Shown in pieces: positions 1-64,000 of a stretch of 64,000 nt of DNA. Under the pieces are notes generated by a model. The model did not search any database. It was not told the DNA's origin and saw only the letters and a program-made list of their open reading frames with translations. The translations under genes were made by a program, and so were the position numbers. Numbering within the stretch: the stretch's first letter is position 1; every line of letters starts with the position of its first letter. Origin of the DNA: Actinokineospora inagensis DSM 44258 (GTDB lineage: Bacteria; Actinomycetota; Actinomycetes; Mycobacteriales; Pseudonocardiaceae); contig NZ_AXWW01000049.1 of assembly GCF_000482865.1 (NCBI RefSeq), forward strand, positions 1 through 64,000. The letters run 5' to 3'.

Positions 1-16
1 GGGAGGGGTGTGAGGG

Positions 17-300
17 GGCACTGGGCCTCGGGGGACTGCTTGTCGCCTGGCGGCGACGCCGCTGGATCGCGCCAGATTTTGCGGGCTGTGCCCGCTGGGG
101 TGAAGTTGTTTTGTTTGGGGCCCCTAGCGGTGGCCTGGGTAAGGCTAAAAGGCGGGGCCACTGGAAAGACGTGGCCTTACCCGCCAGCCGGCTTAGGCCA
201 CCGCTCCCCCCAAACAAAACAACTTCACCCCAGCGGGCGGTTGGTATCGGCGGGTTTCGAGGCGCGCGGTGCGAGAGTGGCGCTTCGTCGATGGGCCGGA
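17..300 (+). repeat. Dispersed palindromic repeat, copy 1
   Basis: First of three copies of an intergenic element. The core (91-237) is a giant inverted repeat. The left arm 91-120 reads CCCGCTGGGGTGAAG then TTGTTTTGTTTGGGG; the right arm 206-237 is its complement. The interior 129-200 also pairs (GGTGGCCT with AGGCCACC, GTAAGG with CCTTAC, GGCGGG with CCCGCC), so an RNA could form one hairpin of about 145 nt. The flanks 17-90 and 238-295 are shared with the other copies. It lies just downstream of the minus-strand gene ending at 416. No ORF in it looks coding. Confidence 0.85.
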
Positions 301-400
301 GGTTTGTTTTGGGTGCGCGGGGTGGGCTGGCGGCCTTCGTCGACGGGCCGGGGGTTTGATTCTGAGGCGCGCGGGGTGGGTTGGCGGCCTTTGCTGACGG
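283..400. repeat. Imperfect tandem repeat next to repeat copy 1
   Basis: About two and a half units of 52-54 bp. Units begin CTTCGTCGA(T/C)GGGCCGG near 283 and 335, with a diverged third beginning near 388. Each unit ends in a GCGCGGGGTGGG(C/T)TGGCGG phrase. The same phrase occurs at the right edge of repeat copy 3, so this is probably the frayed end of the same element. No coding signal is seen. Confidence 0.6.
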
Positions 401-415
401 TGGGATGGGGGGAGG

Positions 416-1045
416 TCAGCCGTCGAGGGGTAGGGAGCCTGCTGATTCCCGGCGCAGGGACAGGGGGCCTGTGGCGAGGCCGCCTGCGGGGGTGTGGGTG
501 GGTAGGGCGAATTGGGCCCATACCCATTTGCCTGGGCCTTCTGGGGTGTGGCCCCATGCCTCGCTCAGTGCGGCCACGATGGTGAGGCCGCGGCTGCGTT
601 CGGAGAGCAGGCCGGGGGCTTGGCGCACCGGGGCGTCGTCGGTGTCGTCGCCTACGCGTAGCAGTACTTGGCCTGCGGTCAGCGACAGTTCCATCCGGAT
701 GTCTCCGCCGCCGTGTTCGATGGCGTTGGTGACCAGTTCGGAGGTGGCCAGGACGACGTCGCAGAGGACGTTGTCGGGGACTTCCCAGGAACGGAGGGCG
801 GCGCTGACGAAGTCGCGGGCCTCGGCCGCGGAGGTGGTGGCGGGTGGCAGCCGGGTGATCAGCCTGCGCACCCGTCCGGTGCTCGCTGCCTCGCTCACGT
901 CACCTGCCACCACCCCTCGCGCGCGACCAGCGCGCCGTTGATGTCCTCGGGGCCGGGTGGTCACCGGCCCCCGGGTGACCCTGCGCACTGGCCCGGCGGC
1001 ACTCCCCTGCGGTCCGGGCCCCACGGCGGTCACCTCTGTGTTCAC
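416..1045 (-). CDS. ATP-binding anti-sigma-factor-like protein (HATPase_c_2)
   Basis: Serine kinase-like ATP-binding protein of the RsbW/SpoIIAB type, which in this family binds sigma factors or phosphorylates STAS antagonists. An N-box is visible (ATSELVTNAIEHGG), followed by a G1-like VGDD and an ERSRGLTIV motif that closes the ATP lid. The first 50 or so residues are Arg/Pro-rich and fit no domain. The true start may therefore be the GTG near 898 or 910, giving about 160 residues, rather than the GTG at 1045. It lies 65 bp downstream of a STAS gene on the same strand, which suggests partner switching. It could equally be one of the many orphan actinobacterial ATP-binding regulators. Confidence 0.8.
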   Translation of the reverse strand: MNTEVTAVGPGPQGSAAGPVRRVTRGPVTTRPRGHQRRAGRARGVVAGDVSEAASTGRVRRLITRLPPATTSAAEARDFVSAALRSWEVPDNVLCDVVLATSELVTNAIEHGGGDIRMELSLTAGQVLLRVGDDTDDAPVRQAPGLLSERSRGLTIVAALSEAWGHTPEGPGKWVWAQFALPTHTPAGGLATGPLSLRRESAGSLPLDG

Positions 1046-1110
1046 GCCGAGTGGGGTACCCCGGCGGCGACCGGGTGAACCAAGGCGGGACCAGCGGTCG
1101 CGGAGGGCGG

Positions 1111-1431
1111 TCAGACCTGGCCGGGCGAACCCGCCAAGCCGAACACCTCGGCCAAGCCGGTGATCTCGATGATCCGGCGGACCCGCTCGTGCGGGGCGTC
1201 GAGCACCAGGGTGCGACCGGACTCCTCGGCCTTGCGCAGCGCGGCGACGAGCACCCGCAGGCCTGCCGAGTCCATGAACTCGACGGCGGACAGGTCGACC
1301 CGCACGCCGGTGCCGCCCGGCTCGGCGAGGGCGGTGTCGAGAGCCCGCTCCAACTGGGGCGCGGTGGCCAGGTCCACCTCGCCGGTGACCGAGACGACGA
1401 CCGGGTCGGTGCCCGCGCTGTTGATCTCCAC
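1111..1431 (-). CDS. STAS-domain anti-sigma factor antagonist
   Basis: Single STAS domain of 106 residues, the usual length for SpoIIAA/RsbV-type antagonists. The conserved phosphorylation motif is present as FMDSAGLRVL around residue 54, where the Ser would be phosphorylated by a cognate anti-sigma kinase. The start is a GTG at 1431 preceded by GAGGAAGGA, a good ribosome binding site. Dephosphorylated antagonists sequester the kinase and free sigma factor. The neighbours on the same strand are two ATP-binding proteins (416-1045 and 2897-3334) and a SigF-type sigma factor, so this is the expected middle partner. Which kinase it pairs with cannot be told from sequence. Confidence 0.88.
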   Translation of the reverse strand: MEINSAGTDPVVVSVTGEVDLATAPQLERALDTALAEPGGTGVRVDLSAVEFMDSAGLRVLVAALRKAEESGRTLVLDAPHERVRRIIEITGLAEVFGLAGSPGQV

Positions 1432-1642
1432 TGTCGATCCTTCCTCACCGCGGCCGTGTCGCCGCGCGCCGCGCGGCCGTCCACGCCGAGGTCACCCTAG
1501 TTGCCACCCGGGTGGTGGTGCCCACCCGGTGATCGCCGCCGCTGTCGCGCGGTCGGGGCGCTGAGCCGTTTCGGCCGCCGGACCCCGGGGTAGTTCCCGG
1601 TCGAACCCGCTGTGCGGAGCGGGGCCCGAGGAGGGAAATGCC

Positions 1643-1939
1643 ATGGCCGAGATCACCCGACTGCCCAAGCCCGTGTCCGACGAGTGGGCCTGGCAGCTCA
1701 ACGGGTCCTGCCGCGGGGCGGACAGCATGATGTTCTTCCACCCGGACGCCGAGCGCGGCCCGGCCAGGCACGCCCGCGAGGAGCGGGCCAAAGCGGTCTG
1801 CCGCGCCTGCCCGGTGCTGGCCCAGTGCCGCGAGCACGCGCTGGCCGTCCAGGAGCCCTACGGCATCTGGGGCGCGATGGGCGAGGGTGAGCGCAGGACG
1901 CTGATCGCGCAGCGCAGGCGCTCGTTGCGGGTCTCCTGA
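1643..1939 (+). CDS. whiB3: WhiB-family iron-sulfur regulator (WhiB3/WhiD type)
   Basis: Small Wbl regulator of 98 residues. The four cysteines that hold the redox-sensitive [4Fe-4S] cluster are visible (C23 in SCRG, C53 and C56 in CRACP, C62 in QCREH), followed by the Wbl turn GIWGAMGEGER and a basic tail. The phrases WAWQLNG, FFHPD and EPYGIWG match what I remember of WhiB3/WhiD rather than WhiB1 or WhiB2; this assignment is from memory. Start ATG at 1643 has GAGGAGG upstream. Wbl proteins act with the primary sigma factor in redox response and development. It is transcribed opposite to the sigma/anti-sigma genes around it. Confidence 0.85.
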   Translation: MAEITRLPKPVSDEWAWQLNGSCRGADSMMFFHPDAERGPARHAREERAKAVCRACPVLAQCREHALAVQEPYGIWGAMGEGERRTLIAQRRRSLRVS

Positions 1940-2111
1940 CCTTCCCGTCGACCCCGTCGACGGCAGCCCGCCCGGCCGGGTCCCGACCTCCGGGGAACCC
2001 GGCCACGGGTGCGCGCTCGCCGTCATTCGCACCGTTCGCACCATGGCCGAGGACACCACGCGTTCGCGCGGGTACTGGGCCGGGTTCGGCACCCGCAGCA
2101 CGCTGACCACC

Positions 2112-2900
2112 TCAGCCCGCCAGGGTGTCCTCGCCGAGCGCGGCCCGCAGCCGCTCCAGCGTCTTGGCCAGCAACCGGGACACCTGCATCTGCGAGACGC
2201 CGACCCGGCGCGCGATGTCGGCCTGGGACATGCCGCGGAAGAACCGCAGCACGATGATCTTCTGCTCCCGCTCGGGCAGTTCGGCGATCAGCGGACTCAG
2301 CGCCCGCCGGTTGTCCACCTCTTCCAGCCGGTCGTCCTCGTAGCCGAACCGGTCGCCCGCGGGCTCGGCCAGCCGGGCGTCCAGCGAGGTGCCCTGCTTG
2401 GCGGCGCTGGCGACCAGCGCCTCGTAGACCTGCTCCTTGGTGAGCCCTAAGTGGTCGGCCAGCTCACTGGGCTTCGGCGCGCGACCCAGCTTCTGGCTCA
2501 GCTCGTTGCGGCCCGCGGCGACGGTGACGTGCAGTTCCTTGAGCTGGCGGGGCACCCGCACGGCCCAGCCGGTGTCCCGGAAATGCCTGCGCAGCTCACC
2601 CATGATCGTGGGGATGGCGAAGGCGTAGAAGTTGCCGCGGTCGGCCTCGAACCGGTCGACCGCCTTGATCAGGCCGATGGTGGCGACCTGGATCAGGTCC
2701 TCCAACTGGTCGCCGCGCCGGTCGAACTTGCGGGCCAGGTTGCGGGCCAGGTCCATGTGGTCGGCGACCAGGTCGCCGCGCAACGCGGCCCGACGCGGAT
2801 CGTCCGGGGCCAGCGCGGCCAGCTCGCGGAACCGGTCGACGTCGGCGGACCCCTTGTCCGGGGCCTTGCCGGGCTCGTCGCCCGCCGGGGTGGTCGTCAC
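2112..2900 (-). CDS. sigF: SigF/SigB-family RNA polymerase sigma factor
   Basis: Alternative sigma-70 factor of 262 residues, the normal size for the SigB/SigF/SigG group. Region 2 is visible (DLIQVATIGLIKAVDRF ... FAIPTIMGELRRHFRD), then region 3, then a region 4 helix-turn-helix (MSQADIARRVGVSQMQVSRL) for -35 recognition. It starts with GTG at 2900 and overlaps the stop of the upstream anti-sigma gene by 4 bp, so the two are translationally coupled. This matches the usfX-sigF arrangement of mycobacteria. Its role would be general or stationary-phase stress transcription. Exact orthology (SigF versus SigB versus SigG) is not certain. Confidence 0.9.
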   Translation of the reverse strand: MTTTPAGDEPGKAPDKGSADVDRFRELAALAPDDPRRAALRGDLVADHMDLARNLARKFDRRGDQLEDLIQVATIGLIKAVDRFEADRGNFYAFAIPTIMGELRRHFRDTGWAVRVPRQLKELHVTVAAGRNELSQKLGRAPKPSELADHLGLTKEQVYEALVASAAKQGTSLDARLAEPAGDRFGYEDDRLEEVDNRRALSPLIAELPEREQKIIVLRFFRGMSQADIARRVGVSQMQVSRLLAKTLERLRAALGEDTLAG

Positions 2901-3334
2901 CGGGGGTCAACCCCGGCCGTGCCGGGCACGGCGTACAGCTCGACGCTGATCCGGTGGCCGCCGTCGACGGCCTCGACCTGCTCGGTGACCGCGGCGGCGA
3001 GCGCGGTGAGGATCTGCCAACCCATCGCGTCCGACGACGGCGGCTCGGCGTGCTCGGCGTCGACCCTGGCGCGCACCCGCACCCCGGCGTCGACCGGCTC
3101 GAACCAGCACAGCAGCGCGCTGTCCGGGGCGGCGGCGCGGACCAGCAGCGAGCACGCCTCGTCCACGGCCATCCGCAGGTCCTCGATGGCGTCGAGGTCG
3201 AAGTCCATCCGCATCGCGATGTCGGCGGCGAAGGACCGCAACAGCGGGACCTGCTCGGCGTCCGCCCAGACACGCACCTCGACGTCGCGCACCCCGTGGG
3301 TGCGCGCGACCGGGCTGGTTTCGACCTCAGACAC
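2897..3334 (-). CDS. Anti-sigma factor (RsbW/UsfX-type ATP-binding protein)
   Basis: ATP-binding anti-sigma factor expected to bind the SigF-type factor encoded directly downstream. The N-box is partly conserved (IEDLRMAVDEACSLLV), and the C-terminal half carries a GWQILTALAAAV segment in place of the usual G-rich lid. I chose the GTG at 3334 (145 residues) because AGGAGGAAA sits just upstream; a longer frame to 3430 lacks such a site. The 4-bp overlap with the sigma gene implies equimolar production. The STAS protein at 1111-1431 is the likely antagonist, although it could serve the ATP-binding protein at 416-1045 instead. Confidence 0.85.
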   Translation of the reverse strand: MSEVETSPVARTHGVRDVEVRVWADAEQVPLLRSFAADIAMRMDFDLDAIEDLRMAVDEACSLLVRAAAPDSALLCWFEPVDAGVRVRARVDAEHAEPPSSDAMGWQILTALAAAVTEQVEAVDGGHRISVELYAVPGTAGVDPR

Positions 3335-3475
3335 GCTTTCCTCCTGCCGTCCTGACGCTGCGCTGGACCGTACCGCGCTACGGGAAAATGTGGAGCGGGG
3401 TGGGATTCGCACACTCGTGCCGTCGGCCACCCCGCCCCACAGCGAGAAGATCGCGGGGCAGGACCCTGCTGCTTG

Positions 3476-4456
3476 TTACCCCACCGGACCCGACTTCAAA
3501 CCCGCCTGACGGAATGAATTCCGGGTGTACGCGGTCGCGAAGGCGCCCTTGCCCGCGAAGTACTGCCCGACCAGGTACGCCGGGTCGGTGGCGAGGTAGC
3601 CGCGCGGGATGTCGCTCCCGTCGTTGCCGTCGTCCCAACCCCACGCGGTGTTGGCGGCGTTGTCCTTGCCGTCATCGCCGCGGAAGGTGCCGAAGGACGC
3701 GTAGGTCTCGGAGTTGTCGCGACGCGCCCACAGCCCGCCCGCGGCGAAGTCGTCGATCAGGGCGTAGCCGACGAAGCTGTCGGTGCCACTGGCCGGGACC
3801 TCGGCCGTGCCGGACGGGTAGTAGACGACGCCGTCGCCATCGGGGGCGTGGTCGGCGTTCTTGGCGTAGACACCGTGCCCCTTGGCCTCGGCGAACGCGG
3901 TGGGGTGCGCGGCACCGTTGTAGGTCTGGGTCTGGAGTTGGCCGTCGACGGTCTCCCGGCCGCTGGTGAACGGGCTGCCCGCGGGGACGTACGAGTAGAA
4001 GTCGGTGTGCGCCACCGTGACCATGGCCTGCAGCGCGCCGTAGGTGGAGCCGTCCTTGCGGACGGTCAACAGGACGCCCTCCATGTCGTTCTCGTGCGTG
4101 AACAAACCAAGGGGATCGGGGAAATCTTCCCAATCCCGTGGGTGGTAGAAGGAGTAGGTCAGGAACCAGTGCGTGCTGGTCTCGACCACGGAGTAGTAGA
4201 CGGCGCCGGTGAGGCGGGCGACCGAGGCGCTCTGGTTCTCCCAGTTGTTCAGCGTGTTCCAGTCGCCGTCGTAGTCGACCCGGGAGAGGTAGTCGGCGTC
4301 GTAGTCGCTGGAGTCGGTGTCCTGGTAGAGGATCGGTGCCCAGCGGGTGGCCAGGTCGAGGTCGCCGACCGGGGCCGCGGTGGCGACCGGGGTGACGGCG
4401 AGGCAGGCGAGCACGGTGCTGGCGGCGATGACGGCCAGGCGGCGTAAGCGGCGCAT
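3476..4456 (-). CDS. Secreted protein of unknown function, possibly NPP1/Vps62-like
   Basis: Exported protein of 326 residues. Residues 1-28 form a signal peptide with Arg-rich start, hydrophobic stretch and ATA-AP cleavage region. The mature part is rich in Tyr, Asp and Trp and has blocks WFLTYSFYHPRDWED and HENDMEGVLL. These loosely resemble the acidic/His core of NPP1- or Vps62-type proteins, but the classic GHRHDWE heptapeptide is absent, so I do not assign a function. It appears to be a single-gene unit: the anti-sigma gene upstream in this orientation is separated by promoter sequence and dinB lies 150 bp away. Start ATG at 4456 has GGAGGT upstream. Confidence 0.75.
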   Translation of the reverse strand: MRRLRRLAVIAASTVLACLAVTPVATAAPVGDLDLATRWAPILYQDTDSSDYDADYLSRVDYDGDWNTLNNWENQSASVARLTGAVYYSVVETSTHWFLTYSFYHPRDWEDFPDPLGLFTHENDMEGVLLTVRKDGSTYGALQAMVTVAHTDFYSYVPAGSPFTSGRETVDGQLQTQTYNGAAHPTAFAEAKGHGVYAKNADHAPDGDGVVYYPSGTAEVPASGTDSFVGYALIDDFAAGGLWARRDNSETYASFGTFRGDDGKDNAANTAWGWDDGNDGSDIPRGYLATDPAYLVGQYFAGKGAFATAYTRNSFRQAGLKSGPVG

Positions 4457-4606
4457 CGGCGGCGGATACCTCCGGTGATCGATGGATCGGTCACCAGTTG
4501 ACTACCGCACGTGGTCGACAGTGATGTGGACGCCGGACGACGCGGTCATGGCACCGGCGGGCCGGACGGGTGATCGCGGGCAGGCGGGCACAGGGGTGAC
4601 CAGGGG

Positions 4607-5905
4607 TCAGCGACCGGGAGTGCGGTCCGGTTTCGGTTCGGTGCCGCCGACGCGGCCGGGGTGGTCGCCGAGCAGGGCGGCTGGGCGGACGGCGGCGGTG
4701 CCGAAGCGGGTGCGGGCGCGGTCGGCGGCCTGGTCGGCCTCGCGCCAGCCCTGGGCCGGGGTGTCGATGGCGAGTTGTTCGGCGCCGTCCGAGGCGAGTT
4801 GTTCGAGGCGGACGCCGATCAGGCGGATCGCGCCGGGTGGGGTCTGTTCGGCGAGCAACTGGGCGGCGGTGCGGTAGATCACCTGGGTGACGTCGGTGGC
4901 GACCGGCAGCGTCCGCGACCGGCTGATGGTGGTGAAGTCGGCGAACCGGACCTTGATCGACACGGTGCGGCCGCGCAGGCCGCGCTCACGCAAGGTGGCG
5001 GCGGTGCGCTCGGACAGCCGGAGCAGCTCGCGGCGGAGCAGGTCGCGGTCGAAGTGGTCGGTCTCGAACGTCTCCTCGGCGCCGATCGACTTCTCGGCGG
5101 TGTCCGGCACCACGGCGCGGTCGTCGTGACCGCGGGCGAGGGCGTGCAGGTGTTCGGCCATCGCGGTGCCGAGCAGTCGGCGCAGCCGGGGCAGCGGCGC
5201 GGCGGCCACATCGGCGACCCGCTCCAGACCGGAGTCGAACAGCCGCTCCGCGGTGCGCTTGCCCACACCCCACAGCGCCGACACCGGAAGCGGGTTCAGG
5301 AACTCGGCCACCTCGGCCCGCGGGACGATCATCATGCCGTCCGGCTTGGCCAGCCCGGAGGCGAGCTTCGCGACGAACTTGGTCGGCCCCACCCCGACCG
5401 AGCAGGCGATCCGGTGCTCGGCCTGCACCCGGCGGCGGATCAGCGCGCCCACCCCGGCCGGGGTCAGCCGCAGCCGCCGCAGCGCGCCGGACACGTCGAG
5501 GAACGCCTCGTCCAGGCTCAGCGGCTCGACCAGCGGGGTGACCTCCCGGAAGATCGCCAGCACCCCGGCCGAGACCTCGCGGTAGAGGTCGAACGTCGGC
5601 GGCAGGTACACCGCCTGCGGGCACAACCGGCGGGCCTGGCTGGTCGGCATGGCCGAGCGGACCCCGAACCGGCGGGCGATGTAGTTGGCCGAGGACACCA
5701 CCCCGCGCGTCCCGACCCCGCCCACCACCACCGGCCGGTTGACCAGCTCGGGCCGCTCGCGGATCTCGACGGAGGCGTAGAAAGCGTCCATGTCGACGTG
5801 CAGCACCGGGCAGCCCGCGTCTTCCGGCCACCCGTCCTGGCCCGCCGAGTCGGAAACCCGGTACCGCTCGACCAGCCCCCTGGGCAGGTCCCCGCTGCGC
5901 CCCAT
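4607..5905 (-). CDS. dinB: DNA polymerase IV (Y-family)
   Basis: Error-prone Y-family polymerase for translesion synthesis, 432 residues from ATG 5905; a TTG at 5917 is an alternative start. The palm motifs HVDMDAFYASVE (near residue 36) and SLDEAFLDVSG (near residue 126) carry the catalytic acidic residues. The thumb HhH region (LPVSALWGVGKRTAERL) and the little-finger domain (KSIGAEETF) follow in order. I saw no obvious LexA box upstream. The N-terminal 35 residues are an extension before the palm, as in many actinobacterial DinB proteins. Confidence 0.92.
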   Translation of the reverse strand: MGRSGDLPRGLVERYRVSDSAGQDGWPEDAGCPVLHVDMDAFYASVEIRERPELVNRPVVVGGVGTRGVVSSANYIARRFGVRSAMPTSQARRLCPQAVYLPPTFDLYREVSAGVLAIFREVTPLVEPLSLDEAFLDVSGALRRLRLTPAGVGALIRRRVQAEHRIACSVGVGPTKFVAKLASGLAKPDGMMIVPRAEVAEFLNPLPVSALWGVGKRTAERLFDSGLERVADVAAAPLPRLRRLLGTAMAEHLHALARGHDDRAVVPDTAEKSIGAEETFETDHFDRDLLRRELLRLSERTAATLRERGLRGRTVSIKVRFADFTTISRSRTLPVATDVTQVIYRTAAQLLAEQTPPGAIRLIGVRLEQLASDGAEQLAIDTPAQGWREADQAADRARTRFGTAAVRPAALLGDHPGRVGGTEPKPDRTPGR

Positions 5906-5935
5906 GACCCCAGCCAACCACAGCGGACCGACAGA

Positions 5936-6661
5936 TCACCCCCGGGCGATGGCGTGCAGCTTCGTCGCGATGTCGCGCAGCGGCGGCGTGACGGCGGCCA
6001 GGGCCTCCAGCTCGGCCAGCGCGTCGACCGCGCCCGGGTTGGCCTCCAGCACCGAGCCGCTGACCAGGTCCGACACCACGGACTGGCCCTGCACCAGCTC
6101 GACGGTGAGCCCGGCGGCGGCCAGCAGGTCGCGCAAGCCCGCGGTGTCGAACCGGCGCAGCAGCGCCTCGCCGGACAGGCCGAGCGCTCCGGTCTCGTGG
6201 TCGAGCAACCGCCGGGCGTCGACGAGCCTGCCGGAGATCGCCCGCTGCAGCACCGCCGCGTACCGGTTGGCGACCAGCACCGAGAGCACCCCGCCGGGGG
6301 CGACGGTGCCCGCGAGCGCGGCGACGGTGGCGGCCGGGTCGTCCACGACCTCCAGCAGCCCGTGCGCCAGCACCAGGTCGGCGGAGGCGGGTTTGACCAG
6401 CTCGGCGAGCGCGTCGCTGTCGCCCTGCACGGCGGTGATCAGGGCGGCCACGCCCGCCTCGTGGGCGCGGCGGTGCAGGGTGGCCAGGGCGTTGGGGCTG
6501 GGCTCGACGACGGTCACCGCGCAGCCCGCGACGGCCAGCGGGACGGCGAGCACACCGCTGCCGCCCCCGACGTCGAGGACGCGCGGCGGCTCCCCGCCGC
6601 GGCGTTCGCGGGCGGCGGTCAGCTCGGCGTCGAGCACACGGCGAACAGCATCCGGTCGCAT
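5936..6661 (-). CDS. Class I SAM-dependent methyltransferase
   Basis: Rossmann-fold methyltransferase of 241 residues. Motif I is VLDVGGGSGVLAVPLA around residue 30, followed by an acidic VVEPSPNAL at the end of strand 2 and DLVLAHGLLEVVDDP for the post-II region, all typical of SmtA/UbiE-like enzymes. The substrate cannot be told from the sequence. The ATG at 6661 is preferred to a GTG at 6667. It is transcribed divergently from the ParA-like gene with only 34 bp between start codons, so the two promoters overlap. It sits 30 bp upstream of dinB on the same strand and may be co-transcribed with it. Confidence 0.85.
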   Translation of the reverse strand: MRPDAVRRVLDAELTAARERRGGEPPRVLDVGGGSGVLAVPLAVAGCAVTVVEPSPNALATLHRRAHEAGVAALITAVQGDSDALAELVKPASADLVLAHGLLEVVDDPAATVAALAGTVAPGGVLSVLVANRYAAVLQRAISGRLVDARRLLDHETGALGLSGEALLRRFDTAGLRDLLAAAGLTVELVQGQSVVSDLVSGSVLEANPGAVDALAELEALAAVTPPLRDIATKLHAIARG

Positions 6662-6673
6662 GGACACGAACTG

Positions 6674-6696
6674 TAGAGACTCTAAGGTCTAGGTCG
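6674..6696 (+). promoter_or_regulatory. Divergent promoter with leaderless ParA-like start
   Basis: A TAnnnT -10 hexamer (TAAGGT, 6683-6688) lies 7 nt before the GTG at 6696. That predicts transcription starting at or next to the start codon, meaning a leaderless mRNA. It overlaps a small palindrome TAGAGACTCTA (6674-6684) in the 34-bp divergent region shared with the methyltransferase gene. Confidence 0.5.
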
Positions 6697-7562
6697 TGCA
6701 AACGGTGGCGGTGCTCAGCCTCAAGGGTGGCGTGGGGAAGACCACGGTGGTGCTCGGCCTGGCCTCGGCCGCGCTGCGCCGGGGCGCGCGCACCCTGGTG
6801 GTCGACCTCGACCCGCAGTGCAACGCCACCGCGACGCTGGACCCCGCCGAGACCGAGGCCACCCTCGCCGACGTGCTGGAGACCCCGCGGGCCGCCGTGC
6901 TGCGCGCCGCCATCGCGCCGAGCGCCTGGAGCGACGAGGTCGACGTGATGGTCGGCTCGGAGGAGCTGGAATCGCTCAACGACCCCGACCCGGGCATGCG
7001 GCGGCTGGAGAAGCTGGGTCGGGCGCTGGCCGAGCTGGGGTCGCTGCTGGCGGAGGGTGAGCTGCCGTACCAGTTGGTGCTGCTGGACTGCCCGCCGTCG
7101 CTGGGCCGGTTGACCCGGTCGGCGCTGGTGGCGGCCCAGGGCGCGTTGCTGGTGACCGAACCCACCCTGTACGCGGTGTCCGGCGCGCAGCGCGCGTTCG
7201 AGGCCGTGGAGAACACCCGGCGCGAGCACAACCCGAACCTGGTGCCGCTGGGCGTGGTGGTCAACAAGGTGCGGCCGCACTCGTACGAGCACCAGTTCCG
7301 CATCGCCGAGCTGCGGGAGAACTTCGGGTCGCTGGTGATGCCGGTCGCCCTGCCGGACCGGTTGGCGGTGCAGCAGGCGCAGGGCGCGTGCATGCCGATC
7401 CACAACTGGCACACCCCCGGCGCGCGCGAGGTCGCGTTGGCGTTCAACCTGCTGCTGGCCCGGGTGCTGCGCACCGGGGGCCGCGGCAGGCACCAGGCCA
7501 TCGCCTGGCCGGACGACGAGGACGCGCCGGACGAGACGACGGACGAAACAACGGGCGAATGA
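6696..7562 (+). CDS. ParA-family ATPase
   Basis: Deviant-Walker ATPase of the ParA/Soj family, 288 residues. The P-loop KGGVGKTT occupies residues 10-17 with the signature Lys at 10, followed by VVDLDPQCNATATL and LLDCPPSLG (Walker B region). No parB gene or parS site lies nearby, so this is not the chromosomal partition operon but one of the orphan ParA-like proteins common in actinobacteria. It ends 4 bp before the nei2 start and probably shares its transcript. The start is probably leaderless. Confidence 0.87.
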   Translation: MQTVAVLSLKGGVGKTTVVLGLASAALRRGARTLVVDLDPQCNATATLDPAETEATLADVLETPRAAVLRAAIAPSAWSDEVDVMVGSEELESLNDPDPGMRRLEKLGRALAELGSLLAEGELPYQLVLLDCPPSLGRLTRSALVAAQGALLVTEPTLYAVSGAQRAFEAVENTRREHNPNLVPLGVVVNKVRPHSYEHQFRIAELRENFGSLVMPVALPDRLAVQQAQGACMPIHNWHTPGAREVALAFNLLLARVLRTGGRGRHQAIAWPDDEDAPDETTDETTGE

Positions 7563-7566
7563 CCTG

Positions 7567-8385
7567 ATGCCCGAGGGCGACACGATCTTCCGCACCGCCG
7601 CCGTCCTGCGCGACGCGCTGGTCCCGCACGTGCTGACCCGCGGCGAACTCCGACACCCACGGTTGTCCACTGTGGACCTCACGGGGCGGGCCGTTGTCGG
7701 TGTGCGGTCGGTGGGCAAGCACCTGTTCATCCGGTTCTCAGCCGGGTTGAGCTTCCGCAGCCACCTCGCGATGGACGGGATCTGGCAGGTCACCGCGCTG
7801 CGCGCGCGGTGGCGCCGGGCCGCGCACCAGGCCAGGGCCGTGTTGCTCACCGAGTCCCGCCAGGCGATCGGTTTCCTGCTGCAGGAGATGGCCTTGGTGG
7901 ACACGGCGGACGAGGACCGCTTGGTCGCGCACCTCGGGCCGGACCTGCTCGACCCGGCGTGGGGGCCAGATCATCTCGCGCGCGCCGTAGCCCGGTTGAC
8001 CGCGGACCCGTCCCGCGAGATCGGAGTGGCCCTGCTCGACCAGCGGGTGATGGCCGGGGTTGGCAACGTGTTCAAGGCCGAGATCTGCTTCCTGCTCGGC
8101 GTGTCGCCGTGGACCCCGGTGTCCGATGTGGACGCCGCGCGGGCGGTGGCGTTGAGCCGGGACCTGTTGGACCGCAACAAGATGGTCGTCGACCGGATCA
8201 CCACCGGCGACCAGCGGCGGGACCGGCGGCTCTGGGTGTACGGCCGCCGCGGCACACCCTGCCTGGTCTGCGGCGGGGAAGTCCTGGTGGGGAGCCAGGG
8301 TCCGGACACCCGCGAACGGATCGCGTACTACTGCCCGAGGTGCCAACCCGGGCCGGTTCAGCAGATCAGCAGACCGCACGGTTGA
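7567..8385 (+). CDS. nei2: Endonuclease VIII-type DNA glycosylase (Fpg/Nei family)
   Basis: Base-excision repair glycosylase/AP lyase of 272 residues for oxidised bases. The N-terminus is PEGDT after the initiator Met, the Nei-type catalytic Pro/Glu pair, distinct from the PELPE of Fpg. The helix-two-turn-helix region DQRVMAGVGNVFKAEICF carries the conserved Asn/Lys. A zinc finger is visible at the C-terminus (CLVCGG ... YYCPRCQ, near residues 231-258). It follows the ParA-like gene by 4 bp. Its 3' end overlaps the convergent T/P-rich gene by 28 bp. Confidence 0.9.
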   Translation: MPEGDTIFRTAAVLRDALVPHVLTRGELRHPRLSTVDLTGRAVVGVRSVGKHLFIRFSAGLSFRSHLAMDGIWQVTALRARWRRAAHQARAVLLTESRQAIGFLLQEMALVDTADEDRLVAHLGPDLLDPAWGPDHLARAVARLTADPSREIGVALLDQRVMAGVGNVFKAEICFLLGVSPWTPVSDVDAARAVALSRDLLDRNKMVVDRITTGDQRRDRRLWVYGRRGTPCLVCGGEVLVGSQGPDTRERIAYYCPRCQPGPVQQISRPHG

Positions 8386-8804
8386 TGAGTGCGCGTGGGA
8401 CGCGTGGTCGTCGTCGTGGTGACCGGTGGGGGTGTCGTGGTGGTCGGTTTCGGCTGAGTCGTGGTGACACTGGGCACCGAGGACACCGAAGGCACCGTGG
8501 TGGTGGCGACCGTCGTGGGAACCGTGGTCGTTGACGTGGCCGGGGTGAGGACGGTGGTCGAGGTCGGGGATAACGACGTCGATAGGACCACCGGGACGGA
8601 TGTCGACCGCGACGGCGCGGGAACGCCGCTGGGTTCCGGCCGCCCGGAGGCCGGGATGGGTTGGGGCGCCTCGTTGGCCGCCGGACGCGCGCCCGGCAGG
8701 TCCGGGCCCGCCGCCAGGTATCCCTCGTACCACAGGGCAGCGGCGGCGACGCCGACCACCACGCCGATCGCCATGCGTCCCGGGTGGTCCTGCGGTGCGG
8801 GCAC
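8358..8804 (-). CDS. Thr/Pro-rich membrane-anchored protein of unknown function
   Basis: Hypothetical protein of 148 residues. Residues 10-30 (RMAIGVVVGVAAAALWY) form one probable transmembrane helix. The rest is a low-complexity tail of Thr, Pro, Ser and Val with runs such as TTTTPPPVTTTTTTRP, ending in CGLLIC. Such tails usually span or decorate the cell wall and may be O-mannosylated. The last 28 bp overlap the 3' end of nei2 on the other strand. Upstream to 9237 no gene is seen. I do not recognise the family. Confidence 0.55.
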   Translation of the reverse strand: MPAPQDHPGRMAIGVVVGVAAAALWYEGYLAAGPDLPGARPAANEAPQPIPASGRPEPSGVPAPSRSTSVPVVLSTSLSPTSTTVLTPATSTTTVPTTVATTTVPSVSSVPSVTTTQPKPTTTTPPPVTTTTTTRPTRTHQPCGLLIC

Positions 8805-9237
8805 GAGACCCCTCTCGCCGGTGGTGAGTGATATTCACACACCCTGCCGTTGTGGTTGGCCACCCTAGCAGCACCCGGATGGGCGACGGTTAAACCGTTT
8901 GAAGCCCATCGGCGGAGCGCATAAATTGGGCGGTACACGAGAGAGGAGGTGGTCCAACGGTGTATTCCCATAGGACTCGTGAGGTGGCTGTCCGCTAGGA
9001 CCACCCATCCGAGAACGATGGTGCCGGCCTTCGCAACACGGATGACACGGCCCTTCCGGGGCTGATGCCGTACGCGCGGGCGTGTGGTCGGCGAATACCA
9101 GGCAGTCACCCAGCCCCCGGGCTTCCGGGCCCAGTCCGACCCGGACCCCGCCGCCACCTTGTCGGCCGGGGAAGCACGCCCGGGGGCTGTCCTCCACCCA
9201 GATCTGCACAGTGGCCCAGTCGGCTCTGCACAGTGGC
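8805..9237. other. 433-bp intergenic stretch with a structured, SD-containing segment
   Basis: No convincing protein gene is present. The segment 8941-9005 holds GAGAGGAGGT, a strong ribosome-binding sequence, followed by GTG at 8960 opening a 12-residue frame that stops at 8998. An 8-bp inverted repeat (GGTGGTCC and GGACCACC) encloses that frame. A longer frame from GTG 8949 runs to the TGA near 9063. The rest shows nothing recognisable apart from the tandem duplication at its right end. Confidence 0.5.
8941..9005 (+). ncRNA. Possible structured leader or small RNA with tiny ORF
   Basis: GGTGGTCC near 8949 can pair with GGACCACC near 8998, closing a 42-nt loop that contains a GTG-started 12-codon ORF (8960-8998) preceded by GAGAGGAGGT. 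This looks like a leader-peptide or regulatory RNA arrangement, but no gene follows on the plus strand until 10039. The function is unknown. Confidence 0.25.
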
Positions 9238-9246
9238 CTAGTCGGC
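9203..9246. repeat. 22-bp tandem duplication across a stop codon
   Basis: Two adjacent 22-bp units (9203-9224 and 9225-9246) differ by one base: TCTGCACAGTGGCC then C or T then AGTCGGC. The second unit contains the stop codon and last codons of the minus-strand gene ending at 9238. The first is a copy lying just after the stop. Confidence 0.8.
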
Positions 9247-10014
9247 CTCGACCTGTTGCAGTCTGCGCCACGCCAGACCGGCGGTGCGCTCGGCGGACTT
9301 GGCGTCGCGGCGGGCCGTCTGCAGCGTTCGGCGGGCCTCCAGTTCGGCGTGTTCGGCCTCGTCCAGCGCGGCGTTGAGTTCTCGGACGCGGTCCTCGGCC
9401 TGCGTCACGGCCTCTTCGGCGGCGGAGACCGCCCGGTCGGCCTCGGTGCGTTGGGCCTCCGCCTCCTTCACGGCCGCCTTGGCCTCGGCGAGCGCGGACC
9501 GGCGGGCCTTCGGTTTCGCCTCGGGCTTGGCGGTGGTCGAGGGGGCGATGGACAAGCCCGGCCAGGTGTCCTCGACGGCGAGATCGCGGACCGAGGCCAG
9601 CCTGCCCGCGCGGAGGGTTTCGGCGGCCTTCTCGTCGGCGATGGCCGTGGTGAACATGTCCGCCAGCTCACGGGTGATCGGCTCACTCAGGTCGTCGCCC
9701 GCGGCGGCGATGAGCGACCCGAGCAGTGCCGCGCGGCGTTTGGCCAGGTCACGCAAGCGGGCGCCGTCGGCCTTGGCGTGCGCTTCGCGGAGCTCGGCGC
9801 CCAGGTCGGCCAGGTCGTCGATCAGGCCGGGGTCGCGGCGGACCAGCGTGTTGACCAGCCAGGCGGCGGTGGTCGGCTTCGGCAACTTCTCCACCCGGGT
9901 GGCGGCGGCGCTGTCACCGTCCGCGCGCAGGCGCTTGGCGAGGTCGCGCCGGGCCGGGACGAACTCGTCCCGAGGCAGGCCGTAGAGGTCGCTGACGTCG
10001 CTCACGGTGTCCAT
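9238..10014 (-). CDS. Coiled-coil protein of unknown function
   Basis: Hypothetical cytoplasmic protein of 258 residues. The N-terminal half is mixed helical (LYGLPRDEFVPARRDLAKRL ... KPTTAAWLVNTLVRR). The last 90 residues are a long Ala/Glu/Arg-rich coiled coil with many heptads. I recall actinobacterial proteins that begin with a DLYGLP..EFV..R..L pattern but know no function for them. The ATG at 10014 is chosen because the divergent pyrD starts 24 bp away at 10039. A 22-bp tandem duplication spans its stop codon. Confidence 0.75.
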   Translation of the reverse strand: MDTVSDVSDLYGLPRDEFVPARRDLAKRLRADGDSAAATRVEKLPKPTTAAWLVNTLVRRDPGLIDDLADLGAELREAHAKADGARLRDLAKRRAALLGSLIAAAGDDLSEPITRELADMFTTAIADEKAAETLRAGRLASVRDLAVEDTWPGLSIAPSTTAKPEAKPKARRSALAEAKAAVKEAEAQRTEADRAVSAAEEAVTQAEDRVRELNAALDEAEHAELEARRTLQTARRDAKSAERTAGLAWRRLQQVEAD

Positions 10015-10038
10015 GATGGCGGATGAAAGCATGGGCGG

Positions 10039-11079
10039 GTGGCGTACAAGCAGCTCATCCGTCGTGCCCTGTTCTCCCTCGGTGGCGGGAACCCCGAGAT
10101 CGCGCACGAGCGCACCATGGCGGCGCTGACCCGGCTCGGCTCGGTCCGCCCGGCGGTCGCGGGGTTGCGCAGGGTGTTCGGCAGCGGCGAGCGCCACACC
10201 GCGTTCGGCGTGACCTTCCCCGGTCGGGTCGGGCTGGCGGCGGGGATGGACAAGGACGGGCGCGCGCTCAAGGCCTGGCCCGCGCTGGGGTTCGGGCACG
10301 TCGAGGTCGGCACGGTCACCCGGCACGCCCAGCCCGGCAACCCGCGGCCGCGGCTGTTCCGGCTGCCGGAGAGCGAGGCGATCATCAACCGGATGGGGTT
10401 CAACAACGCCGGAGCGGACGCGCTGGCGGCCCGGCTGGCCGCGCTGGGCCCGGTCGGCGTCCCGCTGGGGATCAGCATCGGCAAGTCCAAGGTCACCCCG
10501 GTCGAGGAAGCCGTCGACGACTACCGGTACTCGCTGCGGGCGCTCTACCGGTTCGGCGACTACTTCGCGGTGAACGTCAGCTCCCCCAACACCCCCGGCC
10601 TGCGCGGGCTGCAGGACCGCGACGCACTCGACGTGCTGCTCGGCGAACTGCGGAAGGAGTCGCTGGAGCTGGGTGGGGCCACACCGAAGCCGATCCTGGT
10701 GAAGATCGCGCCCGACCTGACCGACCACGCGATCGGCGAGGTCCTGCAGGTGTGCGCCGACCACGGGATCGCGGGCGTGATCGCCACCAACACGACCCTG
10801 GCCCGCACCGGCCTCTCCCCCGCCGAGACACCGGTCGGGGCGGAGGCGGGCGGTCTGAGCGGGCGGCCGCTGACCGACCGCGCCCGGGACGTGGTGGCCT
10901 TCGTGGCGCGGGAGACCGGCGGGCGGCTGCCGATCATCGGCGTCGGCGGGATCTTCGACGTGGCCGCCGCCGTGCGGATGCTCGACGCCGGGGCGAGCCT
11001 GGTGCAGCTCTACACCGGGTTCGTGTTCGAGGGACCGGTCCTGGTGCGGCGGATCAACCGCGCGGTCGCGGGCCGCTGA
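10039..11079 (+). CDS. pyrD: Dihydroorotate dehydrogenase (quinone)
   Basis: Class 2 DHODH, the membrane-associated flavoenzyme that oxidises dihydroorotate to orotate in pyrimidine synthesis using quinone. It has 346 residues with the N-terminal membrane-contacting helix ([16 protein letters not shown]). FMN/substrate motifs seen are [37 protein letters not shown] (with the catalytic Ser region), IATNTT and GVGGI. The GTG at 10039 is the start. It is convergent with, and overlaps by 26 bp, a uracil permease gene, a sensible pairing of synthesis and salvage. Confidence 0.95.
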
Positions 11080-12349
11080 GCTCGCCGCCACCCCGGTTGG
11101 CCAGCCACCGCAGCAGCGGGTGGCCGCAGACCACCGCGACCGCGCCCCACGCGATCCCGCCGAACACCGCGCCACCCAGCTCGATCCGCAGGTCACCGGC
11201 TCCGGCGACCACGGCGACCGCGACCACGGTCAGGTTGACCGGGTCGGCGAAGTCGACCCGGTCGGCGAACCAGATCCGCACGCCGACCAGCGCGATCATC
11301 CCGTACAGCAGGATGGTGGCGCCACCGAGCACCCCGTCCGGGATCGTGTTGACCAGGGCGCCGAACTTCGGGCTCATCGACAGCACGATCGCGGTCAGCC
11401 CGGCCACCCCGTAGGCGGCCGTCGAGTAGACGCGGGTGGCGGCCATGACGCCGATGTTCTCCGCGTAGGTCGTGGTGCCGGAGCCGCCGCCGAACCCGGC
11501 CAGCGTGGTGGCCAGCCCGTCGGCGATCAGCGAGTCGCCCACCGAGCCGTCCAGGTCGCGCCCGGTGACCGCGCCGACCGCCTTGACGTGGCCGACGTTC
11601 TCCGCGACCAGCACCAGCACCACCGGGATGACCAGCAGGATCACCGACGGCCGGACCTGCGGCGCGGAGAACTGCGGCAGCCCGAACCAGGCGGCGTCGG
11701 ACAGCGCGGTCAGCCGGTCCTGGCTGAGCGCACCGCTCACAGCGGCCACGATCCAGCCGACCAGCACACCCGCCAACACGGACAGTCGCGACAGCAGCCC
11801 GCGCGCGACCACCGCACACCCGACGATCACCACCAGCGTCAGCAGCGCGATCACCGGCTGCTTGCCGAACGCCGCCGTCGCCGCGGGCGCCAGGTTCAGC
11901 CCGACCAGCACGATCACCGCCCCGGTCACCACCGGCGGCATGACCGACTCCAGCAGCCGCACCCCCAGCGCCTTCACCGCGACACCCACGCCGACCAGCA
12001 GCAACCCGGCCACCAGCACCCCGCCCAACTGGGCGGCGACGCCGTGCTCCTGGGCCGCGGTCAACGGCGCGATGAAGGCGAAGGACGAGCCGAGGTAGGC
12101 GGGCACCCGGTTGCGGGTGATCACGAGGAACAGCAGCGTGCCGATTCCGGAGAACAGCAGCGTGGTGGTCACCGGGAAGTGGGTGAGGGTCGGTACCAGG
12201 ACCGTCGCGCTGAACATGGCGGCAACGTGCTGGACGCCGAACCCGACGGTGAGCGGCCAGCTCAGCCGCTCGTTCGGGGCGACCACCGCGCCGTCACGGA
12301 CACGGCGGCCGTCGCCGTGCACCGACCACAACGCCAACGCCGCCTCCAC
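11054..12349 (-). CDS. Uracil/xanthine permease (NCS2 family)
   Basis: Nucleobase:proton symporter, about 431 residues with 12-14 membrane spans. The N-terminal phrase [26 protein letters not shown] is the NCS2 hallmark. The QH motif and the NxG-type segment ([20 protein letters not shown]) that line the substrate site are present. I start it at the GTG at 12349, because the frame up to 12436 adds a Gly-rich segment unlike the family; no strong ribosome site decides it. The UraA-like sequence favours uracil. It is convergent with pyrD. Confidence 0.88.
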
Positions 12350-12474
12350 CCCGCCCGAACCGCCCCCGGCTCCACCTGCTCGTGCATGGTGCCACAGCAC
12401 GTAGTCGACGAGTCGATACGACACCGTGATATTCACACCGATGCACTAGTCAACGGCGGCGAGGTGACCGGCGG

Positions 12475-12684
12475 TTATCGGGGCATCCAGGACAGCACCA
12501 GCGCGTACGGGTCCGCGGTGCCGGTGCGGCCGTGGTCGATCATGTCCACCGCGGCGTCCAACATCCGCCCGGCCCGCCGCCGGTCGACCCCCATGCCGTC
12601 GACGATCGCCCAGAACCCGGTCTCGTACTCGGCCATCCGGGCTACCTGCCCCGCCACCGCGCGGCGGATCCCACAGTCGTCCAT
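12475..12684 (-). CDS. Small conserved hypothetical protein
   Basis: Protein of 69 residues starting MDDCGIRRAVAGQ, with an amphipathic helical core (EYETGFWAIVDGMGVDRRRAGRMLDAAVDMIDHG) and a C-terminal ALVLSWMPR. GGGAGGTGC precedes the ATG at 12684, which is why I prefer it to a longer frame from 12729. It lies upstream of uraA by more than 100 bp on the same strand. I do not recognise the family. Confidence 0.6.
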   Translation of the reverse strand: MDDCGIRRAVAGQVARMAEYETGFWAIVDGMGVDRRRAGRMLDAAVDMIDHGRTGTADPYALVLSWMPR

Positions 12685-12849
12685 CGACGCACCTCCCGAG
12701 TCCGAGCGCGCCCCGCGAACGGAGCGCACCTAAGTAGGGACGTGAAGGACACGCGTGAGTTCGGGCCGCATGATGCGCCCGGTCGGGTGAGAACGATCAC
12801 GCATCTGGTGACGCGGCGTGTCCTCCGCGCGCGGCCGCAACCGCCCGGA

Positions 12850-13650
12850 TCACCCCAGGGAGAGTTCGCGCAGGGCGAGCGCCAGGGCGGCGAGGCGGTC
12901 GGTGGCGTCGGTGAGGTCGTGCCGGGGTTCGGCGACCGAGCTGGCGGCCAGGGCGCGGGCGGCAGCCGCGATGAGGGCCCCGTAGCCGTCCATGCCCTGG
13001 TCCAGTTGGGCCCGCAACGCGCGGACACTGTCGGTCAGATGGCCTCGGTCGACCGGTGGGGCGTGCTCACGGGCGCGTTCCACCACCTGGATGCGGGCGG
13101 CGACCGCGCGCAAGGCGGACGCGGCCTCGGTGCCGGTGGCGCGCGCCTCGACCACCGCGTCCGGTGGGACCAGCGCCGCGCGGGTCAACTGGTCGAGCAG
13201 TTCCCGCAGGATGTCCTCGGCCTCCGCCAAGCGGGACATGGGTTCCCGGGCCTGCGAGTTGCGGTGCGGCAGCGGGACCGGGACGGGCGGGGCCTCGGGC
13301 AGCGGTTCCCGGTGCAGCCGCCACGAGCGGAACCCGGTGGTGACGGCCGCGAAGCCGGAGATCACCGCCGCGCCGATCAGCGCCGGACCGGCCAGACCGG
13401 GGGCGGCGGAGGCGGTTTCCACCACCACCGCCCCCGTCGTGGTCGTCACGCCGGTCACCGTCCACAGCCGCGCGCGGCGCAGGGCGCGGCGGCGTTGCCG
13501 GACGGCTTTCGCCCGTGGGTCCCGCCGCAGGCCCGCGATGGCCTCGCGCACGTGCTGGGAGTAGACCTGCAGTTGCTGGCCGTACGCGCCGCGCCACTGG
13601 CCCGCCAGTTCCTCGGCGAGCCTGCTCAGCTCGTTGCGGCCGGGACCCAC
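12850..13650 (-). CDS. pspM: PspA-associated membrane protein (PspM-like)
   Basis: Protein of 266 residues directly downstream (11 bp) of pspA. A basic cytoplasmic segment (KAVRQRRRALRRARLW) precedes two adjacent hydrophobic helices (residues about 65-105, TGAVVVET ... LIGAAVISGFAAV). A long helical domain follows. This position and topology match the mycobacterial pspM gene (Rv2743c), whose product anchors PspA at the membrane. The assignment rests mainly on context and topology, since the sequence is weakly conserved. Start is GTG 13650. Confidence 0.7.
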   Translation of the reverse strand: MGPGRNELSRLAEELAGQWRGAYGQQLQVYSQHVREAIAGLRRDPRAKAVRQRRRALRRARLWTVTGVTTTTGAVVVETASAAPGLAGPALIGAAVISGFAAVTTGFRSWRLHREPLPEAPPVPVPLPHRNSQAREPMSRLAEAEDILRELLDQLTRAALVPPDAVVEARATGTEAASALRAVAARIQVVERAREHAPPVDRGHLTDSVRALRAQLDQGMDGYGALIAAAARALAASSVAEPRHDLTDATDRLAALALALRELSLG

Positions 13651-13661
13651 CGTCGCGGCCG

Positions 13662-14510
13662 TCAGGCGCCGGACTGCGGGTTGGCCTTCTGCTCCTGGGC
13701 CACCCGCTGCTGGATCTCGGCCTGGATGTTGGCGGCGGCCGACTGCGACGCCGCGCTGGCGCCGCTGGTGACCTGGCCCGCGACCTGGCCGCCGTTCATC
13801 GACGCCCGGATCTGGTCGAGGCGGGAGCGGCCCGCGAGTTCGGTGGTGGAGACCTGGACCTCCATCATCCGACCCTGCACCGAGTTCTGCGCCAGCTCGG
13901 CCGACCCGACGGCGGTGGCGTAGCGCTTCTCGATCTTGTCCCGGACCTCCTCCAGCGAGGGGGTGTTGCCCGGGGCGGCCAGTTCGCTCATCTGGTTGAG
14001 CGAACGGGACACCTGCTCCTGCATCTTGGCCTGCTCCAACTGGCTGAGCAGCTTGGTGCGCTCGGCGAGCTTGTTCTGCAGCACCATCGCGTTGCGCTCG
14101 ACGGCCTGCTTGGCCTGCCCGGCGGCTTGCAGCGCCTGGTCGTGCAGCGTCTTGAGGTCCTCGATGCCCTGCTCGGCGGTCACCAACTGGGTGGCGAAGC
14201 CCTGCGCGGCGTTCTCGAACTGGGTCGCCTTCTGCTCGTCGCCCTTGGTGCGGGCCTCGTCGGCCAGCACCAGCGCCTGGCGGGCGGAGGCCTGCAGCTT
14301 CTCCACGTCGCCGAGTTGGCGGTTGAGCTTCATCTCCAACTGCCGCTGGTTGCCGATCACCGCGGCGGCCTGCTGGGAGAGCGCCTGGTGCTGGCGCTGG
14401 GCCTCCTCGATGGCCTGCTGGATCTGCACCTTGGGATCCGCGTGCTCATCGATCTTCGACGAGAACGACGCCATGAGGTACTTCCAGAACTTCACGAACG
14501 GGTTGGCCAT
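13662..14510 (-). CDS. pspA: Phage-shock protein A / IM30 family
   Basis: Membrane-stress effector of 282 residues, almost entirely coiled coil: short N-terminal amphipathic helix ([15 protein letters not shown]), then Gln/Ala-rich helices ([19 protein letters not shown] through the SELA region). ESCRT-III-like PspA polymers stabilise damaged membranes. GGAGGACG precedes the ATG at 14510. It is followed by pspM and preceded by clgR on the same strand, which reproduces the mycobacterial clgR-pspA-pspM order. The 368-bp gap to clgR should hold its own promoter. Confidence 0.92.
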
Positions 14511-14878
14511 CGTCGTCCTCCGCCTGCCTCTTCATTCCCTGCGCCGAGTTCAACCGGACGCTCCCCGCACGGGTGCACCGTCACCCCGCGTACCGACGCA
14601 ACGGCCCGGCGCCGGTGTTGGTTCCACACCGGTAACCCGGGTGGCCCAGCGCACGCGAAGTTGGGGAAGTCCTTTCCTGTGGGTTCCATCGTGTCAGGTG
14701 CGTGCGGGCGGTTCCACTGGACCCAGCAGAAATCAGGGATCACCCATAGATCACCCCTGAGGAACCGGACCGCCCTCCGGGGTAACCCCGGACTCCGGTC
14801 CTGCTCGTGGACACGCCACAGGGCCCGGACCGTGCGCCGACGGCCGGGCCAAGGGCGTGTTGACCTGGGGGTACCCGC
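14511..14878 (-). other. clgR-pspA intergenic region
   Basis: 368 bp without a gene, between the clgR stop and the pspA start. It should contain the pspA promoter. I see several short GC-rich inverted repeats (for example CCGGGGTAACCCCGG near 14780) that could terminate clgR. I found no exact CGC-N5-GCG ClgR site here and no clear -35/-10 pair. GGAACC appears on the minus strand near 14712, reminiscent of an ECF -35 element, but its -10 partner is not convincing. Confidence 0.4.
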
Positions 14879-15364
14879 TCAGGCGGCGAACACGGCGCCC
14901 GCCCGGCCGGAGCCGATCGGGGCCTCGATGCGGTGGCTGAGCACCGGTTGGATGCGCAGGTCGGCCAAGTGTTCACCGATGACGGCGGGCACCAGCCTGC
15001 CGCCCTCCGCCGCGGCTCGCGGCGCCGGGTCGCGCTGGGCGGCGTCGATGCCCTCCAGCGACTCGATGGTCTCCAGCGACTCCACCGGCTCGCCGCCGAC
15101 CCGCTCGGGCACGCCGACCGGGACCGAGGTGAGCGCGCCGATGTCCGAGGCGACGTTGTAGAGCAACTCCGAGAGCGGCAACTCCAAGGCGTCGCAGATG
15201 GCGGACAGCAGCTCGCTGGAGGCCTCCTTGCGCCCGCGCTCCACCTCGGACAGGTAGCCGAGGCTGACCCTGGCCGAGCGGGAGACCTCGCGCAGCGTGC
15301 GCCGCTGGTTGGTGCGGGCGTGTCGGAGCCGATCACCGATCGCCTCGCGCAACAGCACGGTCAT
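14879..15364 (-). CDS. clgR: ClgR-type XRE transcriptional activator
   Basis: Helix-turn-helix regulator of 161 residues. The HTH is clear at residues 10-65 ([37 protein letters not shown]), followed by the family segment [17 protein letters not shown]. ClgR activates clp protease genes and, in mycobacteria, the psp genes. GGGAGGTGCGCG precedes the ATG at 15364; a frame to 15403 is less likely. The C-terminal end AVFAA is rich in small hydrophobic residues, and in relatives such a tail marks ClgR for Clp degradation. A ClgR-type box lies upstream at 15507-15524. Confidence 0.9.
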
Positions 15365-15506
15365 CGCGCACCTCCCTTCCTCGACGGGCACCGCGGTCCG
15401 CACGCCGCCCCCGCCCAGGGGCGAGAACCGGAGCGGGCACGACGCGGGGCCGTCACACCGACAACGTTACCCACGGTCCCCGACAACGCGCAGCGACTTA
15501 CCGGGT

Positions 15507-15524
15507 AGTCCGCCAAGAGCGAAC
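15507..15524 (-). promoter_or_regulatory. ClgR-type operator upstream of clgR
   Basis: The sequence CGCCAAGAGCGAAC (15511-15524) has the CGC-N5-GCG architecture. It also matches almost fully the ClgR consensus I remember from Corynebacterium (CGC, pyrimidine, N, A, N, purine, GCG, W, W, S). It lies about 145 bp upstream of the clgR start, so autoregulation is inferred. Confidence 0.6.
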
Positions 15525-15623
15525 GACCACGTCGACCCCGGGGTTCCCGGTGTCCACCGGGCCGTTCCGGGTATCCGCGCGGCGCCATCCGGACGCGGGC
15601 GCGCACTGACCGTGACCTCGGGC

Positions 15624-16130
15624 TCACCCGGGAAGGGTACCCAGGTCCGCGCCGATGAGCGCGAGGGCGGCGGCGACCCCGGCGGCCCGGACGTCCTCCC
15701 GGTCGCCGGGGGCGGTGATCACCCGGTGCCGCTCGCCGCGCGGTCCGGCCAGCGCGACGTGCACGGTTCCCGGGGCGACGCCGTCCTGCGGGTCGGGCCC
15801 GGCGACGCCGGTGAGGCCGATCCCGACGGTCGCCCCGCAGCGGTCTCGGGCGCCCCTGGCGAGCTGCACGGCCACGTCGGCGTGGACCGCGCCGCGCTCG
15901 GCCAGCAGGTCAACATCGACCCCGGCCAGCGCGTGCTTGAGGTCGGTCGCGTAGACGACCAGGCCGCCGCGGACGACGGCGCTGGAGCCGGGGACGCTGG
16001 TGAGGGCCGCGGTGAGCAGCCCGGCGGTCAGCGACTCGGCCGTGGCGACCGTCTCACCCCGCTCGCGCAGCGCGGTGACCACGGCCACCACCTGGGCCCG
16101 GTCGACGCCGGGGAGCAGGCCGAGGCTCAC
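15624..16130 (-). CDS. cinA: CinA-family C-terminal (nicotinamide-nucleotide amidase) domain protein
   Basis: Single-domain CinA/PncC-type protein of 168 residues, corresponding to the C-terminal amidohydrolase domain only. The family hydrolyses nicotinamide mononucleotide to nicotinate mononucleotide and ammonia. Visible motifs are TVATAESLTAGLL (nucleophile Ser region), GLVVYATDLKHALAGV and [11 protein letters not shown]. The GTG at 16130 overlaps the pgsA stop by 4 bp, so it is translationally coupled. It lies between pgsA and clgR, as in many actinobacteria. Confidence 0.9.
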   Translation of the reverse strand: MSLGLLPGVDRAQVVAVVTALRERGETVATAESLTAGLLTAALTSVPGSSAVVRGGLVVYATDLKHALAGVDVDLLAERGAVHADVAVQLARGARDRCGATVGIGLTGVAGPDPQDGVAPGTVHVALAGPRGERHRVITAPGDREDVRAAGVAAALALIGADLGTLPG

Positions 16131-16855
16131 GGGGCGAGCGCGCGCAGGCCGCGGGCCCGCAGCCGGACGGCCCGCAGGACGTAGTCGACACCGGTGACCA
16201 CGGTCAGCACGACGGCGGCGCCCATGGAGATCCAGGCGACCGGGACGAGCCACCCGGGCAACGGCAGCAGGAACGCGCCGATGGCGAACACCTGGGTGAG
16301 GGTCTTGAGCTTGCCGCCGCGACTGGCCGGGATGACCCCGTGCCGGATCACCCAGAACCGCAGCAGGGTGACGCCGACCTCGCGGACCGCGATGACGATG
16401 GTGATCCACCAGGGCAGCTCGGCGAGCACGCTCAACCCGACCAGCGCGGCGCCGGTGAGCGCCTTGTCCGCGATCGGGTCGACGATCTTGCCGAAGTCGG
16501 TGATCAGGCCGTGCTTGCGGGCCAACCTGCCGTCGACGTGGTCGGTGATGGAGGCGATCACGAACACGGCGAACGCGATCAGCCGCCAGCCGGTGTGGTG
16601 GCCGCCGCCGGTGAACAGGGCGAGCAGGAACACCGGGACCAGCACCAGCCGGGTCAACGTGAGCAGGTTGGCCACGTTGAGCAGCGGGACCTCGGTGGGT
16701 TCCGGCAGTTCGGCGCCGGGCGCCGGGTCGACGGCGCGCACCAGGGGCACCGCGGGCACGCCGGGCACGTCCGTGGTTGGGCCGGTGACCGGGCGCATGA
16801 CCCGGTCCTCGTCGCCGACGGCCCCGCCCGGTCCGCCGGTCGCGGCCGAACTCAT
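16127..16855 (-). CDS. pgsA: CDP-diacylglycerol-glycerol-3-phosphate 3-phosphatidyltransferase
   Basis: Integral membrane enzyme for phosphatidylglycerol phosphate synthesis, 242 residues. The CDP-alcohol phosphotransferase signature [19 protein letters not shown] then PIADK is complete near residues 108-131. Five to six hydrophobic helices are visible. The first 50 or so residues are a Pro/Ala-rich cytoplasmic extension before [13 protein letters not shown]. The ATG at 16855 overlaps the rimO stop (ATGA), placing rimO-pgsA-cinA in one operon. PgsA2 versus PgsA3 naming cannot be settled. Confidence 0.92.
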
Positions 16856-18339
16856 TGCGACCCCGGGGTGGCTCGTGGCAACACCTCGACGACCTCGACT
16901 ATCAGGTCGACGCCCTCGGTGTCGACCACGCGGGCGCGCAGCAGGTCGCCGACGGAGTACTTCTCGCCGTCGAGGACGACGCACTCGCCGTCGACCTCCG
17001 GGGCCTGGTGCGCGGCGCGGCCGACGCAATCGTCGTCGTCGGTCTCCTCGCGTTCGACGAGCACGACGACCTCGGTGCCGACCCGGTCCTCGGCGCGCTG
17101 GGCGGTGAGCTCCTCGGCGAGCGCGGAGACGCGGGCGACCCGGGCGGCGATGGTGTCCGCGTCGTTCTTCTCGTCCAGGCCCTCGGCCTCGGTGCCGTCC
17201 TCGTCGGAGTAGCCGAACACGCCGACCGCGTCCAGGCGGGCCTCGGTGAGGAACCGGGCGAGCTCGTCCACGTCGGCCTCGGTCTCGCCGGGGAAGCCGA
17301 CGATGACGTTGCTGCGGATGCCCGCGTCCGGTGCCAGCGCGCGGATCTGCTCGACCAGGCCGAGGAAGCTCTCGGTGTTGCCGAAGCGGCGCATCCGGCG
17401 CAGCACGGGCTCGCTGGAGTGCTGGAAGGACATGTCGAAGTAGTCGGCGACACCCGAGGTGGTGGCGATGGCGCGCACCAGGTTGGGGCGGGTCTCGGCG
17501 GGCTGCAGGTAGGACACCCGGACCCGGTCGATGCCGGGGATGGCGGCGAGCCGGGTCAGCACGGCCTCCAGCGCGCCCTGGCCAGCGTGCTCGCGGCCGA
17601 GGTCCTTGCCGTACGAGGTGGAGTTCTCGCTGACCAGCACCAGCTCGCGCACGCCCTGCGCGGCCAGCCAGGCGCCCTCGGCGACGATCTCGTCGGGCAG
17701 CCGGGAGACGAAGGAACCGCGGAAGCTGGGGATGGCGCAGAACGAGCAGCGCCGGTCGCAGCCGGACGCGATCTTGAGCGAGGCGACCGGGCCGTCGTCG
17801 AGCCGCTTGCGCAGCGCCGCCGGGCCCCACGCGTGACCGGGGACGGTGACGTCGTCGTCCTTGCGGGCGTCCTGCCGCTGGGCCGGGGAGATCGGCAGCA
17901 GCGTGCGCCGGTCGACCGGCACGTGCGACGCGACCGCGTGGCCCGCGACGACGTCACCGAGCCGCTCGGCCAGGTCGGGGTAGTGGTCGAAGCCGAGCAC
18001 GGCGTCCGCCTCGGGCAGGCTCGCCGCCAACTCCTCGCCGTACCGCTCGGCCAGGCACCCGACCGCGACGACCTTGGCGCCCGTGTCGGCCGCGGCGAGC
18101 AGGGTGTCCACCGAGTCCTTCTTGGCCGACTCGACGAAGCCGCACGTATTGACCACGATCACGTCCGGGGTCGACTCGGCGTCGACCAACTCCCAGCCGC
18201 CGCCCGCCAACCGGCCCGCCAGCTCCTCGGAGTCGACCTCGTTGCGGGCACAGCCGAGGGTGAGCATGGCGACCCGGCGCGTCGCGGACGCGGCGGACAC
18301 CGAGGGCGTGGTGGAAGTGGACGTGGTGGGAGAGGACAC
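16852..18339 (-). CDS. rimO: Ribosomal protein S12 methylthiotransferase
   Basis: Radical-SAM methylthiotransferase that thiolates Asp of ribosomal protein S12, 495 residues. The UPF0004 domain supplies three cysteines ([29 protein letters not shown]). The radical-SAM CDRRCSFC motif follows near residue 191, with a TRAM domain at the end. [14 protein letters not shown] is characteristic of RimO as opposed to MiaB. The GTG at 18339 gives a 23-residue Ser/Thr-rich leader. First gene of the rimO-pgsA-cinA unit. Confidence 0.93.
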
Positions 18340-18439
18340 GGCCCAAGGGTAACCGCCCGGTGTCCAGCGGTTGGACCCGAGCGGACCCGGCCCGCGCGGG
18401 TCGGGTGTTTTTGTCGCCCCCCTCGGCGAGGATATCGCC

Positions 18440-18784
18440 ATGGTCACCGAGAACGACGTGCGGACGGCGGCGTTGGCGCTGCCCGGCACGACCGAGAAAC
18501 CCTCCTACGGGACACCGGGGTTCCGGGTGAAGGACAAGGTGTTCGCCCGGATCAAGGACCCGACGACCCTGGTCGCCTGGGTCGCCGACGAGTCGGAGAA
18601 GCACGCCTTGATCGCCGAGGCCCCGGACCGCTACTTCACCACCCCGCACTACGACGGGTACGCCTCGGTCCTGGTCCGGCTGGACGTGATCGACCAGGAC
18701 GAACTGGCGGACGTGCTCCTTGAGGCGTGGCGGGTCCGGGCCCCGGCGAAACTCGTCGCCGAGTTCGACGCCGAGCAGGCCTAA
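18440..18784 (+). CDS. MmcQ/YjbR-family protein
   Basis: Single-domain YjbR/CyaY-fold protein of 114 residues. Family landmarks are [32 protein letters not shown] at the start and [19 protein letters not shown] at the end. The family is described as DNA-binding-like, with no proven activity. The ATG at 18440 is preferred over an upstream in-frame extension to 18371. It is monocistronic and overlaps the convergent thiolase stop by 4 bp. Confidence 0.88.
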
Positions 18785-19965
18785 AGACGCTCGAAGACCG
18801 CCGCCAGGCCCTGGCCGCCGCCGATGCACATGGTCTCCAGGCCGTAGCGGGCGTCGCGGCGGCGGAGTTCGTGCAGGAGGGTGGCGAGGACACGGGCGCC
18901 GGTGGCGCCGAGGGGGTGGCCGAGGGAGATGCCGGAGCCGTTGACGTTGGTGCGGTCCCAGTCGGCGTCGGTGAAGTTCCACTCGCGGGTGACCGCGAGC
19001 ACCTGGGCGGCGAAGGCCTCGTTGAGTTCGACCAGGTCGATGTCGGCGAGGGTGAGGCCCGCGCGGGCGAGGGCCTTGGCGGTGGCCGGGACCGGGCCCA
19101 GGCCCATCCGGGCGGGCTCGACACCGGCACTGGCCCAACTGACCAGCCGGGCGTAGGGCCGCAGGCCTAGCTCGGCGGCCTTCTCCGGGGTGGTGACCAG
19201 GCAGACGGCGGCGCCGTCGTTCTGGCCGGAGGCGTTGCCCGCGGTGACGGTGGCGTCCGGGTCCTGCCCGCGCATGATCGGCTTGAGCCGGGCGAGGGCG
19301 TCCAGTGACGCGTCCGGGCGGGGGTGTTCGTCCCGGGCGACCTCGCCGACCGGCACGATCTCGTCGTCGAAGCGACCGGCGGCGATGGCGGCGACGGCGC
19401 GTTGGTGGGAGCGCAGGGACAGCTCGTCCTGCTCGTCCCGGCCGATCTCGTAGTCGCGGCGCAGGTTCTCCGCGGTCTCGACCATGCCGCCGGGGACCGG
19501 GTGGTTGGCGCCGCCCGCGGTGACCCGGGCGCGGGCGAGGCGGTCGCGCAGTTCGACGCCGGTGCCCTTGACGCCCCAACGCATGGCGGCCGAGTAGAAC
19601 TCGACCTGGCTCATGTTCTCCGCGCCGCCCGCGACGACGACGTCGTTGACGCCGGTCTGCACCCGCATCGCGGCGTCGAGCACGGCCTGCAGGCCGGAGC
19701 CGCAGCGCCGGTCGACCTGGACGCCGGGCACGGTCACCGGGAACCCGGCGTCGAGCGCGGCGACCCGGCCGAGCGCGGGGGCCTCGCCGTTGGGGTGGCA
19801 CTGGCCGAGCACGACCTCCTCGACGACCGCAGGGTCGATCCCGGTGCGCCGAACCAGCTCGGTGAGCACGGTCGAGGCCAGGGTCGCCACGCCGACACCG
19901 GTGAAGACGCCGCCGAACCGGCCGACCGGGGTGCGGACCGGTTCGCAGATCACTGCCTCGCGCAT
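18781..19965 (-). CDS. Acetyl-CoA C-acetyltransferase (thiolase)
   Basis: Thiolase of 394 residues catalysing reversible acetoacetyl-CoA formation or cleavage. The active-site cysteine lies in DRRCGSGLQAV near residue 90. The GHPLGATGAR histidine and the second catalytic cysteine in CIGGGQG (near residue 383) are all present, so it should be active. GGAGGACAG precedes the ATG at 19965. Biosynthetic versus degradative role is not clear, since no other beta-oxidation gene is adjacent. Confidence 0.92.
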   Translation of the reverse strand: MREAVICEPVRTPVGRFGGVFTGVGVATLASTVLTELVRRTGIDPAVVEEVVLGQCHPNGEAPALGRVAALDAGFPVTVPGVQVDRRCGSGLQAVLDAAMRVQTGVNDVVVAGGAENMSQVEFYSAAMRWGVKGTGVELRDRLARARVTAGGANHPVPGGMVETAENLRRDYEIGRDEQDELSLRSHQRAVAAIAAGRFDDEIVPVGEVARDEHPRPDASLDALARLKPIMRGQDPDATVTAGNASGQNDGAAVCLVTTPEKAAELGLRPYARLVSWASAGVEPARMGLGPVPATAKALARAGLTLADIDLVELNEAFAAQVLAVTREWNFTDADWDRTNVNGSGISLGHPLGATGARVLATLLHELRRRDARYGLETMCIGGGQGLAAVFERL

Positions 19966-20037
19966 TTGCTGTCCTCCGTGGTGTCGGCTGACCCCGATTC
20001 TGCCCACGGCCGTGAACAGCGCCGACGGGGGCGGGGC

Positions 20038-20054
20038 TAAATTCAGTGGTTGTG
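20038..20054 (+). promoter_or_regulatory. -10 hexamer for a leaderless argA start
   Basis: TAAATT (20038-20043) lies 8 nt before the GTG at 20052, the spacing expected if transcription begins at the start codon. No ribosome-binding site precedes either GTG (20046 or 20052), so leaderless translation is likely and favours 20052. Confidence 0.5.
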
Positions 20055-20546
20055 AAACCCCTGGTACGGCGGGCACGGGCGACCGACGTCCGCGCCATGA
20101 AGGCCGTGATCGACACCTACGTCGGCAAGGTCCTGCTCGCCAAGCCGCTGGTCACCCTGTACGAGGACATCCAGGAGTTCTGGGTGGCCGAGGTGGACGG
20201 CGAGCTGGTCGGCTGCGGCGCGCTGCATGTGCTGTGGGAGGACATCGCCGAGATCCGCACGGTCGCCGTGTCCACCGCCGTGCGCGGCCTGGGGGTCGGC
20301 CACGCGGTGGTGGCCCGGTTGATCGAGGTGGCCAGGGAGCTGGGGCTGGGCCGGATCTTCGTGCTGACCTTCGAGACGGAGTTCTTCGCCCGGCTGGGGT
20401 TCGTCGAGATCGACGGGACGCCGGTCGACTCGGCGGTGTACGCGGAGATGCGCCGGTCGATGGACGAGGGCGTGGCCGAGTTCCTGGACCTGGAGTACGT
20501 GAAGCCGAACACACTGGGCAACACCCGGATGTTGCTCAAGCTCTGA
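20052..20546 (+). CDS. argA: Amino-acid N-acetyltransferase (N-acetylglutamate synthase)
   Basis: Short, stand-alone GNAT-type N-acetylglutamate synthase of 164 residues, first step of arginine synthesis, as in mycobacteria (Rv2747). Visible are VRRARATDVRAMKAVIDTYVG, EDIQEFWVAEVDGELVGCGALHVLWEDIAEIRTVAV and the acetyl-CoA loop VRGLGVGHAVV. The C-terminal half ends KPNTLGNTRMLLKL, which I associate with this enzyme. An alternative GTG lies at 20046. It is divergent from the thiolase, and a perfect palindrome follows its stop. Confidence 0.88.
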   Translation: MKPLVRRARATDVRAMKAVIDTYVGKVLLAKPLVTLYEDIQEFWVAEVDGELVGCGALHVLWEDIAEIRTVAVSTAVRGLGVGHAVVARLIEVARELGLGRIFVLTFETEFFARLGFVEIDGTPVDSAVYAEMRRSMDEGVAEFLDLEYVKPNTLGNTRMLLKL

Positions 20547-20549
20547 TTC

Positions 20550-20567
20550 TTCGAGTGTTCACTCGAA
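20550..20567. promoter_or_regulatory. Perfect 18-bp palindrome, candidate operator
   Basis: TTCGAGTGTTCACTCGAA has two perfect 8-bp arms around a TT centre. It sits 43 bp upstream of the MerR-family start and just after argA. It looks like a dimeric repressor site and could be an autoregulatory site. As a terminator it would lack a loop, so I favour an operator. Confidence 0.55.
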
Positions 20568-20610
20568 CAGTCTTGATTCGCACGGTCGGCGGGCGCCAGG
20601 ATCTGGTGTC

Positions 20611-21444
20611 GTGGGATCGGATACCGCGCTGACCGTCGAGCAGTTGGCCGCCCGGGTGGCTCTGCCGACGAGCACGATCCGGATGTACCAGACCAAGGGG
20701 CTGCTGCACCCGCCGCGTCGGGCGGGCCGCACGGCCGTGTACGACCGCACGCACGTCGAGCGGTTGGGGCTGGTGCACCGGCTGCAGGCGCGTGGGTTCT
20801 CGCTGCCCGCGATAGCCGAGCTCATCGCCGCGCGAGACCTGGGGGCCCGCGTCGGCGATGTGCTCGGCTTGGCGGGCACCGGCGGCCCGGACGACTGGGT
20901 GCCGGTCGCGGTGGCCGACCTGCGGGAGCTGTGTTCGGTGCGCGACCTGCGGCCCCGGCTGCTGCGCCGGGCGATGTCGCTGGGCGTGGTGCGCTGGACG
21001 CACGGCAGGCCACACACCCGTCGCTGGGCGCTGGACACCGGGCTGCGACTGGCCCGCCTCGGCGTGCCGCCCACGGAGGTGCTCGACGCGCTGGACCGGC
21101 TGTGCACGGCGACCAACGCGATAGCCGCGGACTTCGCCGGGATCTTCGAACGCGTGCTGTGGCCGCCGCTGGTGGGCAGCACCGGGGACGACGACCGCCT
21201 GGAAGGCGTGCGGGCGCTGCTGGTCGACCTGACCGAGACGGCGCAGGCCGTGGTGGCGGGCGCGTTGCGGGACTCGATCCGCGACGCCGCCGAGGACTTC
21301 GCGCAGCGGCACGACCTGCTGCCCGCCGAGGGGCAGGCGGTGTGGGCGGGCCGCTGCCCACCGGTCCTGGCCGAGCGGCTGACCAACCCGGACCGGACCG
21401 AGGCGGTCGACGAGGCCGAGCTGGCCCGCTACCTGGCCGACTGA
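20611..21444 (+). CDS. MerR-family transcriptional regulator
   Basis: Regulator of 277 residues. The N-terminal winged helix (LTVEQLAARVALPTSTIRMYQTKGLLHPPRRAG) carries the MerR signature, with GRTAVYDRTHVERLGLVHRLQARGFSLPAIAELI following. Beyond residue 80 a second MerR-like helical repeat is suggested (LGVVRWTHGRPHTRRWALDTGLRLARLGV). The C-terminal half probably binds the inducer. No Cys-rich metal site is seen. The target may be its own promoter palindrome at 20550-20567. Confidence 0.88.
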   Translation: MGSDTALTVEQLAARVALPTSTIRMYQTKGLLHPPRRAGRTAVYDRTHVERLGLVHRLQARGFSLPAIAELIAARDLGARVGDVLGLAGTGGPDDWVPVAVADLRELCSVRDLRPRLLRRAMSLGVVRWTHGRPHTRRWALDTGLRLARLGVPPTEVLDALDRLCTATNAIAADFAGIFERVLWPPLVGSTGDDDRLEGVRALLVDLTETAQAVVAGALRDSIRDAAEDFAQRHDLLPAEGQAVWAGRCPPVLAERLTNPDRTEAVDEAELARYLAD

Positions 21445-21639
21445 CTATCCACAGTGGACCGTCCACAGGGGTGCCACCCGCTGGTTCAGGGGGCGGTCGG
21501 GGTTGACGGGAACACCTTGTCGCACAAGGGAAAGCCGCCGGTCACCGACAGTTCCACCCGGGTAGCCCGAACGGTGGTGCCCAGCGCGGGCGCGGACGGG
21601 GCCTAATGGTCGCACCGATCCCGTCCCCGGAGGAGCACC

Positions 21640-22104
21640 GTGCCCACCTCAACGCCCACCTCGACCCGCCGCCGCCTCGCCCGCGGTGCCGTCGCCGCCG
21701 TGACCGTCAGCGCCGCGTTGATCACCGGTGCGGGCGTGGCGGCCGCCGACCTGAGCCAGGCGCAACTGCGCAGCACCACGGACAGCTACCTCTTCTCGGT
21801 GAGCCTCAACCAGTTCCAGACCATCCGCGGCCAGCAGCCCTACGCCAACCAGCTCGACTGGTCCTCCGACGGCTGCTCGCACGCGCCGGACAACCCGCTC
21901 GGCTGGAACTTCCTGAAGGCCTGCTACCGGCATGATTTCGGCTACCGCAACTACAAGCGGCAGTCCCGGTTCACCGAGACCACGCGGCTGTCCATCGACA
22001 ACAACTTCAAGTCCGACCTGTACACGATCTGCGCGGGCAACTGGGCCTGCCAGCGCACCGCCGACGTGTACTACGCCGCCGTCCGCCAGTTCGGCAATAG
22101 CTGA
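21640..22104 (+). CDS. Secreted phospholipase A2
   Basis: Small exported prokaryotic phospholipase A2 of 154 residues, like the Streptomyces violaceoruber enzyme. A signal peptide covers about residues 1-36 (twin-Arg-rich TRRRLARG, hydrophobic stretch, GVAAADL). The mature domain has CSHAPDNPLGWNFLKACYRHDFGYRNYK with the His98-Asp99 catalytic pair, and four cysteines for two disulfides. Start GTG 21640 follows GGAGG. It hydrolyses the sn-2 ester of phospholipids outside the cell. Confidence 0.92.
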   Translation: MPTSTPTSTRRRLARGAVAAVTVSAALITGAGVAAADLSQAQLRSTTDSYLFSVSLNQFQTIRGQQPYANQLDWSSDGCSHAPDNPLGWNFLKACYRHDFGYRNYKRQSRFTETTRLSIDNNFKSDLYTICAGNWACQRTADVYYAAVRQFGNS

Positions 22105-22116
22105 GGGCGGACCGCC

Positions 22117-22149
22117 CGGGGGTGACCGGCCCTACTCCAGCCACCCCCG
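22117..22149. terminator. Hairpin between convergent genes
   Basis: CGGGGGTG (22117-22124) pairs with CACCCCCG (22142-22149), with a 17-nt loop, placed between the stops of the phospholipase and lipoprotein genes. There is no U-tract. It is a likely bidirectional terminator. Confidence 0.45.
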
Positions 22150-22154
22150 CGCGG

Positions 22155-22607
22155 TCATGCCTTGGCAACGACCAGGGTCGCGGCGGTGCCCGGGACGTCC
22201 AGCTTGAGCAGGCGGACCTTGTAGCTGCCCGCTTGCGCCTCGGTCGGGAACTGCTTGTTCGTGTGCACCTGGACCTGCTCGCCCGCCAGGGTCAACGCGA
22301 GGGTGGCGTCGCCCTCCCAGACGCAGGCCTGGCCCGGCTTGCAGCGGCTGTCCTCGGTCACGTCGCGGAACTGGACGACCACGCCGGTCGCGACGCCGGT
22401 GCCGGACACGGTCACGGAATCGCCGCGCGCCAAGGTGAACTCGGCGTCCAGCGGTGGCCCGGCGACCGTCGACTCCGGACCGGTGGTGGGGCCGCCGCCG
22501 CCCACCGGGGTCGCGTCCACCGCCTTGTGCGCGCAGGCGGACAGGGCGAGAACCGCGAACCCGGCGACGACAGCGGCACCGGTCCGGGAGATCACACGAC
22601 TGTTCAT
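22155..22607 (-). CDS. Lipoprotein of unknown function
   Basis: Exported lipoprotein of 150 residues. The lipobox LSAC places the lipidated cysteine at residue 25. After a Gly/Pro/Thr linker comes a beta-rich domain (DAEFTLARGDSVTVSG ... VVVQFRDVTEDSRC ... CVWEGDATLALTL) with two cysteines that could form a disulfide. Similar short secreted actinobacterial proteins have no assigned activity. Convergent with the phospholipase gene. Confidence 0.72.
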   Translation of the reverse strand: MNSRVISRTGAAVVAGFAVLALSACAHKAVDATPVGGGGPTTGPESTVAGPPLDAEFTLARGDSVTVSGTGVATGVVVQFRDVTEDSRCKPGQACVWEGDATLALTLAGEQVQVHTNKQFPTEAQAGSYKVRLLKLDVPGTAATLVVAKA

Positions 22608-22729
22608 GGCAACTCCTCACCGTCGTCCACAAGACGGTACGGGTGAGGGGGCCGGTTGCACCGGATCACTCAGCGCTCCGAGTACCGGCGTTTACCAGTT
22701 TTCCCACCGGCGCGGCGGGACAGTCCGGA

Positions 22730-23407
<678 letters not shown>

Positions 23408-23540
23408 TCAAGCCCGCCGCGGCGGCGGGCGCACAGTGATCCGCCGGTACCCTGACCAACCCGCCCGCACAATGCACCTGATCGGGTGGTTCGTTACCGC
23501 TTCGAGATGGAATCGCGCCCCAGTATGCGGCCGCCGCGCG

Positions 23541-25982
23541 CTATTCGCCCGGCTCGTCGCTTTCGTCGGCCGGACCACCGCCGCGGATGGTCCACAGCAC
23601 GCCGTCCAACTCGTCCGGCTTGACCAGCACCTCGCGCGCCTTCGACCCCTCGGACGGGCCGACCACGCCCCGGGTCTCCAGCAGGTCCATCAACCGGCCG
23701 GCCTTGGCGAACCCCACCCGCAGCTTGCGCTGCAGCATCGACGTCGAGCCGAACTGCGAGGTGACGATCAGCTCGGTGGCCTGCACCAGCAGCTCCAGGT
23801 CGTCGCCGATGTCCGGGTCGATCTCCTTGGCCTCGCCCGCCTTGGCCGCGGTGACCCCGTCGGTGTAGTCCGGCTGCGCCTGCTCCTTGGTGAACGCCAC
23901 GATGTCGGCGATCTCCTCGTCGCTGACGTAGGCGCCCTGCACCCGGACCGGTTTGGCCGCCCCCATCGGCAGGTACAGCCCGTCGCCCATGCCGATCAGC
24001 TTCTCCGCGCCCGGCTGGTCCAGGATGACCCGGGAGTCGGTCAGCGACGAGGTGGCGAACGCCAGCCGGGACGGCACGTTGGTCTTGATCAGGCCGGTGA
24101 CCACGTCCACCGACGGCCGCTGGGTGGCCAGCACCAGGTGGATGCCCGCCGCGCGGGCCTTCTGGGTGATCCGCACGATCGCGTCCTCGACGTCGCGCGG
24201 GGCGGTCATCATCAGGTCGGCCAACTCGTCGACGATGGCCAGGATGTACGGGTACGGCCGGTACTCGCGCTCGCTGCCCGGCGGGGCGGTGATCTCCCCG
24301 GACTTGACCTTCTTGTTGAAGTCGTCGATGTGCCGGACCCGGTTGGCCTGCATGTCCTGGTAGCGCTGCTCCATCTCCTCGACCAGCCAGGTCAGCGCGG
24401 CGGCCGCCTTCTTCGGCTGGGTGATGATGGGCGTGATCAGGTGCGGGATGCCCTCGTACGGGGTCAGCTCGACCATCTTCGGGTCGACCAGGATCATCCT
24501 GACCTCGTCCGGGGTGGCGCGGGCCAGCAGCGACACGAGCATCGAGTTGACGAAGCTGGACTTGCCGGAGCCGGTGGAGCCCGCGCACAGCAGGTGCGGC
24601 ATCTTGGCCAGGTTCGCGGTGATCATGTGGCCCTCGATGTCCTTGCCGAGGCCGACCACCATCGGGTGGGTGTCCTTGCGCGCGGTCGTCGAGCGCAGCA
24701 CGTCGCCGAGCCGGACCATCTCCCGGTCGGCGTTGGGCACCTCGATGCCCACCGCGGACTTGCCCGGGATCGGCGCCAGCAGCCGGACGTTGTCGGTGGC
24801 CACCGCGTAGGCGATGTTCTTGGTCAGCGCGGTGATCTTCTCGACCTTCACCCCCGGACCCAGCTCCACCTCGTAGCGGGTCACCGTCGGCCCCCGGGTG
24901 AACCCGGTGACCTGGGCGTCGATGGAGAACTGGTCGAGCACCCCGGTGATCGCCTCGATCATCGTGTCGTTGGCCTTGCTGCGCGACTTCGGCACGTCCC
25001 CCTCGACCAGCAGGGTCAGCTCGGGCAGCTTGTAGTCGCCGTCGACCACCCGGGTGACCGCGATCGCGTCCGGGTCGGGTTTGGGCTCGGTGACCTGCGG
25101 GGTCTCCTTGACCTCCACGGTGCGCTTGCGCGGCGCCTTCGGCTTGGCGGGCTCGTCCAGCGGCAACGGCGGCTGGGTGGCCTCCGGGCTCTCCTCGTCG
25201 GCGGCGCGCTTGCGGGGCGCCTTGCGCGGCTTGAGCGGCGGCTCGACCAGTTCGGGCTCGTCGTCGAAGAGCAGACTGCTGTCGTTCGCCGCACCCTCCG
25301 GGTCGCGCCCCAACTCCCGCAGCCGGGTGGGCACGTCGCGGATGCGGGTGCCGGTGAACACCAACACCCCGAACCCGAACAGCAGGAACAGCACCGGCAC
25401 CGCCACCCAGGCGGTGACCCCCTTGGCGAGCAGCCCCCCGGAGAAGTACCCGAGAGCGCCACCCGCGTACATCCGGCCGTCGTTGGTGTCCGGCAGCCCC
25501 TCGAAGATGTGCAGCACACCGAGCAGGGCCAGCACCACGAGCAACGTCCCGACGGTGTAGCGCGGCCGCTTCTCCGGCTGCGCGTCGGTGCGCATCAACG
25601 TGACCCCGAGGGCGAACAGCAGCACCGGCAGCGCCACCGTCAACGCGCCGAACACGGTGCGCACCCCGATCTCCAGCCCGTGCCCCACCACGCCCGCGCG
25701 CCACCACACCGCCGCCCCGAGCACCACCCCGAACGCGACCAGGAAGAACCCGACCCCGTCCCGCCGGTGCGCCGGATCGAGCTCCTTGGTGCGGCTGATC
25801 ATCCGCACCAGCGACCCGACCCCCTTGGCCAGCAACCCCCAAGCGCCGACGAACAGCCCAGGAGTCTTCGGCGGAGCGGGCGTCTTGCGGGCGGGAGCCT
25901 TGCGCGCAGCCGTGCCGCCGCGCTTGGCCGGGGTACGGGTGGACGACCCCTTACCCTTGGAGGTCGTCGTCCGGCTCGCCAT
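23541..25982 (-). CDS. ftsK: DNA translocase FtsK/SpoIIIE
   Basis: Septal DNA motor of 813 residues that clears chromosome ends from the division plane. The Lys/Ala-rich N-terminus is followed by four transmembrane helices (to about residue 195) and an acidic/Pro linker. The RecA-like motor then carries Walker A (GSTGSGKSSFV near residue 468) and Walker B (LAIVDELADLMM). The gamma domain (MLQRKLRVGFAKAGRLMDLLE) for KOPS reading closes it. Start ATG 25982. Divergent from plsC. Confidence 0.95.
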   Translation of the reverse strand: MASRTTTSKGKGSSTRTPAKRGGTAARKAPARKTPAPPKTPGLFVGAWGLLAKGVGSLVRMISRTKELDPAHRRDGVGFFLVAFGVVLGAAVWWRAGVVGHGLEIGVRTVFGALTVALPVLLFALGVTLMRTDAQPEKRPRYTVGTLLVVLALLGVLHIFEGLPDTNDGRMYAGGALGYFSGGLLAKGVTAWVAVPVLFLLFGFGVLVFTGTRIRDVPTRLRELGRDPEGAANDSSLLFDDEPELVEPPLKPRKAPRKRAADEESPEATQPPLPLDEPAKPKAPRKRTVEVKETPQVTEPKPDPDAIAVTRVVDGDYKLPELTLLVEGDVPKSRSKANDTMIEAITGVLDQFSIDAQVTGFTRGPTVTRYEVELGPGVKVEKITALTKNIAYAVATDNVRLLAPIPGKSAVGIEVPNADREMVRLGDVLRSTTARKDTHPMVVGLGKDIEGHMITANLAKMPHLLCAGSTGSGKSSFVNSMLVSLLARATPDEVRMILVDPKMVELTPYEGIPHLITPIITQPKKAAAALTWLVEEMEQRYQDMQANRVRHIDDFNKKVKSGEITAPPGSEREYRPYPYILAIVDELADLMMTAPRDVEDAIVRITQKARAAGIHLVLATQRPSVDVVTGLIKTNVPSRLAFATSSLTDSRVILDQPGAEKLIGMGDGLYLPMGAAKPVRVQGAYVSDEEIADIVAFTKEQAQPDYTDGVTAAKAGEAKEIDPDIGDDLELLVQATELIVTSQFGSTSMLQRKLRVGFAKAGRLMDLLETRGVVGPSEGSKAREVLVKPDELDGVLWTIRGGGPADESDEPGE

Positions 25983-26065
25983 GGGCTCACACGGTAGTGG
26001 TCGCCCCCCGCCACCCGAGGTAGGCGCGCCGGCCCCGCCCGATTTCCACCCCCGCGCCCCGTGAC

Positions 26066-26893
26066 ATGCTCCCCCGCATGTTCGCCCTGCGCAGCGCCCC
26101 CCGGACCAACGGCTCCCGCGCCCAAAGCCCCCTGGTGTGGCGCGCCATGTGCGCGATCGACCGAGCCCTCGTCCGCACCGTCGGCCGCATTGAGATCACC
26201 GGCGAGTTCCCCCCGTCCCTCCTCGGCCGCCCGGTCCTGCTGACCGCCAACCACATCGGCATGTTCGACCCCATGGTCGTCCTCGCCGCCTGCAGGCAGA
26301 TGGGCATCTACCCCCGCTACATGCTCACCGCGGGCCTCCTCGACGCCCCCGTCCTCGGCTACTTCCTCCGCGCCGCAGGCCACCTCCGAGTAGACCGTGG
26401 CAAGTCGAACATCGCAGGCGCCTTCGACCGAGCCGTCGACAACCTCCGCACCGCCCAGGTCCCCCTCCTCCTCTACCCCGAAGGCCGCGTCAGCCGCGAC
26501 CCCGGCCTCTGGCCCGAACGCGGCAAAACCGGCGCCGCCCGAATGGCCCTCCAAGGCAACGTCCCGGTAGTGACCATCAGCCAATGGGGCGCCCACGAGG
26601 CCGTCTACTGGGGCACCGAAACCGTCTCCACCTTCGCCGACATCAAGCCCCTCCTGATGTCTTTCCTCCGCGCCGTCCGCAACCGCCCCGTTTTCAAAGT
26701 CCACTTCGGCCCCGTCGTAAACCTGTCCGACCTGTCAGCAGGCAAGCCAGGAGACGCATTCCGCGCCCACTCGCGAATCATGCGCCAAATCACCACCAAC
26801 CTCATCCCCCTCCGCCCCACCGAACCCAACGAGCCCCACTTCCACGACCCCACCCGCCCCCTAGACTCAATCAGCCCCTGGCGCCCAAAATAA
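26066..26893 (+). CDS. 1-acyl-sn-glycerol-3-phosphate acyltransferase (PlsC-like)
   Basis: Lysophosphatidate acyltransferase-type enzyme of 275 residues. The acyltransferase motifs NHIGMFD (NHxxxxD, near residue 72) and YPEGRVSRD (near residue 138) are both intact, so it should be active in phospholipid synthesis or remodelling. An internal ATG at 26078 is an equally good start, and no ribosome-binding site decides. Towards the 3' end A-ending codons (GCA, GTA, CGA, CCA) become frequent, unlike neighbours. A dispersed repeat copy follows. Confidence 0.88.
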   Translation: MLPRMFALRSAPRTNGSRAQSPLVWRAMCAIDRALVRTVGRIEITGEFPPSLLGRPVLLTANHIGMFDPMVVLAACRQMGIYPRYMLTAGLLDAPVLGYFLRAAGHLRVDRGKSNIAGAFDRAVDNLRTAQVPLLLYPEGRVSRDPGLWPERGKTGAARMALQGNVPVVTISQWGAHEAVYWGTETVSTFADIKPLLMSFLRAVRNRPVFKVHFGPVVNLSDLSAGKPGDAFRAHSRIMRQITTNLIPLRPTEPNEPHFHDPTRPLDSISPWRPK

Positions 26894-26974
26894 AGACACC
26901 ACCACCACCACCGCTTCCCTCTTATCGACAAAGCATCACGACCAACCGGCACGGCACGGCACGCCTCGAAACTC

Positions 26975-27269
26975 ACCCCACATCGACGAAGCGCCACTCC
27001 CGCCCCGCGCGCCTCGAAACCCGCCGATCCCAACCGCCCGTTGTGGTGGAGTTGTTTTGTTTGGGGGGAGCGGTGGCCTAAGCCGGCAGGCGGGTAAGGC
27101 CACGCTTTCCAGTGGCCCCGCCTTTTAGCTTTACCCCAGGCTGCCGCTAGGGGCCCCAAACAAAACAACTTCACCACAACGGGCACCACCGCTTTATCTG
27201 GCGCCCGAGGCCGGCGTCGCCGAAGGCGACCAGGCCGACCCCCGAGGCGCAGCCGAGGCCCAGTCACCC
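26975..27269 (-). repeat. Dispersed palindromic repeat, copy 2 (inverted)
   Basis: Second copy, in reverse orientation to copies 1 and 3. The core 27037-27183 has arms CCCGTTGTGGTGGAGTTG ... and ... CAACTTCACCACAACGGG, with the same internal pairing (GGTGGCCTAAGCC, GTAAGGCCACG). Flanks on both sides match the flanks of copy 1 in reverse complement. It occupies most of the 419-bp gap between plsC and the EamA gene, which otherwise holds nothing recognisable. Confidence 0.85.
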
Positions 27270-27312
27270 AAACCTCCTATCATCCACCCCCCACATCGTC
27301 CACACTGACCCA

Positions 27313-28278
27313 GTGACCACCAAGCCCCCTTCACCGGTTACGCACCCCCACCAGGCCCGCGGAACCCTGTTCATCCTCATCGCCTCAGCCGCGTTCGGAA
27401 GCTCAGGCCCCCTGGCCAAGTCCGTCATGCAGGCCGGTTTCGAACCAGCCCAGGTCGCAGGCATGCGCGCAGGCCTGGCAGCAATCATGTTGCTCATCGC
27501 CGTAGCCCTGTTCCGCCCGCAGATCCTGCACATCCGCCGCACCAACTGGCGAACAACCATCGCCTACGGCCTCATCGGCGTAGCCGCCGTGCAGTTCCTC
27601 TTCTTCGTTGCAGTGGCCCGCCTCCCCGTAGGCGTGGCGATGCTGCTCGAATACATGTCCCCCATCCTCGTCGCCCTCTGGGTCCGTTTCGTCCGCCACG
27701 TCCACCTCCCCCGTCTCTCCTGGATCGGGACGGGACTGGCCCTGGTAGGTCTCGTACTGGTCGCCCAAGTCTGGTCAGGCCTGCGCATCGACACGATCGG
27801 CCTGGTCGCGGGCCTGGCTGCCGCTTTGTGTTCGGCCGGTTACTACCTCATCGGTGAGCGCGGCGCCGGTGAGCAACACCCGATCGGGATGGTCACCTGG
27901 GGCATGGCCGTCGGCGCCATCGGCCTGTTCGTCGCCGCGCCGCCGTGGAACCTCCCGGTGGACCGCCTCACCGCGACCACCGCGTTCGGCGACCACCAGT
28001 ACCCCGTCTGGGTCCTGTTGATCACGGTCGCCGCGCTCAGCACCGCGGTCGCGTACACCCTGAGCACGGCTTCTCTGCGCGACCTACCGTCCACTGTGGT
28101 CAGCGTGCTGGCCCTCTCCGAGCCCGTCGTCGCCACCCTGCTGGCCTGGCTGATGCTCGGCGAGGTGCTGGACCCAACCCAGATCGTCGGCATGGTGGTG
28201 CTGCTCGGCGGCGCCCTGCTGGTTCAGCTCGCGGCCCGCGCCCCTGTCACACCAGCAGACCCGCAGCCCACCAAATGA
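27313..28278 (+). CDS. EamA/DMT-family transporter
   Basis: Drug/metabolite transporter of 321 residues with ten hydrophobic helices in two EamA halves (first GTLFILIASAAFGSSGPLAKSV, second from about residue 165). The C-terminal half ends with SEPVVATLLAWLMLGEVL, the usual EamA signature. The substrate is unknown. Codon choice changes inside the gene: the first 160 codons use many A-ending codons (GCA, GTA, TCA, GGA), while the second half returns to the C/G-ending codons of the rest of the window. Start is GTG 27313. Confidence 0.88.
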   Translation: MTTKPPSPVTHPHQARGTLFILIASAAFGSSGPLAKSVMQAGFEPAQVAGMRAGLAAIMLLIAVALFRPQILHIRRTNWRTTIAYGLIGVAAVQFLFFVAVARLPVGVAMLLEYMSPILVALWVRFVRHVHLPRLSWIGTGLALVGLVLVAQVWSGLRIDTIGLVAGLAAALCSAGYYLIGERGAGEQHPIGMVTWGMAVGAIGLFVAAPPWNLPVDRLTATTAFGDHQYPVWVLLITVAALSTAVAYTLSTASLRDLPSTVVSVLALSEPVVATLLAWLMLGEVLDPTQIVGMVVLLGGALLVQLAARAPVTPADPQPTK

Positions 28279-28461
28279 GACCACGGTCACGCCCAAATTC
28301 AGACAGACGAGTGAACACGACCGTCACCGGAACCAGGGTAGGTAAAGCTTCGTTTACTCGACGGACGCGACACACCGTGGTCGATCGGTCACCATGGGGG
28401 CTCGACCGGCCACCAGCCCGACGCACCTGATCACCCCAGTCACTCGACTCCGGAGGTCTCG

Positions 28462-30696
28462 ATGGGCGAGCTTCGCCCCAGCGGTCCCGCACACGCACCC
28501 CCTTCCCCCCGCTTCCGGCGCTGGTTGCGCCAAGACGCCAGATTTGACCTCTCCTCTTCGCTCGTCGTGTTCCTCGTCGCCATCCCGTTGTCGGTGGGCA
28601 TCGCCGCCGCCTCCGACGCGCCGGTGATGGCGGGCCTGATCGCCGCCGTGGTCGGCGGGATCGTGGCCGGTTCGCTCGGCGGCTCCCCGCTCCAGGTCAG
28701 CGGCCCCGCGGCCGGGCTGACCGTGGTCGTGGCCGGTCTGGTCGGCCAGTTCGGCTGGGCGGTCACCTGCGCCATCACCGCGCTCGCCGGGCTGCTGCAG
28801 GTCGCGCTCGGCGCCTGCCGGGTCGGTCGGGCCGCGCTCGCCATCTCCCCCACCGTCGTGCACGCCATGCTCGCGGGCATCGGCGTCACCATCGTCCTCG
28901 GCCAACTGCACGTCCTGCTGGGTGGGGCGCCGGGGTCCACCGCCTGGGAGAACCTGAGCACCCTGCCCGCCACCGTCGCGGCCCTCAACCCGGTCGCGGC
29001 CGCGGTGGGCCTGGTCGTGATCGCGATGCTGGTGCTGTGGCCGCGGCTGCCCGCCCCGGTGCGCGGCACGCCCGCGCCGCTGGTGGCGATCGTGCTGGTC
29101 ACCCTGGTGAGCGCGCTGGCGGCGTTCGACGTGGCGCTGGTCGCGCTGCCGGACAACCCGCTCTCGGCGATCCAACTGCCCCGGCTGCCGGACGGGCAGT
29201 GGCTCGCGTTCGGCGTCGGCGTGGCCACCATGACGATCATCGCCAGTGTGGAGAGCCTGCTGTCCGCCGTGTCGGTGGACAAGCTCCGCCCCGGCCACCG
29301 CAGCGACCTCGACCGGGAGCTGCTCGGCCAGGGCGGCGCGAACATGATCTCCGGGCTGCTCGGCGGGCTGCCGGTCACCGGGGTGATCGTGCGCAGCTCC
29401 ACCAACGTCCGCGCGGGCGCCCGCACCCGCGCTTCCGCCGTGCTGCACGGGATGTGGGTGCTGCTGTTCACCGTGCTGCTGGTCGGCTTGGTCGAACAGG
29501 TCCCGTTGGCCGCGTTGGCCGGACTGCTGATCGTGATGGGCGTGCGGCTGGTCCGCCCGGCCGACCTGAGGGCCGCGCGCGGGCACGGGGAACTGCACGT
29601 GTACGTGGTGACCATCGTCGGTGTGGTGGCGCTGAACCTGTTGGAGGGTGTGCTGATCGGGCTCGCCGTGTCGCTGCTCGGCGTGCTGCGCCAGGTGGTG
29701 CGGGCCAGGGTGCGGCTGGAGCACGACCCCGACGCTCCGATGTGGACGGTCGTGGTCGAGGGCACGTTGAGCTTCCTGTCCGTGCCCAGGCTTTCCCGCG
29801 TGCTCACCCGGATTCCGGCCGGTGCCGCGGTCCGGGTCGAGTTGGTGGTCGACTACCTCGACCACACCGCGTATGAACACCTGGCCACCTGGCGGCGGCA
29901 GCACGAGGACACCGGCGGCGAGGTCACCGTCGAGGAGATCGGCCGCGGCGCGCACCGGCACGGCGGGCTGCCGCGCTGGTTCTCACCGTGGTCGCATTGG
30001 CAGGACACGGCGACCAACGGCGCGGCGCTGGTGATCCCGCGGCAGCGGGAGAACGGGCACGTCGACCACGTGTTGCGGCCGTTGGTGACGGGTGCCCGCG
30101 AGTACCACCGCAGTGGGGCGCCCGCGATGCGGCCGCACCTGCGCAAGCTCGCCGGGGCGCAGTCGCCGCACGCGGTGTTCCTCACCTGCGCGGACTCGCG
30201 GATCGTGCCGAACGTGATCACCGCGTCCGGGCCGGGTGACCTGTTCACCATGCGCAACGTCGGCAACCTGGTGCCGGACGCAGGCGCCGATGAGTCGGTG
30301 CACGCCGGCGTGCTCTACGGGGTCCAAGTGCTGTCGGCGCCGACTCTGGTGGTGTGCGGCCATTCCCGCTGCGGCGGCATGGGTGCGCTGCTGGCCGGTC
30401 GGCCCGGCGACGACCCGGTGTCGCGGTGGCTGCGCTGGGGCGAGCCGAGCCTGGGCGCCTGGCGCGACGGCCACCCGCTGGCCGCCACGGCGGCGGCCGA
30501 CGGGTGGTCCGAGGTCGACCAACTGGCCATGGTGAACGTGGCGGTGCAGTTGGACCGGCTGGCGGGGCTGCCCGAGGTGGTCGACAGCGACGTCCGGTTG
30601 GTCGGGCTGTTCTTCGACATCCCGTCCGGGGCGCTGCTGATGCTCGACGGCGACCGGTTCAGCCCGTTGGCTGATCAGGCGTTGACAGCGGGGTAG
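28462..30696 (+). CDS. SulP anion transporter fused to beta-carbonic anhydrase
   Basis: Two-domain protein of 744 residues. Residues about 28-425 form an SLC26/SulP membrane transporter (FDLSSSLVVFLVAIPLSVGIA ... NMISGLLGGLPVTGVIVRSS). Residues about 430-510 form a short STAS-like domain. Residues about 535-744 form a beta-class carbonic anhydrase. All zinc and catalytic residues are present: Cys576, Asp578 and Arg580 (CADSR), His634 and Cys637 (HSRCGG). It would couple bicarbonate transport to CO2 hydration at the membrane; this fusion class is known but sparse. Stand-alone gene. Confidence 0.92.
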   Translation: MGELRPSGPAHAPPSPRFRRWLRQDARFDLSSSLVVFLVAIPLSVGIAAASDAPVMAGLIAAVVGGIVAGSLGGSPLQVSGPAAGLTVVVAGLVGQFGWAVTCAITALAGLLQVALGACRVGRAALAISPTVVHAMLAGIGVTIVLGQLHVLLGGAPGSTAWENLSTLPATVAALNPVAAAVGLVVIAMLVLWPRLPAPVRGTPAPLVAIVLVTLVSALAAFDVALVALPDNPLSAIQLPRLPDGQWLAFGVGVATMTIIASVESLLSAVSVDKLRPGHRSDLDRELLGQGGANMISGLLGGLPVTGVIVRSSTNVRAGARTRASAVLHGMWVLLFTVLLVGLVEQVPLAALAGLLIVMGVRLVRPADLRAARGHGELHVYVVTIVGVVALNLLEGVLIGLAVSLLGVLRQVVRARVRLEHDPDAPMWTVVVEGTLSFLSVPRLSRVLTRIPAGAAVRVELVVDYLDHTAYEHLATWRRQHEDTGGEVTVEEIGRGAHRHGGLPRWFSPWSHWQDTATNGAALVIPRQRENGHVDHVLRPLVTGAREYHRSGAPAMRPHLRKLAGAQSPHAVFLTCADSRIVPNVITASGPGDLFTMRNVGNLVPDAGADESVHAGVLYGVQVLSAPTLVVCGHSRCGGMGALLAGRPGDDPVSRWLRWGEPSLGAWRDGHPLAATAAADGWSEVDQLAMVNVAVQLDRLAGLPEVVDSDVRLVGLFFDIPSGALLMLDGDRFSPLADQALTAG

Positions 30697-30699
30697 GGG

Positions 30700-30727
30700 G
30701 TTCGGGGGGCCGTTGGGTCCCCCGAAC
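30700..30727. terminator. Hairpin between convergent genes
   Basis: GTTCGGGGG (30700-30708) pairs with CCCCCGAAC (30719-30727) across a 10-nt loop. It fills exactly the gap between the stops of the SulP-carbonic anhydrase gene and the convergent beta-lactamase-like gene. Confidence 0.65.
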
Positions 30728-31675
30728 TTATCCGCCGTTGGTGGGGCGGTAGGGCGCGGCTTTCACCGTCGTGGTCGCTGGGACTGCGTCGAGTAAGACG
30801 CGGCCGAGGGCGACGCGGGCGAGGACGGCTGGGTGGGTGCCGCCGAAGTTGGTGGGGTCTCCGGCGCCCTGGCAGAAGAGGGCGTAGACGAGTGCTGGTT
30901 TGTCGGCGCTGTCGAAGATGATGCCTGCTTCGTTGCGGCCGTCGTTGAACCAGCCCGCTTTGGTGGCGACCCGGGCGCGTTCATCAGAGGACATGAGGCG
31001 GCGGATGCCGTCGGTGAAAGCGGCCTGGGAGCGGAGGATCTTGAGCAGGTAGGCGGTGGAGGTGGCGGAGAGGAGGGTGCCCGCGGCGAGTTGGGTGAGG
31101 AGGTCGTGGGTTTCCTGGGGGGTGGTTTTGCCGAGGTAGAAGCGGTTGGGGTTGGCGACGGGGACGACCTGGGTGTTGGGGAAACCCTTTGCTACCAAGA
31201 TCTCGTTGAGTTCCTTGGCGGGGCAGACGAGGCCGGCCAAGCGGACGGCGGTGTCGTCGGAGACGGTGAGGAGGAGGGCGAGGGCGTGGCCGATGGTGAT
31301 TGAACTGGGGTAGGCGCCGTCGAGGGGGAGGATGCCGTCGCCGGTGGGGATGACGATGTCGGCGGTGACGTCGACGCGTTGGGAGAGTTGGAGAAGGCCG
31401 CGGTCGACCTTGTCGAGGACGGCGGTGGCTACGGCGATCTTGTTGACGCTGTAGGCCTCGGTGAGGGTGGTGGGGTTCTCGGTGATCACTGACTGGCTGT
31501 TGAGGGTGGTGAATGCCTGCCAGGTGCCGCCTGCTGCTTGGGTTGCGGCGCGGTAGGCGAGTTGGATTCGTTGGGCGGGGGATGAGGATTGGGCTGCTGC
31601 GGGGGTGGCGGTGGTCAGTGCCGTCGCCGATGCGGCGGCTAGGGCTAGGGCTGCTCGCCTGTTGAGGTTGGTCAT
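30728..31675 (-). CDS. Exported serine hydrolase, class A beta-lactamase-like
   Basis: Protein of 315 residues with a twin-arginine-style signal (NRRAALALAAASATALTTATPAAAQ). Penicillin-recognising-fold motifs are present in altered form: SVNK (SxxK nucleophile, near residue 74), SDD (in place of SDN, near residue 138) and KAG (in place of KTG, near residue 241). It may be a carboxypeptidase or a non-classical beta-lactamase rather than a resistance enzyme. The ATG at 31675 has GGGGAGGAC upstream. Its promoter region abuts dispersed repeat copy 3. Confidence 0.82.
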   Translation of the reverse strand: MTNLNRRAALALAAASATALTTATPAAAQSSSPAQRIQLAYRAATQAAGGTWQAFTTLNSQSVITENPTTLTEAYSVNKIAVATAVLDKVDRGLLQLSQRVDVTADIVIPTGDGILPLDGAYPSSITIGHALALLLTVSDDTAVRLAGLVCPAKELNEILVAKGFPNTQVVPVANPNRFYLGKTTPQETHDLLTQLAAGTLLSATSTAYLLKILRSQAAFTDGIRRLMSSDERARVATKAGWFNDGRNEAGIIFDSADKPALVYALFCQGAGDPTNFGGTHPAVLARVALGRVLLDAVPATTTVKAAPYRPTNGG

Positions 31676-31720
31676 GTGTCCTCCCCTGGGTGTGGGGGGA
31701 GGGTACAAGATCTTGGTGAA

Positions 31721-31980
31721 GGGCACTGGGGCCTCGGCTGCGCCTCGGGGACTGCTTGTCGCCTGGCGGCGACGCCGCTGGATTGCGCCAGATTAAAGCG
31801 GGGGTGCCCGTTGTGGTGAAGTTGTTTTAGCGGCAGCCTGGGTAAGGCTAAAAGGCGGGGCCACTGGAAAACGTGGCCTTACCCGCCAGCCGGCTTAGGC
31901 CACCGCTCCCCCCAAACAAAACAACTCCACCACAACGGGCGGTTGGTATCGGCGGGTTTCGAGGCGCGCGGGGCGGGTTG
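31721..31980 (+). repeat. Dispersed palindromic repeat, copy 3
   Basis: Third copy, same orientation as copy 1. The core 31807-31939 begins CCCGTTGTGGTGAAGTTGTTTT and ends AAAACAACTCCACCACAACGGG. The left arm lacks about a dozen bases (GTTTGGGGCCCC) present in copy 1, so the hairpin is shorter on one side. The left flank (CACTGGGGCCTCGG ... GGCGACGCCGCTGGAT) is nearly identical to that of copy 1. It lies between the starts of the beta-lactamase-like gene and the 3' end of rnj. Confidence 0.85.
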
Positions 31981-32046
31981 GTCGTGGTGCTTCTATTTAT
32001 GTTTGTTCTTTACTCTTGTTCTTGTGCTTTGTGCTGGGGTGGGGGG
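31981..32046 (-). other. T-rich tract just after rnj
   Basis: About 50 bases rich in T on the plus strand (TTCTATTTATGTTTGTTC and so on), hence an A-rich, G-poor RNA if rnj is read through. This is strikingly AT-rich for a genome above 70% GC. It lies between repeat copy 3 and the rnj stop codon. It could be an unstructured 3' UTR or the remnant of an insertion. Confidence 0.4.
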
Positions 32047-33747
32047 TTAGACGGGGATGACGGTGGGGACGATCATGGGGCGGCGGCGGTAGGTGTCGGC
32101 GACCCAGCGGCCTACTACGCGGCGGACGGCTTGGGCGATGCGGTGGGTGTCGGTGATGCCCTCGGACTCGGTGTGCGAGAGCTCCATTTCCACCAACGAA
32201 ACCACGTCGTCGAGGGCTTTGGGGTCGTCGGAGAAGCCTCGGCCGGAGATGGTGGGGGGGAAGACGGCGCGGCCGGTGGCGGAGTCGACGACGACGGTGA
32301 TGGCGATGAAGCCGCCTTCGCCGAGGACGAGGCGGTCGGAGAGGGTGGACTCGCCGACGTCGCCGACGGAGAGGCCGTCCACGTACACGTGGCCGACCTC
32401 GACCCGGCCGGTGATGCGGGCGCGGCCGTCGACCAGATCCACCACGACGCCGTCTTCGGCGATGACGACGTTGTCGGTGGGGACGCCCGTCTTGACCGCG
32501 AGTTCGGCGTTGGCGCGGAGGTGGCGCCATTCGCCGTGCACCGGCATGACGTTGCTGGGGCGGACGGCGTTGTAGAGGAACAGCAGCTCACCGGCGGGGG
32601 CGTGGCCGGAGACGTGGACCTTCGCGTTGCCCTGGTGGACGACCTTGGCGCCGAGGCGGACCAGGCCGTTGACCACGCCGAACACGGCGTTCTCGTTGCC
32701 GGGGATGAGCGAGCTGGCCAAGACCACGGTGTCGCCGGGGCGGATGGAGATCTGCCGGTGCTCCCCCCGGGCCATCCGGGACAGCGCGGAGAGCGGTTCG
32801 CCCTGGGAGCCGGTGGACACGAACAGCACCTGGTCCTCGGGCATGGCCATGGCCTCGTCCAGGTTGACCAGCAGGCCCGGCGGCACGTTCAGCAACCCCA
32901 GGTCGGCGGCGATGCCCATGTTGCGCACCATGGACCGGCCGACCAGGGCGACCCGGCGGCCGTGCGCGACGGCCACGTCCAGGACCTGCTGGACCCGGTG
33001 CACGTGGCTGGCGAAGCAGGCCACGATGACCCGCTGGTCGGCGCCCGCGATGACGTTGTCGATGACCGGGCCGATCTCGCGCTCGGAGATGACGAACCCG
33101 GGCACCTCGGCGTTGGTCGAGTCGACCAGGAACAGGTCGACGCCCTCGTCGCCGAGGCGGGAGAAACCGGCCAGGTCGGTGAGCCTGCCGTCCAGCGGGA
33201 GCTGGTCGAGCTTGATGTCGCCGGTGTGCAGGACGACACCAGCCGGGGTGCGGATGGCGACGGCGAGCGCGTCCGGGATGGAGTGGTTGACGGCGAAGAA
33301 CTCGCAGTCGAACTCGCCGTAGGACACGTGCTCGCCCTCGCGGACCTCGCGCAGCCGCGGGTCCAGGCGGTGCTCCTTGCACTTGGCGGCGACCAGGGCG
33401 AGGGTGAACCGGGAGCCGACCACCGGCAGGTCGGGGCGCAGCCGCAGCAGGAACGGGACGGCGCCGATGTGGTCCTCGTGGCCGTGCGTGAGGACCAGGG
33501 CGTCGATCTCGTGCAGCCGGGACTCGATCGGTCGGAAGTCGGGCAGGATCAGGTCGACGCCGGGCTGCTGGTCCTCCGGGAACAACACCCCGCAGTCGAC
33601 GATGAGCAACCTGCCCGCGTACTCGAACACGGTCATGTTCCGGCCGACCTCGCCGATACCGCCCAGCGCCACCACGCGCAGGCCGCCCTCGGGCAGCGCG
33701 GGCGGTGGGTTGGTCGGCCACTTGCCTGACTTCGGCGGCTGCCTCAC
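32047..33747 (-). CDS. rnj: Ribonuclease J
   Basis: Metallo-beta-lactamase/beta-CASP ribonuclease of 566 residues with 5'-3' exo- and endonuclease activity in mRNA and rRNA processing. The zinc motif THGHEDHIGAVPFLL lies near residue 88; the beta-CASP segment (VDSTNAEVPGF ... VIVACFASHVHRVQQVLD) and C-terminal RNase J domain follow. The start is GTG 33747, giving a short Pro-rich N-terminus. It follows dapA by 34 bp, as in mycobacteria. Together with PNPase it forms the main RNA-decay capacity seen here. Confidence 0.95.
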   Translation of the reverse strand: MRQPPKSGKWPTNPPPALPEGGLRVVALGGIGEVGRNMTVFEYAGRLLIVDCGVLFPEDQQPGVDLILPDFRPIESRLHEIDALVLTHGHEDHIGAVPFLLRLRPDLPVVGSRFTLALVAAKCKEHRLDPRLREVREGEHVSYGEFDCEFFAVNHSIPDALAVAIRTPAGVVLHTGDIKLDQLPLDGRLTDLAGFSRLGDEGVDLFLVDSTNAEVPGFVISEREIGPVIDNVIAGADQRVIVACFASHVHRVQQVLDVAVAHGRRVALVGRSMVRNMGIAADLGLLNVPPGLLVNLDEAMAMPEDQVLFVSTGSQGEPLSALSRMARGEHRQISIRPGDTVVLASSLIPGNENAVFGVVNGLVRLGAKVVHQGNAKVHVSGHAPAGELLFLYNAVRPSNVMPVHGEWRHLRANAELAVKTGVPTDNVVIAEDGVVVDLVDGRARITGRVEVGHVYVDGLSVGDVGESTLSDRLVLGEGGFIAITVVVDSATGRAVFPPTISGRGFSDDPKALDDVVSLVEMELSHTESEGITDTHRIAQAVRRVVGRWVADTYRRRPMIVPTVIPV

Positions 33748-33781
33748 CGGCCCACCGCCCCGGACTCGACCAGCACGACGG

Positions 33782-34906
<1,125 letters not shown>

Positions 34907-34907
34907 C

Positions 34908-34980
34908 TAGCGACTCGACCCGGAATGTTGACCACATTTCGACCTGCCCACCTGCGACCAACATTCCGGGTCGAGCCGCT
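34908..34980 (-). terminator. Long hairpin downstream of the TIGR03085 gene
   Basis: TAGCGACTCGACCCGGAATG (34908-34927) continues to 34930 and pairs with 34958-34980 (ending CCGGGTCGAGCCGCTA-like) with one mismatch, about 22 bp of stem and a 27-nt loop. It begins at the stop codon of the minus-strand gene and lies before dapA, so it should terminate that transcript. No U-tract follows. Confidence 0.6.
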
Positions 34981-35599
34981 AGACCCCGCGTTTGAGCGCC
35001 CGGACAGCTTCCACCGCGTCCCCCGGGCCGGTGCGCTCGATGCGTGCCGCCGTCCGGCCGAACGCGTCGAGCAGGAGTTCGCCCGGCTCGCCGGTGACGG
35101 TCACCGGGTTCTCCCCCGGGTGGGCGGTGACCGAGCGGCCGTCCGGGGTGCGCAACACCACACCGACCGGGCTACGCCGGTAGTGCATCCGCGCGGTGCG
35201 GGACAGCGCTGTCCACAGTGCACGGTCGCGCGCCGGGTCGGCCGGGCGCGGCTCCCAGTCCGGCGCCGCCCGGCGGACGTCCTCGTGGTGCACGAAGAAC
35301 TCAGTCGTGTTGGCCGGTTCGTCGACCAGCCGCATCGGCGAGTAGCTGCCCGGACCGGACCGGAACAGGTCGACCAGTTCGGGCCAGGGCAGGTTCGCGT
35401 ACTCGCCCTGGATCCGCTCGGTGCGCCCGGCCAGCGCCTTCACCACGATGCCCGCCGCCGCGTCCAGCCTGCGTTCGCGCAGCACCAGGTGGGCGGCGAG
35501 GTCGCGGGTGGTCCAGCCCTCGCACAGCGTCGGCGCGTCCGGGCCGACCCGCTCGAACAGGTCGCTGAGCTCGGCGCGTTCGTCCTTGGCGACACCCAT
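34979..35599 (-). CDS. TIGR03085-family DinB-fold metal-binding protein
   Basis: Protein of 206 residues of the mycothiol-dependent maleylpyruvate isomerase-like (DinB fold) group. The typical opening ERAELSDLFERVGPDAPTLCEGWTTRDLAAHLVLRERR and the later FFVHHEDVRRA match the actinobacterial TIGR03085 family. His residues in these two blocks would bind metal. These proteins are thought to be mycothiol transferases, but this subfamily has no proven reaction. It is followed by a strong hairpin and lies just downstream of the Ser/Thr kinase gene on the same strand. Confidence 0.82.
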   Translation of the reverse strand: MGVAKDERAELSDLFERVGPDAPTLCEGWTTRDLAAHLVLRERRLDAAAGIVVKALAGRTERIQGEYANLPWPELVDLFRSGPGSYSPMRLVDEPANTTEFFVHHEDVRRAAPDWEPRPADPARDRALWTALSRTARMHYRRSPVGVVLRTPDGRSVTAHPGENPVTVTGEPGELLLDAFGRTAARIERTGPGDAVEAVRALKRGV

Positions 35600-35627
35600 G
35601 CCACCACCGTACCGGCAGGTACGGTGG

Positions 35628-37112
35628 TCAGGACGGGCTGGTGATCTGGTCGCCGTCGGTGATCATGCCGCCGTCCTTGCGCAGCAGCACGCAGTGGATC
35701 GTGTAGTCGCGGCCCTTGTTGGCGTCCGCCTCCCAGGTCTTCTGCGCGGGCAGGACCACGGCGTAGGTGAGGTTGGTCTTGTCCTTGTCGCTGACCCGCT
35801 TGGTGCCGAACAACCACCCGCAGTAGGACTGGCCGACCTTAACCAGGCCATCCCGGTCGTAGGCCCACTTGGTCGAGGACCCCGCCGGGTCCAGGGTGCC
35901 GAAGACCTGGACGCGGAACGGCTTGGCGCAGTCGTCGGACGAGCCGAACGAGGCGCCCTTCTGCAGCGAGTTCGCCGAGCAGTAGCCGTCGGACAGGGAG
36001 AACTGGGCGAAGTCACCCTCGTCGCCGTAGCTGAAAGTCTCGATCTGCGGCGCCTGCGTCGAGTCGGGCGCGTTGATCGCCCGGTTCAGGAAGAACCCGC
36101 CGATCGCGCCGAGGAGCAGCACGACGGCACCCGCGATGGCCAGGGCCTTGGCGCCCGGCCCCTTCTTGACCGGCGTGGGCGCCGCGGCGGTGCGCTGGGG
36201 GTGGTAGCCGCCGGGGCTCATCGCGGTCGGCCCGGTGGTGTTGACCGGGGTCGGGCCGGTGGGCGGGCCCAGCGGCACGTGCGTGAGCAGGCCGCGGACC
36301 TGGGCGGCGGTGAGCCGGGCGGCGGGCGTGCCGACCATCAGACCGCTGATGACCGACGCGAGCGCGCCCTGTGCCCTGGTCAGGTAGGGGACCTCGGCGA
36401 GGATGGCGTGCATGGTGGCGGCGGTGGTCGGCCGCTCGAACGGGTTGTAGCCCTCGATGGCGAAGAACAGGACCGCGCCCAGCGCCCACAGGTCCGAGCT
36501 CGCGCCCGCCTCCTCGCCGCGGATCCGCTCCGGCGCCATGAAGGTGGGCGAGCCGATGAGCATGCCGCTGCTGGTCAGCCGCGGGTCGTCGAGCGACTGG
36601 GCGATGCCGAAGTCGGTCAGCTTCGCCCGGCCGTTCGCCGCCAGCATGATGTTGCTCGGCTTGACGTCCCGGTGCACGATCCCGGCCTGGTGGGCGGCCT
36701 CCAGCGCGGAGAGCAACTGCTCGGCGAGCTTGGCGACCTGCGGGGCGGGCATCGGGCCGCGCTCGCGCACCACGTCGGACAGCGTGGGCGCCTGGATCAG
36801 CTCCATCACGATGTAGGTCGCCCCGGACTCCTGGACGACGTCGTACACCGTGACCACGGCCGGGTCGTTGAGCCGACCGGCGGTGCGCGCCTCGCGGAGC
36901 ACCCGCTCCTCGAACACGGCCCGCTCCGCGTGCGGCACCCCGTCCGGCAGGTGCAGTTCCTTGATCGCGACGTGCCGCCCGATCATCCGGTCCTCGGCCA
37001 GCCACACGACGCCCATGCCGCCGCGGCCGAGTTCGTTGAGGATCACGTACCGACCCGCTACCACGCGGGGCCCGTGCGCGACCGTCTGATCCTGCTGATG
37101 CTCCTGCGACAC
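35628..37112 (-). CDS. Eukaryotic-type serine/threonine protein kinase, membrane-anchored
   Basis: Pkn-type kinase of 494 residues. The Gly-loop (LGRGGMGVVWLAED), VAIKEL lysine, catalytic HRDVKPSNIML, DFG and MAPE motifs are intact, so it should be active. One transmembrane helix (ALAIAGAVVLLLGAIGGFF, near residues 320-342) separates the kinase from a 150-residue extracellular domain with four cysteines and no PASTA repeat. I start it at the GTG at 37112, preceded by AGAGGGAGG and a TAAGAT -10 hexamer (37139-37144). Its signal is unknown. Confidence 0.92.
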   Translation of the reverse strand: MSQEHQQDQTVAHGPRVVAGRYVILNELGRGGMGVVWLAEDRMIGRHVAIKELHLPDGVPHAERAVFEERVLREARTAGRLNDPAVVTVYDVVQESGATYIVMELIQAPTLSDVVRERGPMPAPQVAKLAEQLLSALEAAHQAGIVHRDVKPSNIMLAANGRAKLTDFGIAQSLDDPRLTSSGMLIGSPTFMAPERIRGEEAGASSDLWALGAVLFFAIEGYNPFERPTTAATMHAILAEVPYLTRAQGALASVISGLMVGTPAARLTAAQVRGLLTHVPLGPPTGPTPVNTTGPTAMSPGGYHPQRTAAAPTPVKKGPGAKALAIAGAVVLLLGAIGGFFLNRAINAPDSTQAPQIETFSYGDEGDFAQFSLSDGYCSANSLQKGASFGSSDDCAKPFRVQVFGTLDPAGSSTKWAYDRDGLVKVGQSYCGWLFGTKRVSDKDKTNLTYAVVLPAQKTWEADANKGRDYTIHCVLLRKDGGMITDGDQITSPS

Positions 37113-37176
37113 CCGGCAAACCTCCCTCTGCCGGCGGCATCTTAATCCGCCGATCGGCCGGGGGAGGTCGAACCCG

Positions 37177-37566
37177 TCAACTCGTGTGCACGTCGTGACC
37201 GGCGGCACGCAGCGCGGTGATCGCGCGGTCGAGGTCGGAGTCGTGCACCAGGATGTGGTCGGTGTCGAAGGTGGAGACCGCGAACAGCGACACACCGGCC
37301 GCGGCCAGCGAACCGGCCAGCGACGCCATGATGCCGGTGAGGGTGAACTCCAGCGGCCCGCGCACGGTCAGCAGCCGCCACCCGGCCTCGGTGCGGCCAC
37401 CGGCCGGGGTGAGGTCGACCGGCGCGACCACGGTCACCTCGGTGGGCGTGCTGGTGACCGAGACGAACCCGGGGGTGGCGAACACCTCGGCGGCCACGGC
37501 GGTCCCCGGGTCGAACCGGCTCACGCCGTAGTCGCCCGCCACCACGTCGACGACCAGACGGCGCAC
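37177..37566 (-). CDS. ACT-domain protein
   Basis: Protein of 129 residues formed by two ACT-like ligand-binding halves (CASTOR/ACT_7 type). GWRLLTVRGPLEFTLTGIMASLAGSLAAAGVSLFAVSTFDTDHILV is the recognisable second half. Such proteins usually sense amino acids. It starts with GTG at 37566, only 3 bp after the thyX stop, so it is probably in the thyX transcript. It has no catalytic domain of its own. Confidence 0.82.
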   Translation of the reverse strand: MRRLVVDVVAGDYGVSRFDPGTAVAAEVFATPGFVSVTSTPTEVTVVAPVDLTPAGGRTEAGWRLLTVRGPLEFTLTGIMASLAGSLAAAGVSLFAVSTFDTDHILVHDSDLDRAITALRAAGHDVHTS

Positions 37567-37569
37567 GGC

Positions 37570-38322
37570 TCAGCCCTCGGCGACGAGCGGGCTGGAGGCG
37601 ACCTCGGTGCCGTCCGGCAGCGCCGAGATGACGAAGTCGGCGAACACGTTGCCCGCCGCCTTCTGCAGTTGGCGCAGGCACTCCACGGCCAGGCCGCGGA
37701 TCTCGACGTCGGCGTGCTCGGTGGCGCGCATCGCGATGAAGTGCCGCCAGGCGCGGTAGTTGCCGGTGACCACGATGCGGGTCTCGGTGGCGTTGGGCAG
37801 GATCGCGCGCGCCGCCTGCCGGGCCTGCTTCTTGCGCAGGGTGGCGCTGGGCACGTCGGCGAACTTCTGCTCCAGGCCGGTCAGCAGGTCGTTGTAGGCG
37901 TCCTGCGCGGCCTGGGCGGCGGCGAGGAACCTGGCGTGCAGCTCCGGGTCGGCGGCGATGACGTCCGGTTCGACCATGGCCGCGTCCTTCTCCGGCACGT
38001 ACCGCTGGGACAGTTGCGAGTAGGAGAAGTGCCGGTGCCGGATCAGCTCGTGGGTCAGCGACCGGGAGATCCCGGAGATGTAGAACGACACGCTGCCGTG
38101 CTCCAGGACCGACAGGTGGCCGACCTCGATGATGTGCCGGATGTAGCCCGCGTTGGTGGCCGTCGCCGGGTTCGGCTTGCGCCACGACTGGTAGCAGGCC
38201 CGGCCCGCGAACTCGGCCAGCGCCTCCCCGCCGTCGGCGTCGGTCGTCCACGGCACGTCCGACGGCGCGGAGAACTCGGTCTTGGCGATGAGCTGCACCT
38301 TCGGCGACACCGTCTCGGTCAC
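37570..38322 (-). CDS. thyX: Flavin-dependent thymidylate synthase
   Basis: FAD-dependent enzyme that makes dTMP from dUMP, 250 residues. The ThyX signature RHRxxSxxxxSxRY is present as [14 protein letters not shown] near residue 93. The [23 protein letters not shown] block is also conserved. The start is placed at GTG 38322 with GAGG 8 nt upstream; a GTG at 38328 is possible. Its promoter region is shared with the divergent ribbon-helix-helix gene and contains several GTGGTGTC-type sites. Confidence 0.94.
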
Positions 38323-38386
38323 GTGCACATCCTCACATCGTCGGTCAGCGCGGTTCGTCTGCTCGGCGCAACAGTAGCCGCCGCCG

Positions 38387-38462
38387 GTGGTGACACCACG
38401 CGACATCATCGGACACCACCGGGTGACTTGACCGATGTCACCGGTGACGTCATAGTGGTGTC
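38387..38462. promoter_or_regulatory. Cluster of repeated operator-like half-sites between thyX and the RHH gene
   Basis: Within 76 bp there are GTGGTGACACCAC (38387-38399, a palindrome), GACACCAC (38412-38419), the perfect palindrome GTCACCGGTGAC (38437-38448) and GTGGTGTC (38455-38462, touching the ATG of the downstream gene). Multiple short half-sites are typical of ribbon-helix-helix autorepressors. The sites may also affect thyX. Confidence 0.5.
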
Positions 38463-39008
38463 ATGGATCTGAGCAGCTACCTCACCACCCTCCGCGACGA
38501 CCTGACCACCACCGCCTCCGCGGGCGACGAGGCCACCCGGCGGTCGGCGGCCGTGCTGGCCGCGGCGCTGGAGCCCTCGGCCCGGCTGGCCATCATGAAC
38601 GCCCTGGCCGACCTGGCCGCCGAGGTCACCGCGCACCTGCCCGACCACGTGGTCGAGGTGCGCTTGGACGGCCGGGACGTGCGGGTGGTGGTCACCAAGA
38701 CCGGCACCACCGAGACACCACCCGAATCACCACCGACCGCCGAGGGTGACGCCGGTGACGTCAAGTTCGGCGGCGACATGAGCCGGATGACGCTGCGCAT
38801 GTTCGACGAGCTCAAGTCCAAGGCCGAGCGGGCGGCGTCGTCGCAGGGGGTGTCGCTGAACACCTACGTGCAGCAGGCGGTGCAACAGGCCCTGCAGGGG
38901 CTGGGGGCGCACCACCGCAAGTACCAGGAACGGCAGCAGGGTCACCGCGAGCAGGACCAGGGTTCCGGTTCGGGCTCGTCGCGAGTGCAGGGGTGGTACG
39001 AGGGATGA
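38463..39008 (+). CDS. Ribbon-helix-helix (Arc/HicB-like) DNA-binding protein
   Basis: Protein of 181 residues. The N-terminal 70 residues are helical and Ala-rich (DLSSYLTTLRDDLTTTASAGDEATRR), and a short segment (VVEVRLDGRDVRVVV) links to an acidic stretch. Residues about 106-145 form a ribbon-helix-helix (SRMTLRMFDELKSKAERAASSQGVSLNTYVQQAVQQAL), as in HicB-type antitoxins and Arc. The tail is Gln/His/Ser-rich. It overlaps the DUF4097 gene by 4 bp (ATGA). It probably binds the half-sites in its own promoter. No toxin-like partner is evident. Confidence 0.85.
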   Translation: MDLSSYLTTLRDDLTTTASAGDEATRRSAAVLAAALEPSARLAIMNALADLAAEVTAHLPDHVVEVRLDGRDVRVVVTKTGTTETPPESPPTAEGDAGDVKFGGDMSRMTLRMFDELKSKAERAASSQGVSLNTYVQQAVQQALQGLGAHHRKYQERQQGHREQDQGSGSGSSRVQGWYEG

Positions 39009-39892
39009 GCGACACGCGGATGGAGCAGTTCGCCACCGGCACCGAGCCGGTGGAGATCACCGTGGCGACCGGGGCGGGCCGCATCGACGTGCGGCTGACC
39101 GAGGACGAGGGCGTCGACGTCGAGGTCCGGCACGCGCCGGAGGACGCCAACCCGTGGGCCGACGGGATGACGAACCTGGTCAACTGGTTCACCACCCAGT
39201 TCGGCACCGAGAAGCCCACCGGTCCGGACGACGCTGCCGCCGAGGCGGTGCGCCGGACCCGGATCGAACTGGTCGGCGGCAGGCTCGTGGTGCGCTCGCC
39301 GAAGGAGCCGCAGTTGCGCGGCATCCCGATCGCGGTGAGCGTGCGGGCACCGGCCGGGTCGTCGGTCTCGGCCCGCAGCGGGGCGGCGTCGGTACGGGTC
39401 GCGGGAGTCGCGGACCGGGTCGAGGTCACCACCGGCGCGGGCACGATCGACGTCGCCGAGACCACCGGGCTGGTCCAGGCCACCAGCGGCACCGGCGCCA
39501 TCAAGGTCGGCCCGGCGCCCGCCGGGGTGCAGGCGCGGACCGGTCGGGGCGAGGTCGAACTGAGCGCGATCGGCGGCTCCACCCAGGTCGTCACCGGCGG
39601 CGGCGACGTCTGGCTGGGCACCATCACCGGTGACGTCACGGTCCGCAGCGGCACCGGCGACATCACCGTCGCCGACGCCGTCGCCGGGAAGGTCGAGCTG
39701 ACCACGGGCTCCGGCGCGCTGCGGGTCGGCATCCGGCCCGGCGCGCCCGCCGAGGTCGACGTCTCCTCCGGCTCGGGCGAGGCCCGCAGCGAACTGCCAC
39801 TGGTCGGCGTGCCACCCGCCGACGCCCCGGCCCTGCGGGTGCGCGCCCGCACCGGCCTCGGCTCCGCGCTGGTCACCCCCGCGTCGAGGTGA
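39005..39892 (+). CDS. DUF4097-family beta-helix protein
   Basis: Protein of 295 residues made of short repeated beta strands (AGSSVSARSGAASVRVAG, VEVTTGAGTIDVAET, VQATSGTGAIKVG, VELTTGSGALRVG), a right-handed beta-solenoid as in DUF4097/adhesin-like proteins. There is no signal peptide or membrane helix, so it is probably cytoplasmic. The start overlaps the stop of the ribbon-helix-helix gene, and the two form one operon. DUF4097 proteins often sit next to regulators, but no function is established. Confidence 0.87.
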   Translation: MSDTRMEQFATGTEPVEITVATGAGRIDVRLTEDEGVDVEVRHAPEDANPWADGMTNLVNWFTTQFGTEKPTGPDDAAAEAVRRTRIELVGGRLVVRSPKEPQLRGIPIAVSVRAPAGSSVSARSGAASVRVAGVADRVEVTTGAGTIDVAETTGLVQATSGTGAIKVGPAPAGVQARTGRGEVELSAIGGSTQVVTGGGDVWLGTITGDVTVRSGTGDITVADAVAGKVELTTGSGALRVGIRPGAPAEVDVSSGSGEARSELPLVGVPPADAPALRVRARTGLGSALVTPASR

Positions 39893-39895
39893 CCC

Positions 39896-40078
39896 GTGTG
39901 GTCGTGGTCGCGGGTGTGCCTGCTCTACGGCGCGCGGCTGCGGCCGGAGATCGACGCCGCTGACCTGCTCCCACCGGAGCCGGTCACCCAGGCGGCGTCG
40001 GTGGCGCCGCCCGGTCCGGCGCCGTTGCCGACCCGGGGCCGGGTGGAGACCCCGCTCGTGTCCCAGGACCTGGGCTGA
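39896..40078 (+). CDS. Possible small protein, low confidence
   Basis: A 60-codon frame opening with GTG three bases after the DUF4097 stop. It encodes a Pro-rich sequence starting VWSWSRVCLLYG. Its tight coupling to the operon argues for it. It has no ribosome-binding site of its own, no recognisable domain, and could simply be GC-rich chance. Confidence 0.3.
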   Translation: MWSWSRVCLLYGARLRPEIDAADLLPPEPVTQAASVAPPGPAPLPTRGRVETPLVSQDLG

Positions 40079-40195
40079 CCGGAGTCCGGACAGGACAGCC
40101 GCGCCGGGGAGGGCGTGGCCGGATCGGATGCGGCGCAGGGGACCGCATCCGATCCAGGTCCTCCGGAACAGCCCGACAGTCGGACATCACGCCGG

Positions 40196-40222
40196 GCCGA
40201 CTGTCCGGTCTGGACAGTCGGC
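40196..40222. terminator. Strong hairpin, probable bidirectional terminator
   Basis: GCCGACTGTCC (40196-40206) pairs perfectly with GGACAGTCGGC (40212-40222) across a 5-nt loop. It lies between the DUF4097 operon and the end of the small minus-strand gene at 40354, so it could stop transcription from both sides. No U-tract is present. Confidence 0.6.
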
Positions 40223-40353
40223 GGCCCGGCGGGGGTGTTGGGGGGTATGGCGGCGTTCGGCCTCGGTCGGACGCCGCCATCGGCCTTTCGTGCTGGGCCA
40301 ACCGGATCGGTCGCCCGCGCGACCCACGGACCCGGTCGCTCCTGCGACGAAGA

Positions 40354-40518
40354 TCAGTCGCGGCCGCGGACGATGGTCGGCTCGTAGCCCTCGTCCTCCG
40401 GTGGGGCCTCGACCGGCCAGGAGTCGGCCCGGCCGCCGATGACCTCGGGGCGCGGGGAGGGGAGGGGGATGACGCCAGCGGCTTGTCTGTCCACTCTGTC
40501 CAGGGTCCGGTCGGTCAT
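40354..40518 (-). CDS. Very small protein of unknown function (54 residues)
   Basis: ORF of 54 residues, shorter than most gene callers accept. It begins MTDRTLDRVDRQAAG and ends EDEGYEPTIVRGRD. GGAGGACGAG directly precedes the ATG at 40518, a near-ideal ribosome-binding site. Codons end in G or C almost throughout, as in real genes here. The product is acidic and Pro-rich with no cysteine, signal or hydrophobic segment. It lies between the YcaQ-like gene and a terminator-like hairpin. I do not recognise it. Confidence 0.6.
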   Translation of the reverse strand: MTDRTLDRVDRQAAGVIPLPSPRPEVIGGRADSWPVEAPPEDEGYEPTIVRGRD

Positions 40519-40722
40519 CTCGTCCTCCAGCGGTCGGTCGGCGGTCGCCCGGGGCGGGCACCTTCCAGGTGTGCCAGTGATACCCGGTTCGACTCAACCG
40601 CAACTAAACGCCGGATCGATGCGGGCATCCACTTGATATCCACCTGGTGGTACACCGGCGATCCCCGTTGGTTCGTCCGGGTGACACATCCACTGGTTCC
40701 AGCGTCCCACCGCGGTTCGGTG

Positions 40723-41940
40723 TTACAGCGCCGTCCCGAGGGCTGGGACGAGATCGCCACGTCCACCCACTTGAACGATGTCGAGACCGAGCCAGTCGGC
40801 CATGACGCGAAGTTCCGCGGCCAGTTCGGCGGAAACCCTGCTCCCGTCCTGGCCCGGTTCGAGAAAAGCTCCGGGTACGCGGAGGATCCCGGCCGCGCGG
40901 TCGGCCTTGACGTCTACGCGCGCGACAAGCTCACCGTCCAGGAGGAACGGGAAGACGTAGTACCCGTGCACGCGCTTGGGTTCGGGCACGTAGATCTCGA
41001 TGCGGTAGTGGAAGTCGAACAGCCGCTCGGTGCGGTCCCGTTCCCAGATCAGCGGGTCGAACGGGCAGAGCAGCGCGCGACCGGTGATCTTGCGCGGGGT
41101 GCGGGCGTCCGCGTGCCGGTACGCCTGGTGCCGCCAGCCGGACACCGACACCGGTTCCAGCAGGCCCGCGTCGACCAGTTCGGCCACGGCCTGGTGCGAG
41201 CGCGCGGGTTCGAGCCGGTAGTAGTCGCGGAGGTCCTTCTCGGTGGCGATCCCATGCGCCGCGGCGGCGCGCAACGTCAACTGCCGCGCGGATTCCTCGT
41301 CGGACACGGGTGGTGCCGCCAGGACCTCAGGCGGTAACACGCGCTCGGCGAGGTCGTAGAGGCGTTGGAAACCGCGGCGGGTGCCGGTGGTCAACTGGCC
41401 GACGGCGAACAGCCACTCGCAGACGTGCTTGACGTCGGAGCGGTTCCACCACCCGCCCTTGGCGCGCGGGACGGCGCCGCCGAGGGCGGCTTCCAGGGTG
41501 CCCGCGCCGATCGGGCCGAGCTCCTTGACGGTGGCGAGCACGTCGTCGACGAGTCCGGGCGACTTCTGCGCGATGCGGGTGATGTGCCGGGCGTAGCGGG
41601 ACTCGTAGCGGGCCATCCGCCAGCGGAACAGCGGCCAGTCGGCGACCGGGATCAGGCTCGCCTCGTGCGCCCAGTACTCGACCAGCAGCCGGGGGCGGCG
41701 CGCGGTCGGCGCCCACGCGGCGTCGTCCACCAGGGACTGGTCGTAGCCGCCGAGGCGGGCGAACAGCGGCATGTAGTGGGCGCGGACGGCGACGTTGACC
41801 GAGTCGAGCTGCAGCAACTGGACCCGGTCGAGCACCCGCTGCAGGTGTCTGCGGGTGGGCGGCCCCGAGGGGCGCGGGTCGGCGAAACCCTGGGCGGCCA
41901 ACGCGGTCCGGCGGGCGGCGGCCGCGGTCATCTCGAGCAC
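40723..41940 (-). CDS. Winged-helix crosslink-repair glycosylase (YcaQ/AlkX-like)
   Basis: Protein of 405 residues of the HTH_42 family, which includes YcaQ and Streptomyces AlkZ, DNA glycosylases that unhook interstrand crosslinks. The catalytic QxQ motif is represented by VQLLQLDSVNV near residues 37-47. Also conserved are LVEYWAHEASLIP and the CPFDPLIWERDRTERLFDFHYRIEIYVP block. I chose GTG 41940 because GGGAGGAGT lies about 10 nt upstream; ATG 41931 is an alternative. Single gene, divergent from the GNAT gene. Confidence 0.88.
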   Translation of the reverse strand: MLEMTAAAARRTALAAQGFADPRPSGPPTRRHLQRVLDRVQLLQLDSVNVAVRAHYMPLFARLGGYDQSLVDDAAWAPTARRPRLLVEYWAHEASLIPVADWPLFRWRMARYESRYARHITRIAQKSPGLVDDVLATVKELGPIGAGTLEAALGGAVPRAKGGWWNRSDVKHVCEWLFAVGQLTTGTRRGFQRLYDLAERVLPPEVLAAPPVSDEESARQLTLRAAAAHGIATEKDLRDYYRLEPARSHQAVAELVDAGLLEPVSVSGWRHQAYRHADARTPRKITGRALLCPFDPLIWERDRTERLFDFHYRIEIYVPEPKRVHGYYVFPFLLDGELVARVDVKADRAAGILRVPGAFLEPGQDGSRVSAELAAELRVMADWLGLDIVQVGGRGDLVPALGTAL

Positions 41941-42039
41941 TGGTGGCACTCCTCCCGGTCTGCGGTACCGGCATCCTCGCAGCCACCCCCGACAGTAACC
42001 GGCGACGGGGGCAGATCGGTTATCCACTACCTTCTGCGC

Positions 42040-42597
42040 ATGGCCGACGCCGCGGTGCGCCCCGCAGCCCCTGAAGACGTCGACGAACTCGCCCGGCTCC
42101 AGGTGAGCACCTGGCAGACCGGCTTCGAGGGGCTCCTGCCGCCCGACGTGCTGGCGGGCCTCGACCCCGCCGCGGCCGCCGCCCAACTGCGCCAGGTGAT
42201 CGCACAGGGGCCCGCGCTGGTGCACGTGGCGACCGAGGGACCGTGGCCGGTCGGGTTCTGCGTGGCCGGTCCGTCGCCGGAGTCCGAGTCGGCCGCGGCC
42301 AACGACCTGCCCGCGCCGGACGCCGGGACGGTCGCGCTGGTCGGCACCCTGCTGGTCGAGCCGCGCTGGGGTCGACGCGGGCACGGTGGCCGGTTGTTGG
42401 CCGCCGCCGGGGCCGCGGCCGCCGACGCCGGGCTCACCAGGGGCATCTGCTGGGTGCCCGAACGCAACGCCGCCCTGGTCGGCTTCTTCCGCCGCGCGGG
42501 CTGGACCCCGGACGGCGTGGTACGCACCCTCGACGCGGGCGGGCAACCGCTGCGTGAACTCCGGGTCACCGGCGCGCTCGCCTTCGACCTGGTCTGA
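42040..42597 (+). CDS. GNAT-family N-acetyltransferase
   Basis: Acetyl-CoA-dependent acyltransferase of 185 residues. The fold is recognisable from VRPAAPEDVDELARLQVSTWQTGF, VALVGTLLVEPRWGRRGHGGRLLAAA (acetyl-CoA pyrophosphate loop RxxGxG/A) and the C-terminal NAALVGFFRRAGWTPDG. The substrate is unknown. The ATG at 42040 begins it. It is divergent from the YcaQ-like gene with about 100 bp between starts. Confidence 0.87.
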   Translation: MADAAVRPAAPEDVDELARLQVSTWQTGFEGLLPPDVLAGLDPAAAAAQLRQVIAQGPALVHVATEGPWPVGFCVAGPSPESESAAANDLPAPDAGTVALVGTLLVEPRWGRRGHGGRLLAAAGAAAADAGLTRGICWVPERNAALVGFFRRAGWTPDGVVRTLDAGGQPLRELRVTGALAFDLV

Positions 42598-42778
42598 GCC
42601 GCCCGGGTTGCCTTGCCGCGCAACGACTCCACCGCTCCCGACCCGCTCCCGCCAACCGTTCCCACACCGGCCGGGACGCGCGATACTGACCAACGGGATT
42701 CACCGCGATCAAGGAGAACCCCTGGTCAGCGGCGGTGCGGCGCGGACGACCCAGGTCCGCTCGAGCGAGGGCGGGAAC

Positions 42779-43057
42779 ATGACACAGGGCGCGACACCTG
42801 AGATCACCGAGTTGGCCGCATACCTGAGCGCGCTCACCGCGGGGGTGACCGCCCGCGACCTGTCCGACCGGTTCGGCACCGGCACCTCGCTGTGGGGCCG
42901 CTACCGCTCCGGCGAGCGGATCGTGCCGTGGCACCTGCTGGAGCAGGTGGTCGCCGACAGCGTCGCGGACCGGCGCGGCAGGCTGTTCGCCCTGACCCGC
43001 GCCAAGGACCTGTACAACCGCGCCGAAGCGGCCGCCGCCCGCGCGGAACTCGGGTGA
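42779..43057 (+). CDS. Small helical, HTH-like protein
   Basis: Protein of 92 residues beginning MTQGATPEITELAAYLSAL. The segment VTARDLSDRFGTGTSLWGRYRSGERIVPWHLLEQVV looks like a short helix-turn-helix of the kind found in many small actinomycete regulators. The C-terminus is an Ala/Arg-rich helix. The ATG at 42779 lies after a G-rich, weak ribosome site. I do not know its target. Confidence 0.65.
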   Translation: MTQGATPEITELAAYLSALTAGVTARDLSDRFGTGTSLWGRYRSGERIVPWHLLEQVVADSVADRRGRLFALTRAKDLYNRAEAAAARAELG

Positions 43058-43184
43058 CCACCCACGCGTCTCCACCCAGGCGAGGCGATGACCACCCGAG
43101 CAGGACGGTTCGACGATCAAGGCTTGTCGGCCGACGGTTGCCCGGCGGGGGCGGTTGGGGAGCCGCGCGGACAACTCGGGCCGC

Positions 43185-43763
43185 GTGGGCGTGATCGTCG
43201 GGTACCGTCGCTGGTCGGACCTGGCTCGGACCCGGAAGGGGCGGCACGTGCTCGGATGGCTGTGCGTGACCTTCGGGGTCGCCTTCAGCTCCGCCCTCGT
43301 GCCCTTCGTCAGTATCGAATTGTTCGTGCTGGGCTTGGCCGCCCAGGAGCCGCAGGTGTCCTGGCTGGCGCTGGGCGCGGTGGTCGCGGTGGCGCAGATG
43401 CTGGGCAAGCTGCTGTTCTACTTCGCCGGGCGCGGATCGATCCACCTGCCCGCGTTCCTGCACCGGCGCCGCGAACCCAAGCCGCTCACCCCGCGGCGCG
43501 CGGCCTGGCAGATCCGGACCAAGCGGATCCGCGAGTGGATCACCGAGATCCGGGCCCGCTGCGAACGCCACCCCGGCTGGCTCTACGGCACCTACAGCAT
43601 CAGCTCGGTGCTCGGGCTGCCGCCGTTCATGGCGATGGTGGTGCTGGCCGGGCTGGTCCGGATGCGGTTGGCGGCGTTCTTCGGCGTCGGCCTGGTCGGC
43701 CGGTTCATCCGGTTCAGCGCGTTGGCGGCGTCACCGGCGCTGTTCGCGGGCTGGTTCCTGTGA
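43185..43763 (+). CDS. Small multi-pass membrane protein
   Basis: Protein of 192 residues from GTG 43185 (in-frame TTG at 43155 and GTG at 43191 are alternatives). Five or so hydrophobic segments are seen. AQMLGKLLFYFAGRGS and SISSVLGLPPFMAMVVLAGLVRM resemble parts of DedA/VTT-type membrane proteins, but the match is partial. A charged cytoplasmic loop (HRRREPKPLTPRRAAWQIRTKRIREW) divides the halves. The 3' end overlaps the convergent DUF397 gene by 50 bp. Confidence 0.7.
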   Translation: MGVIVGYRRWSDLARTRKGRHVLGWLCVTFGVAFSSALVPFVSIELFVLGLAAQEPQVSWLALGAVVAVAQMLGKLLFYFAGRGSIHLPAFLHRRREPKPLTPRRAAWQIRTKRIREWITEIRARCERHPGWLYGTYSISSVLGLPPFMAMVVLAGLVRMRLAAFFGVGLVGRFIRFSALAASPALFAGWFL

Positions 43764-43902
43764 GCAGCCGGGCCCAGGCCGCGGCGGTGAACCGCAGCGT
43801 CGCCGCGGGCCGCTTGGAGTCGCGCACGTGCACACGGCGACCGTAGGCGATCTCGACGCAGTTGCCGCTGTCACCGCTGAAGCTGCTCTTGCGCCACCTC
43901 AC
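43714..43902 (-). CDS. DUF397-domain protein
   Basis: Small protein of 62 residues typical of actinomycetes: VRWRKSSFSGDSGNCVEIAYG, then VHVRDSKRP and FTAAAWARLLTG, all DUF397 hallmarks. DUF397 proteins normally sit beside an XRE regulator as partners (the BldB/WhiJ-type systems). Here no such regulator is adjacent, although the small HTH-like gene at 42779 is near. GTG 43902 overlaps the DUF2277 stop by 4 bp. Confidence 0.85.
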   Translation of the reverse strand: MRWRKSSFSGDSGNCVEIAYGRRVHVRDSKRPAATLRFTAAAWARLLTGTSPRTAPVTPPTR

Positions 43903-44108
43903 TGGCCCCGAACCACCAGCCTGTCCAGCAGTTCCTGGGTGGCCGCCGCGACCGCGTCCACCGCGGCCTCGAACGCCTCGGCGTTGTGCGGCGCGGGCGC
44001 CCGGAAACCGGAGATCTTCCGCACGTACTGCAGCGCGGCCGCCCGCACATCGCCATCGCCGACTTCGTCCACGAACGGGGCGCGCAGGGTCTTGATGCTT
44101 CGACACAT
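43899..44108 (-). CDS. DUF2277-family protein
   Basis: Conserved small protein of 69 residues: MCRSIKTLRAPFVDEVGDGD, then VRAAALQYVRKISGFRAP and a helical C-terminus, the full family pattern. The family is widespread in actinobacteria and has no known function. Start ATG 44108. It precedes and overlaps the DUF397 gene, so the two share a transcript. Confidence 0.88.
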   Translation of the reverse strand: MCRSIKTLRAPFVDEVGDGDVRAAALQYVRKISGFRAPAPHNAEAFEAAVDAVAAATQELLDRLVVRGQ

Positions 44109-44175
44109 GCGCCCATCATGCCCCGGACCGGCCGAAACGGTGCGGGCCGGGCGAGGTCGCCCGGCCCGCCGCCGG

Positions 44176-44325
44176 TCAGTCGTCGAACTGCTCCTCCTGG
44201 TCGTGGGCCTGCTCAAAGGCGCAGCCCGGGGCGCCGACGTCGTGCAGCTCCCGGCGGCCGGGGATGTCCGAGTACACCGGGCACTGGCAGACCCCGGGTG
44301 CGTCCTCGACTTCGAATGTGCTCAC
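44176..44325 (-). CDS. Very small Cys-containing acidic protein (49 residues)
   Basis: A 49-codon ORF from GTG 44325. It reads MSTFEVEDAPGVCQCPVYSD at the start and ends EQAHDQEEQFDD. Three cysteines (residues 13, 15 and 35) and several His/Asp could bind a metal. It is strongly acidic, with G/C-ending codons throughout. The ribosome site (GAAGGCG) is moderate. It lies upstream of the DUF2277 gene on the same strand. The family is not recognised. Confidence 0.55.
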   Translation of the reverse strand: MSTFEVEDAPGVCQCPVYSDIPGRRELHDVGAPGCAFEQAHDQEEQFDD

Positions 44326-44385
44326 GGTTCGCCTTCGGTGGGGCGGGCGATGACCGGGACATGCTAGTGGCTGGTCCCGGGGTGG

Positions 44386-44892
44386 TCAGTCCCGTACCCG
44401 GTATGCGACCTCCGTCTCCCAGGTCGCCGGGTCGGGCTGGGTGGCCGGGTCGGCCAGGTACGACTCGAACCGGCCCGCCCACACGTTGTCGGTGACGTCC
44501 CAGGTGGTGCCGGTGGCCGCCGCCCAGGCGTCGAGGGCGGCGAAGGTCTCGCGGATGCGGTCCGGGTGGCCGTGGTGGATGAGCACGGCGTAGTCGCCCG
44601 CGGGCTTCACACCGGCGGCGACCGGCGGGGCGGCGGTGACGGACGCGTCGACCGGCACCCCGACCTCGACGTCGATCAGGTCGTCGGCGACCGAGTGGTA
44701 CCGGTAGAACAGCGGGCCCGCCGGGGTGGCCGACACCGACGCGAGCCAGCCGTAAACCTCGCCGATGAGCGCGTTGACCCGGCCCCACTCGGACAGCGGG
44801 GCCTGGGTGCGGATGGAGACGTACCGCTGCTCGGGCCGGTACTCGATCTTGGGGTCCACGGGGTCCTCTCGGGTCTGTTCCTCGGCGGTCAC
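44386..44892 (-). CDS. GyrI-like effector-binding-domain protein
   Basis: Stand-alone GyrI/SOUL-like (bacterial transcription activator effector-binding) domain of 168 residues. Features: KIEYRPEQRYVSIRTQAPLSEWG, GPLFYRYH, DVEVGVPVDASV, GDYAVLIHHGHPDRIRETFAALDAW. Such domains bind small hydrophobic ligands. Without a DNA-binding domain it may act as a sequestering protein or hydrolase. GTG 44892 overlaps the stop of the upstream alpha/beta-hydrolase by 4 bp. Confidence 0.85.
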   Translation of the reverse strand: MTAEEQTREDPVDPKIEYRPEQRYVSIRTQAPLSEWGRVNALIGEVYGWLASVSATPAGPLFYRYHSVADDLIDVEVGVPVDASVTAAPPVAAGVKPAGDYAVLIHHGHPDRIRETFAALDAWAAATGTTWDVTDNVWAGRFESYLADPATQPDPATWETEVAYRVRD

Positions 44893-45545
44893 AACAGCGC
44901 CGCCACCAGGGCGTCCGGCTGGGCGAGGGCCGACATGTGCCCACCGGGGATCTCGACCGGCGTGACCCCCAGGCGCTCCTGGGAGATCCGGCGCTGGAAC
45001 TCGATCGGGAACAGCCGGTCACCGACCGCCGCGACCACCCGGGTCGGCACGTCCGGCCACCGGTCCAACGGCCACGGCTTCTCGAACGGAGTACCCGACT
45101 GCCGCAGCGGCTGCTGCCAGAGCTCCTCCGGCACGTCGTGCAGGAAAGTGACGAACGCGTCGAACTCGGCATCCGGGTCACGCCCCTCACGCAGGTCGTT
45201 CGCCCGCTGCGCGGCAGCCTGCCCGCTGGTCTCCCACCACTCCCCCGCCGAGTCCCCGGGAGCGGGCACCATGGCGTTGACCATGATGATCTCGGCCACC
45301 GGCACCCGGGTCGCCACAATCGGCGCAGTGAACCCAGCCATCGACTGAGCCACCAGAACCAGGTCGTCGTGGCCGCGCACAGCATCAACCACCGCGTCGG
45401 CGTACTCGGCGAAACCGGCCGAGTCGTCTTCGCACGGCAGCGCGGGAGTAATCACCTCGTGGCCGTGTTCGCGCAGCTTGGGGGCCACCAGGCACCAGGA
45501 CTCCGGACCGGAAGCAGCACCCGGAATCAACACATACGTGCTCAT
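44889..45545 (-). CDS. Alpha/beta-hydrolase
   Basis: Hydrolase of 218 residues of the methylesterase/salicylate-binding-type group. The N-terminus MSTYVLIPGAASGPESW gives the oxyanion region. The nucleophile elbow is AQSMAGF (G-x-S-x-G replaced by A-Q-S-M-A, near residue 68). The catalytic His lies in PGGHMSALAQPDAL. The substrate is unknown. The ATG at 45545 faces the CRISPR array across 136 bp. It forms an operon with the GyrI-like gene. Confidence 0.86.
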   Translation of the reverse strand: MSTYVLIPGAASGPESWCLVAPKLREHGHEVITPALPCEDDSAGFAEYADAVVDAVRGHDDLVLVAQSMAGFTAPIVATRVPVAEIIMVNAMVPAPGDSAGEWWETSGQAAAQRANDLREGRDPDAEFDAFVTFLHDVPEELWQQPLRQSGTPFEKPWPLDRWPDVPTRVVAAVGDRLFPIEFQRRISQERLGVTPVEIPGGHMSALAQPDALVAALL

Positions 45546-45681
45546 GCCGCGAAGGTAACGCACAGCGGTGACAGAATGATGTCCCGGTGGCGGCCGTCGA
45601 GGGGTATGGAGATCGTGGCGGTGGTCGGTGGAAGTGAATGAGAAATGGGGCCGGGCGTTCCAGAGCCGCAGGTCAAGAAGT
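45546..45681 (+). promoter_or_regulatory. Probable CRISPR leader
   Basis: The 136 bp between the hydrolase start and the first repeat lies at the end opposite the degenerate repeats, so it is the expected leader. It is somewhat less GC-rich (for example GTGAATGAGAAATGGGG near 45633-45649). No clear -10/-35 pair is visible. Confidence 0.5.
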
Positions 45682-46320
45682 GTCGTCCCCGCACACGCGG
45701 GGCTGTTCCCACCACCGACGCGGTGTTCTTGACCGCGACCACGTCGTCCCCGCACACGCGGGGCTGTTCCCCCGGCCAAACCGATCCGCAGGTCCAACAA
45801 CCAGTCGTCCCGCACACGCGGGGCTGTTCCCAGTCGCGCCTTCGCGAGCGTGTCGGCCACCCGGTCGTCCCCGCACACGCGGGGCTGTTCCCGAGCCCGA
45901 TCGGCGCGCCATGCCCGCCCATCGGTCGTCCCCGCACACGCGGGGCTGTTCCCAGACGTACCGCATCGGCTGGGGTGATGGCGTCGTCGTCCCCGCACAC
46001 GCGGGGCTGTTCCCTCTACGAGTTCATCACCGTCATCCGGAAGCTCCGTCGTCCCCGCACACGCGGGGCTGTTCCCGGGTGGCGGATCGCGCCGCACGAG
46101 TACAGGTGGTCGTCCCCGCACACGCGGGGCTGTTCCCAAGTACCTGCGTGACGTGCAGACGCTGGCCATGTCGTCCCCGCACACGCGGGGCTGTTCCCAC
46201 CGAGCGCGCCTCGTGATCGCGGACCCGATCGTCGTCCCCGCACACGCGGGGCTGTTCCGTTGGCCGGTGGCGTAGAGGTCTTCGACGTTCTGTCGTCCCC
46301 GCACACGCGGGGCTGTTCCA
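45682..46320 (+). CRISPR. Type I-E-like CRISPR array, 11 repeats and 10 spacers
   Basis: Repeats of 29 bp start GTCGTCCCCGC and end GCGGGGCTGTTCCC, with the CCCCGC/GCGGGG hairpin of type I-E. They begin at 45682, 45743, 45804, 45864, 45925, 45986, 46048, 46109, 46170, 46231 and 46292. Spacers are 32 bp except the sixth (33 bp). Repeat 3 has lost one C. The last two repeats have a changed final base (G, then A), which puts the trailer on the right and the leader on the left (45546-45681). No cas gene lies in the window. Confidence 0.97.
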
Positions 46321-46400
46321 CGCGCCCAGCGACCAAGGGCCGCTGCCCCACGCACCGGTACGACCACACTCAAGCTGCCCGCATCGACTTCCCCGCTGAG

Positions 46401-46480
46401 TTGTCCACAATGCTCGCCGCCGTCCACAGACCGAGCGTCAACCTGTTTCCCCCGCCCCCACCTCGGTAAACTGGCATCGA
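46401..46480 (+). promoter_or_regulatory. Paired-box promoter module, copy A
   Basis: TTGTCCACA (46401-46409) and CGTCCACA (46421-46428) are two direct boxes 20 bp apart. After exactly 38 nt comes a TAAACT -10 hexamer (46467-46472), then 8 nt and a GGGC start. The same order and spacings occur at 58231-58309, although the 38-nt spacer itself is not conserved. Two helical turns between boxes suggest a dimeric or cooperative activator. Confidence 0.6.
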
Positions 46481-46540
46481 GGGCTGCCCCCGGGAGGGTG
46501 GGGGCCGCCCTGGGGGTGGTGGGGGTGGCTTGTCAAGAGG
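46481..46540 (+). ncRNA. Putative small RNA, copy A
   Basis: From 46481 the sequence GGGCTGCCCCCGGGAGGGTG then GGGGCCGCCCTGGGGGTGG matches the equivalent part of copy B at 58310-58352 and folds easily (TGCCCCC with GGGGGC). It carries no conserved reading frame. It fills the 327-bp gap between the CRISPR trailer and the TPR-like gene, where nothing else is seen. Confidence 0.4.
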
Positions 46541-46647
46541 TGGGGGTGGTTTTCGCTGGATTGGGTGAGGTGGAAGTGGGTGGCTGTCTGAGGGGGTGGG
46601 GGCGCCACTGTGTGCGTGGGGCTGTTACCGCTGGTGGGTGGCGGGGG

Positions 46648-47084
46648 TCAGTCGGCTAGGTCGAGGGCTTTGCGCATGGAGTCGCGGGCTCGGGGGCGGT
46701 CGCCTGCGAGGTCGTAGGCGACGGCTAGGCGGTACCAGGAGCGCCAGTCTTCTGGGGCTGCTTCGGTTTCGGCGCGGAAGCGTTCGAAGAACTCGTCGGC
46801 GGCGGGGCGGTTGACGCGGCCTGAGGGGAGGCGGGGGAGGTCGGAGGTGTCGGGGAGGCCGTCTTCGGCTTGGAGTCGGCGGCCGAGGGTTTGGGTGCGG
46901 ATGCCGAAGCGGAGGGTGGACCAGACGACCCAGGCGCCGACCAGTGGGAGCAGGACGACACCGACGCCGAGGGCGATGGTGAGGGGGGTGGCGGCGCGGA
47001 ACAGGGCGATGGCGCGGTCGCCGAGGATGACGAAATACACCAGCAGGACGGCGGCCAGCGCGAGTGACGTCGTGCGGGCCGACA

Positions 47085-47085
<1 letters not shown>
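46648..47085 (-). CDS. Membrane protein with TPR-like C-terminus
   Basis: Protein of 145 residues. Two N-terminal transmembrane helices (SLALAAVLLVYFVILGDRAIALF and LTIALGVGVVLLPLVGAWVVW) are followed by a soluble helical part. Its last segment, WRSWYRLAVAYDLAGDRPRARDSMRKAL, is one TPR repeat. The ATG overlaps the dapB stop by one base, so it is the last gene of the pnp-pepR-dapB operon. The function is unknown. Confidence 0.8.
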
Positions 47086-49254
<2,169 letters not shown>

Positions 49255-49258
<4 letters not shown>

Positions 49259-51528
49259 TGCGCGGGAGCCGCCTCGACCTCGGCCGAGACCTCGGCACCG
49301 TTGTCCAGGTCAGCCGGGTCCGCCGAGTTCGCGGTGTCGGCCGTGTCTTCTTCGGACACGAGCACCAGGCTGATCTTGCCGCGCTGGTCGATGTCGGCGA
49401 TCTCCACCCGGAGCTTGTCGCCGACCTTCACCACGTCCTCGACCTTGTTGATCCGCTTGCCGTTGCCCAGCTTGGAGATGTGCACCAGGCCGTCCTTGCC
49501 CGGCAGCAGGGACACGAACGCGCCGAAGGCGGCGGTCTTCACGACCGTGCCCAGGAAGCGCTCGCCGACCTTGGGCAACTGCGGGTTGGCGATGGCGTTG
49601 ATCAGGCCGATGGCCGCCTCGGCGGACGGGCCGTCTGCGGCACCGACGTAGATCGTGCCGTCGTCCTCGATCGAGATGTCCGCGCCGGTCTGCTCGGTGA
49701 TCGAGTTGATCATCTTGCCCTTGGGCCCGATCACCTCGCCGATCTTGTCGACCGGGATCTTCACGCTGGTGACCCGCGGCGAGTACGGGCTCATCTCGTC
49801 CGGGCCGTCGATGGCCTCGGCCATGACCTCCAGGATCGTGTAGCGCGCGTCGCGGGCCTGGCTCAGCGCCTGGGCCAGCACCTCGGACGGGATGCCGTCG
49901 AGCTTCGTGTCCAACTGCAGCGCGGTCACGAACTCCTTGGTGCCCGCGACCTTGAAGTCCATGTCGCCGAACGCGTCCTCGGCACCGAGGATGTCGGTCA
50001 GCGCCACGTAGCGGGTCTCGCCGTCGACCTGGTCGGAGACCAGGCCCATCGCGATGCCGGACACCGGCGCCTTGAGCGGCACACCGGCGTTGAGCAGCGA
50101 CATGGTGGACGCGCAGACCGAGCCCATCGAGGTGGAACCGTTGGAGCCCAACGCCTCCGACACCTGGCGGATCGCGTAGGGGAACTCGTCGCGCTTGGGC
50201 AGCACCGGCACCAGCGCCCGCTCGGCGAGCGCGCCGTGGCCGATCTCGCGCCGCTTGGGCGAGCCGACCCGGCCGGTCTCACCGGTGGAGAACGGCGGGA
50301 AGTTGTAGTGGTGCATGTAGCGCTTGTGCGTCTCGGGCGACAGCGAGTCGATCTGCTGCTCGAGGCGCAGCATGTTCAGCGTGGTGACACCCAGGATCTG
50401 GGTCTCGCCGCGCTCGAACAGCGCCGAACCGTGCGCCCGCGGGATCAGCGCGACCTCGGCCGAGAGCGACCGGATGTCGGTCAGGCCGCGGCCGTCGATG
50501 CGGACCTTGTCGCGCAGGATGCGCAGCCGCACCAGCTTCTTGTTCAGCGACCGGAACGCGGCGCCGATCTCCTTCTCCCGGCCGTCGAAGGCGCCGCCCT
50601 CGACCGCGCCGACCTTCTCCACGCACAGCGCCTTGACCTCGTCGATGCGGGACTCGCGCTCCTGCTTGTCGCCGATGGTCAGCGCCGCCGCCAGCTCGTC
50701 GCTCACCGCGGCCTCGACCGCGGCGAAGGCGTCGTCCTGGTACGCCGGGAAGGTGGGGAACTCGCGGGTCTCCTTGGCGGCGACCGCGGCGAGCTGCGCC
50801 TGGGCCTCGCACAGCGCCTTGATGAACGGCTTGGCCGCCTCAAGACCGCCCGCGACGACCTCCTCGGTGGGGGCGCCCGCGCCGTCGGCCACCAGGTCGA
50901 TGACGTTCTCGGTGGCCTCCGCCTCGACCATCATGATCGCGACGTCATCCCCGACGACCCGGCCTGCGACGACCATGTCGAACACGGCCTTCTCCAGCAG
51001 CTCGTGGGTCGGGAAGGCGACCCACTGGCCCTCGATGAGGGCGACCCGCACGCCGCCGATCGGGCCGGAGAACGGCAGCCCGGCCAACTGGGTGGACGCG
51101 GACGCGGCGTTGATGGCGAGCACGTCGTACAGGTCGGCCGGGTTCAGGCTCTGCACCGTGATGACGACCTGGATCTCGTTGCGCAGACCGTCCACGAAGG
51201 ACGGGCGCAGCGGCCGGTCGATCAGCCGGGCGGTGAGGATCGCGTCGGTGGACGGGCGGCCCTCGCGGCGGAAGAACGCGCCGGGGATGCGGCCGACCGC
51301 GTACATCCGCTCCTCGACGTCCACGGTGAGCGGGAAGAAGTCGAACTGGTCCTTCGGCTGCTTGGAGGCCGTGGTGGCCGAGAGCAGCATGGTCTCCTCG
51401 TCGAGGTAGGCCACGACGCTGCCCGCCGCCTGGCGGGCCAGGCGGCCGGTCTCGAAGCGCACGGTGCGCGTGCCGTAGCGGCCGTTGTCGATCACGGCCG
51501 TGGTCTCGTGCACAGCGATGTCTGTCAT
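49255..51528 (-). CDS. pnp: Polynucleotide phosphorylase (guanosine pentaphosphate synthetase)
   Basis: 3'-5' phosphorolytic exoribonuclease of 757 residues; the actinobacterial enzyme is also called GpsI. Two RNase PH domains are followed by KH ([20 protein letters not shown]) and S1 ([30 protein letters not shown]) domains, in the standard order. An acidic tail ends it. I start at ATG 51528 ([19 protein letters not shown]). The 236-bp leader after rpsO contains hairpins where RNase III-type autoregulation may act. Confidence 0.96.
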
Positions 51529-51720
51529 GTAGCGGTTACTCCTCGTTGTCGCCGCGGGGCGCACTGCCCTGGGCACGGGTCCGCGGTAGCGACGAGGCCG
51601 GTCTTCGATCGAAGCCCCCGGAGCCCTCTGGCTCGGCGGGGACCACTACCGAGGACCGGCGACCAGGTCCCGTGGCGCGGCGTGCTGCCCTGCGGTGTTT
51701 CCTTCTCGGTTCGGTTATGG

Positions 51721-51758
51721 ACCCGGGGGGAGCGGCCGCTTGGCCGCTCCCCCCGGGT
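51721..51758 (-). terminator. Perfect 17-bp hairpin after rpsO
   Basis: ACCCGGGGGGAGCGGCC (51721-51737) and GGCCGCTCCCCCCGGGT (51742-51758) pair perfectly around a 4-nt loop, 6 bp after the rpsO stop. This is the rpsO terminator or the rpsO-pnp processing hairpin. No U-run follows, as is common in actinobacteria. Confidence 0.8.
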
Positions 51759-51764
51759 TTCGAG

Positions 51765-52034
51765 CTATCGGCGCAGGCCGAGTCGCTGGATCAGCGACCG
51801 GTAGCGCTCGATGTCCACCTTGGTCAGGTAGTTCAGCAGCCGCCTGCGGCGACCGACCAGCAGCAGCAGACCGCGCCGCGAGTGGTGGTCGTGCTTGTGC
51901 TGCTTGAGGTGCTCGGTGAGGTCCTTGATGCGCTTGGTCAGCAGCGCGATCTGGGCCTCGGGGGATCCGGTGTCCGAGTCGTGCACGCCGTACTCGGTCA
52001 GGATCGACTTCTTCTCCTCGGTGGACAGAGCCAC
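51765..52034 (-). CDS. rpsO: 30S ribosomal protein S15
   Basis: S15 of 89 residues, the standard length. The sequence runs [20 protein letters not shown] then [16 protein letters not shown] and [21 protein letters not shown], all diagnostic. It starts with GTG 52034 after GAGGAG. S15 binds 16S rRNA helices and nucleates the platform. It is placed immediately before pnp, the universal bacterial arrangement. Confidence 0.97.
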
Positions 52035-52119
52035 TCGTCTACTCCTCGGTGCTGCCTTGTGCCGTGCTGGGAAGTCGGTATCGGCCGCCACGGACCGCAG
52101 CCGTACCCAAAGACCAAGG

Positions 52120-52653
52120 CTAGCACCCTGCCCCGGGGGCGCTCCCGGTGAGCAGCGGCACGCGGCCGAGCGGGGTGTAGGCGCCCTGGTCGCTGGCGTA
52201 GAGCACCAGCGCCTCGGGAACCCACTCCGGCCCCTCGTATCCCCGCAGCGCGGCGGCCAGGTCGGCGCAGTCGCGCGACTGCCCCGCCGGGCGGACGATG
52301 GCACGGGCCACGGTGACGTGGGGGATGTACTCGGGGTGGCCGCCCTCCTCGAAGTCGGCCGCCTCCGCCAGGTTACGCAAGTCCACCGGATCGGGGGTAG
52401 CGATTTTCAGCAGGCACACCGCGGCGAAGGTGCCCGACCCGCGCATCCGCAGCCGGGGCGCCGGGAGCCCACCCACCCGCGAACGCAGCCGGGCGAGCCG
52501 GGGTTCGGGGTCGTCCTCGCGGTAGTAGCCGACGGTGACGTGCCACTGGTGACGAGGGGTCGCGCGCAGACCGCCCGGCAGCGGGGGCAGGTGCGCCGCC
52601 AGGTGGTCGGCGACGTGGTCGGGCAGTGCGAAAGCGGAGAACAGCCGCGTCAC
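52120..52653 (-). CDS. thpR: RNA 2',3'-cyclic phosphodiesterase (ThpR/LigT)
   Basis: 2H-phosphoesterase of 177 residues. The two catalytic H-x-T motifs are seen as WHVTVGY (near residue 38) and PHVTVAR (near residue 117), with the family opening [10 protein letters not shown]. It hydrolyses 2',3'-cyclic phosphates at RNA ends. GTG 52653 overlaps the stop of the upstream regulator gene by 4 bp. Although the family includes RNA ligases, the short form is usually the phosphodiesterase. Confidence 0.9.
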
Positions 52654-53120
52654 GCGCGTTTGCCCGCCCGGCGCAGCAGATCGGCCAAGTCCGGGAAGCG
52701 GTCGTCGAGCAGGCCCGCGGCCTCGGTGAGGTCCTCGGCGGTGGCCAGCCTGCGCAGCGCGAGGATGGCGCTGCGGCCCACGTCGACCGGCAGGTTGTCC
52801 CTGGTCACGGCCGGTTTGGAGGCGCGCACGTCGTCGAGGGCGCGCTGCAGCGCCTCCCGGCGACCGGAGGCGACCTCGGGGGTGAGGATCTTGCGCTCCA
52901 GCATGATCAGCCGGGCCAGCACCGCGGGGTTGCCGATCTTGGCCCGGCGCCCGCTCATCACCTGGCTGAGCATCGGCGCGCTGATGCCGAGCACGTCGGC
53001 GAGGTTGGCCTGGGACACGTCGAAGGCCACGACCAGTCTGCGCACCCGGTCGCCGAGCGGCTCGCCGTACCACTCGCGCTGCAACGCGATGTTGCGTTGG
53101 ACGATCTTGTGGTCCTCCAC
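52650..53120 (-). CDS. Helix-turn-helix DNA-binding protein
   Basis: Regulator of 156 residues with a central XRE-like HTH (LVVAFDVSQANLADVLGISAPMLSQVMSGRRAKIGNPAVLARLIMLE). The start GTG 53120 has GGGGAGAGG upstream; the longer open frame is discarded because its 5' part is not codon-like. The C-terminal 70 residues are helical (DVGRSAILALRRLATAEDLTEAAGLLDD). It is coupled to thpR. The target is unknown. Confidence 0.82.
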   Translation of the reverse strand: MEDHKIVQRNIALQREWYGEPLGDRVRRLVVAFDVSQANLADVLGISAPMLSQVMSGRRAKIGNPAVLARLIMLERKILTPEVASGRREALQRALDDVRASKPAVTRDNLPVDVGRSAILALRRLATAEDLTEAAGLLDDRFPDLADLLRRAGKRA

Positions 53121-53323
53121 CCGCCGCCTCTCCCCTAGCCGACCACCGACCGAGCCGCCGGTGCGCCGGGACCCGGCCGGACTCGCCGGGTGTATCTTGC
53201 CGGCCCGCCCGGGTGTTTCGTGGGCGAACCACCGGGACACCCGGTCGGACCAGTCCCGGTTGGACCGGCGGACGGGTCGGTCACTGGACCGGGTGGCACC
53301 TGTGCGTTGGGCCGAGCGTGCGG

Positions 53324-54289
53324 CTAGGTGGGCCGGTGGTCGGGCTCGGTGGGCCGGTCGAGCAGGTCGCGGGTGCGGGCGACGTCGCGGTGCATCTCCT
53401 CGACGAGCGCCTCGGTGGACGGGAACTTCTCCATCGCGCGCAGCCGCTCGACGAAGTCGATCGCCACCCGCTGCCCGTAGAAGTCCTCGTCGACGTCGAG
53501 CACGAACGCCTCCACCCGGCGCTCGCGGCCGGAGAAGGTCGGGTTGGTGCCGACCGACGTCGCGGCCGTCAGCGGCGGTCGCTTGTGCCCGTTGAGCAGG
53601 GTGAACTTGCACGCGTAGACGCCGTCGGCCGGGACGGCGGCGAACCGCGGGGTGGACAGGTTCGCGGTGGGGAACCCGAGTTCGTGGCCGCGCCCGTCGC
53701 CGCGCACGACGATGCCCTCCAGCCGGTGCGGCCTGCCCAACGCGGTGGCGGCGGCGCGGACGTCACCGGCGTCGATGCAGGACCGGATGTAGGTGGAGGA
53801 GAAGGCCAGTTCGCCCGCGGTGACCAGCTTGGCGCCCTCGGTGGTGAAGCCGAACCGGTGGCCCAGCGAGGTGAGCAGCGCGACGTTGCCCGCGGCGCGG
53901 CTGCCGAAGGTGAAGTTCTCGCCGACGACGACGGCGGCCGCGTGCAGGCGCTCGACCAGGACCTCGTGGACGAAGGCGTCCGGGGCCACCTTGGACAGCT
54001 CCTGGGTGAACGGCAGCACGCAGAACACGTCCACACCCAGCTCCTCGACCAACTCCGCCTTGCGGCGCAGGGTGGTCAACTGGGCGGGGTGGCTGCCGGG
54101 GCGGACGACCTCGGCGGGGTGCGGGTCGAAGGTGACCACGACGCTGGGCAGGTCGCGCTCGGTGGCCAGCTCGACGGCCCGGGAGATGAGCTCCTGGTGT
54201 CCGCGGTGGACTCCGTCGAACACGCCGATGGTCGCCACACAGCGACCCCAGCCCCCGGGGAGGTCCGCCAGACCACGCCAACGCTGCAC
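53324..54289 (-). CDS. ribF: Bifunctional riboflavin kinase/FAD synthetase
   Basis: Makes FMN and FAD from riboflavin, 321 residues. The N-terminal nucleotidyltransferase has GVFDGVHRGHQELI, and ELAFSSTYIRSCI marks the ISSTxxR motif. The C-terminal kinase begins GRPHRLEGIVVRGDGRGHELGFPTAN. I set the start at GTG 54289, since the region upstream carries the MFS promoter. The position before rpsO-pnp fits the usual truB-ribF-rpsO order, although truB is here on the other strand. Confidence 0.95.
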   Translation of the reverse strand: MQRWRGLADLPGGWGRCVATIGVFDGVHRGHQELISRAVELATERDLPSVVVTFDPHPAEVVRPGSHPAQLTTLRRKAELVEELGVDVFCVLPFTQELSKVAPDAFVHEVLVERLHAAAVVVGENFTFGSRAAGNVALLTSLGHRFGFTTEGAKLVTAGELAFSSTYIRSCIDAGDVRAAATALGRPHRLEGIVVRGDGRGHELGFPTANLSTPRFAAVPADGVYACKFTLLNGHKRPPLTAATSVGTNPTFSGRERRVEAFVLDVDEDFYGQRVAIDFVERLRAMEKFPSTEALVEEMHRDVARTRDLLDRPTEPDHRPT

Positions 54290-54372
54290 GACTCGAAGCC
54301 TAGTGGCACCGCCCGGGTGGCCACAGCCGACACCGACCGGATGCCGGTCCACGGGGTGTGACCAGCCACACC

Positions 54373-54387
54373 ATTAGCTACGCTAAT
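54373..54387. promoter_or_regulatory. MarR-like palindrome in the ribF/MFS divergent promoter
   Basis: ATTAGCTACGCTAAT has perfect 6-bp arms around TAC. It is AT-rich in a GC-rich setting, and a TAATAAT sequence overlaps its right arm, which could be the -10 of the MFS gene. TTAGC/GCTAA arms are typical of MarR-type sites controlling exporters. No marR gene lies in the window. Confidence 0.55.
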
Positions 54388-54441
54388 AATCGCGAGGTCA
54401 ACTCGTATGGTCCGGGTGGGCGAGTGGGAGAGGAGCGGGCC

Positions 54442-55761
54442 GTGCGGACCACCGGTCGCGGGGCGCTGGTGATCTGGGCCACCGCCGTCGCGGTGTACCT
54501 GCTGGCGGTGTTCCACCGCACCTCACTCGGCGTCGCGGGCTTGCAGGCGGCGCACCGGTTCGGCATCAACGCGGCGGCGTTGGGCACGTTCACCGTGCTG
54601 CAGATCGGTGTTTACGCGGCGATGCAGGTGCCGACCGGACTGCTGGTGGACCGGTTCGGGCCGCGCCGGGTCCTCACGGCGGCCGCGTTGTGCATGGGCC
54701 TCGGGCAGGTTTTGTTCGCCGTCGCCACCACCTATCCGCTCGCGCTGGTGGCACGCGGGGTGTTGGGGCTCGGCGACGCGTTGACGTTCGTGAGCGTGTT
54801 GCGGTTGGTCGCCGCGCACTACCCGCCGCGCAAGTACGCGATCCTGTCGTCGGTGACCGCGGCCCTGGGACAACTGGGGAACCTGCTGGCGACGGTCCCG
54901 TTGACCTTCCTGCTCGCCAACGCGGGGTGGACGGCGACCTTCGCGATCGCGGGCGCGGCCACCGCGGCGTACTCGCTGGTGGTCCTGCTGCGGGTCCGGG
55001 ACACCCCGGAGGGCGAGCAGCACCCGCGTCCGGCGACCGCGCTGCGCGACGTCATCGGCCAGGTCCGGGTCGCCTGGCGGGTACCGGGAACCCGGCTCGG
55101 GTTCTGGGTGCACTTCTCGACGATGTTCTCCCCCGGCGTGCTCGGCCTGCTCTGGGGCTACCCGTACCTGGTGCAGGCGCACGGGTTCTCCCCCGCCGGG
55201 GCCGGATCGGTGCTGAGCCTGCTGGTGTTCGTGGCGATGGTCACCGGACCGGTGATCGGCCAACTGATGGGCCGGTGGCCGCACAGCCGGGTGCCGATGG
55301 TCGCCGGGTTCCTGCTCGCCGCGGTAGTGGTGTGGGCGGTGCTGCTGGGGTGGCCGGGGGCGCCGGGACCCGTTGTGGCGGTGGCGTTCGCGGTGCTCGC
55401 GGTCGGCGGCCCGCTGTCCGGCGTGGCGTTCGCGCTGGCCCGCGACTACAACCCCATCCACCGGGTCGGCACGGCCACCGGCGTGGTCAACGTGGGCGGT
55501 TTCACCGCGACCACGGTCAGCGCGCTCGGCGTCGGCCTGCTGATCGGCGGCGACACCGCGGCCGCCGGGCTGGGCACCTTCCGTACCGCTTTCCTTGCCG
55601 TTGCGGCGATTCTGCTGCTCGGAACCTGGCGCACCGCGGTGTGGTGGCGGCGGGCGCGGGCGGCGGTGTTCGCGGCGGAGACCCGCGGCGACGAGGTCCC
55701 GGTGCGGATCAGGCGCCGCCCGTGGGACATCCCAGCCGAACAGGAAGCAGCGGCCTCATAG
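54442..55761 (+). CDS. MFS transporter
   Basis: Major facilitator of 439 residues with 12 membrane helices. Motif A is GLLVDRFGPRRVL after helix 2, and the second half has GPVIGQLMGRWPHSRVPM. GAGAGGAGC precedes the GTG at 54442, better than the upstream frame to 54358. The substrate is unknown. The MarR-like palindrome upstream suggests ligand-induced export. It ends 25 bp before truB. Confidence 0.88.
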   Translation: MRTTGRGALVIWATAVAVYLLAVFHRTSLGVAGLQAAHRFGINAAALGTFTVLQIGVYAAMQVPTGLLVDRFGPRRVLTAAALCMGLGQVLFAVATTYPLALVARGVLGLGDALTFVSVLRLVAAHYPPRKYAILSSVTAALGQLGNLLATVPLTFLLANAGWTATFAIAGAATAAYSLVVLLRVRDTPEGEQHPRPATALRDVIGQVRVAWRVPGTRLGFWVHFSTMFSPGVLGLLWGYPYLVQAHGFSPAGAGSVLSLLVFVAMVTGPVIGQLMGRWPHSRVPMVAGFLLAAVVVWAVLLGWPGAPGPVVAVAFAVLAVGGPLSGVAFALARDYNPIHRVGTATGVVNVGGFTATTVSALGVGLLIGGDTAAAGLGTFRTAFLAVAAILLLGTWRTAVWWRRARAAVFAAETRGDEVPVRIRRRPWDIPAEQEAAAS

Positions 55762-55772
55762 TTGCGTTGGCC

Positions 55773-55789
55773 TAAGATTGCCGCTCGTG
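55773..55789 (+). promoter_or_regulatory. -10 hexamer for a leaderless truB start
   Basis: TAAGAT (55773-55778) lies 8 nt before the GTG at 55787, and no ribosome-binding site exists between them. The truB mRNA therefore probably starts at the GTG. Confidence 0.55.
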
Positions 55790-56677
55790 TCTCAGCGAGC
55801 AGTGGTTCCCCCCGGTCTCATCGTGGTCGACAAGGCCCCCGGCATGACCTCCCACGACGTGGTGGCCCAGGTGCGCCGGATCATCGGCACCCGCAAGGTC
55901 GGCCACGCCGGGACCCTGGACCCGATGGCCACCGGGGTGCTGGTGCTCGGGGTGGAGCGGGCGACGAAACTGCTCGGGCACCTCGCCCTGGACCGCAAGA
56001 CCTACCTCGCGTCCATCCGGCTCGGCGCGGCCACCACCACCGACGACGCGGAGGGCGAGGTCGTCAGCACGGCCGACCCGACCGGCGTCACCGACGAGGC
56101 CATCGCCGCGGGCATCGCCGCGTTGACCGGCCCGATCCAGCAGGTGCCCAGCTCGGTGAGCGCGGTGAAGATCGACGGCAAGCGCGCGTACGCCCGGGTG
56201 CGGGCAGGCGAGGAAGTCCAGCTCGCCGCCCGCCCGGTGACCGTGTACCGGTTCGACCTGCTCAACACCACCCGCGGCGAGGGCTCGGTCGACCTGGACG
56301 TGATGGTCGACTGCTCGTCCGGCACCTACGTCCGCGCCCTGGCCCGCGACCTCGGTGTGGCCCTCGGCGTCGGCGGGCACCTCGGCGCGTTGCGCCGCAC
56401 CACCGTCGGCCCCTTCACCCTGCGGGTGGCGCGGACGCTGGAGGCCCTGGCGGAGTCCCCCGGTCTGTCCCTCGACATGGAGGCCGCCGTCGCCGCCGCC
56501 TTCCCCCGCCGCGACCTGGACCGCGTCGAGGCCATCGCCCTGTCCCACGGCAAACGCATCCCCGCCGCCGGGATCGACGGCACCTACGGCATCTTCGACC
56601 CGGCGGGCAAGGCCGTCGCGTTGGGTGTGGACGAGGGCGGGGCCGCGCGGGCGCTGGTGGCGCTCAACGTGTCCTGA
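55787..56677 (+). CDS. truB: tRNA pseudouridine(55) synthase
   Basis: Isomerises U55 in the T-loop of tRNA, 296 residues. The motif I and catalytic Asp block HAGTLDPMATGVLVLGVERATKLL is intact, with GLIVVDKAPGMTSHDVV at the N-terminus and the Tyr region KTYLASIRLG. The C-terminal PUA-like part (GTYGIFDPAGKAVALG) is present. The start is GTG 55787. It converges with the MATE gene and overlaps it by 14 bp. Confidence 0.96.
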   Translation: MSQRAVVPPGLIVVDKAPGMTSHDVVAQVRRIIGTRKVGHAGTLDPMATGVLVLGVERATKLLGHLALDRKTYLASIRLGAATTTDDAEGEVVSTADPTGVTDEAIAAGIAALTGPIQQVPSSVSAVKIDGKRAYARVRAGEEVQLAARPVTVYRFDLLNTTRGEGSVDLDVMVDCSSGTYVRALARDLGVALGVGGHLGALRRTTVGPFTLRVARTLEALAESPGLSLDMEAAVAAAFPRRDLDRVEAIALSHGKRIPAAGIDGTYGIFDPAGKAVALGVDEGGAARALVALNVS

Positions 56678-57980
56678 CCGCGCCGGTCACCGCCCAGCGG
56701 CCGGACCGCAACCGCGCCAACAAGGTGACCAACCGGAGCGCGATGAACAGGGTGAGCCCGGTCCAGATCCCCGCCAGCCCCCAGTCGAACGCCAGCGACA
56801 ACCAGATGAACGGCAGGAACCCCACCAGCGCGGCCGCCACCATCGCGGTCCGCAGGTAGGCGACGTCACCGGCGCCGAACAGCACACCGTCCACAGCGAA
56901 CACAACCCCGGCCATCGGTTGCATCGCCACGAAGAACCACCAGGCGCTCGGGATCTCGTGCAGCACCTGGGGGTCCATCGTGAACACCCGCGGCAGCACC
57001 TCGGCCAGCGCGGCGAACAGGATTCCCAGTGCTATCCCGAAGACCAGCCCGAACCGCGCGAACTGACCGCTGAGCTGCCGCGCCTTCCGGTCGTCACCCG
57101 CGCCGAGGGCCGCACCGACGAGCGACTGCGCGGCGATGGCCAGGGAGTCGAGCACCAACGCGAGGAATGTCCACAGTTGCAGGACGACCTGGTGCGCGCC
57201 GACCGCGGCGACCGACGTCCTGGCGGCCACGGTGGTGGCGGAGATGAAACACACCTGCAGGGCGAGGCTGCGGAGCACGAAATCCCGACCGAGGACGAGC
57301 TGCGCCCACATGACCCGGGGTTGTGGCCTGCGCAGGTGCCCCTTGAGGGCGTGCAGGAAGAACACCGCCGCGATGACCTGACCGACGACGTTGGCGATCG
57401 CGGACCCGTTGAGTCCCCAGTGGAGACCGTGTACGAGCGTCGGGCAGAGGACCGCGGAGGCGAGGTTGCCCGCGAGGACGTAACGCAGGGGTCGCCGGGT
57501 GTCCTGCACGGCCCGCATCCAGCCGTTGCCCGCCAACGTGATCAGCACCATCGGCACCCCGAGCATGGCGATGTGCAACCAGGCCGCCGCCGCGTCGGCC
57601 ACCGCACCCGGCCCGGCGAGCAGTCGGGCCACCGGCCCGGCAAGCGCTTGCCCGACGAGCGCCAGCACCACACCGATCCCCACCGCCAGCCAGGTCGCCT
57701 GCACCCCCTCGGCCCGCGCCTCGGCGCTGCGGCCCGCCCCGTGCAACCTCGCCGCCCGCGCGGTGGTGCCGTACGACAGGAATGTGAGCTGAGTGGACAG
57801 TTGCGCCAGGACGATCGCGCCAATGCTCAACGCACCCAGCTCAACCGCCCCGAGATGCCCGACGACGGCGGTGTCCACCAACAGGTAGAGCGGCTCCGCC
57901 GCCAACACCGGCAGCGCGGGGACGGCAAGGGCGAGGATCTGCCGCAACGAGGCTCGGTCCACCCCCACGACAATACGCAC
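56664..57980 (-). CDS. dinF: MATE-family efflux transporter (DinF-like)
   Basis: Multidrug/toxin exporter of 438 residues with 12 helices. The opening ILALAVPALPVLAAEPLYLLVDTAVVGHLG is diagnostic for the DinF group, and the second half repeats it less clearly. Several in-frame GTGs (57980, 57968, 57962) could start it. In mycobacteria dinF also follows nrnA in this region, so the symbol is by family and position. Confidence 0.9.
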   Translation of the reverse strand: MRIVVGVDRASLRQILALAVPALPVLAAEPLYLLVDTAVVGHLGAVELGALSIGAIVLAQLSTQLTFLSYGTTARAARLHGAGRSAEARAEGVQATWLAVGIGVVLALVGQALAGPVARLLAGPGAVADAAAAWLHIAMLGVPMVLITLAGNGWMRAVQDTRRPLRYVLAGNLASAVLCPTLVHGLHWGLNGSAIANVVGQVIAAVFFLHALKGHLRRPQPRVMWAQLVLGRDFVLRSLALQVCFISATTVAARTSVAAVGAHQVVLQLWTFLALVLDSLAIAAQSLVGAALGAGDDRKARQLSGQFARFGLVFGIALGILFAALAEVLPRVFTMDPQVLHEIPSAWWFFVAMQPMAGVVFAVDGVLFGAGDVAYLRTAMVAAALVGFLPFIWLSLAFDWGLAGIWTGLTLFIALRLVTLLARLRSGRWAVTGAVRTR

Positions 57981-58230
57981 ACCCCGCCCACCCAGCCCAA
58001 ACCCAACCCGGACGGCCCACCGGCCCGGGATGGCGACCCGTCTCTTCCGTACGTTGTCGACAGTCCCGCAAGCACCTCGGCCGCGATCAGCGACACCTCA
58101 CCGGCAGGCAGTCGGGTCACCGCTTCGTCCGCGCAGACCGGGACGGTGACCAACTCGGTGATGGTGCCGTTGGTCGGCGGCTGCCCCGCGACGTGACCCG
58201 CGGCGGCCGGGTGATCCGCTGCCCACGGTG
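57981..58230. other. Gene-free stretch upstream of the MATE gene, with a possible coding remnant
   Basis: Part of a 467-bp gap (57981-58447). On the minus strand from about 58180 to 58050 one frame has G/C-biased codons and reads TVPVCADEAVTRLPAGEVSL then IAAEVLAGLSTTYG. It has no credible start and runs out of frame into the MATE gene. It may be the debris of a lost gene. The right part of the gap holds promoter module copy B. Confidence 0.3.
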
Positions 58231-58309
58231 TTGTCCACAAGCGCCGCAGGTGTCCACAGGCCACGGCGCGCGAACTTGACAAGCGGCCGGGTGCGCTACC
58301 GTCAGGAAT
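58231..58309 (+). promoter_or_regulatory. Paired-box promoter module, copy B
   Basis: TTGTCCACA (58231-58239) and TGTCCACA (58251-58258), 20 bp apart, are followed after exactly 38 nt by TACCGT (58297-58302) and, 7 nt later, GGGC. A TTGACA lies at 58276-58281, only 15 nt from the -10; it has no counterpart in copy A. Architecture is otherwise the same as at 46401-46480. Confidence 0.6.
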
Positions 58310-58360
58310 GGGCACCCGGCCCCCGGGTGGGTGGGGTCTGCCCTGGGGGTGGGCGGCGGC
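58310..58360 (+). ncRNA. Putative small RNA, copy B
   Basis: GGGCACCCGGCCCCCGGGTG then GGTGGGGTCTGCCCTGGGGG TGG matches copy A in order and most bases. A hairpin CACCCGG-CCC-CCGGGTG is possible. It lies downstream of the solute-binding protein gene's 3' end on the opposite strand. No conserved ORF is seen. Confidence 0.4.
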
Positions 58361-58447
58361 GAAGTCAAGCCCCGGTTGGGGTGATGCCGGGCGGGTGAAT
58401 GGTGGCGGGGGGCGCCGGTCGGGGGCTGGTGATGGGGGGCGGGCGGG

Positions 58448-59842
58448 TCAGCCTGCGCTGCGGTAGAAGGCGGCCTGGTGGGTGGCGATCTGGTCGATGA
58501 ACTCCTGGGAGGTGATGTTGCCGTGCAGGAGGCTGTCGGTGAGGGGGTAGAGCACGGTCTCGGCCCAGCGGCCGCCCGCGATGGCGTTGACGCCGTCGAG
58601 GTAGATGGCCTGTTCGGTGGACGAGTTGGACAGGGCGGCTTTGATGTCCTTTTGGGACGGTGGGACGGCGAGGTCGGCGCGGGGGGTCAGCGCCCCGGCG
58701 ACGGCGGGCATGCCCGCGAGGATGTCCTTGTTCAGCACGTACGCGATGAACGCCTTGGCGGCGTTGGGGTTCTTGGCCTTGGCGGACACCGCGAAGCCGA
58801 CGGGGACGCGTTCGATGACGTCGTGGGTGGCGCCGGTGGGTTTGGGGAACTGGAAGGAGCCGTACGGGATGGTGCGGCCGTCGCCCTTCTTGTCCAGGTA
58901 CTGGTTGGTCTCGCTGGGCAGCCAGCCGCCGGTGGTGATGTAGGCGGCTTCGCCGTTGGCCCAGCGCTGTTGGACGGCGGGGTACTTCGCGGAGTCCCAG
59001 CCGGGGATGAGGTAGCCGCCCTTGGCGAGTTTCTCGACGAAACCGGCGGCCTGGTAGAGGCCGTCGTCGGTGCGCCAAGTGGCGCCGGTCTTGTCCGACG
59101 CGGCCTTGGCGAGGTTGCCCGCGCCGACGTAGCGCAGGGCGGCCTGGGCGAACAGGGACGCGTTCGACACGGGGCGGTCGCCGTCCTCGGCGACGGCGGC
59201 GACACCGGTGGCCTTGGCCTTGTCCAGCAGGGCGAACAGGTCGTCGGCGGTCCGCGGGGCGGTCACCAGGCCGGTGACGTCGCGGTTGTACCACCAGGCG
59301 GTGCCGTAGAGCAGGTACGGGACCTCGAAGATGGCGCCGTCCGGACCCTTGTTCTGCGGGAAGTCGTATGAGGACACCGGCAGCACGTCCCGCACCTTGA
59401 GGTCGCCCTCGCCGACCTTGATGTCGAGCACGTCCTGCACCGACTGGGTGCCGCCCGCGCTGGTCACCGCGGCCATGACCTGGCTGACGTCCTGGTCGAA
59501 CAGGTCCGGCACGGCGCCGGTGGTCAACGCGGGGGCCACGTTCTGGGTGAGCAGGTCACGGCCGAGCCACTGCACGTTGACCTTCACGCCGGTCTTGTCG
59601 GTGAAGCAGCGGATCGCCTTGCTCAGCACCCGGCCCTGCGGCTCATCGGCGGTCCACATGGACCAGTAGGTGAACTCCTTGTCGCCGCCGGGCCGCACCC
59701 CCGGGTCCGGGCAGTCCGCGCCGAGGAACTGGTCGGCGCCCGGCGCGGGATCACCCGCCCCGGTACCGGACGTGCCCTGGCCGCACCCGGCGAGCAGCAC
59801 CCCGGCCGCCAGCGCGCACAGGACTACCTTGGTCGACCGCAT
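58448..59842 (-). CDS. Extracellular sugar-type solute-binding lipoprotein
   Basis: ABC-transporter family 1 binding protein of 464 residues. The lipobox LLAGC places the lipidated cysteine at residue 20. The mature domain has FTYWSMWTADEPQG, VNVQWLGRDLL, VPDLFDQDVSQVM and the TTGGWLPSE hinge motif typical of this family. The ligand is probably a carbohydrate. No permease or ATPase gene lies beside it, so it must borrow a transporter or be orphaned. Start ATG 59842. Confidence 0.88.
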   Translation of the reverse strand: MRSTKVVLCALAAGVLLAGCGQGTSGTGAGDPAPGADQFLGADCPDPGVRPGGDKEFTYWSMWTADEPQGRVLSKAIRCFTDKTGVKVNVQWLGRDLLTQNVAPALTTGAVPDLFDQDVSQVMAAVTSAGGTQSVQDVLDIKVGEGDLKVRDVLPVSSYDFPQNKGPDGAIFEVPYLLYGTAWWYNRDVTGLVTAPRTADDLFALLDKAKATGVAAVAEDGDRPVSNASLFAQAALRYVGAGNLAKAASDKTGATWRTDDGLYQAAGFVEKLAKGGYLIPGWDSAKYPAVQQRWANGEAAYITTGGWLPSETNQYLDKKGDGRTIPYGSFQFPKPTGATHDVIERVPVGFAVSAKAKNPNAAKAFIAYVLNKDILAGMPAVAGALTPRADLAVPPSQKDIKAALSNSSTEQAIYLDGVNAIAGGRWAETVLYPLTDSLLHGNITSQEFIDQIATHQAAFYRSAG

Positions 59843-60053
59843 GACCACCACCTGATCGAGTCGCCTCGCGCGGCACTGGCTCGGCACGCCGCGCGCCAAC
59901 ACCGGTGGCGCACGTCCCGATCCACACGCCCGGTAACGAATGGTTTATACCATCAGGCCATAAGATCAACAGTGCTGAACGTCGGGAAATCGCGATTTCA
60001 CAGCGCACCGTGACCACAGGTCATCGGGTGATCACCAAGCGGTCCGGAAAGGG

Positions 60054-61034
60054 CTAGGCGAAGGCGTTCTTGATGAGCATCAACACGTCCTCGGCGGAAC
60101 CCTCGGCGGGGAAGCCCGCCGCCAACCGGTGCCCGCCGCCACCGAGCGTGGCCGCCACCGCGCGCACGTCGGCGGTGGCGACGGCGCGCAGCGAGACCGA
60201 CCAGCGGTTCGGCGTCAGCTCCTTGGCCACCGCGGCGACCTCGGCCTCCGCGACCGTCCGCAGCAGGTCGACCACGCTGTCGGCGTCCTCCGGCTCCACA
60301 CCGTCCGTGCCGTCCAGGTCGTGCAGCGACACGACCGTCAGCACGAGCCCGTGGCCGTCGACCGCGTCCGGGACCAACTGCGCCCGCGACAGCGCGGCGG
60401 ACACCAGCCGCAGCCAGCCGAACGGGCGGGTGTCGACCAGTTCGCGGGTGACCTCGGTCGGGTCGACCCCGGCCTCGATCAGCCGGGCGGCCATGGCGTG
60501 CGTCTCCGGGCGGGCCCGCCGGAACAGGCCGGTGTCGCCGATGAGACCCGCGTAGAGGCAGCGGGCGATGTCCGGGGTGAGCGGCACGCCGAGTTCGTCG
60601 ATGAGGTCGAGGACCAGCACGACGGTGGCCAGCGCGGACTCGTCGAGCAGGTGGTCGGTGCCGAAGCGGGTGTTGGCGACGTGGTGGTCGACCACCAGGA
60701 CCCGGCCACCGGCGGCGATGGTGGCGGGCACCCGGTCTACCAGCTCGCCCAGCCGCCGTTCACTCGCGCAGTCCAGCGCCACCAGCGTCGACGGCGCGGC
60801 GGGCACCTCCCCCGCCGGGACCACCAGGCCCGCGGTGTCCAGGCCGCGCAGCGACCGCGGGATCTCCGCCGGGAAACCGAACGAGACCCGCACCGCGGCT
60901 CCCCGGGAGCGCAGGGCCATGGCGAGCGCGAGCGCGCTGCCCAGCGCGTCGGCGTCCGGGCTGACGTGCGCGAGCAGGGTCACGTCGGTGGCGGAGCGGA
61001 GCAGGTCGGCGGCGTTGGCGAGGTCGGTTCCCAC
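60054..61034 (-). CDS. nrnA: Bifunctional oligoribonuclease/pAp phosphatase (DHH family)
   Basis: Degrades short oligoribonucleotides to mononucleotides and dephosphorylates pAp, 326 residues. The DHH domain has LLAHVSPDADALGSALAL (metal-binding Asp residues) and VLVVDHHVANTRFG (the DHH triad), and the C-terminal DHHA1 domain has GGGGHRLAAGFP. The start is GTG 61034 after GGGGGA. In many actinobacteria it directly follows rbfA; here two esterase genes intervene. Confidence 0.93.
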   Translation of the reverse strand: MGTDLANAADLLRSATDVTLLAHVSPDADALGSALALAMALRSRGAAVRVSFGFPAEIPRSLRGLDTAGLVVPAGEVPAAPSTLVALDCASERRLGELVDRVPATIAAGGRVLVVDHHVANTRFGTDHLLDESALATVVLVLDLIDELGVPLTPDIARCLYAGLIGDTGLFRRARPETHAMAARLIEAGVDPTEVTRELVDTRPFGWLRLVSAALSRAQLVPDAVDGHGLVLTVVSLHDLDGTDGVEPEDADSVVDLLRTVAEAEVAAVAKELTPNRWSVSLRAVATADVRAVAATLGGGGHRLAAGFPAEGSAEDVLMLIKNAFA

Positions 61035-61081
61035 TCCCCCAGCGTTCCGGGGCGGGCAGGTGGTGTCCAGTCGACCGGCCG

Positions 61082-61918
61082 TCAGGGCGTCTTCTTGCCC
61101 AGCGAATCGCCGATGTAGCGCAGCACCTCGGGCAGGGTCCGCTTCCAGTACTCGGCGCTGTGGTCGCCGGTGCCGAACGACGCCTGCTTGGCGCCGGTGA
61201 CCTGGGCCAACTGGCGCGCGGCAGGCAGCAGCGGGTCCTCGGTGCCGCACCAGACGGCGAACGGCAGCCCGGAGACGGCGGTGCTGTTGCGCAGCGGCTC
61301 GGCGCCCTGCCACTGCTTCTCGTCGGTGTAGCCGCCGTACTTCTCCGCGTCCTTCCACGAGGTGAACACGGCGGGGCTCAACGCGGCCAGCAACGCGAGG
61401 TTGGGTGTGCGGGCGTACTGGAAGGCGCCGACCGCGCCCGCGGACACCCCGAGCGCCGCGAACGGCGTGGTTGCCAACTCGGCGCGGGCCAGCCAGTCCG
61501 GCAGTTCGTTGGCGAGCATGTTCTGCGGCGCGCCCAGCCAGCTCTTGGTGCCGCCGTCCACGGCGACCACGGCGAACGGCCGGGTGCCCGCGCGCACGGT
61601 GGCGGTCAGCAGCGGCGGCAGCCCGATGTCGACGAACTGGGCGGCGTCGGTGCCCTCGCCGTGCAGGGCGAGGCAGACCGGCAGCGCGCCCGCGACGTCG
61701 CGCGGCCGCATCACGATCATCTTGACGTCGCCGATGGAGGACCGCCAGGTCAGGTTGCTGACCGAGGTGGTGTCGACGGTGGCCTGGCTCTCGGCCGCCG
61801 TCTTCGGCGCGGTCGGCTGCGACTGCGGGGTGGTCCGGCTGCCGCAGCCCACCAGCGCGGCGGCGCCCGCTCCGGCGCCGGCGAGCAGCAGGCCGCGTCT
61901 GGTCCAACGTCCGTCCAC
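61082..61918 (-). CDS. Secreted alpha/beta-hydrolase (esterase) lipoprotein, paralogue 1
   Basis: Esterase-D/antigen 85-like hydrolase of 278 residues. It has a Tat-like signal [20 protein letters not shown] with a lipobox cysteine at residue 25. The nucleophile elbow is GVSAGAVG, and the His lies in DHSAEYW near the C-terminus. GTG 61918 starts it. It is a diverged tandem copy of the next gene (shared VCLA(L/F)HG, VVAVDGG, AVSPA, WCGT(E/A)DPLLP and AEYW). The substrate is unknown. Confidence 0.85.
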   Translation of the reverse strand: MDGRWTRRGLLLAGAGAGAAALVGCGSRTTPQSQPTAPKTAAESQATVDTTSVSNLTWRSSIGDVKMIVMRPRDVAGALPVCLALHGEGTDAAQFVDIGLPPLLTATVRAGTRPFAVVAVDGGTKSWLGAPQNMLANELPDWLARAELATTPFAALGVSAGAVGAFQYARTPNLALLAALSPAVFTSWKDAEKYGGYTDEKQWQGAEPLRNSTAVSGLPFAVWCGTEDPLLPAARQLAQVTGAKQASFGTGDHSAEYWKRTLPEVLRYIGDSLGKKTP

Positions 61919-62043
61919 TGTGGAACTCCCAGGGGTGGGATGATCGGGTTGGCTGGCACCGGCACGGCGTCGAGGCGGCGGCCTCCCGACGCGACCGGCC
62001 ACCTCCCGGACAGGTGCGGAGTAATAGGTCTACACCACTTGAC

Positions 62044-62919
62044 TCAGATGTGCGAGCCTATGAACGACAACGAATCGGGCAGCACCTTGGCCCAGTACTC
62101 GGCGTCGTGCCCCCCGGGCGCCGTCCTCGCCACGACGGGTCGCGCCGTGTCGATCAACTGGTTCGCCGAGGGCAACAGCGGGTCGGCTGTGCCGCACCAT
62201 ACACCGAGCGGGACCCCGCGCAACGCCTCGATGTGACGAAGCGGCTCCGTGTCCTCCCACTGCGCGCGACCGGTGAACGCGTTGCGCGCCTTCGCCTCGG
62301 TCCACGACCGGAACAGCGCCGGGCTCACCACGGCGGCCACCCGCACCGCGTCCCGGTGCGCGCGCACGTAGTTCAACGCCCCGTACGCGCCCATGGACAC
62401 TCCGAGCACGGCGAACGGGCGCTGGTTGACCGCCAACTCGGCCAGCCAGCCGGGCACCTCGTCGGTGAGCATCGCGACCGGGTCGTCCTTCGGCGACGGG
62501 GACACCCAGTAGCTGTCGCCGCCGTCGACCGCGACCACGGCGTACGCGGCGGCCGCGGTGAGCTGACCGCCCACGCCGAGATCGGTGAACATGGACGGCC
62601 CGGCCCCGCGACCGTGGAAGGCCAGGCACACCGGCAGCGTCCCCGGCGCGATCCCGGCAGGCCGGTAGGTGATCACCCGCACGTCCCGGTTGCGGGCCTT
62701 GGAGTGGAAGGTGCGCACCTCGAGCAGCTTCGGCGGCACGGTCGTGGTGGTCACCGCGGGGACCGGGATCGGCGTCCGCGCGTCACTGCGCGCGGGCTTC
62801 TCGTCCTCGCGCAACGCCCATGCGCCGAACAGGCCCAGCCCGATCGTGGTCGCCAGGCCGCCGACGGACGCGGCGATCACCTGGCGCCGCGACAGCCCCG
62901 ATCCCGACTCCCCGGACAC
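62044..62919 (-). CDS. Secreted alpha/beta-hydrolase (esterase), paralogue 2
   Basis: Hydrolase of 291 residues paralogous to the gene at 61082. It has a Tat-like signal (LSRRQVIAASVGGLATTIGLGLFG) without a lipobox, so it is probably anchored or released. A short TTTTVPP linker precedes the catalytic domain with LAFHGRGAG, nucleophile GVSMGAYG and GGHDAEYW. GTG 62919 starts it. It lies between rbfA and nrnA on the same strand, an insertion into a normally tight translation operon. Confidence 0.86.
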   Translation of the reverse strand: MSGESGSGLSRRQVIAASVGGLATTIGLGLFGAWALREDEKPARSDARTPIPVPAVTTTTVPPKLLEVRTFHSKARNRDVRVITYRPAGIAPGTLPVCLAFHGRGAGPSMFTDLGVGGQLTAAAAYAVVAVDGGDSYWVSPSPKDDPVAMLTDEVPGWLAELAVNQRPFAVLGVSMGAYGALNYVRAHRDAVRVAAVVSPALFRSWTEAKARNAFTGRAQWEDTEPLRHIEALRGVPLGVWCGTADPLLPSANQLIDTARPVVARTAPGGHDAEYWAKVLPDSLSFIGSHI

Positions 62920-62986
62920 TCCCTGGCCTCCCGAACACGAAGGTCCCCGACGACCCTCCGTGCCGGATCATACTTCCGGGCGAATG

Positions 62987-63496
62987 TCAGCGGTCCGCGC
63001 CGCTGTCCTCATCGTCCGGGTCGTCGTCGCCGTCGTCGCCGTCGTCGTTGTCCGGGTCGTCCGGGTCGCGCGGCGCCTTGTACGGATCGGGCTCACCGGC
63101 GTAGCTGGCCCCGGACGCCTGGGCCGCGACCTCGGCGTCCGCCGCCCGCGCCCGCGCGAGCAGGTCGTCGATGCGGCGGGCGTCGTCGGGCACGGTGTCC
63201 GCGACGAAGGTCAGCGTCGGGGTGAACCGGACGCCGGTGCCCTGGCCGACCAGGGTGCGCAGCACGCCGGTGGCGCGCTCCAGAGCCGCCTTGGCCGCCG
63301 CGTGGTCCGGCTCGGTGTCGAGCTTGTCGCCCAGCACCGTGTAGTAGACCGTGGCGTCGTGCAGGTCGGCGGTGACCTTGGCGTCGGTGATGGTGACCCT
63401 GGCCAGCCGGGGGTCCTTCACCTCGTGCTCCAGCGCGGAGGCCACGATCTGCGAGATGCGCTTCGCGAGCTTGCGCGAGCGGGGTGCGTCAGCCAC
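62987..63496 (-). CDS. rbfA: Ribosome-binding factor A
   Basis: KH-fold factor for 30S maturation and cold adaptation, 169 residues. The core ([26 protein letters not shown] ... [19 protein letters not shown] ... [13 protein letters not shown]) is complete. The C-terminal 40 residues are an acidic Asp-rich tail ([20 protein letters not shown]), longer than in most bacteria. It follows DUF503 and infB in the usual order. Start GTG 63496. Confidence 0.94.
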
Positions 63497-63549
63497 GACG
63501 CGCTCCTTCTTTCCATGTCGGTCGGTGAGGCCCGGCCGGGTCGCGACGG

Positions 63550-63846
63550 TCAGTCATCGTCGGGTCCGAGCACGCGGCGCCGGGCCGAGAGCAGGTCCAG
63601 CTCCGGGTGGGCGGCCACCAGCCGCTCGCAGGCGTCGAGCAGCTCGGTGACGTGCCCGAGGTCGGCGGCCACGGCGGACACGCCGATCAGCGCCCTGCGG
63701 TGCAGGTCGAGGTGACCCGCCTCGGCGGCCGCGACCTCGAACCGCTTGCGCAGCTCGGCCACCACCGGCCGCACCGCGGAGCGCTTCTGCTTCAACGAGT
63801 GGACGTCCCCGAGGAGGATGTCGAGTTCCAGGGCGCCGACGTACAC
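63550..63846 (-). CDS. DUF503/YlxP-family protein
   Basis: Small protein of 98 residues: [20 protein letters not shown] then [16 protein letters not shown] and [15 protein letters not shown]-like segments, the full DUF503 pattern. It sits between infB and rbfA, as YlxP does in many Gram-positive bacteria, implying a role in ribosome or translation, though none is shown. The start is GTG 63846. Confidence 0.92.
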
Positions 63847-63876
63847 CAGGCATCACCGAAAGGATGAGTAGGAAGA

Positions 63877-63904
63877 CCCCGGGGGCGGCGGACCGCCCCC
63901 GGGG
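63877..63904 (-). terminator. Terminator-like hairpin after infB
   Basis: CCCCGGGGGCGG (63877-63888) pairs with CCGCCCCCGGGG (63893-63904) around a 4-nt loop, 9 bp after the infB stop. It probably terminates or attenuates infB transcription before DUF503. Confidence 0.7.
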
Positions 63905-63913
63905 CGCTTGCGA

Positions 63914-64000
63914 TTACGTGCGCGGCTTCTCGCGCATCTCGAAGGTCTCGATGATGTCGTCGACCTGGATGTCGCTGTAGGACCCCAGGGTCAGACCACA
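63914..64000 (-). CDS. infB: Translation initiation factor IF-2, 3' end only
   Basis: The last 28 codons of infB, cut by the window edge. The visible end CGLTLGSYSDIQVDDIIETF then EMREKPRT and a TAA stop matches the conserved C-terminus of IF-2. Its neighbours DUF503, rbfA and nrnA confirm the assignment. Confidence 0.93.
   Translation of the reverse strand, partial: CGLTLGSYSDIQVDDIIETFEMREKPRT

Follow-up and report, generated by a model that had tools for sequence, protein, structure and literature searches.

DnaA-type box pairs mark a putative competence-regulon promoter that also heads dispersed short units in Actinokineospora

Natural transformation has been known in Actinomycetota for decades, and known competence cis-elements include the ComK boxes, the ComX cin-boxes and the CRP-S sites. 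As in those regulons, one cis-element of fixed geometry was found here before ssb, recA, comEA, comEC, comF-like, yraN and pilus genes. The element differs from the known ones in being a pair of DnaA-type boxes upstream of the -35 position, and the pilus genes behind it are of the Tad/Flp kind. Micrococcus luteus, whose transformation depends on a Flp pilus, also has Tad/Flp pilus genes together with comEA-comEC, according to the available portions of two reports (PMC4322843, PMC8467076). Competence regulation in this species is the subject of PMC8467076 and PMC12849477, the accessible parts of which name no promoter motif; the latter (2026) describes competence control in Actinomycetota as little known, with the upstream signals and cascade of M. 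luteus remaining to be identified. Our literature survey covered titles and abstract openings, with most subscription papers outside its scope; among the papers listed, none gave an account of the motif, of a competence regulon with DnaA boxes or of the repeats described below.

The window analyzed here is a stretch of 64,000 nucleotides of Actinokineospora inagensis DSM 44258 (contig NZ_AXWW01000049.1). The original prediction described two intergenic modules of shared spacing in this window, copies A and B, and both are present as claimed (Table 1). GGGC follows the -10-like hexamer after 8 nt in copy A (at 46481) and after 7 nt in copy B (at 58310), and both copies terminate in GCCCTGGGGGTGG. 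Transcription would be expected to start near 46480 in copy A and near 58309 in copy B, and the CGCTGGATTGGGTGA tail of copy A is likely the 3' end of the unit.

Table 1. Positions of the promoter and unit features of copies A and B in the window.
Feature	Position	Strand	Remarks
Copy A box 1	46401..46409	+	TTGTCCACA, DnaA-box-like
Copy A box 2	46420..46428	+	CCGTCCACA; 8-mer CGTCCACA at 46421-46428; 19 bp from box 1
Copy A -10-like hexamer TAAACT	46467..46472	+	38 nt past box 2
Copy A short-unit core, conserved	46465..46512	+	C5 / G-rich loop / G5; G-tracts on RNA-like strand
Copy A GTCAA tail element	46532..46536	+	131 nt from box 1; position as in 42/73 other units
Copy A CGCTGGATTGGGTGA tail	46554..46568	+	same module in 10/73 other units
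Copy B box 1	58231..58239	+	TTGTCCACA
Copy B box 2	58250..58258	+	GTGTCCACA; 8-mer TGTCCACA at 58251-58258
Copy B -35-like TTGACA	58276..58281	+	15 nt before -10; invariant in 34 aligned type-1 copies
Copy B -10-like hexamer TACCGT	58297..58302	+	38 nt past box 2
Copy B conserved core	58317..58345	+	related to copy A core
Copy B GTCAA tail element	58364..58368	+	133 nt from box 1; position agrees with other units

The window holds other features as well. An array of near-identical 28-nt repeats (GTCGTCCCCGCACACGCGGGGCTGTTCC) with spacers of about 33 nt, type I-E-like by eye, extends over about 45640-46319 and ends 80 bp before copy A; by eye, A. globicatena and A. terrae have no such array at this place. 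Rfam matches were obtained for Ms_IGR-5, an actinobacterial sRNA (8935-9195, plus strand, 81.4 bits), and for Actino-pnp upstream of a pnp-like ORF (51597-51660, minus strand, 62.9 bits).

The box pair is not a product of chance, because the whole genome of the window's species contains 75 exact pairs of the form TTGTCCACA-N11-YGTCCACA compared to 0 in the reversed control, and 269 nine-mer pairs at up to three mismatches compared to 1. The degenerate pattern TTRTCCACA-N10-YYRYCCACA was found 121 times, with a control of 0. When the gap between the boxes was scanned from 0 to 30 nt, 59 of the 70 matches showed the same spacing and five were one base shorter. A TAnnnT hexamer lies 37-40 nt past box 2 in 73/75 exact pairs, and 5 matches in total fell at any other distance between 20 and 69 nt. 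Both a multi-copy family and selection on the promoter are strongly supported. The absence of further copies, which would have counted against the original prediction, is contradicted by this genome. The distance of exactly 38 nt between box 2 and the hexamer holds at copies A and B, but the family as a whole varies between 37 and 40 nt.

The orientation of neighboring genes was taken from a crude gene finder. The next gene runs opposite to 41 of the 75 exact pairs, as it does at copies A and B, and in the same direction at only 19 (another 12 pairs lie across a called ORF, and downstream of 3 nothing was called). Therefore, most copies were rejected as promoters of the neighboring gene. The exceptions are comEA and recQ, each of which lies directly at an exact pair. 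The comEA product (L042) scores above the Pfam cut-offs for HHH_3 and SLBB, above the cut-off for TIGR00426 and below that for TIGR01259; the recQ product (L050, contig C39) scores above the cut-off for TIGR00614. The start of recQ directly at the box pair suggests that, in the window's species, the regulon includes this helicase. Gene promoters and short units alike have a G next to the boxes, preceding box 1 in 82-88% and following box 2 in 90-92%.

Exact pairs were found in 97/298 genomes of the order, with control columns at 0, and about two thirds of the sampled genomes of the order have no exact pair. An even sample of the class yielded exact pairs in 7/394 genomes, of which two do not belong to the order. 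In genomes that are not copy-rich, the pair mostly precedes protein genes. The downstream ORFs were collected in alignment A4, which comprises 84 ORFs, several of them from sister species and so not independent; twelve loci of copy-rich genomes had been left out beforehand by eye. Profiles at E up to 0.001 identified Ssd/CpaE_hom_Actino in 12 ORFs, SSB in 10, ComEA in 8, RecA in 4 and SAF (CpaB-type) in 3, together 37/84 if no protein is counted twice. Furthermore, single profile scans added ComEC (L135, L143), YraN/UPF0102 (L105), a type IV prepilin peptidase (L111), Tad and TadE (L100, L136) and a ComF-like phosphoribosyltransferase (L162). Roughly 35-40 ORFs of the 84 fall outside the recognized DNA-uptake genes; examples are amine oxidases, an enolase-like ORF, M23 peptidases, XRE proteins and AbiEi/DUF559-like proteins. 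The AbiEi-like or DUF559-type proteins recur, by eye, directly behind the pair at nine loci (L075, L096, L109, L130, L137, L152, L165, L167 and L202), of which L109 scores just below the DUF559 cut-off and L130, L167 and L202 have no Pfam match. DUF4192 proteins stand directly at the pair in two genomes (L070, L097) and are possibly products of an uncharacterized DNA-uptake gene.

A start codon lies 49-54 nt past box 2 in 32/84 ORFs when the ORF is picked by codon composition alone, and the next fullest 6-nt bin holds 5; the count rises to 42/84 when the choice of ORF favors near starts. Leaderless messages from a fixed transcription start are therefore indicated. A nearly closed genome of another family (G028, 4 contigs) contains 14 sites at up to two mismatches. 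The genes behind them include SSB, RecA, YraN and Ssd above cut-offs, a comEA with HHH_3 and SLBB above cut-off and TIGR01259 below, a comF with TIGR00201 below cut-off and a CpaB/RcpC-like gene below cut-off; the remaining sites precede an M23 peptidase, an S8 peptidase and an AbiEi-like ORF (the last two by eye), with others unclear. In G640, ssd, ssb and comEA account for three of the four exact sites. Sites at three mismatches are largely chance, with 25 compared to 11 controls in G640 and 42 compared to 21 in G028; among the eight ORFs scanned behind such sites (7 of G640, 1 of G028), one is a DNA-uptake gene, recA.

The upstream regions of recA were fetched for 30 relatives, and 29 were scored, since the landmark was missing in one. 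A pair at up to three mismatches with TAnnnT 38-41 nt downstream was present in 20/29 regions, compared to 0/300 shuffles. Ten of these 20 come from the window's genus and ten from other genera, and the remaining 9/29 stand at 4 to 8 mismatches. The recA of the window genome has a single TTGTCCACA, 39 nt before TAGCGT, at the same place as the relatives' pair. Many of the recA promoters (L372-L401) also have, between their box pair and the -10, a motif like TTGTCGG or CGTCGG; it recalls the PafBC DNA-damage promoter, and recA would then have two inputs. One cis-element thus stands before several DNA-uptake and recombination genes, keeps a fixed distance to the -10 (73/75) or to the start codon (32/84), and is retained at an orthologous gene, recA, across families. 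As judged from these sequence comparisons, its reading as a competence (natural-transformation) regulon is well supported.

Most pairs in the window's own genome lead into a short G/C-rich unit that is apparently non-coding. Sorted by sequence, 35 of the 75 pairs belong to the copy-B type (TTGACA-N15-TAnnnT followed by GGAATGGGC...CCCCGGGTGGGTGGG), 25 to the copy-A type with its relatives (CTGG...GCCCCC-GGG-N-GGGTGGGGG), 8 to a third type (TAGGCTGGATTCGGGGGCTGCTCAG) and the other 7 to none of these. Tail elements were counted in 73 units, both window copies being left out. A G[T/G]CAA element lies 128-152 nt from box 1 in 42/73 units, and 10/73 have a CGCTGGATYGGGTG-type tail whose end is 153-167 nt from box 1, so that the unit is about 155 nt long. 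Outside the units, the CGCTGGATYGGGTG-type tail had 0 occurrences in 311 kb of loci strand sequence.

A model of the copy-A type core that was built without copy B matched copy B at E = 0.00093. Covariance model R1 of this core gave at least 147 matches each in the window genome, G005 and G016 (another genus), 125 in G015, 94 in G011 and 41 in G024. No match was obtained from G002 (same genus), from four further genera of the family or from the 16 genomes belonging to other families. Conservation of the core nevertheless extends to other genera. Among the best R1 matches, 26/47 cores are preceded by a box pair at up to three mismatches, compared to 3/400 random positions; the window-genome cores among the 47 had mostly been picked outside the 75 exact pairs (20 regions, 1 exact pair inside). 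In the 46 core-selected copies with up to six mismatches, the spacing is 19 in 39 and the pair stands 37-40 nt before the hexamer in 36. The likeness to DnaA boxes that had been proposed for the boxes fits well: found here without selecting on them, box 1 reads TT[AG]TCCACA and box 2 [TC][TC][GA][TC]CCACA. Among the G015 cores sampled, 8/9 keep at most one recognizable box.

The original prediction also saw a structured small RNA in the two copies, which is unproven. Pairs of the C-run/G-run hairpin changed on both sides in 0/6 cases in A5, 0/4 in A1 and 1/8 in A2 (covariation term +0.12), and the claim of a structured hairpin was dropped because this amounts to essentially no covariation, an outcome that had been named in advance as speaking against the original prediction. 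A known RNA family was ruled out for both copies, neither of which matched Rfam in a gathering scan of the window or in permissive scans with E up to 1. Four G3 tracts with loops of up to 12 were found on the RNA-like strand in 62/75 units and on the other strand in 2/75; in 200 mononucleotide shuffles, the mean was 22.6 and the maximum 31. A quadruplex motif is thus present, as a motif, on the non-template strand near the predicted transcription start.

The short units occur in the window genome, in many sister species and in a small number of related genera, and their numbers swing widely. Within the genus, exact pairs range from 0 to 196 per genome, and several species have 0 to 3. G015, with 196, often has units arranged in tandem on one strand, at distances of about 120-140 nt (L076, L180, L189). 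The spacer between the boxes is species-specific, its first base being T in 17/17 copies of G009 and A in 31/32 copies of G006. A. globicatena, A. terrae and A. diospyrosa have neither copy A nor copy B in the corresponding intergenic regions, and A. terrae has a lone CTGTCCACA in the copy B region. No pair at up to three mismatches was found near ribF in the 10 named Actinokineospora loci, whose products are the most similar among named loci and share 82-91% identity with the window's ribF product. Among 80 named loci, one has a pair near ribF, that of Actinophytocola algeriensis. That locus carries an exact pair with a different short unit, close to the position equivalent to copy A and oriented alike (L239 position 17242, minus strand). 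Elsewhere in the named loci, the core gave 1 match in 25 loci searched (L228). The short units therefore behave as an amplifying or concertedly evolving repeat, given their swinging copy numbers, their species-specific spacers and the missing copies A and B at the same places in three species. Terminal inverted repeats, target duplications and a mobilizing enzyme were looked for by eye, and none was seen.

We consider it probable that the module is an activator-dependent promoter of a competence regulon, with DnaA the most likely activator, and that the same promoter also heads a dispersed unit that includes copies A and B. The two boxes, a direct repeat 19 bp apart, would be centered some 60 and 80 bp before the transcription start. 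They look like sites for an activator that contacts RNA polymerase from upstream; the copy-A type has no good -35 to be seen, and the copy-B type has TTGACA at a short spacing of 15 nt. The boxes would recruit an activator, most likely DnaA, which would aid RNA polymerase at a weak -10 promoter, presumably when competence is induced. In relatives, this promoter would drive comEA, comEC, ssb, recA, ssd/TadZ-like, cpaB-type, yraN and comF-like genes, in many cases with no leader on the message. It would also head, in Actinokineospora and a small number of related genera, the apparently non-coding unit of about 155 nt, spread to more than 100 places.

A dedicated activator of a small-RNA family, as had been suggested, is not supported, because the same promoter precedes comEA, ssb, recA, ssd, cpaB-type and other DNA-uptake genes. 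The activator of the short units would therefore be that of the competence-type regulon. DnaA is the first candidate for it, since the boxes are DnaA boxes in sequence and tolerated changes, similar pairs occur near dnaA, and each of 41/41 genomes encodes a single DnaA domain IV protein; a DnaA paralogue was rejected as activator on this last count. The main rival is a dedicated competence regulator of the same specificity, with a site that merely resembles a DnaA box and DnaA uninvolved. This has an appreciable chance of being right, though short of a probable one. Competence regulons usually have their own activator, the module has one fixed box spacing and one -10 distance while the same-strand pairs near dnaA (5/7 genomes) are 20 bp apart rather than 19, and many genomes of the order lack exact pairs, yet DnaA is present in all 41 relatives searched. 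Against such a regulator, the boxes show the same degeneracy as DnaA boxes (A/G at position 3, T/C at positions 1-2), 9-mers of these kinds occur near dnaA, also as direct pairs, and the single domain IV protein per genome leaves no DnaA-like paralogue at hand. Away from dnaA, the window's genome has a cluster of DnaA-type boxes, five to six in number and spaced by about 34-37 bp (L309 positions 528-700, contig C8 near 85 kb).

The dispersed copies might mainly serve, like datA, as DnaA titration sites that time replication, with an incidental likeness to promoters. More than 100 box pairs per copy-rich genome would indeed bind many DnaA molecules, but titration needs neither a -10 at fixed distance (73/75) nor a conserved core nor a link to comEA, ssb and recA, and several species of the genus have only 0 to 3 exact pairs; we regard this as very improbable. 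That the units are a selfish repeat, MITE- or REP-like, which captured the competence promoter and whose RNA has no cellular role, comes close to an even matter. The range of 0 to 196 exact pairs within the genus, the absence of copies A and B from three close named species at the matching places, the species-specific box spacers (G009 T 17/17; G006 A 31/32) and the confinement of the tail module to 10/73 units all speak for it, while the core is conserved across genera and inspection by eye found no ends, target duplications or mobilizing gene. Many copies under one promoter type, with several core types and conserved cores, would also suit small regulatory RNAs that act in trans and are expressed along with competence, as are the pneumococcal CiaR-controlled csRNAs; this is rather unlikely, as covariation is lacking in A1 and A5 and limited to 1/8 in A2, and no Rfam family was matched. 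Finally, and decidedly unlikely, the units may be competence-induced initiators of recombination, at which RNA polymerase would start at more than 100 intergenic sites. At the time when RecA, SSB and RecQ are produced, the G-rich non-template strand (GGGtGGGtGGGG and similar) would come free in the form of an R-loop or G-quadruplex, and incoming DNA or sister units would pair there. If so, this would explain the likeness among copies within a species.

The main result is the promoter and its regulon: the observation of the paired modules is confirmed, and its earlier interpretation was partly right. The cis-element shared by comEA, comEC, ssb, recA, ssd, cpaB-type, yraN and comF-like genes allows the regulon of a genome to be listed by pattern search, and competence becomes testable in genera such as Actinokineospora. 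The element also points to DnaA, or to another reader of DnaA boxes, as activator, and DnaA would tie DNA uptake to the state of replication. Replication stress and competence are linked in the pneumococcus by another route than DnaA, as far as the consulted part of the report describes (PMC8394987). That one lineage spread this promoter more than 100 times before a short G-rich unit is unusual and needs explaining.

DnaA-regulated promoters and titration loci resemble the module in their DnaA-type 9-mer boxes, and here each genome has a single DnaA; the module would differ from them in its fixed 19-bp pair at about -60/-80 and in its DNA-uptake regulon. REP/MITE-type repeats share with the short units a high copy number, a mostly intergenic position, lineage-specific places and species-specific variants, whereas most copies here carry an activator-type promoter common to host genes. 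The unusual G-tracts of the units led to a comparison, as a lead, with the pilE element of Neisseria gonorrhoeae, where transcription of a small RNA that starts in the G4 sequence is needed for recombination, according to the part of the report available (PMC3547852). The likeness lies in a promoter with a transcript starting at a G-rich sequence of the quadruplex type, as is predicted here. The units differ from the pilE element in their more than 100 dispersed copies and their DnaA-type boxes. If they did initiate recombination, they would be, in principle, a genome-wide relative of the gonococcal pilE G4-sRNA.
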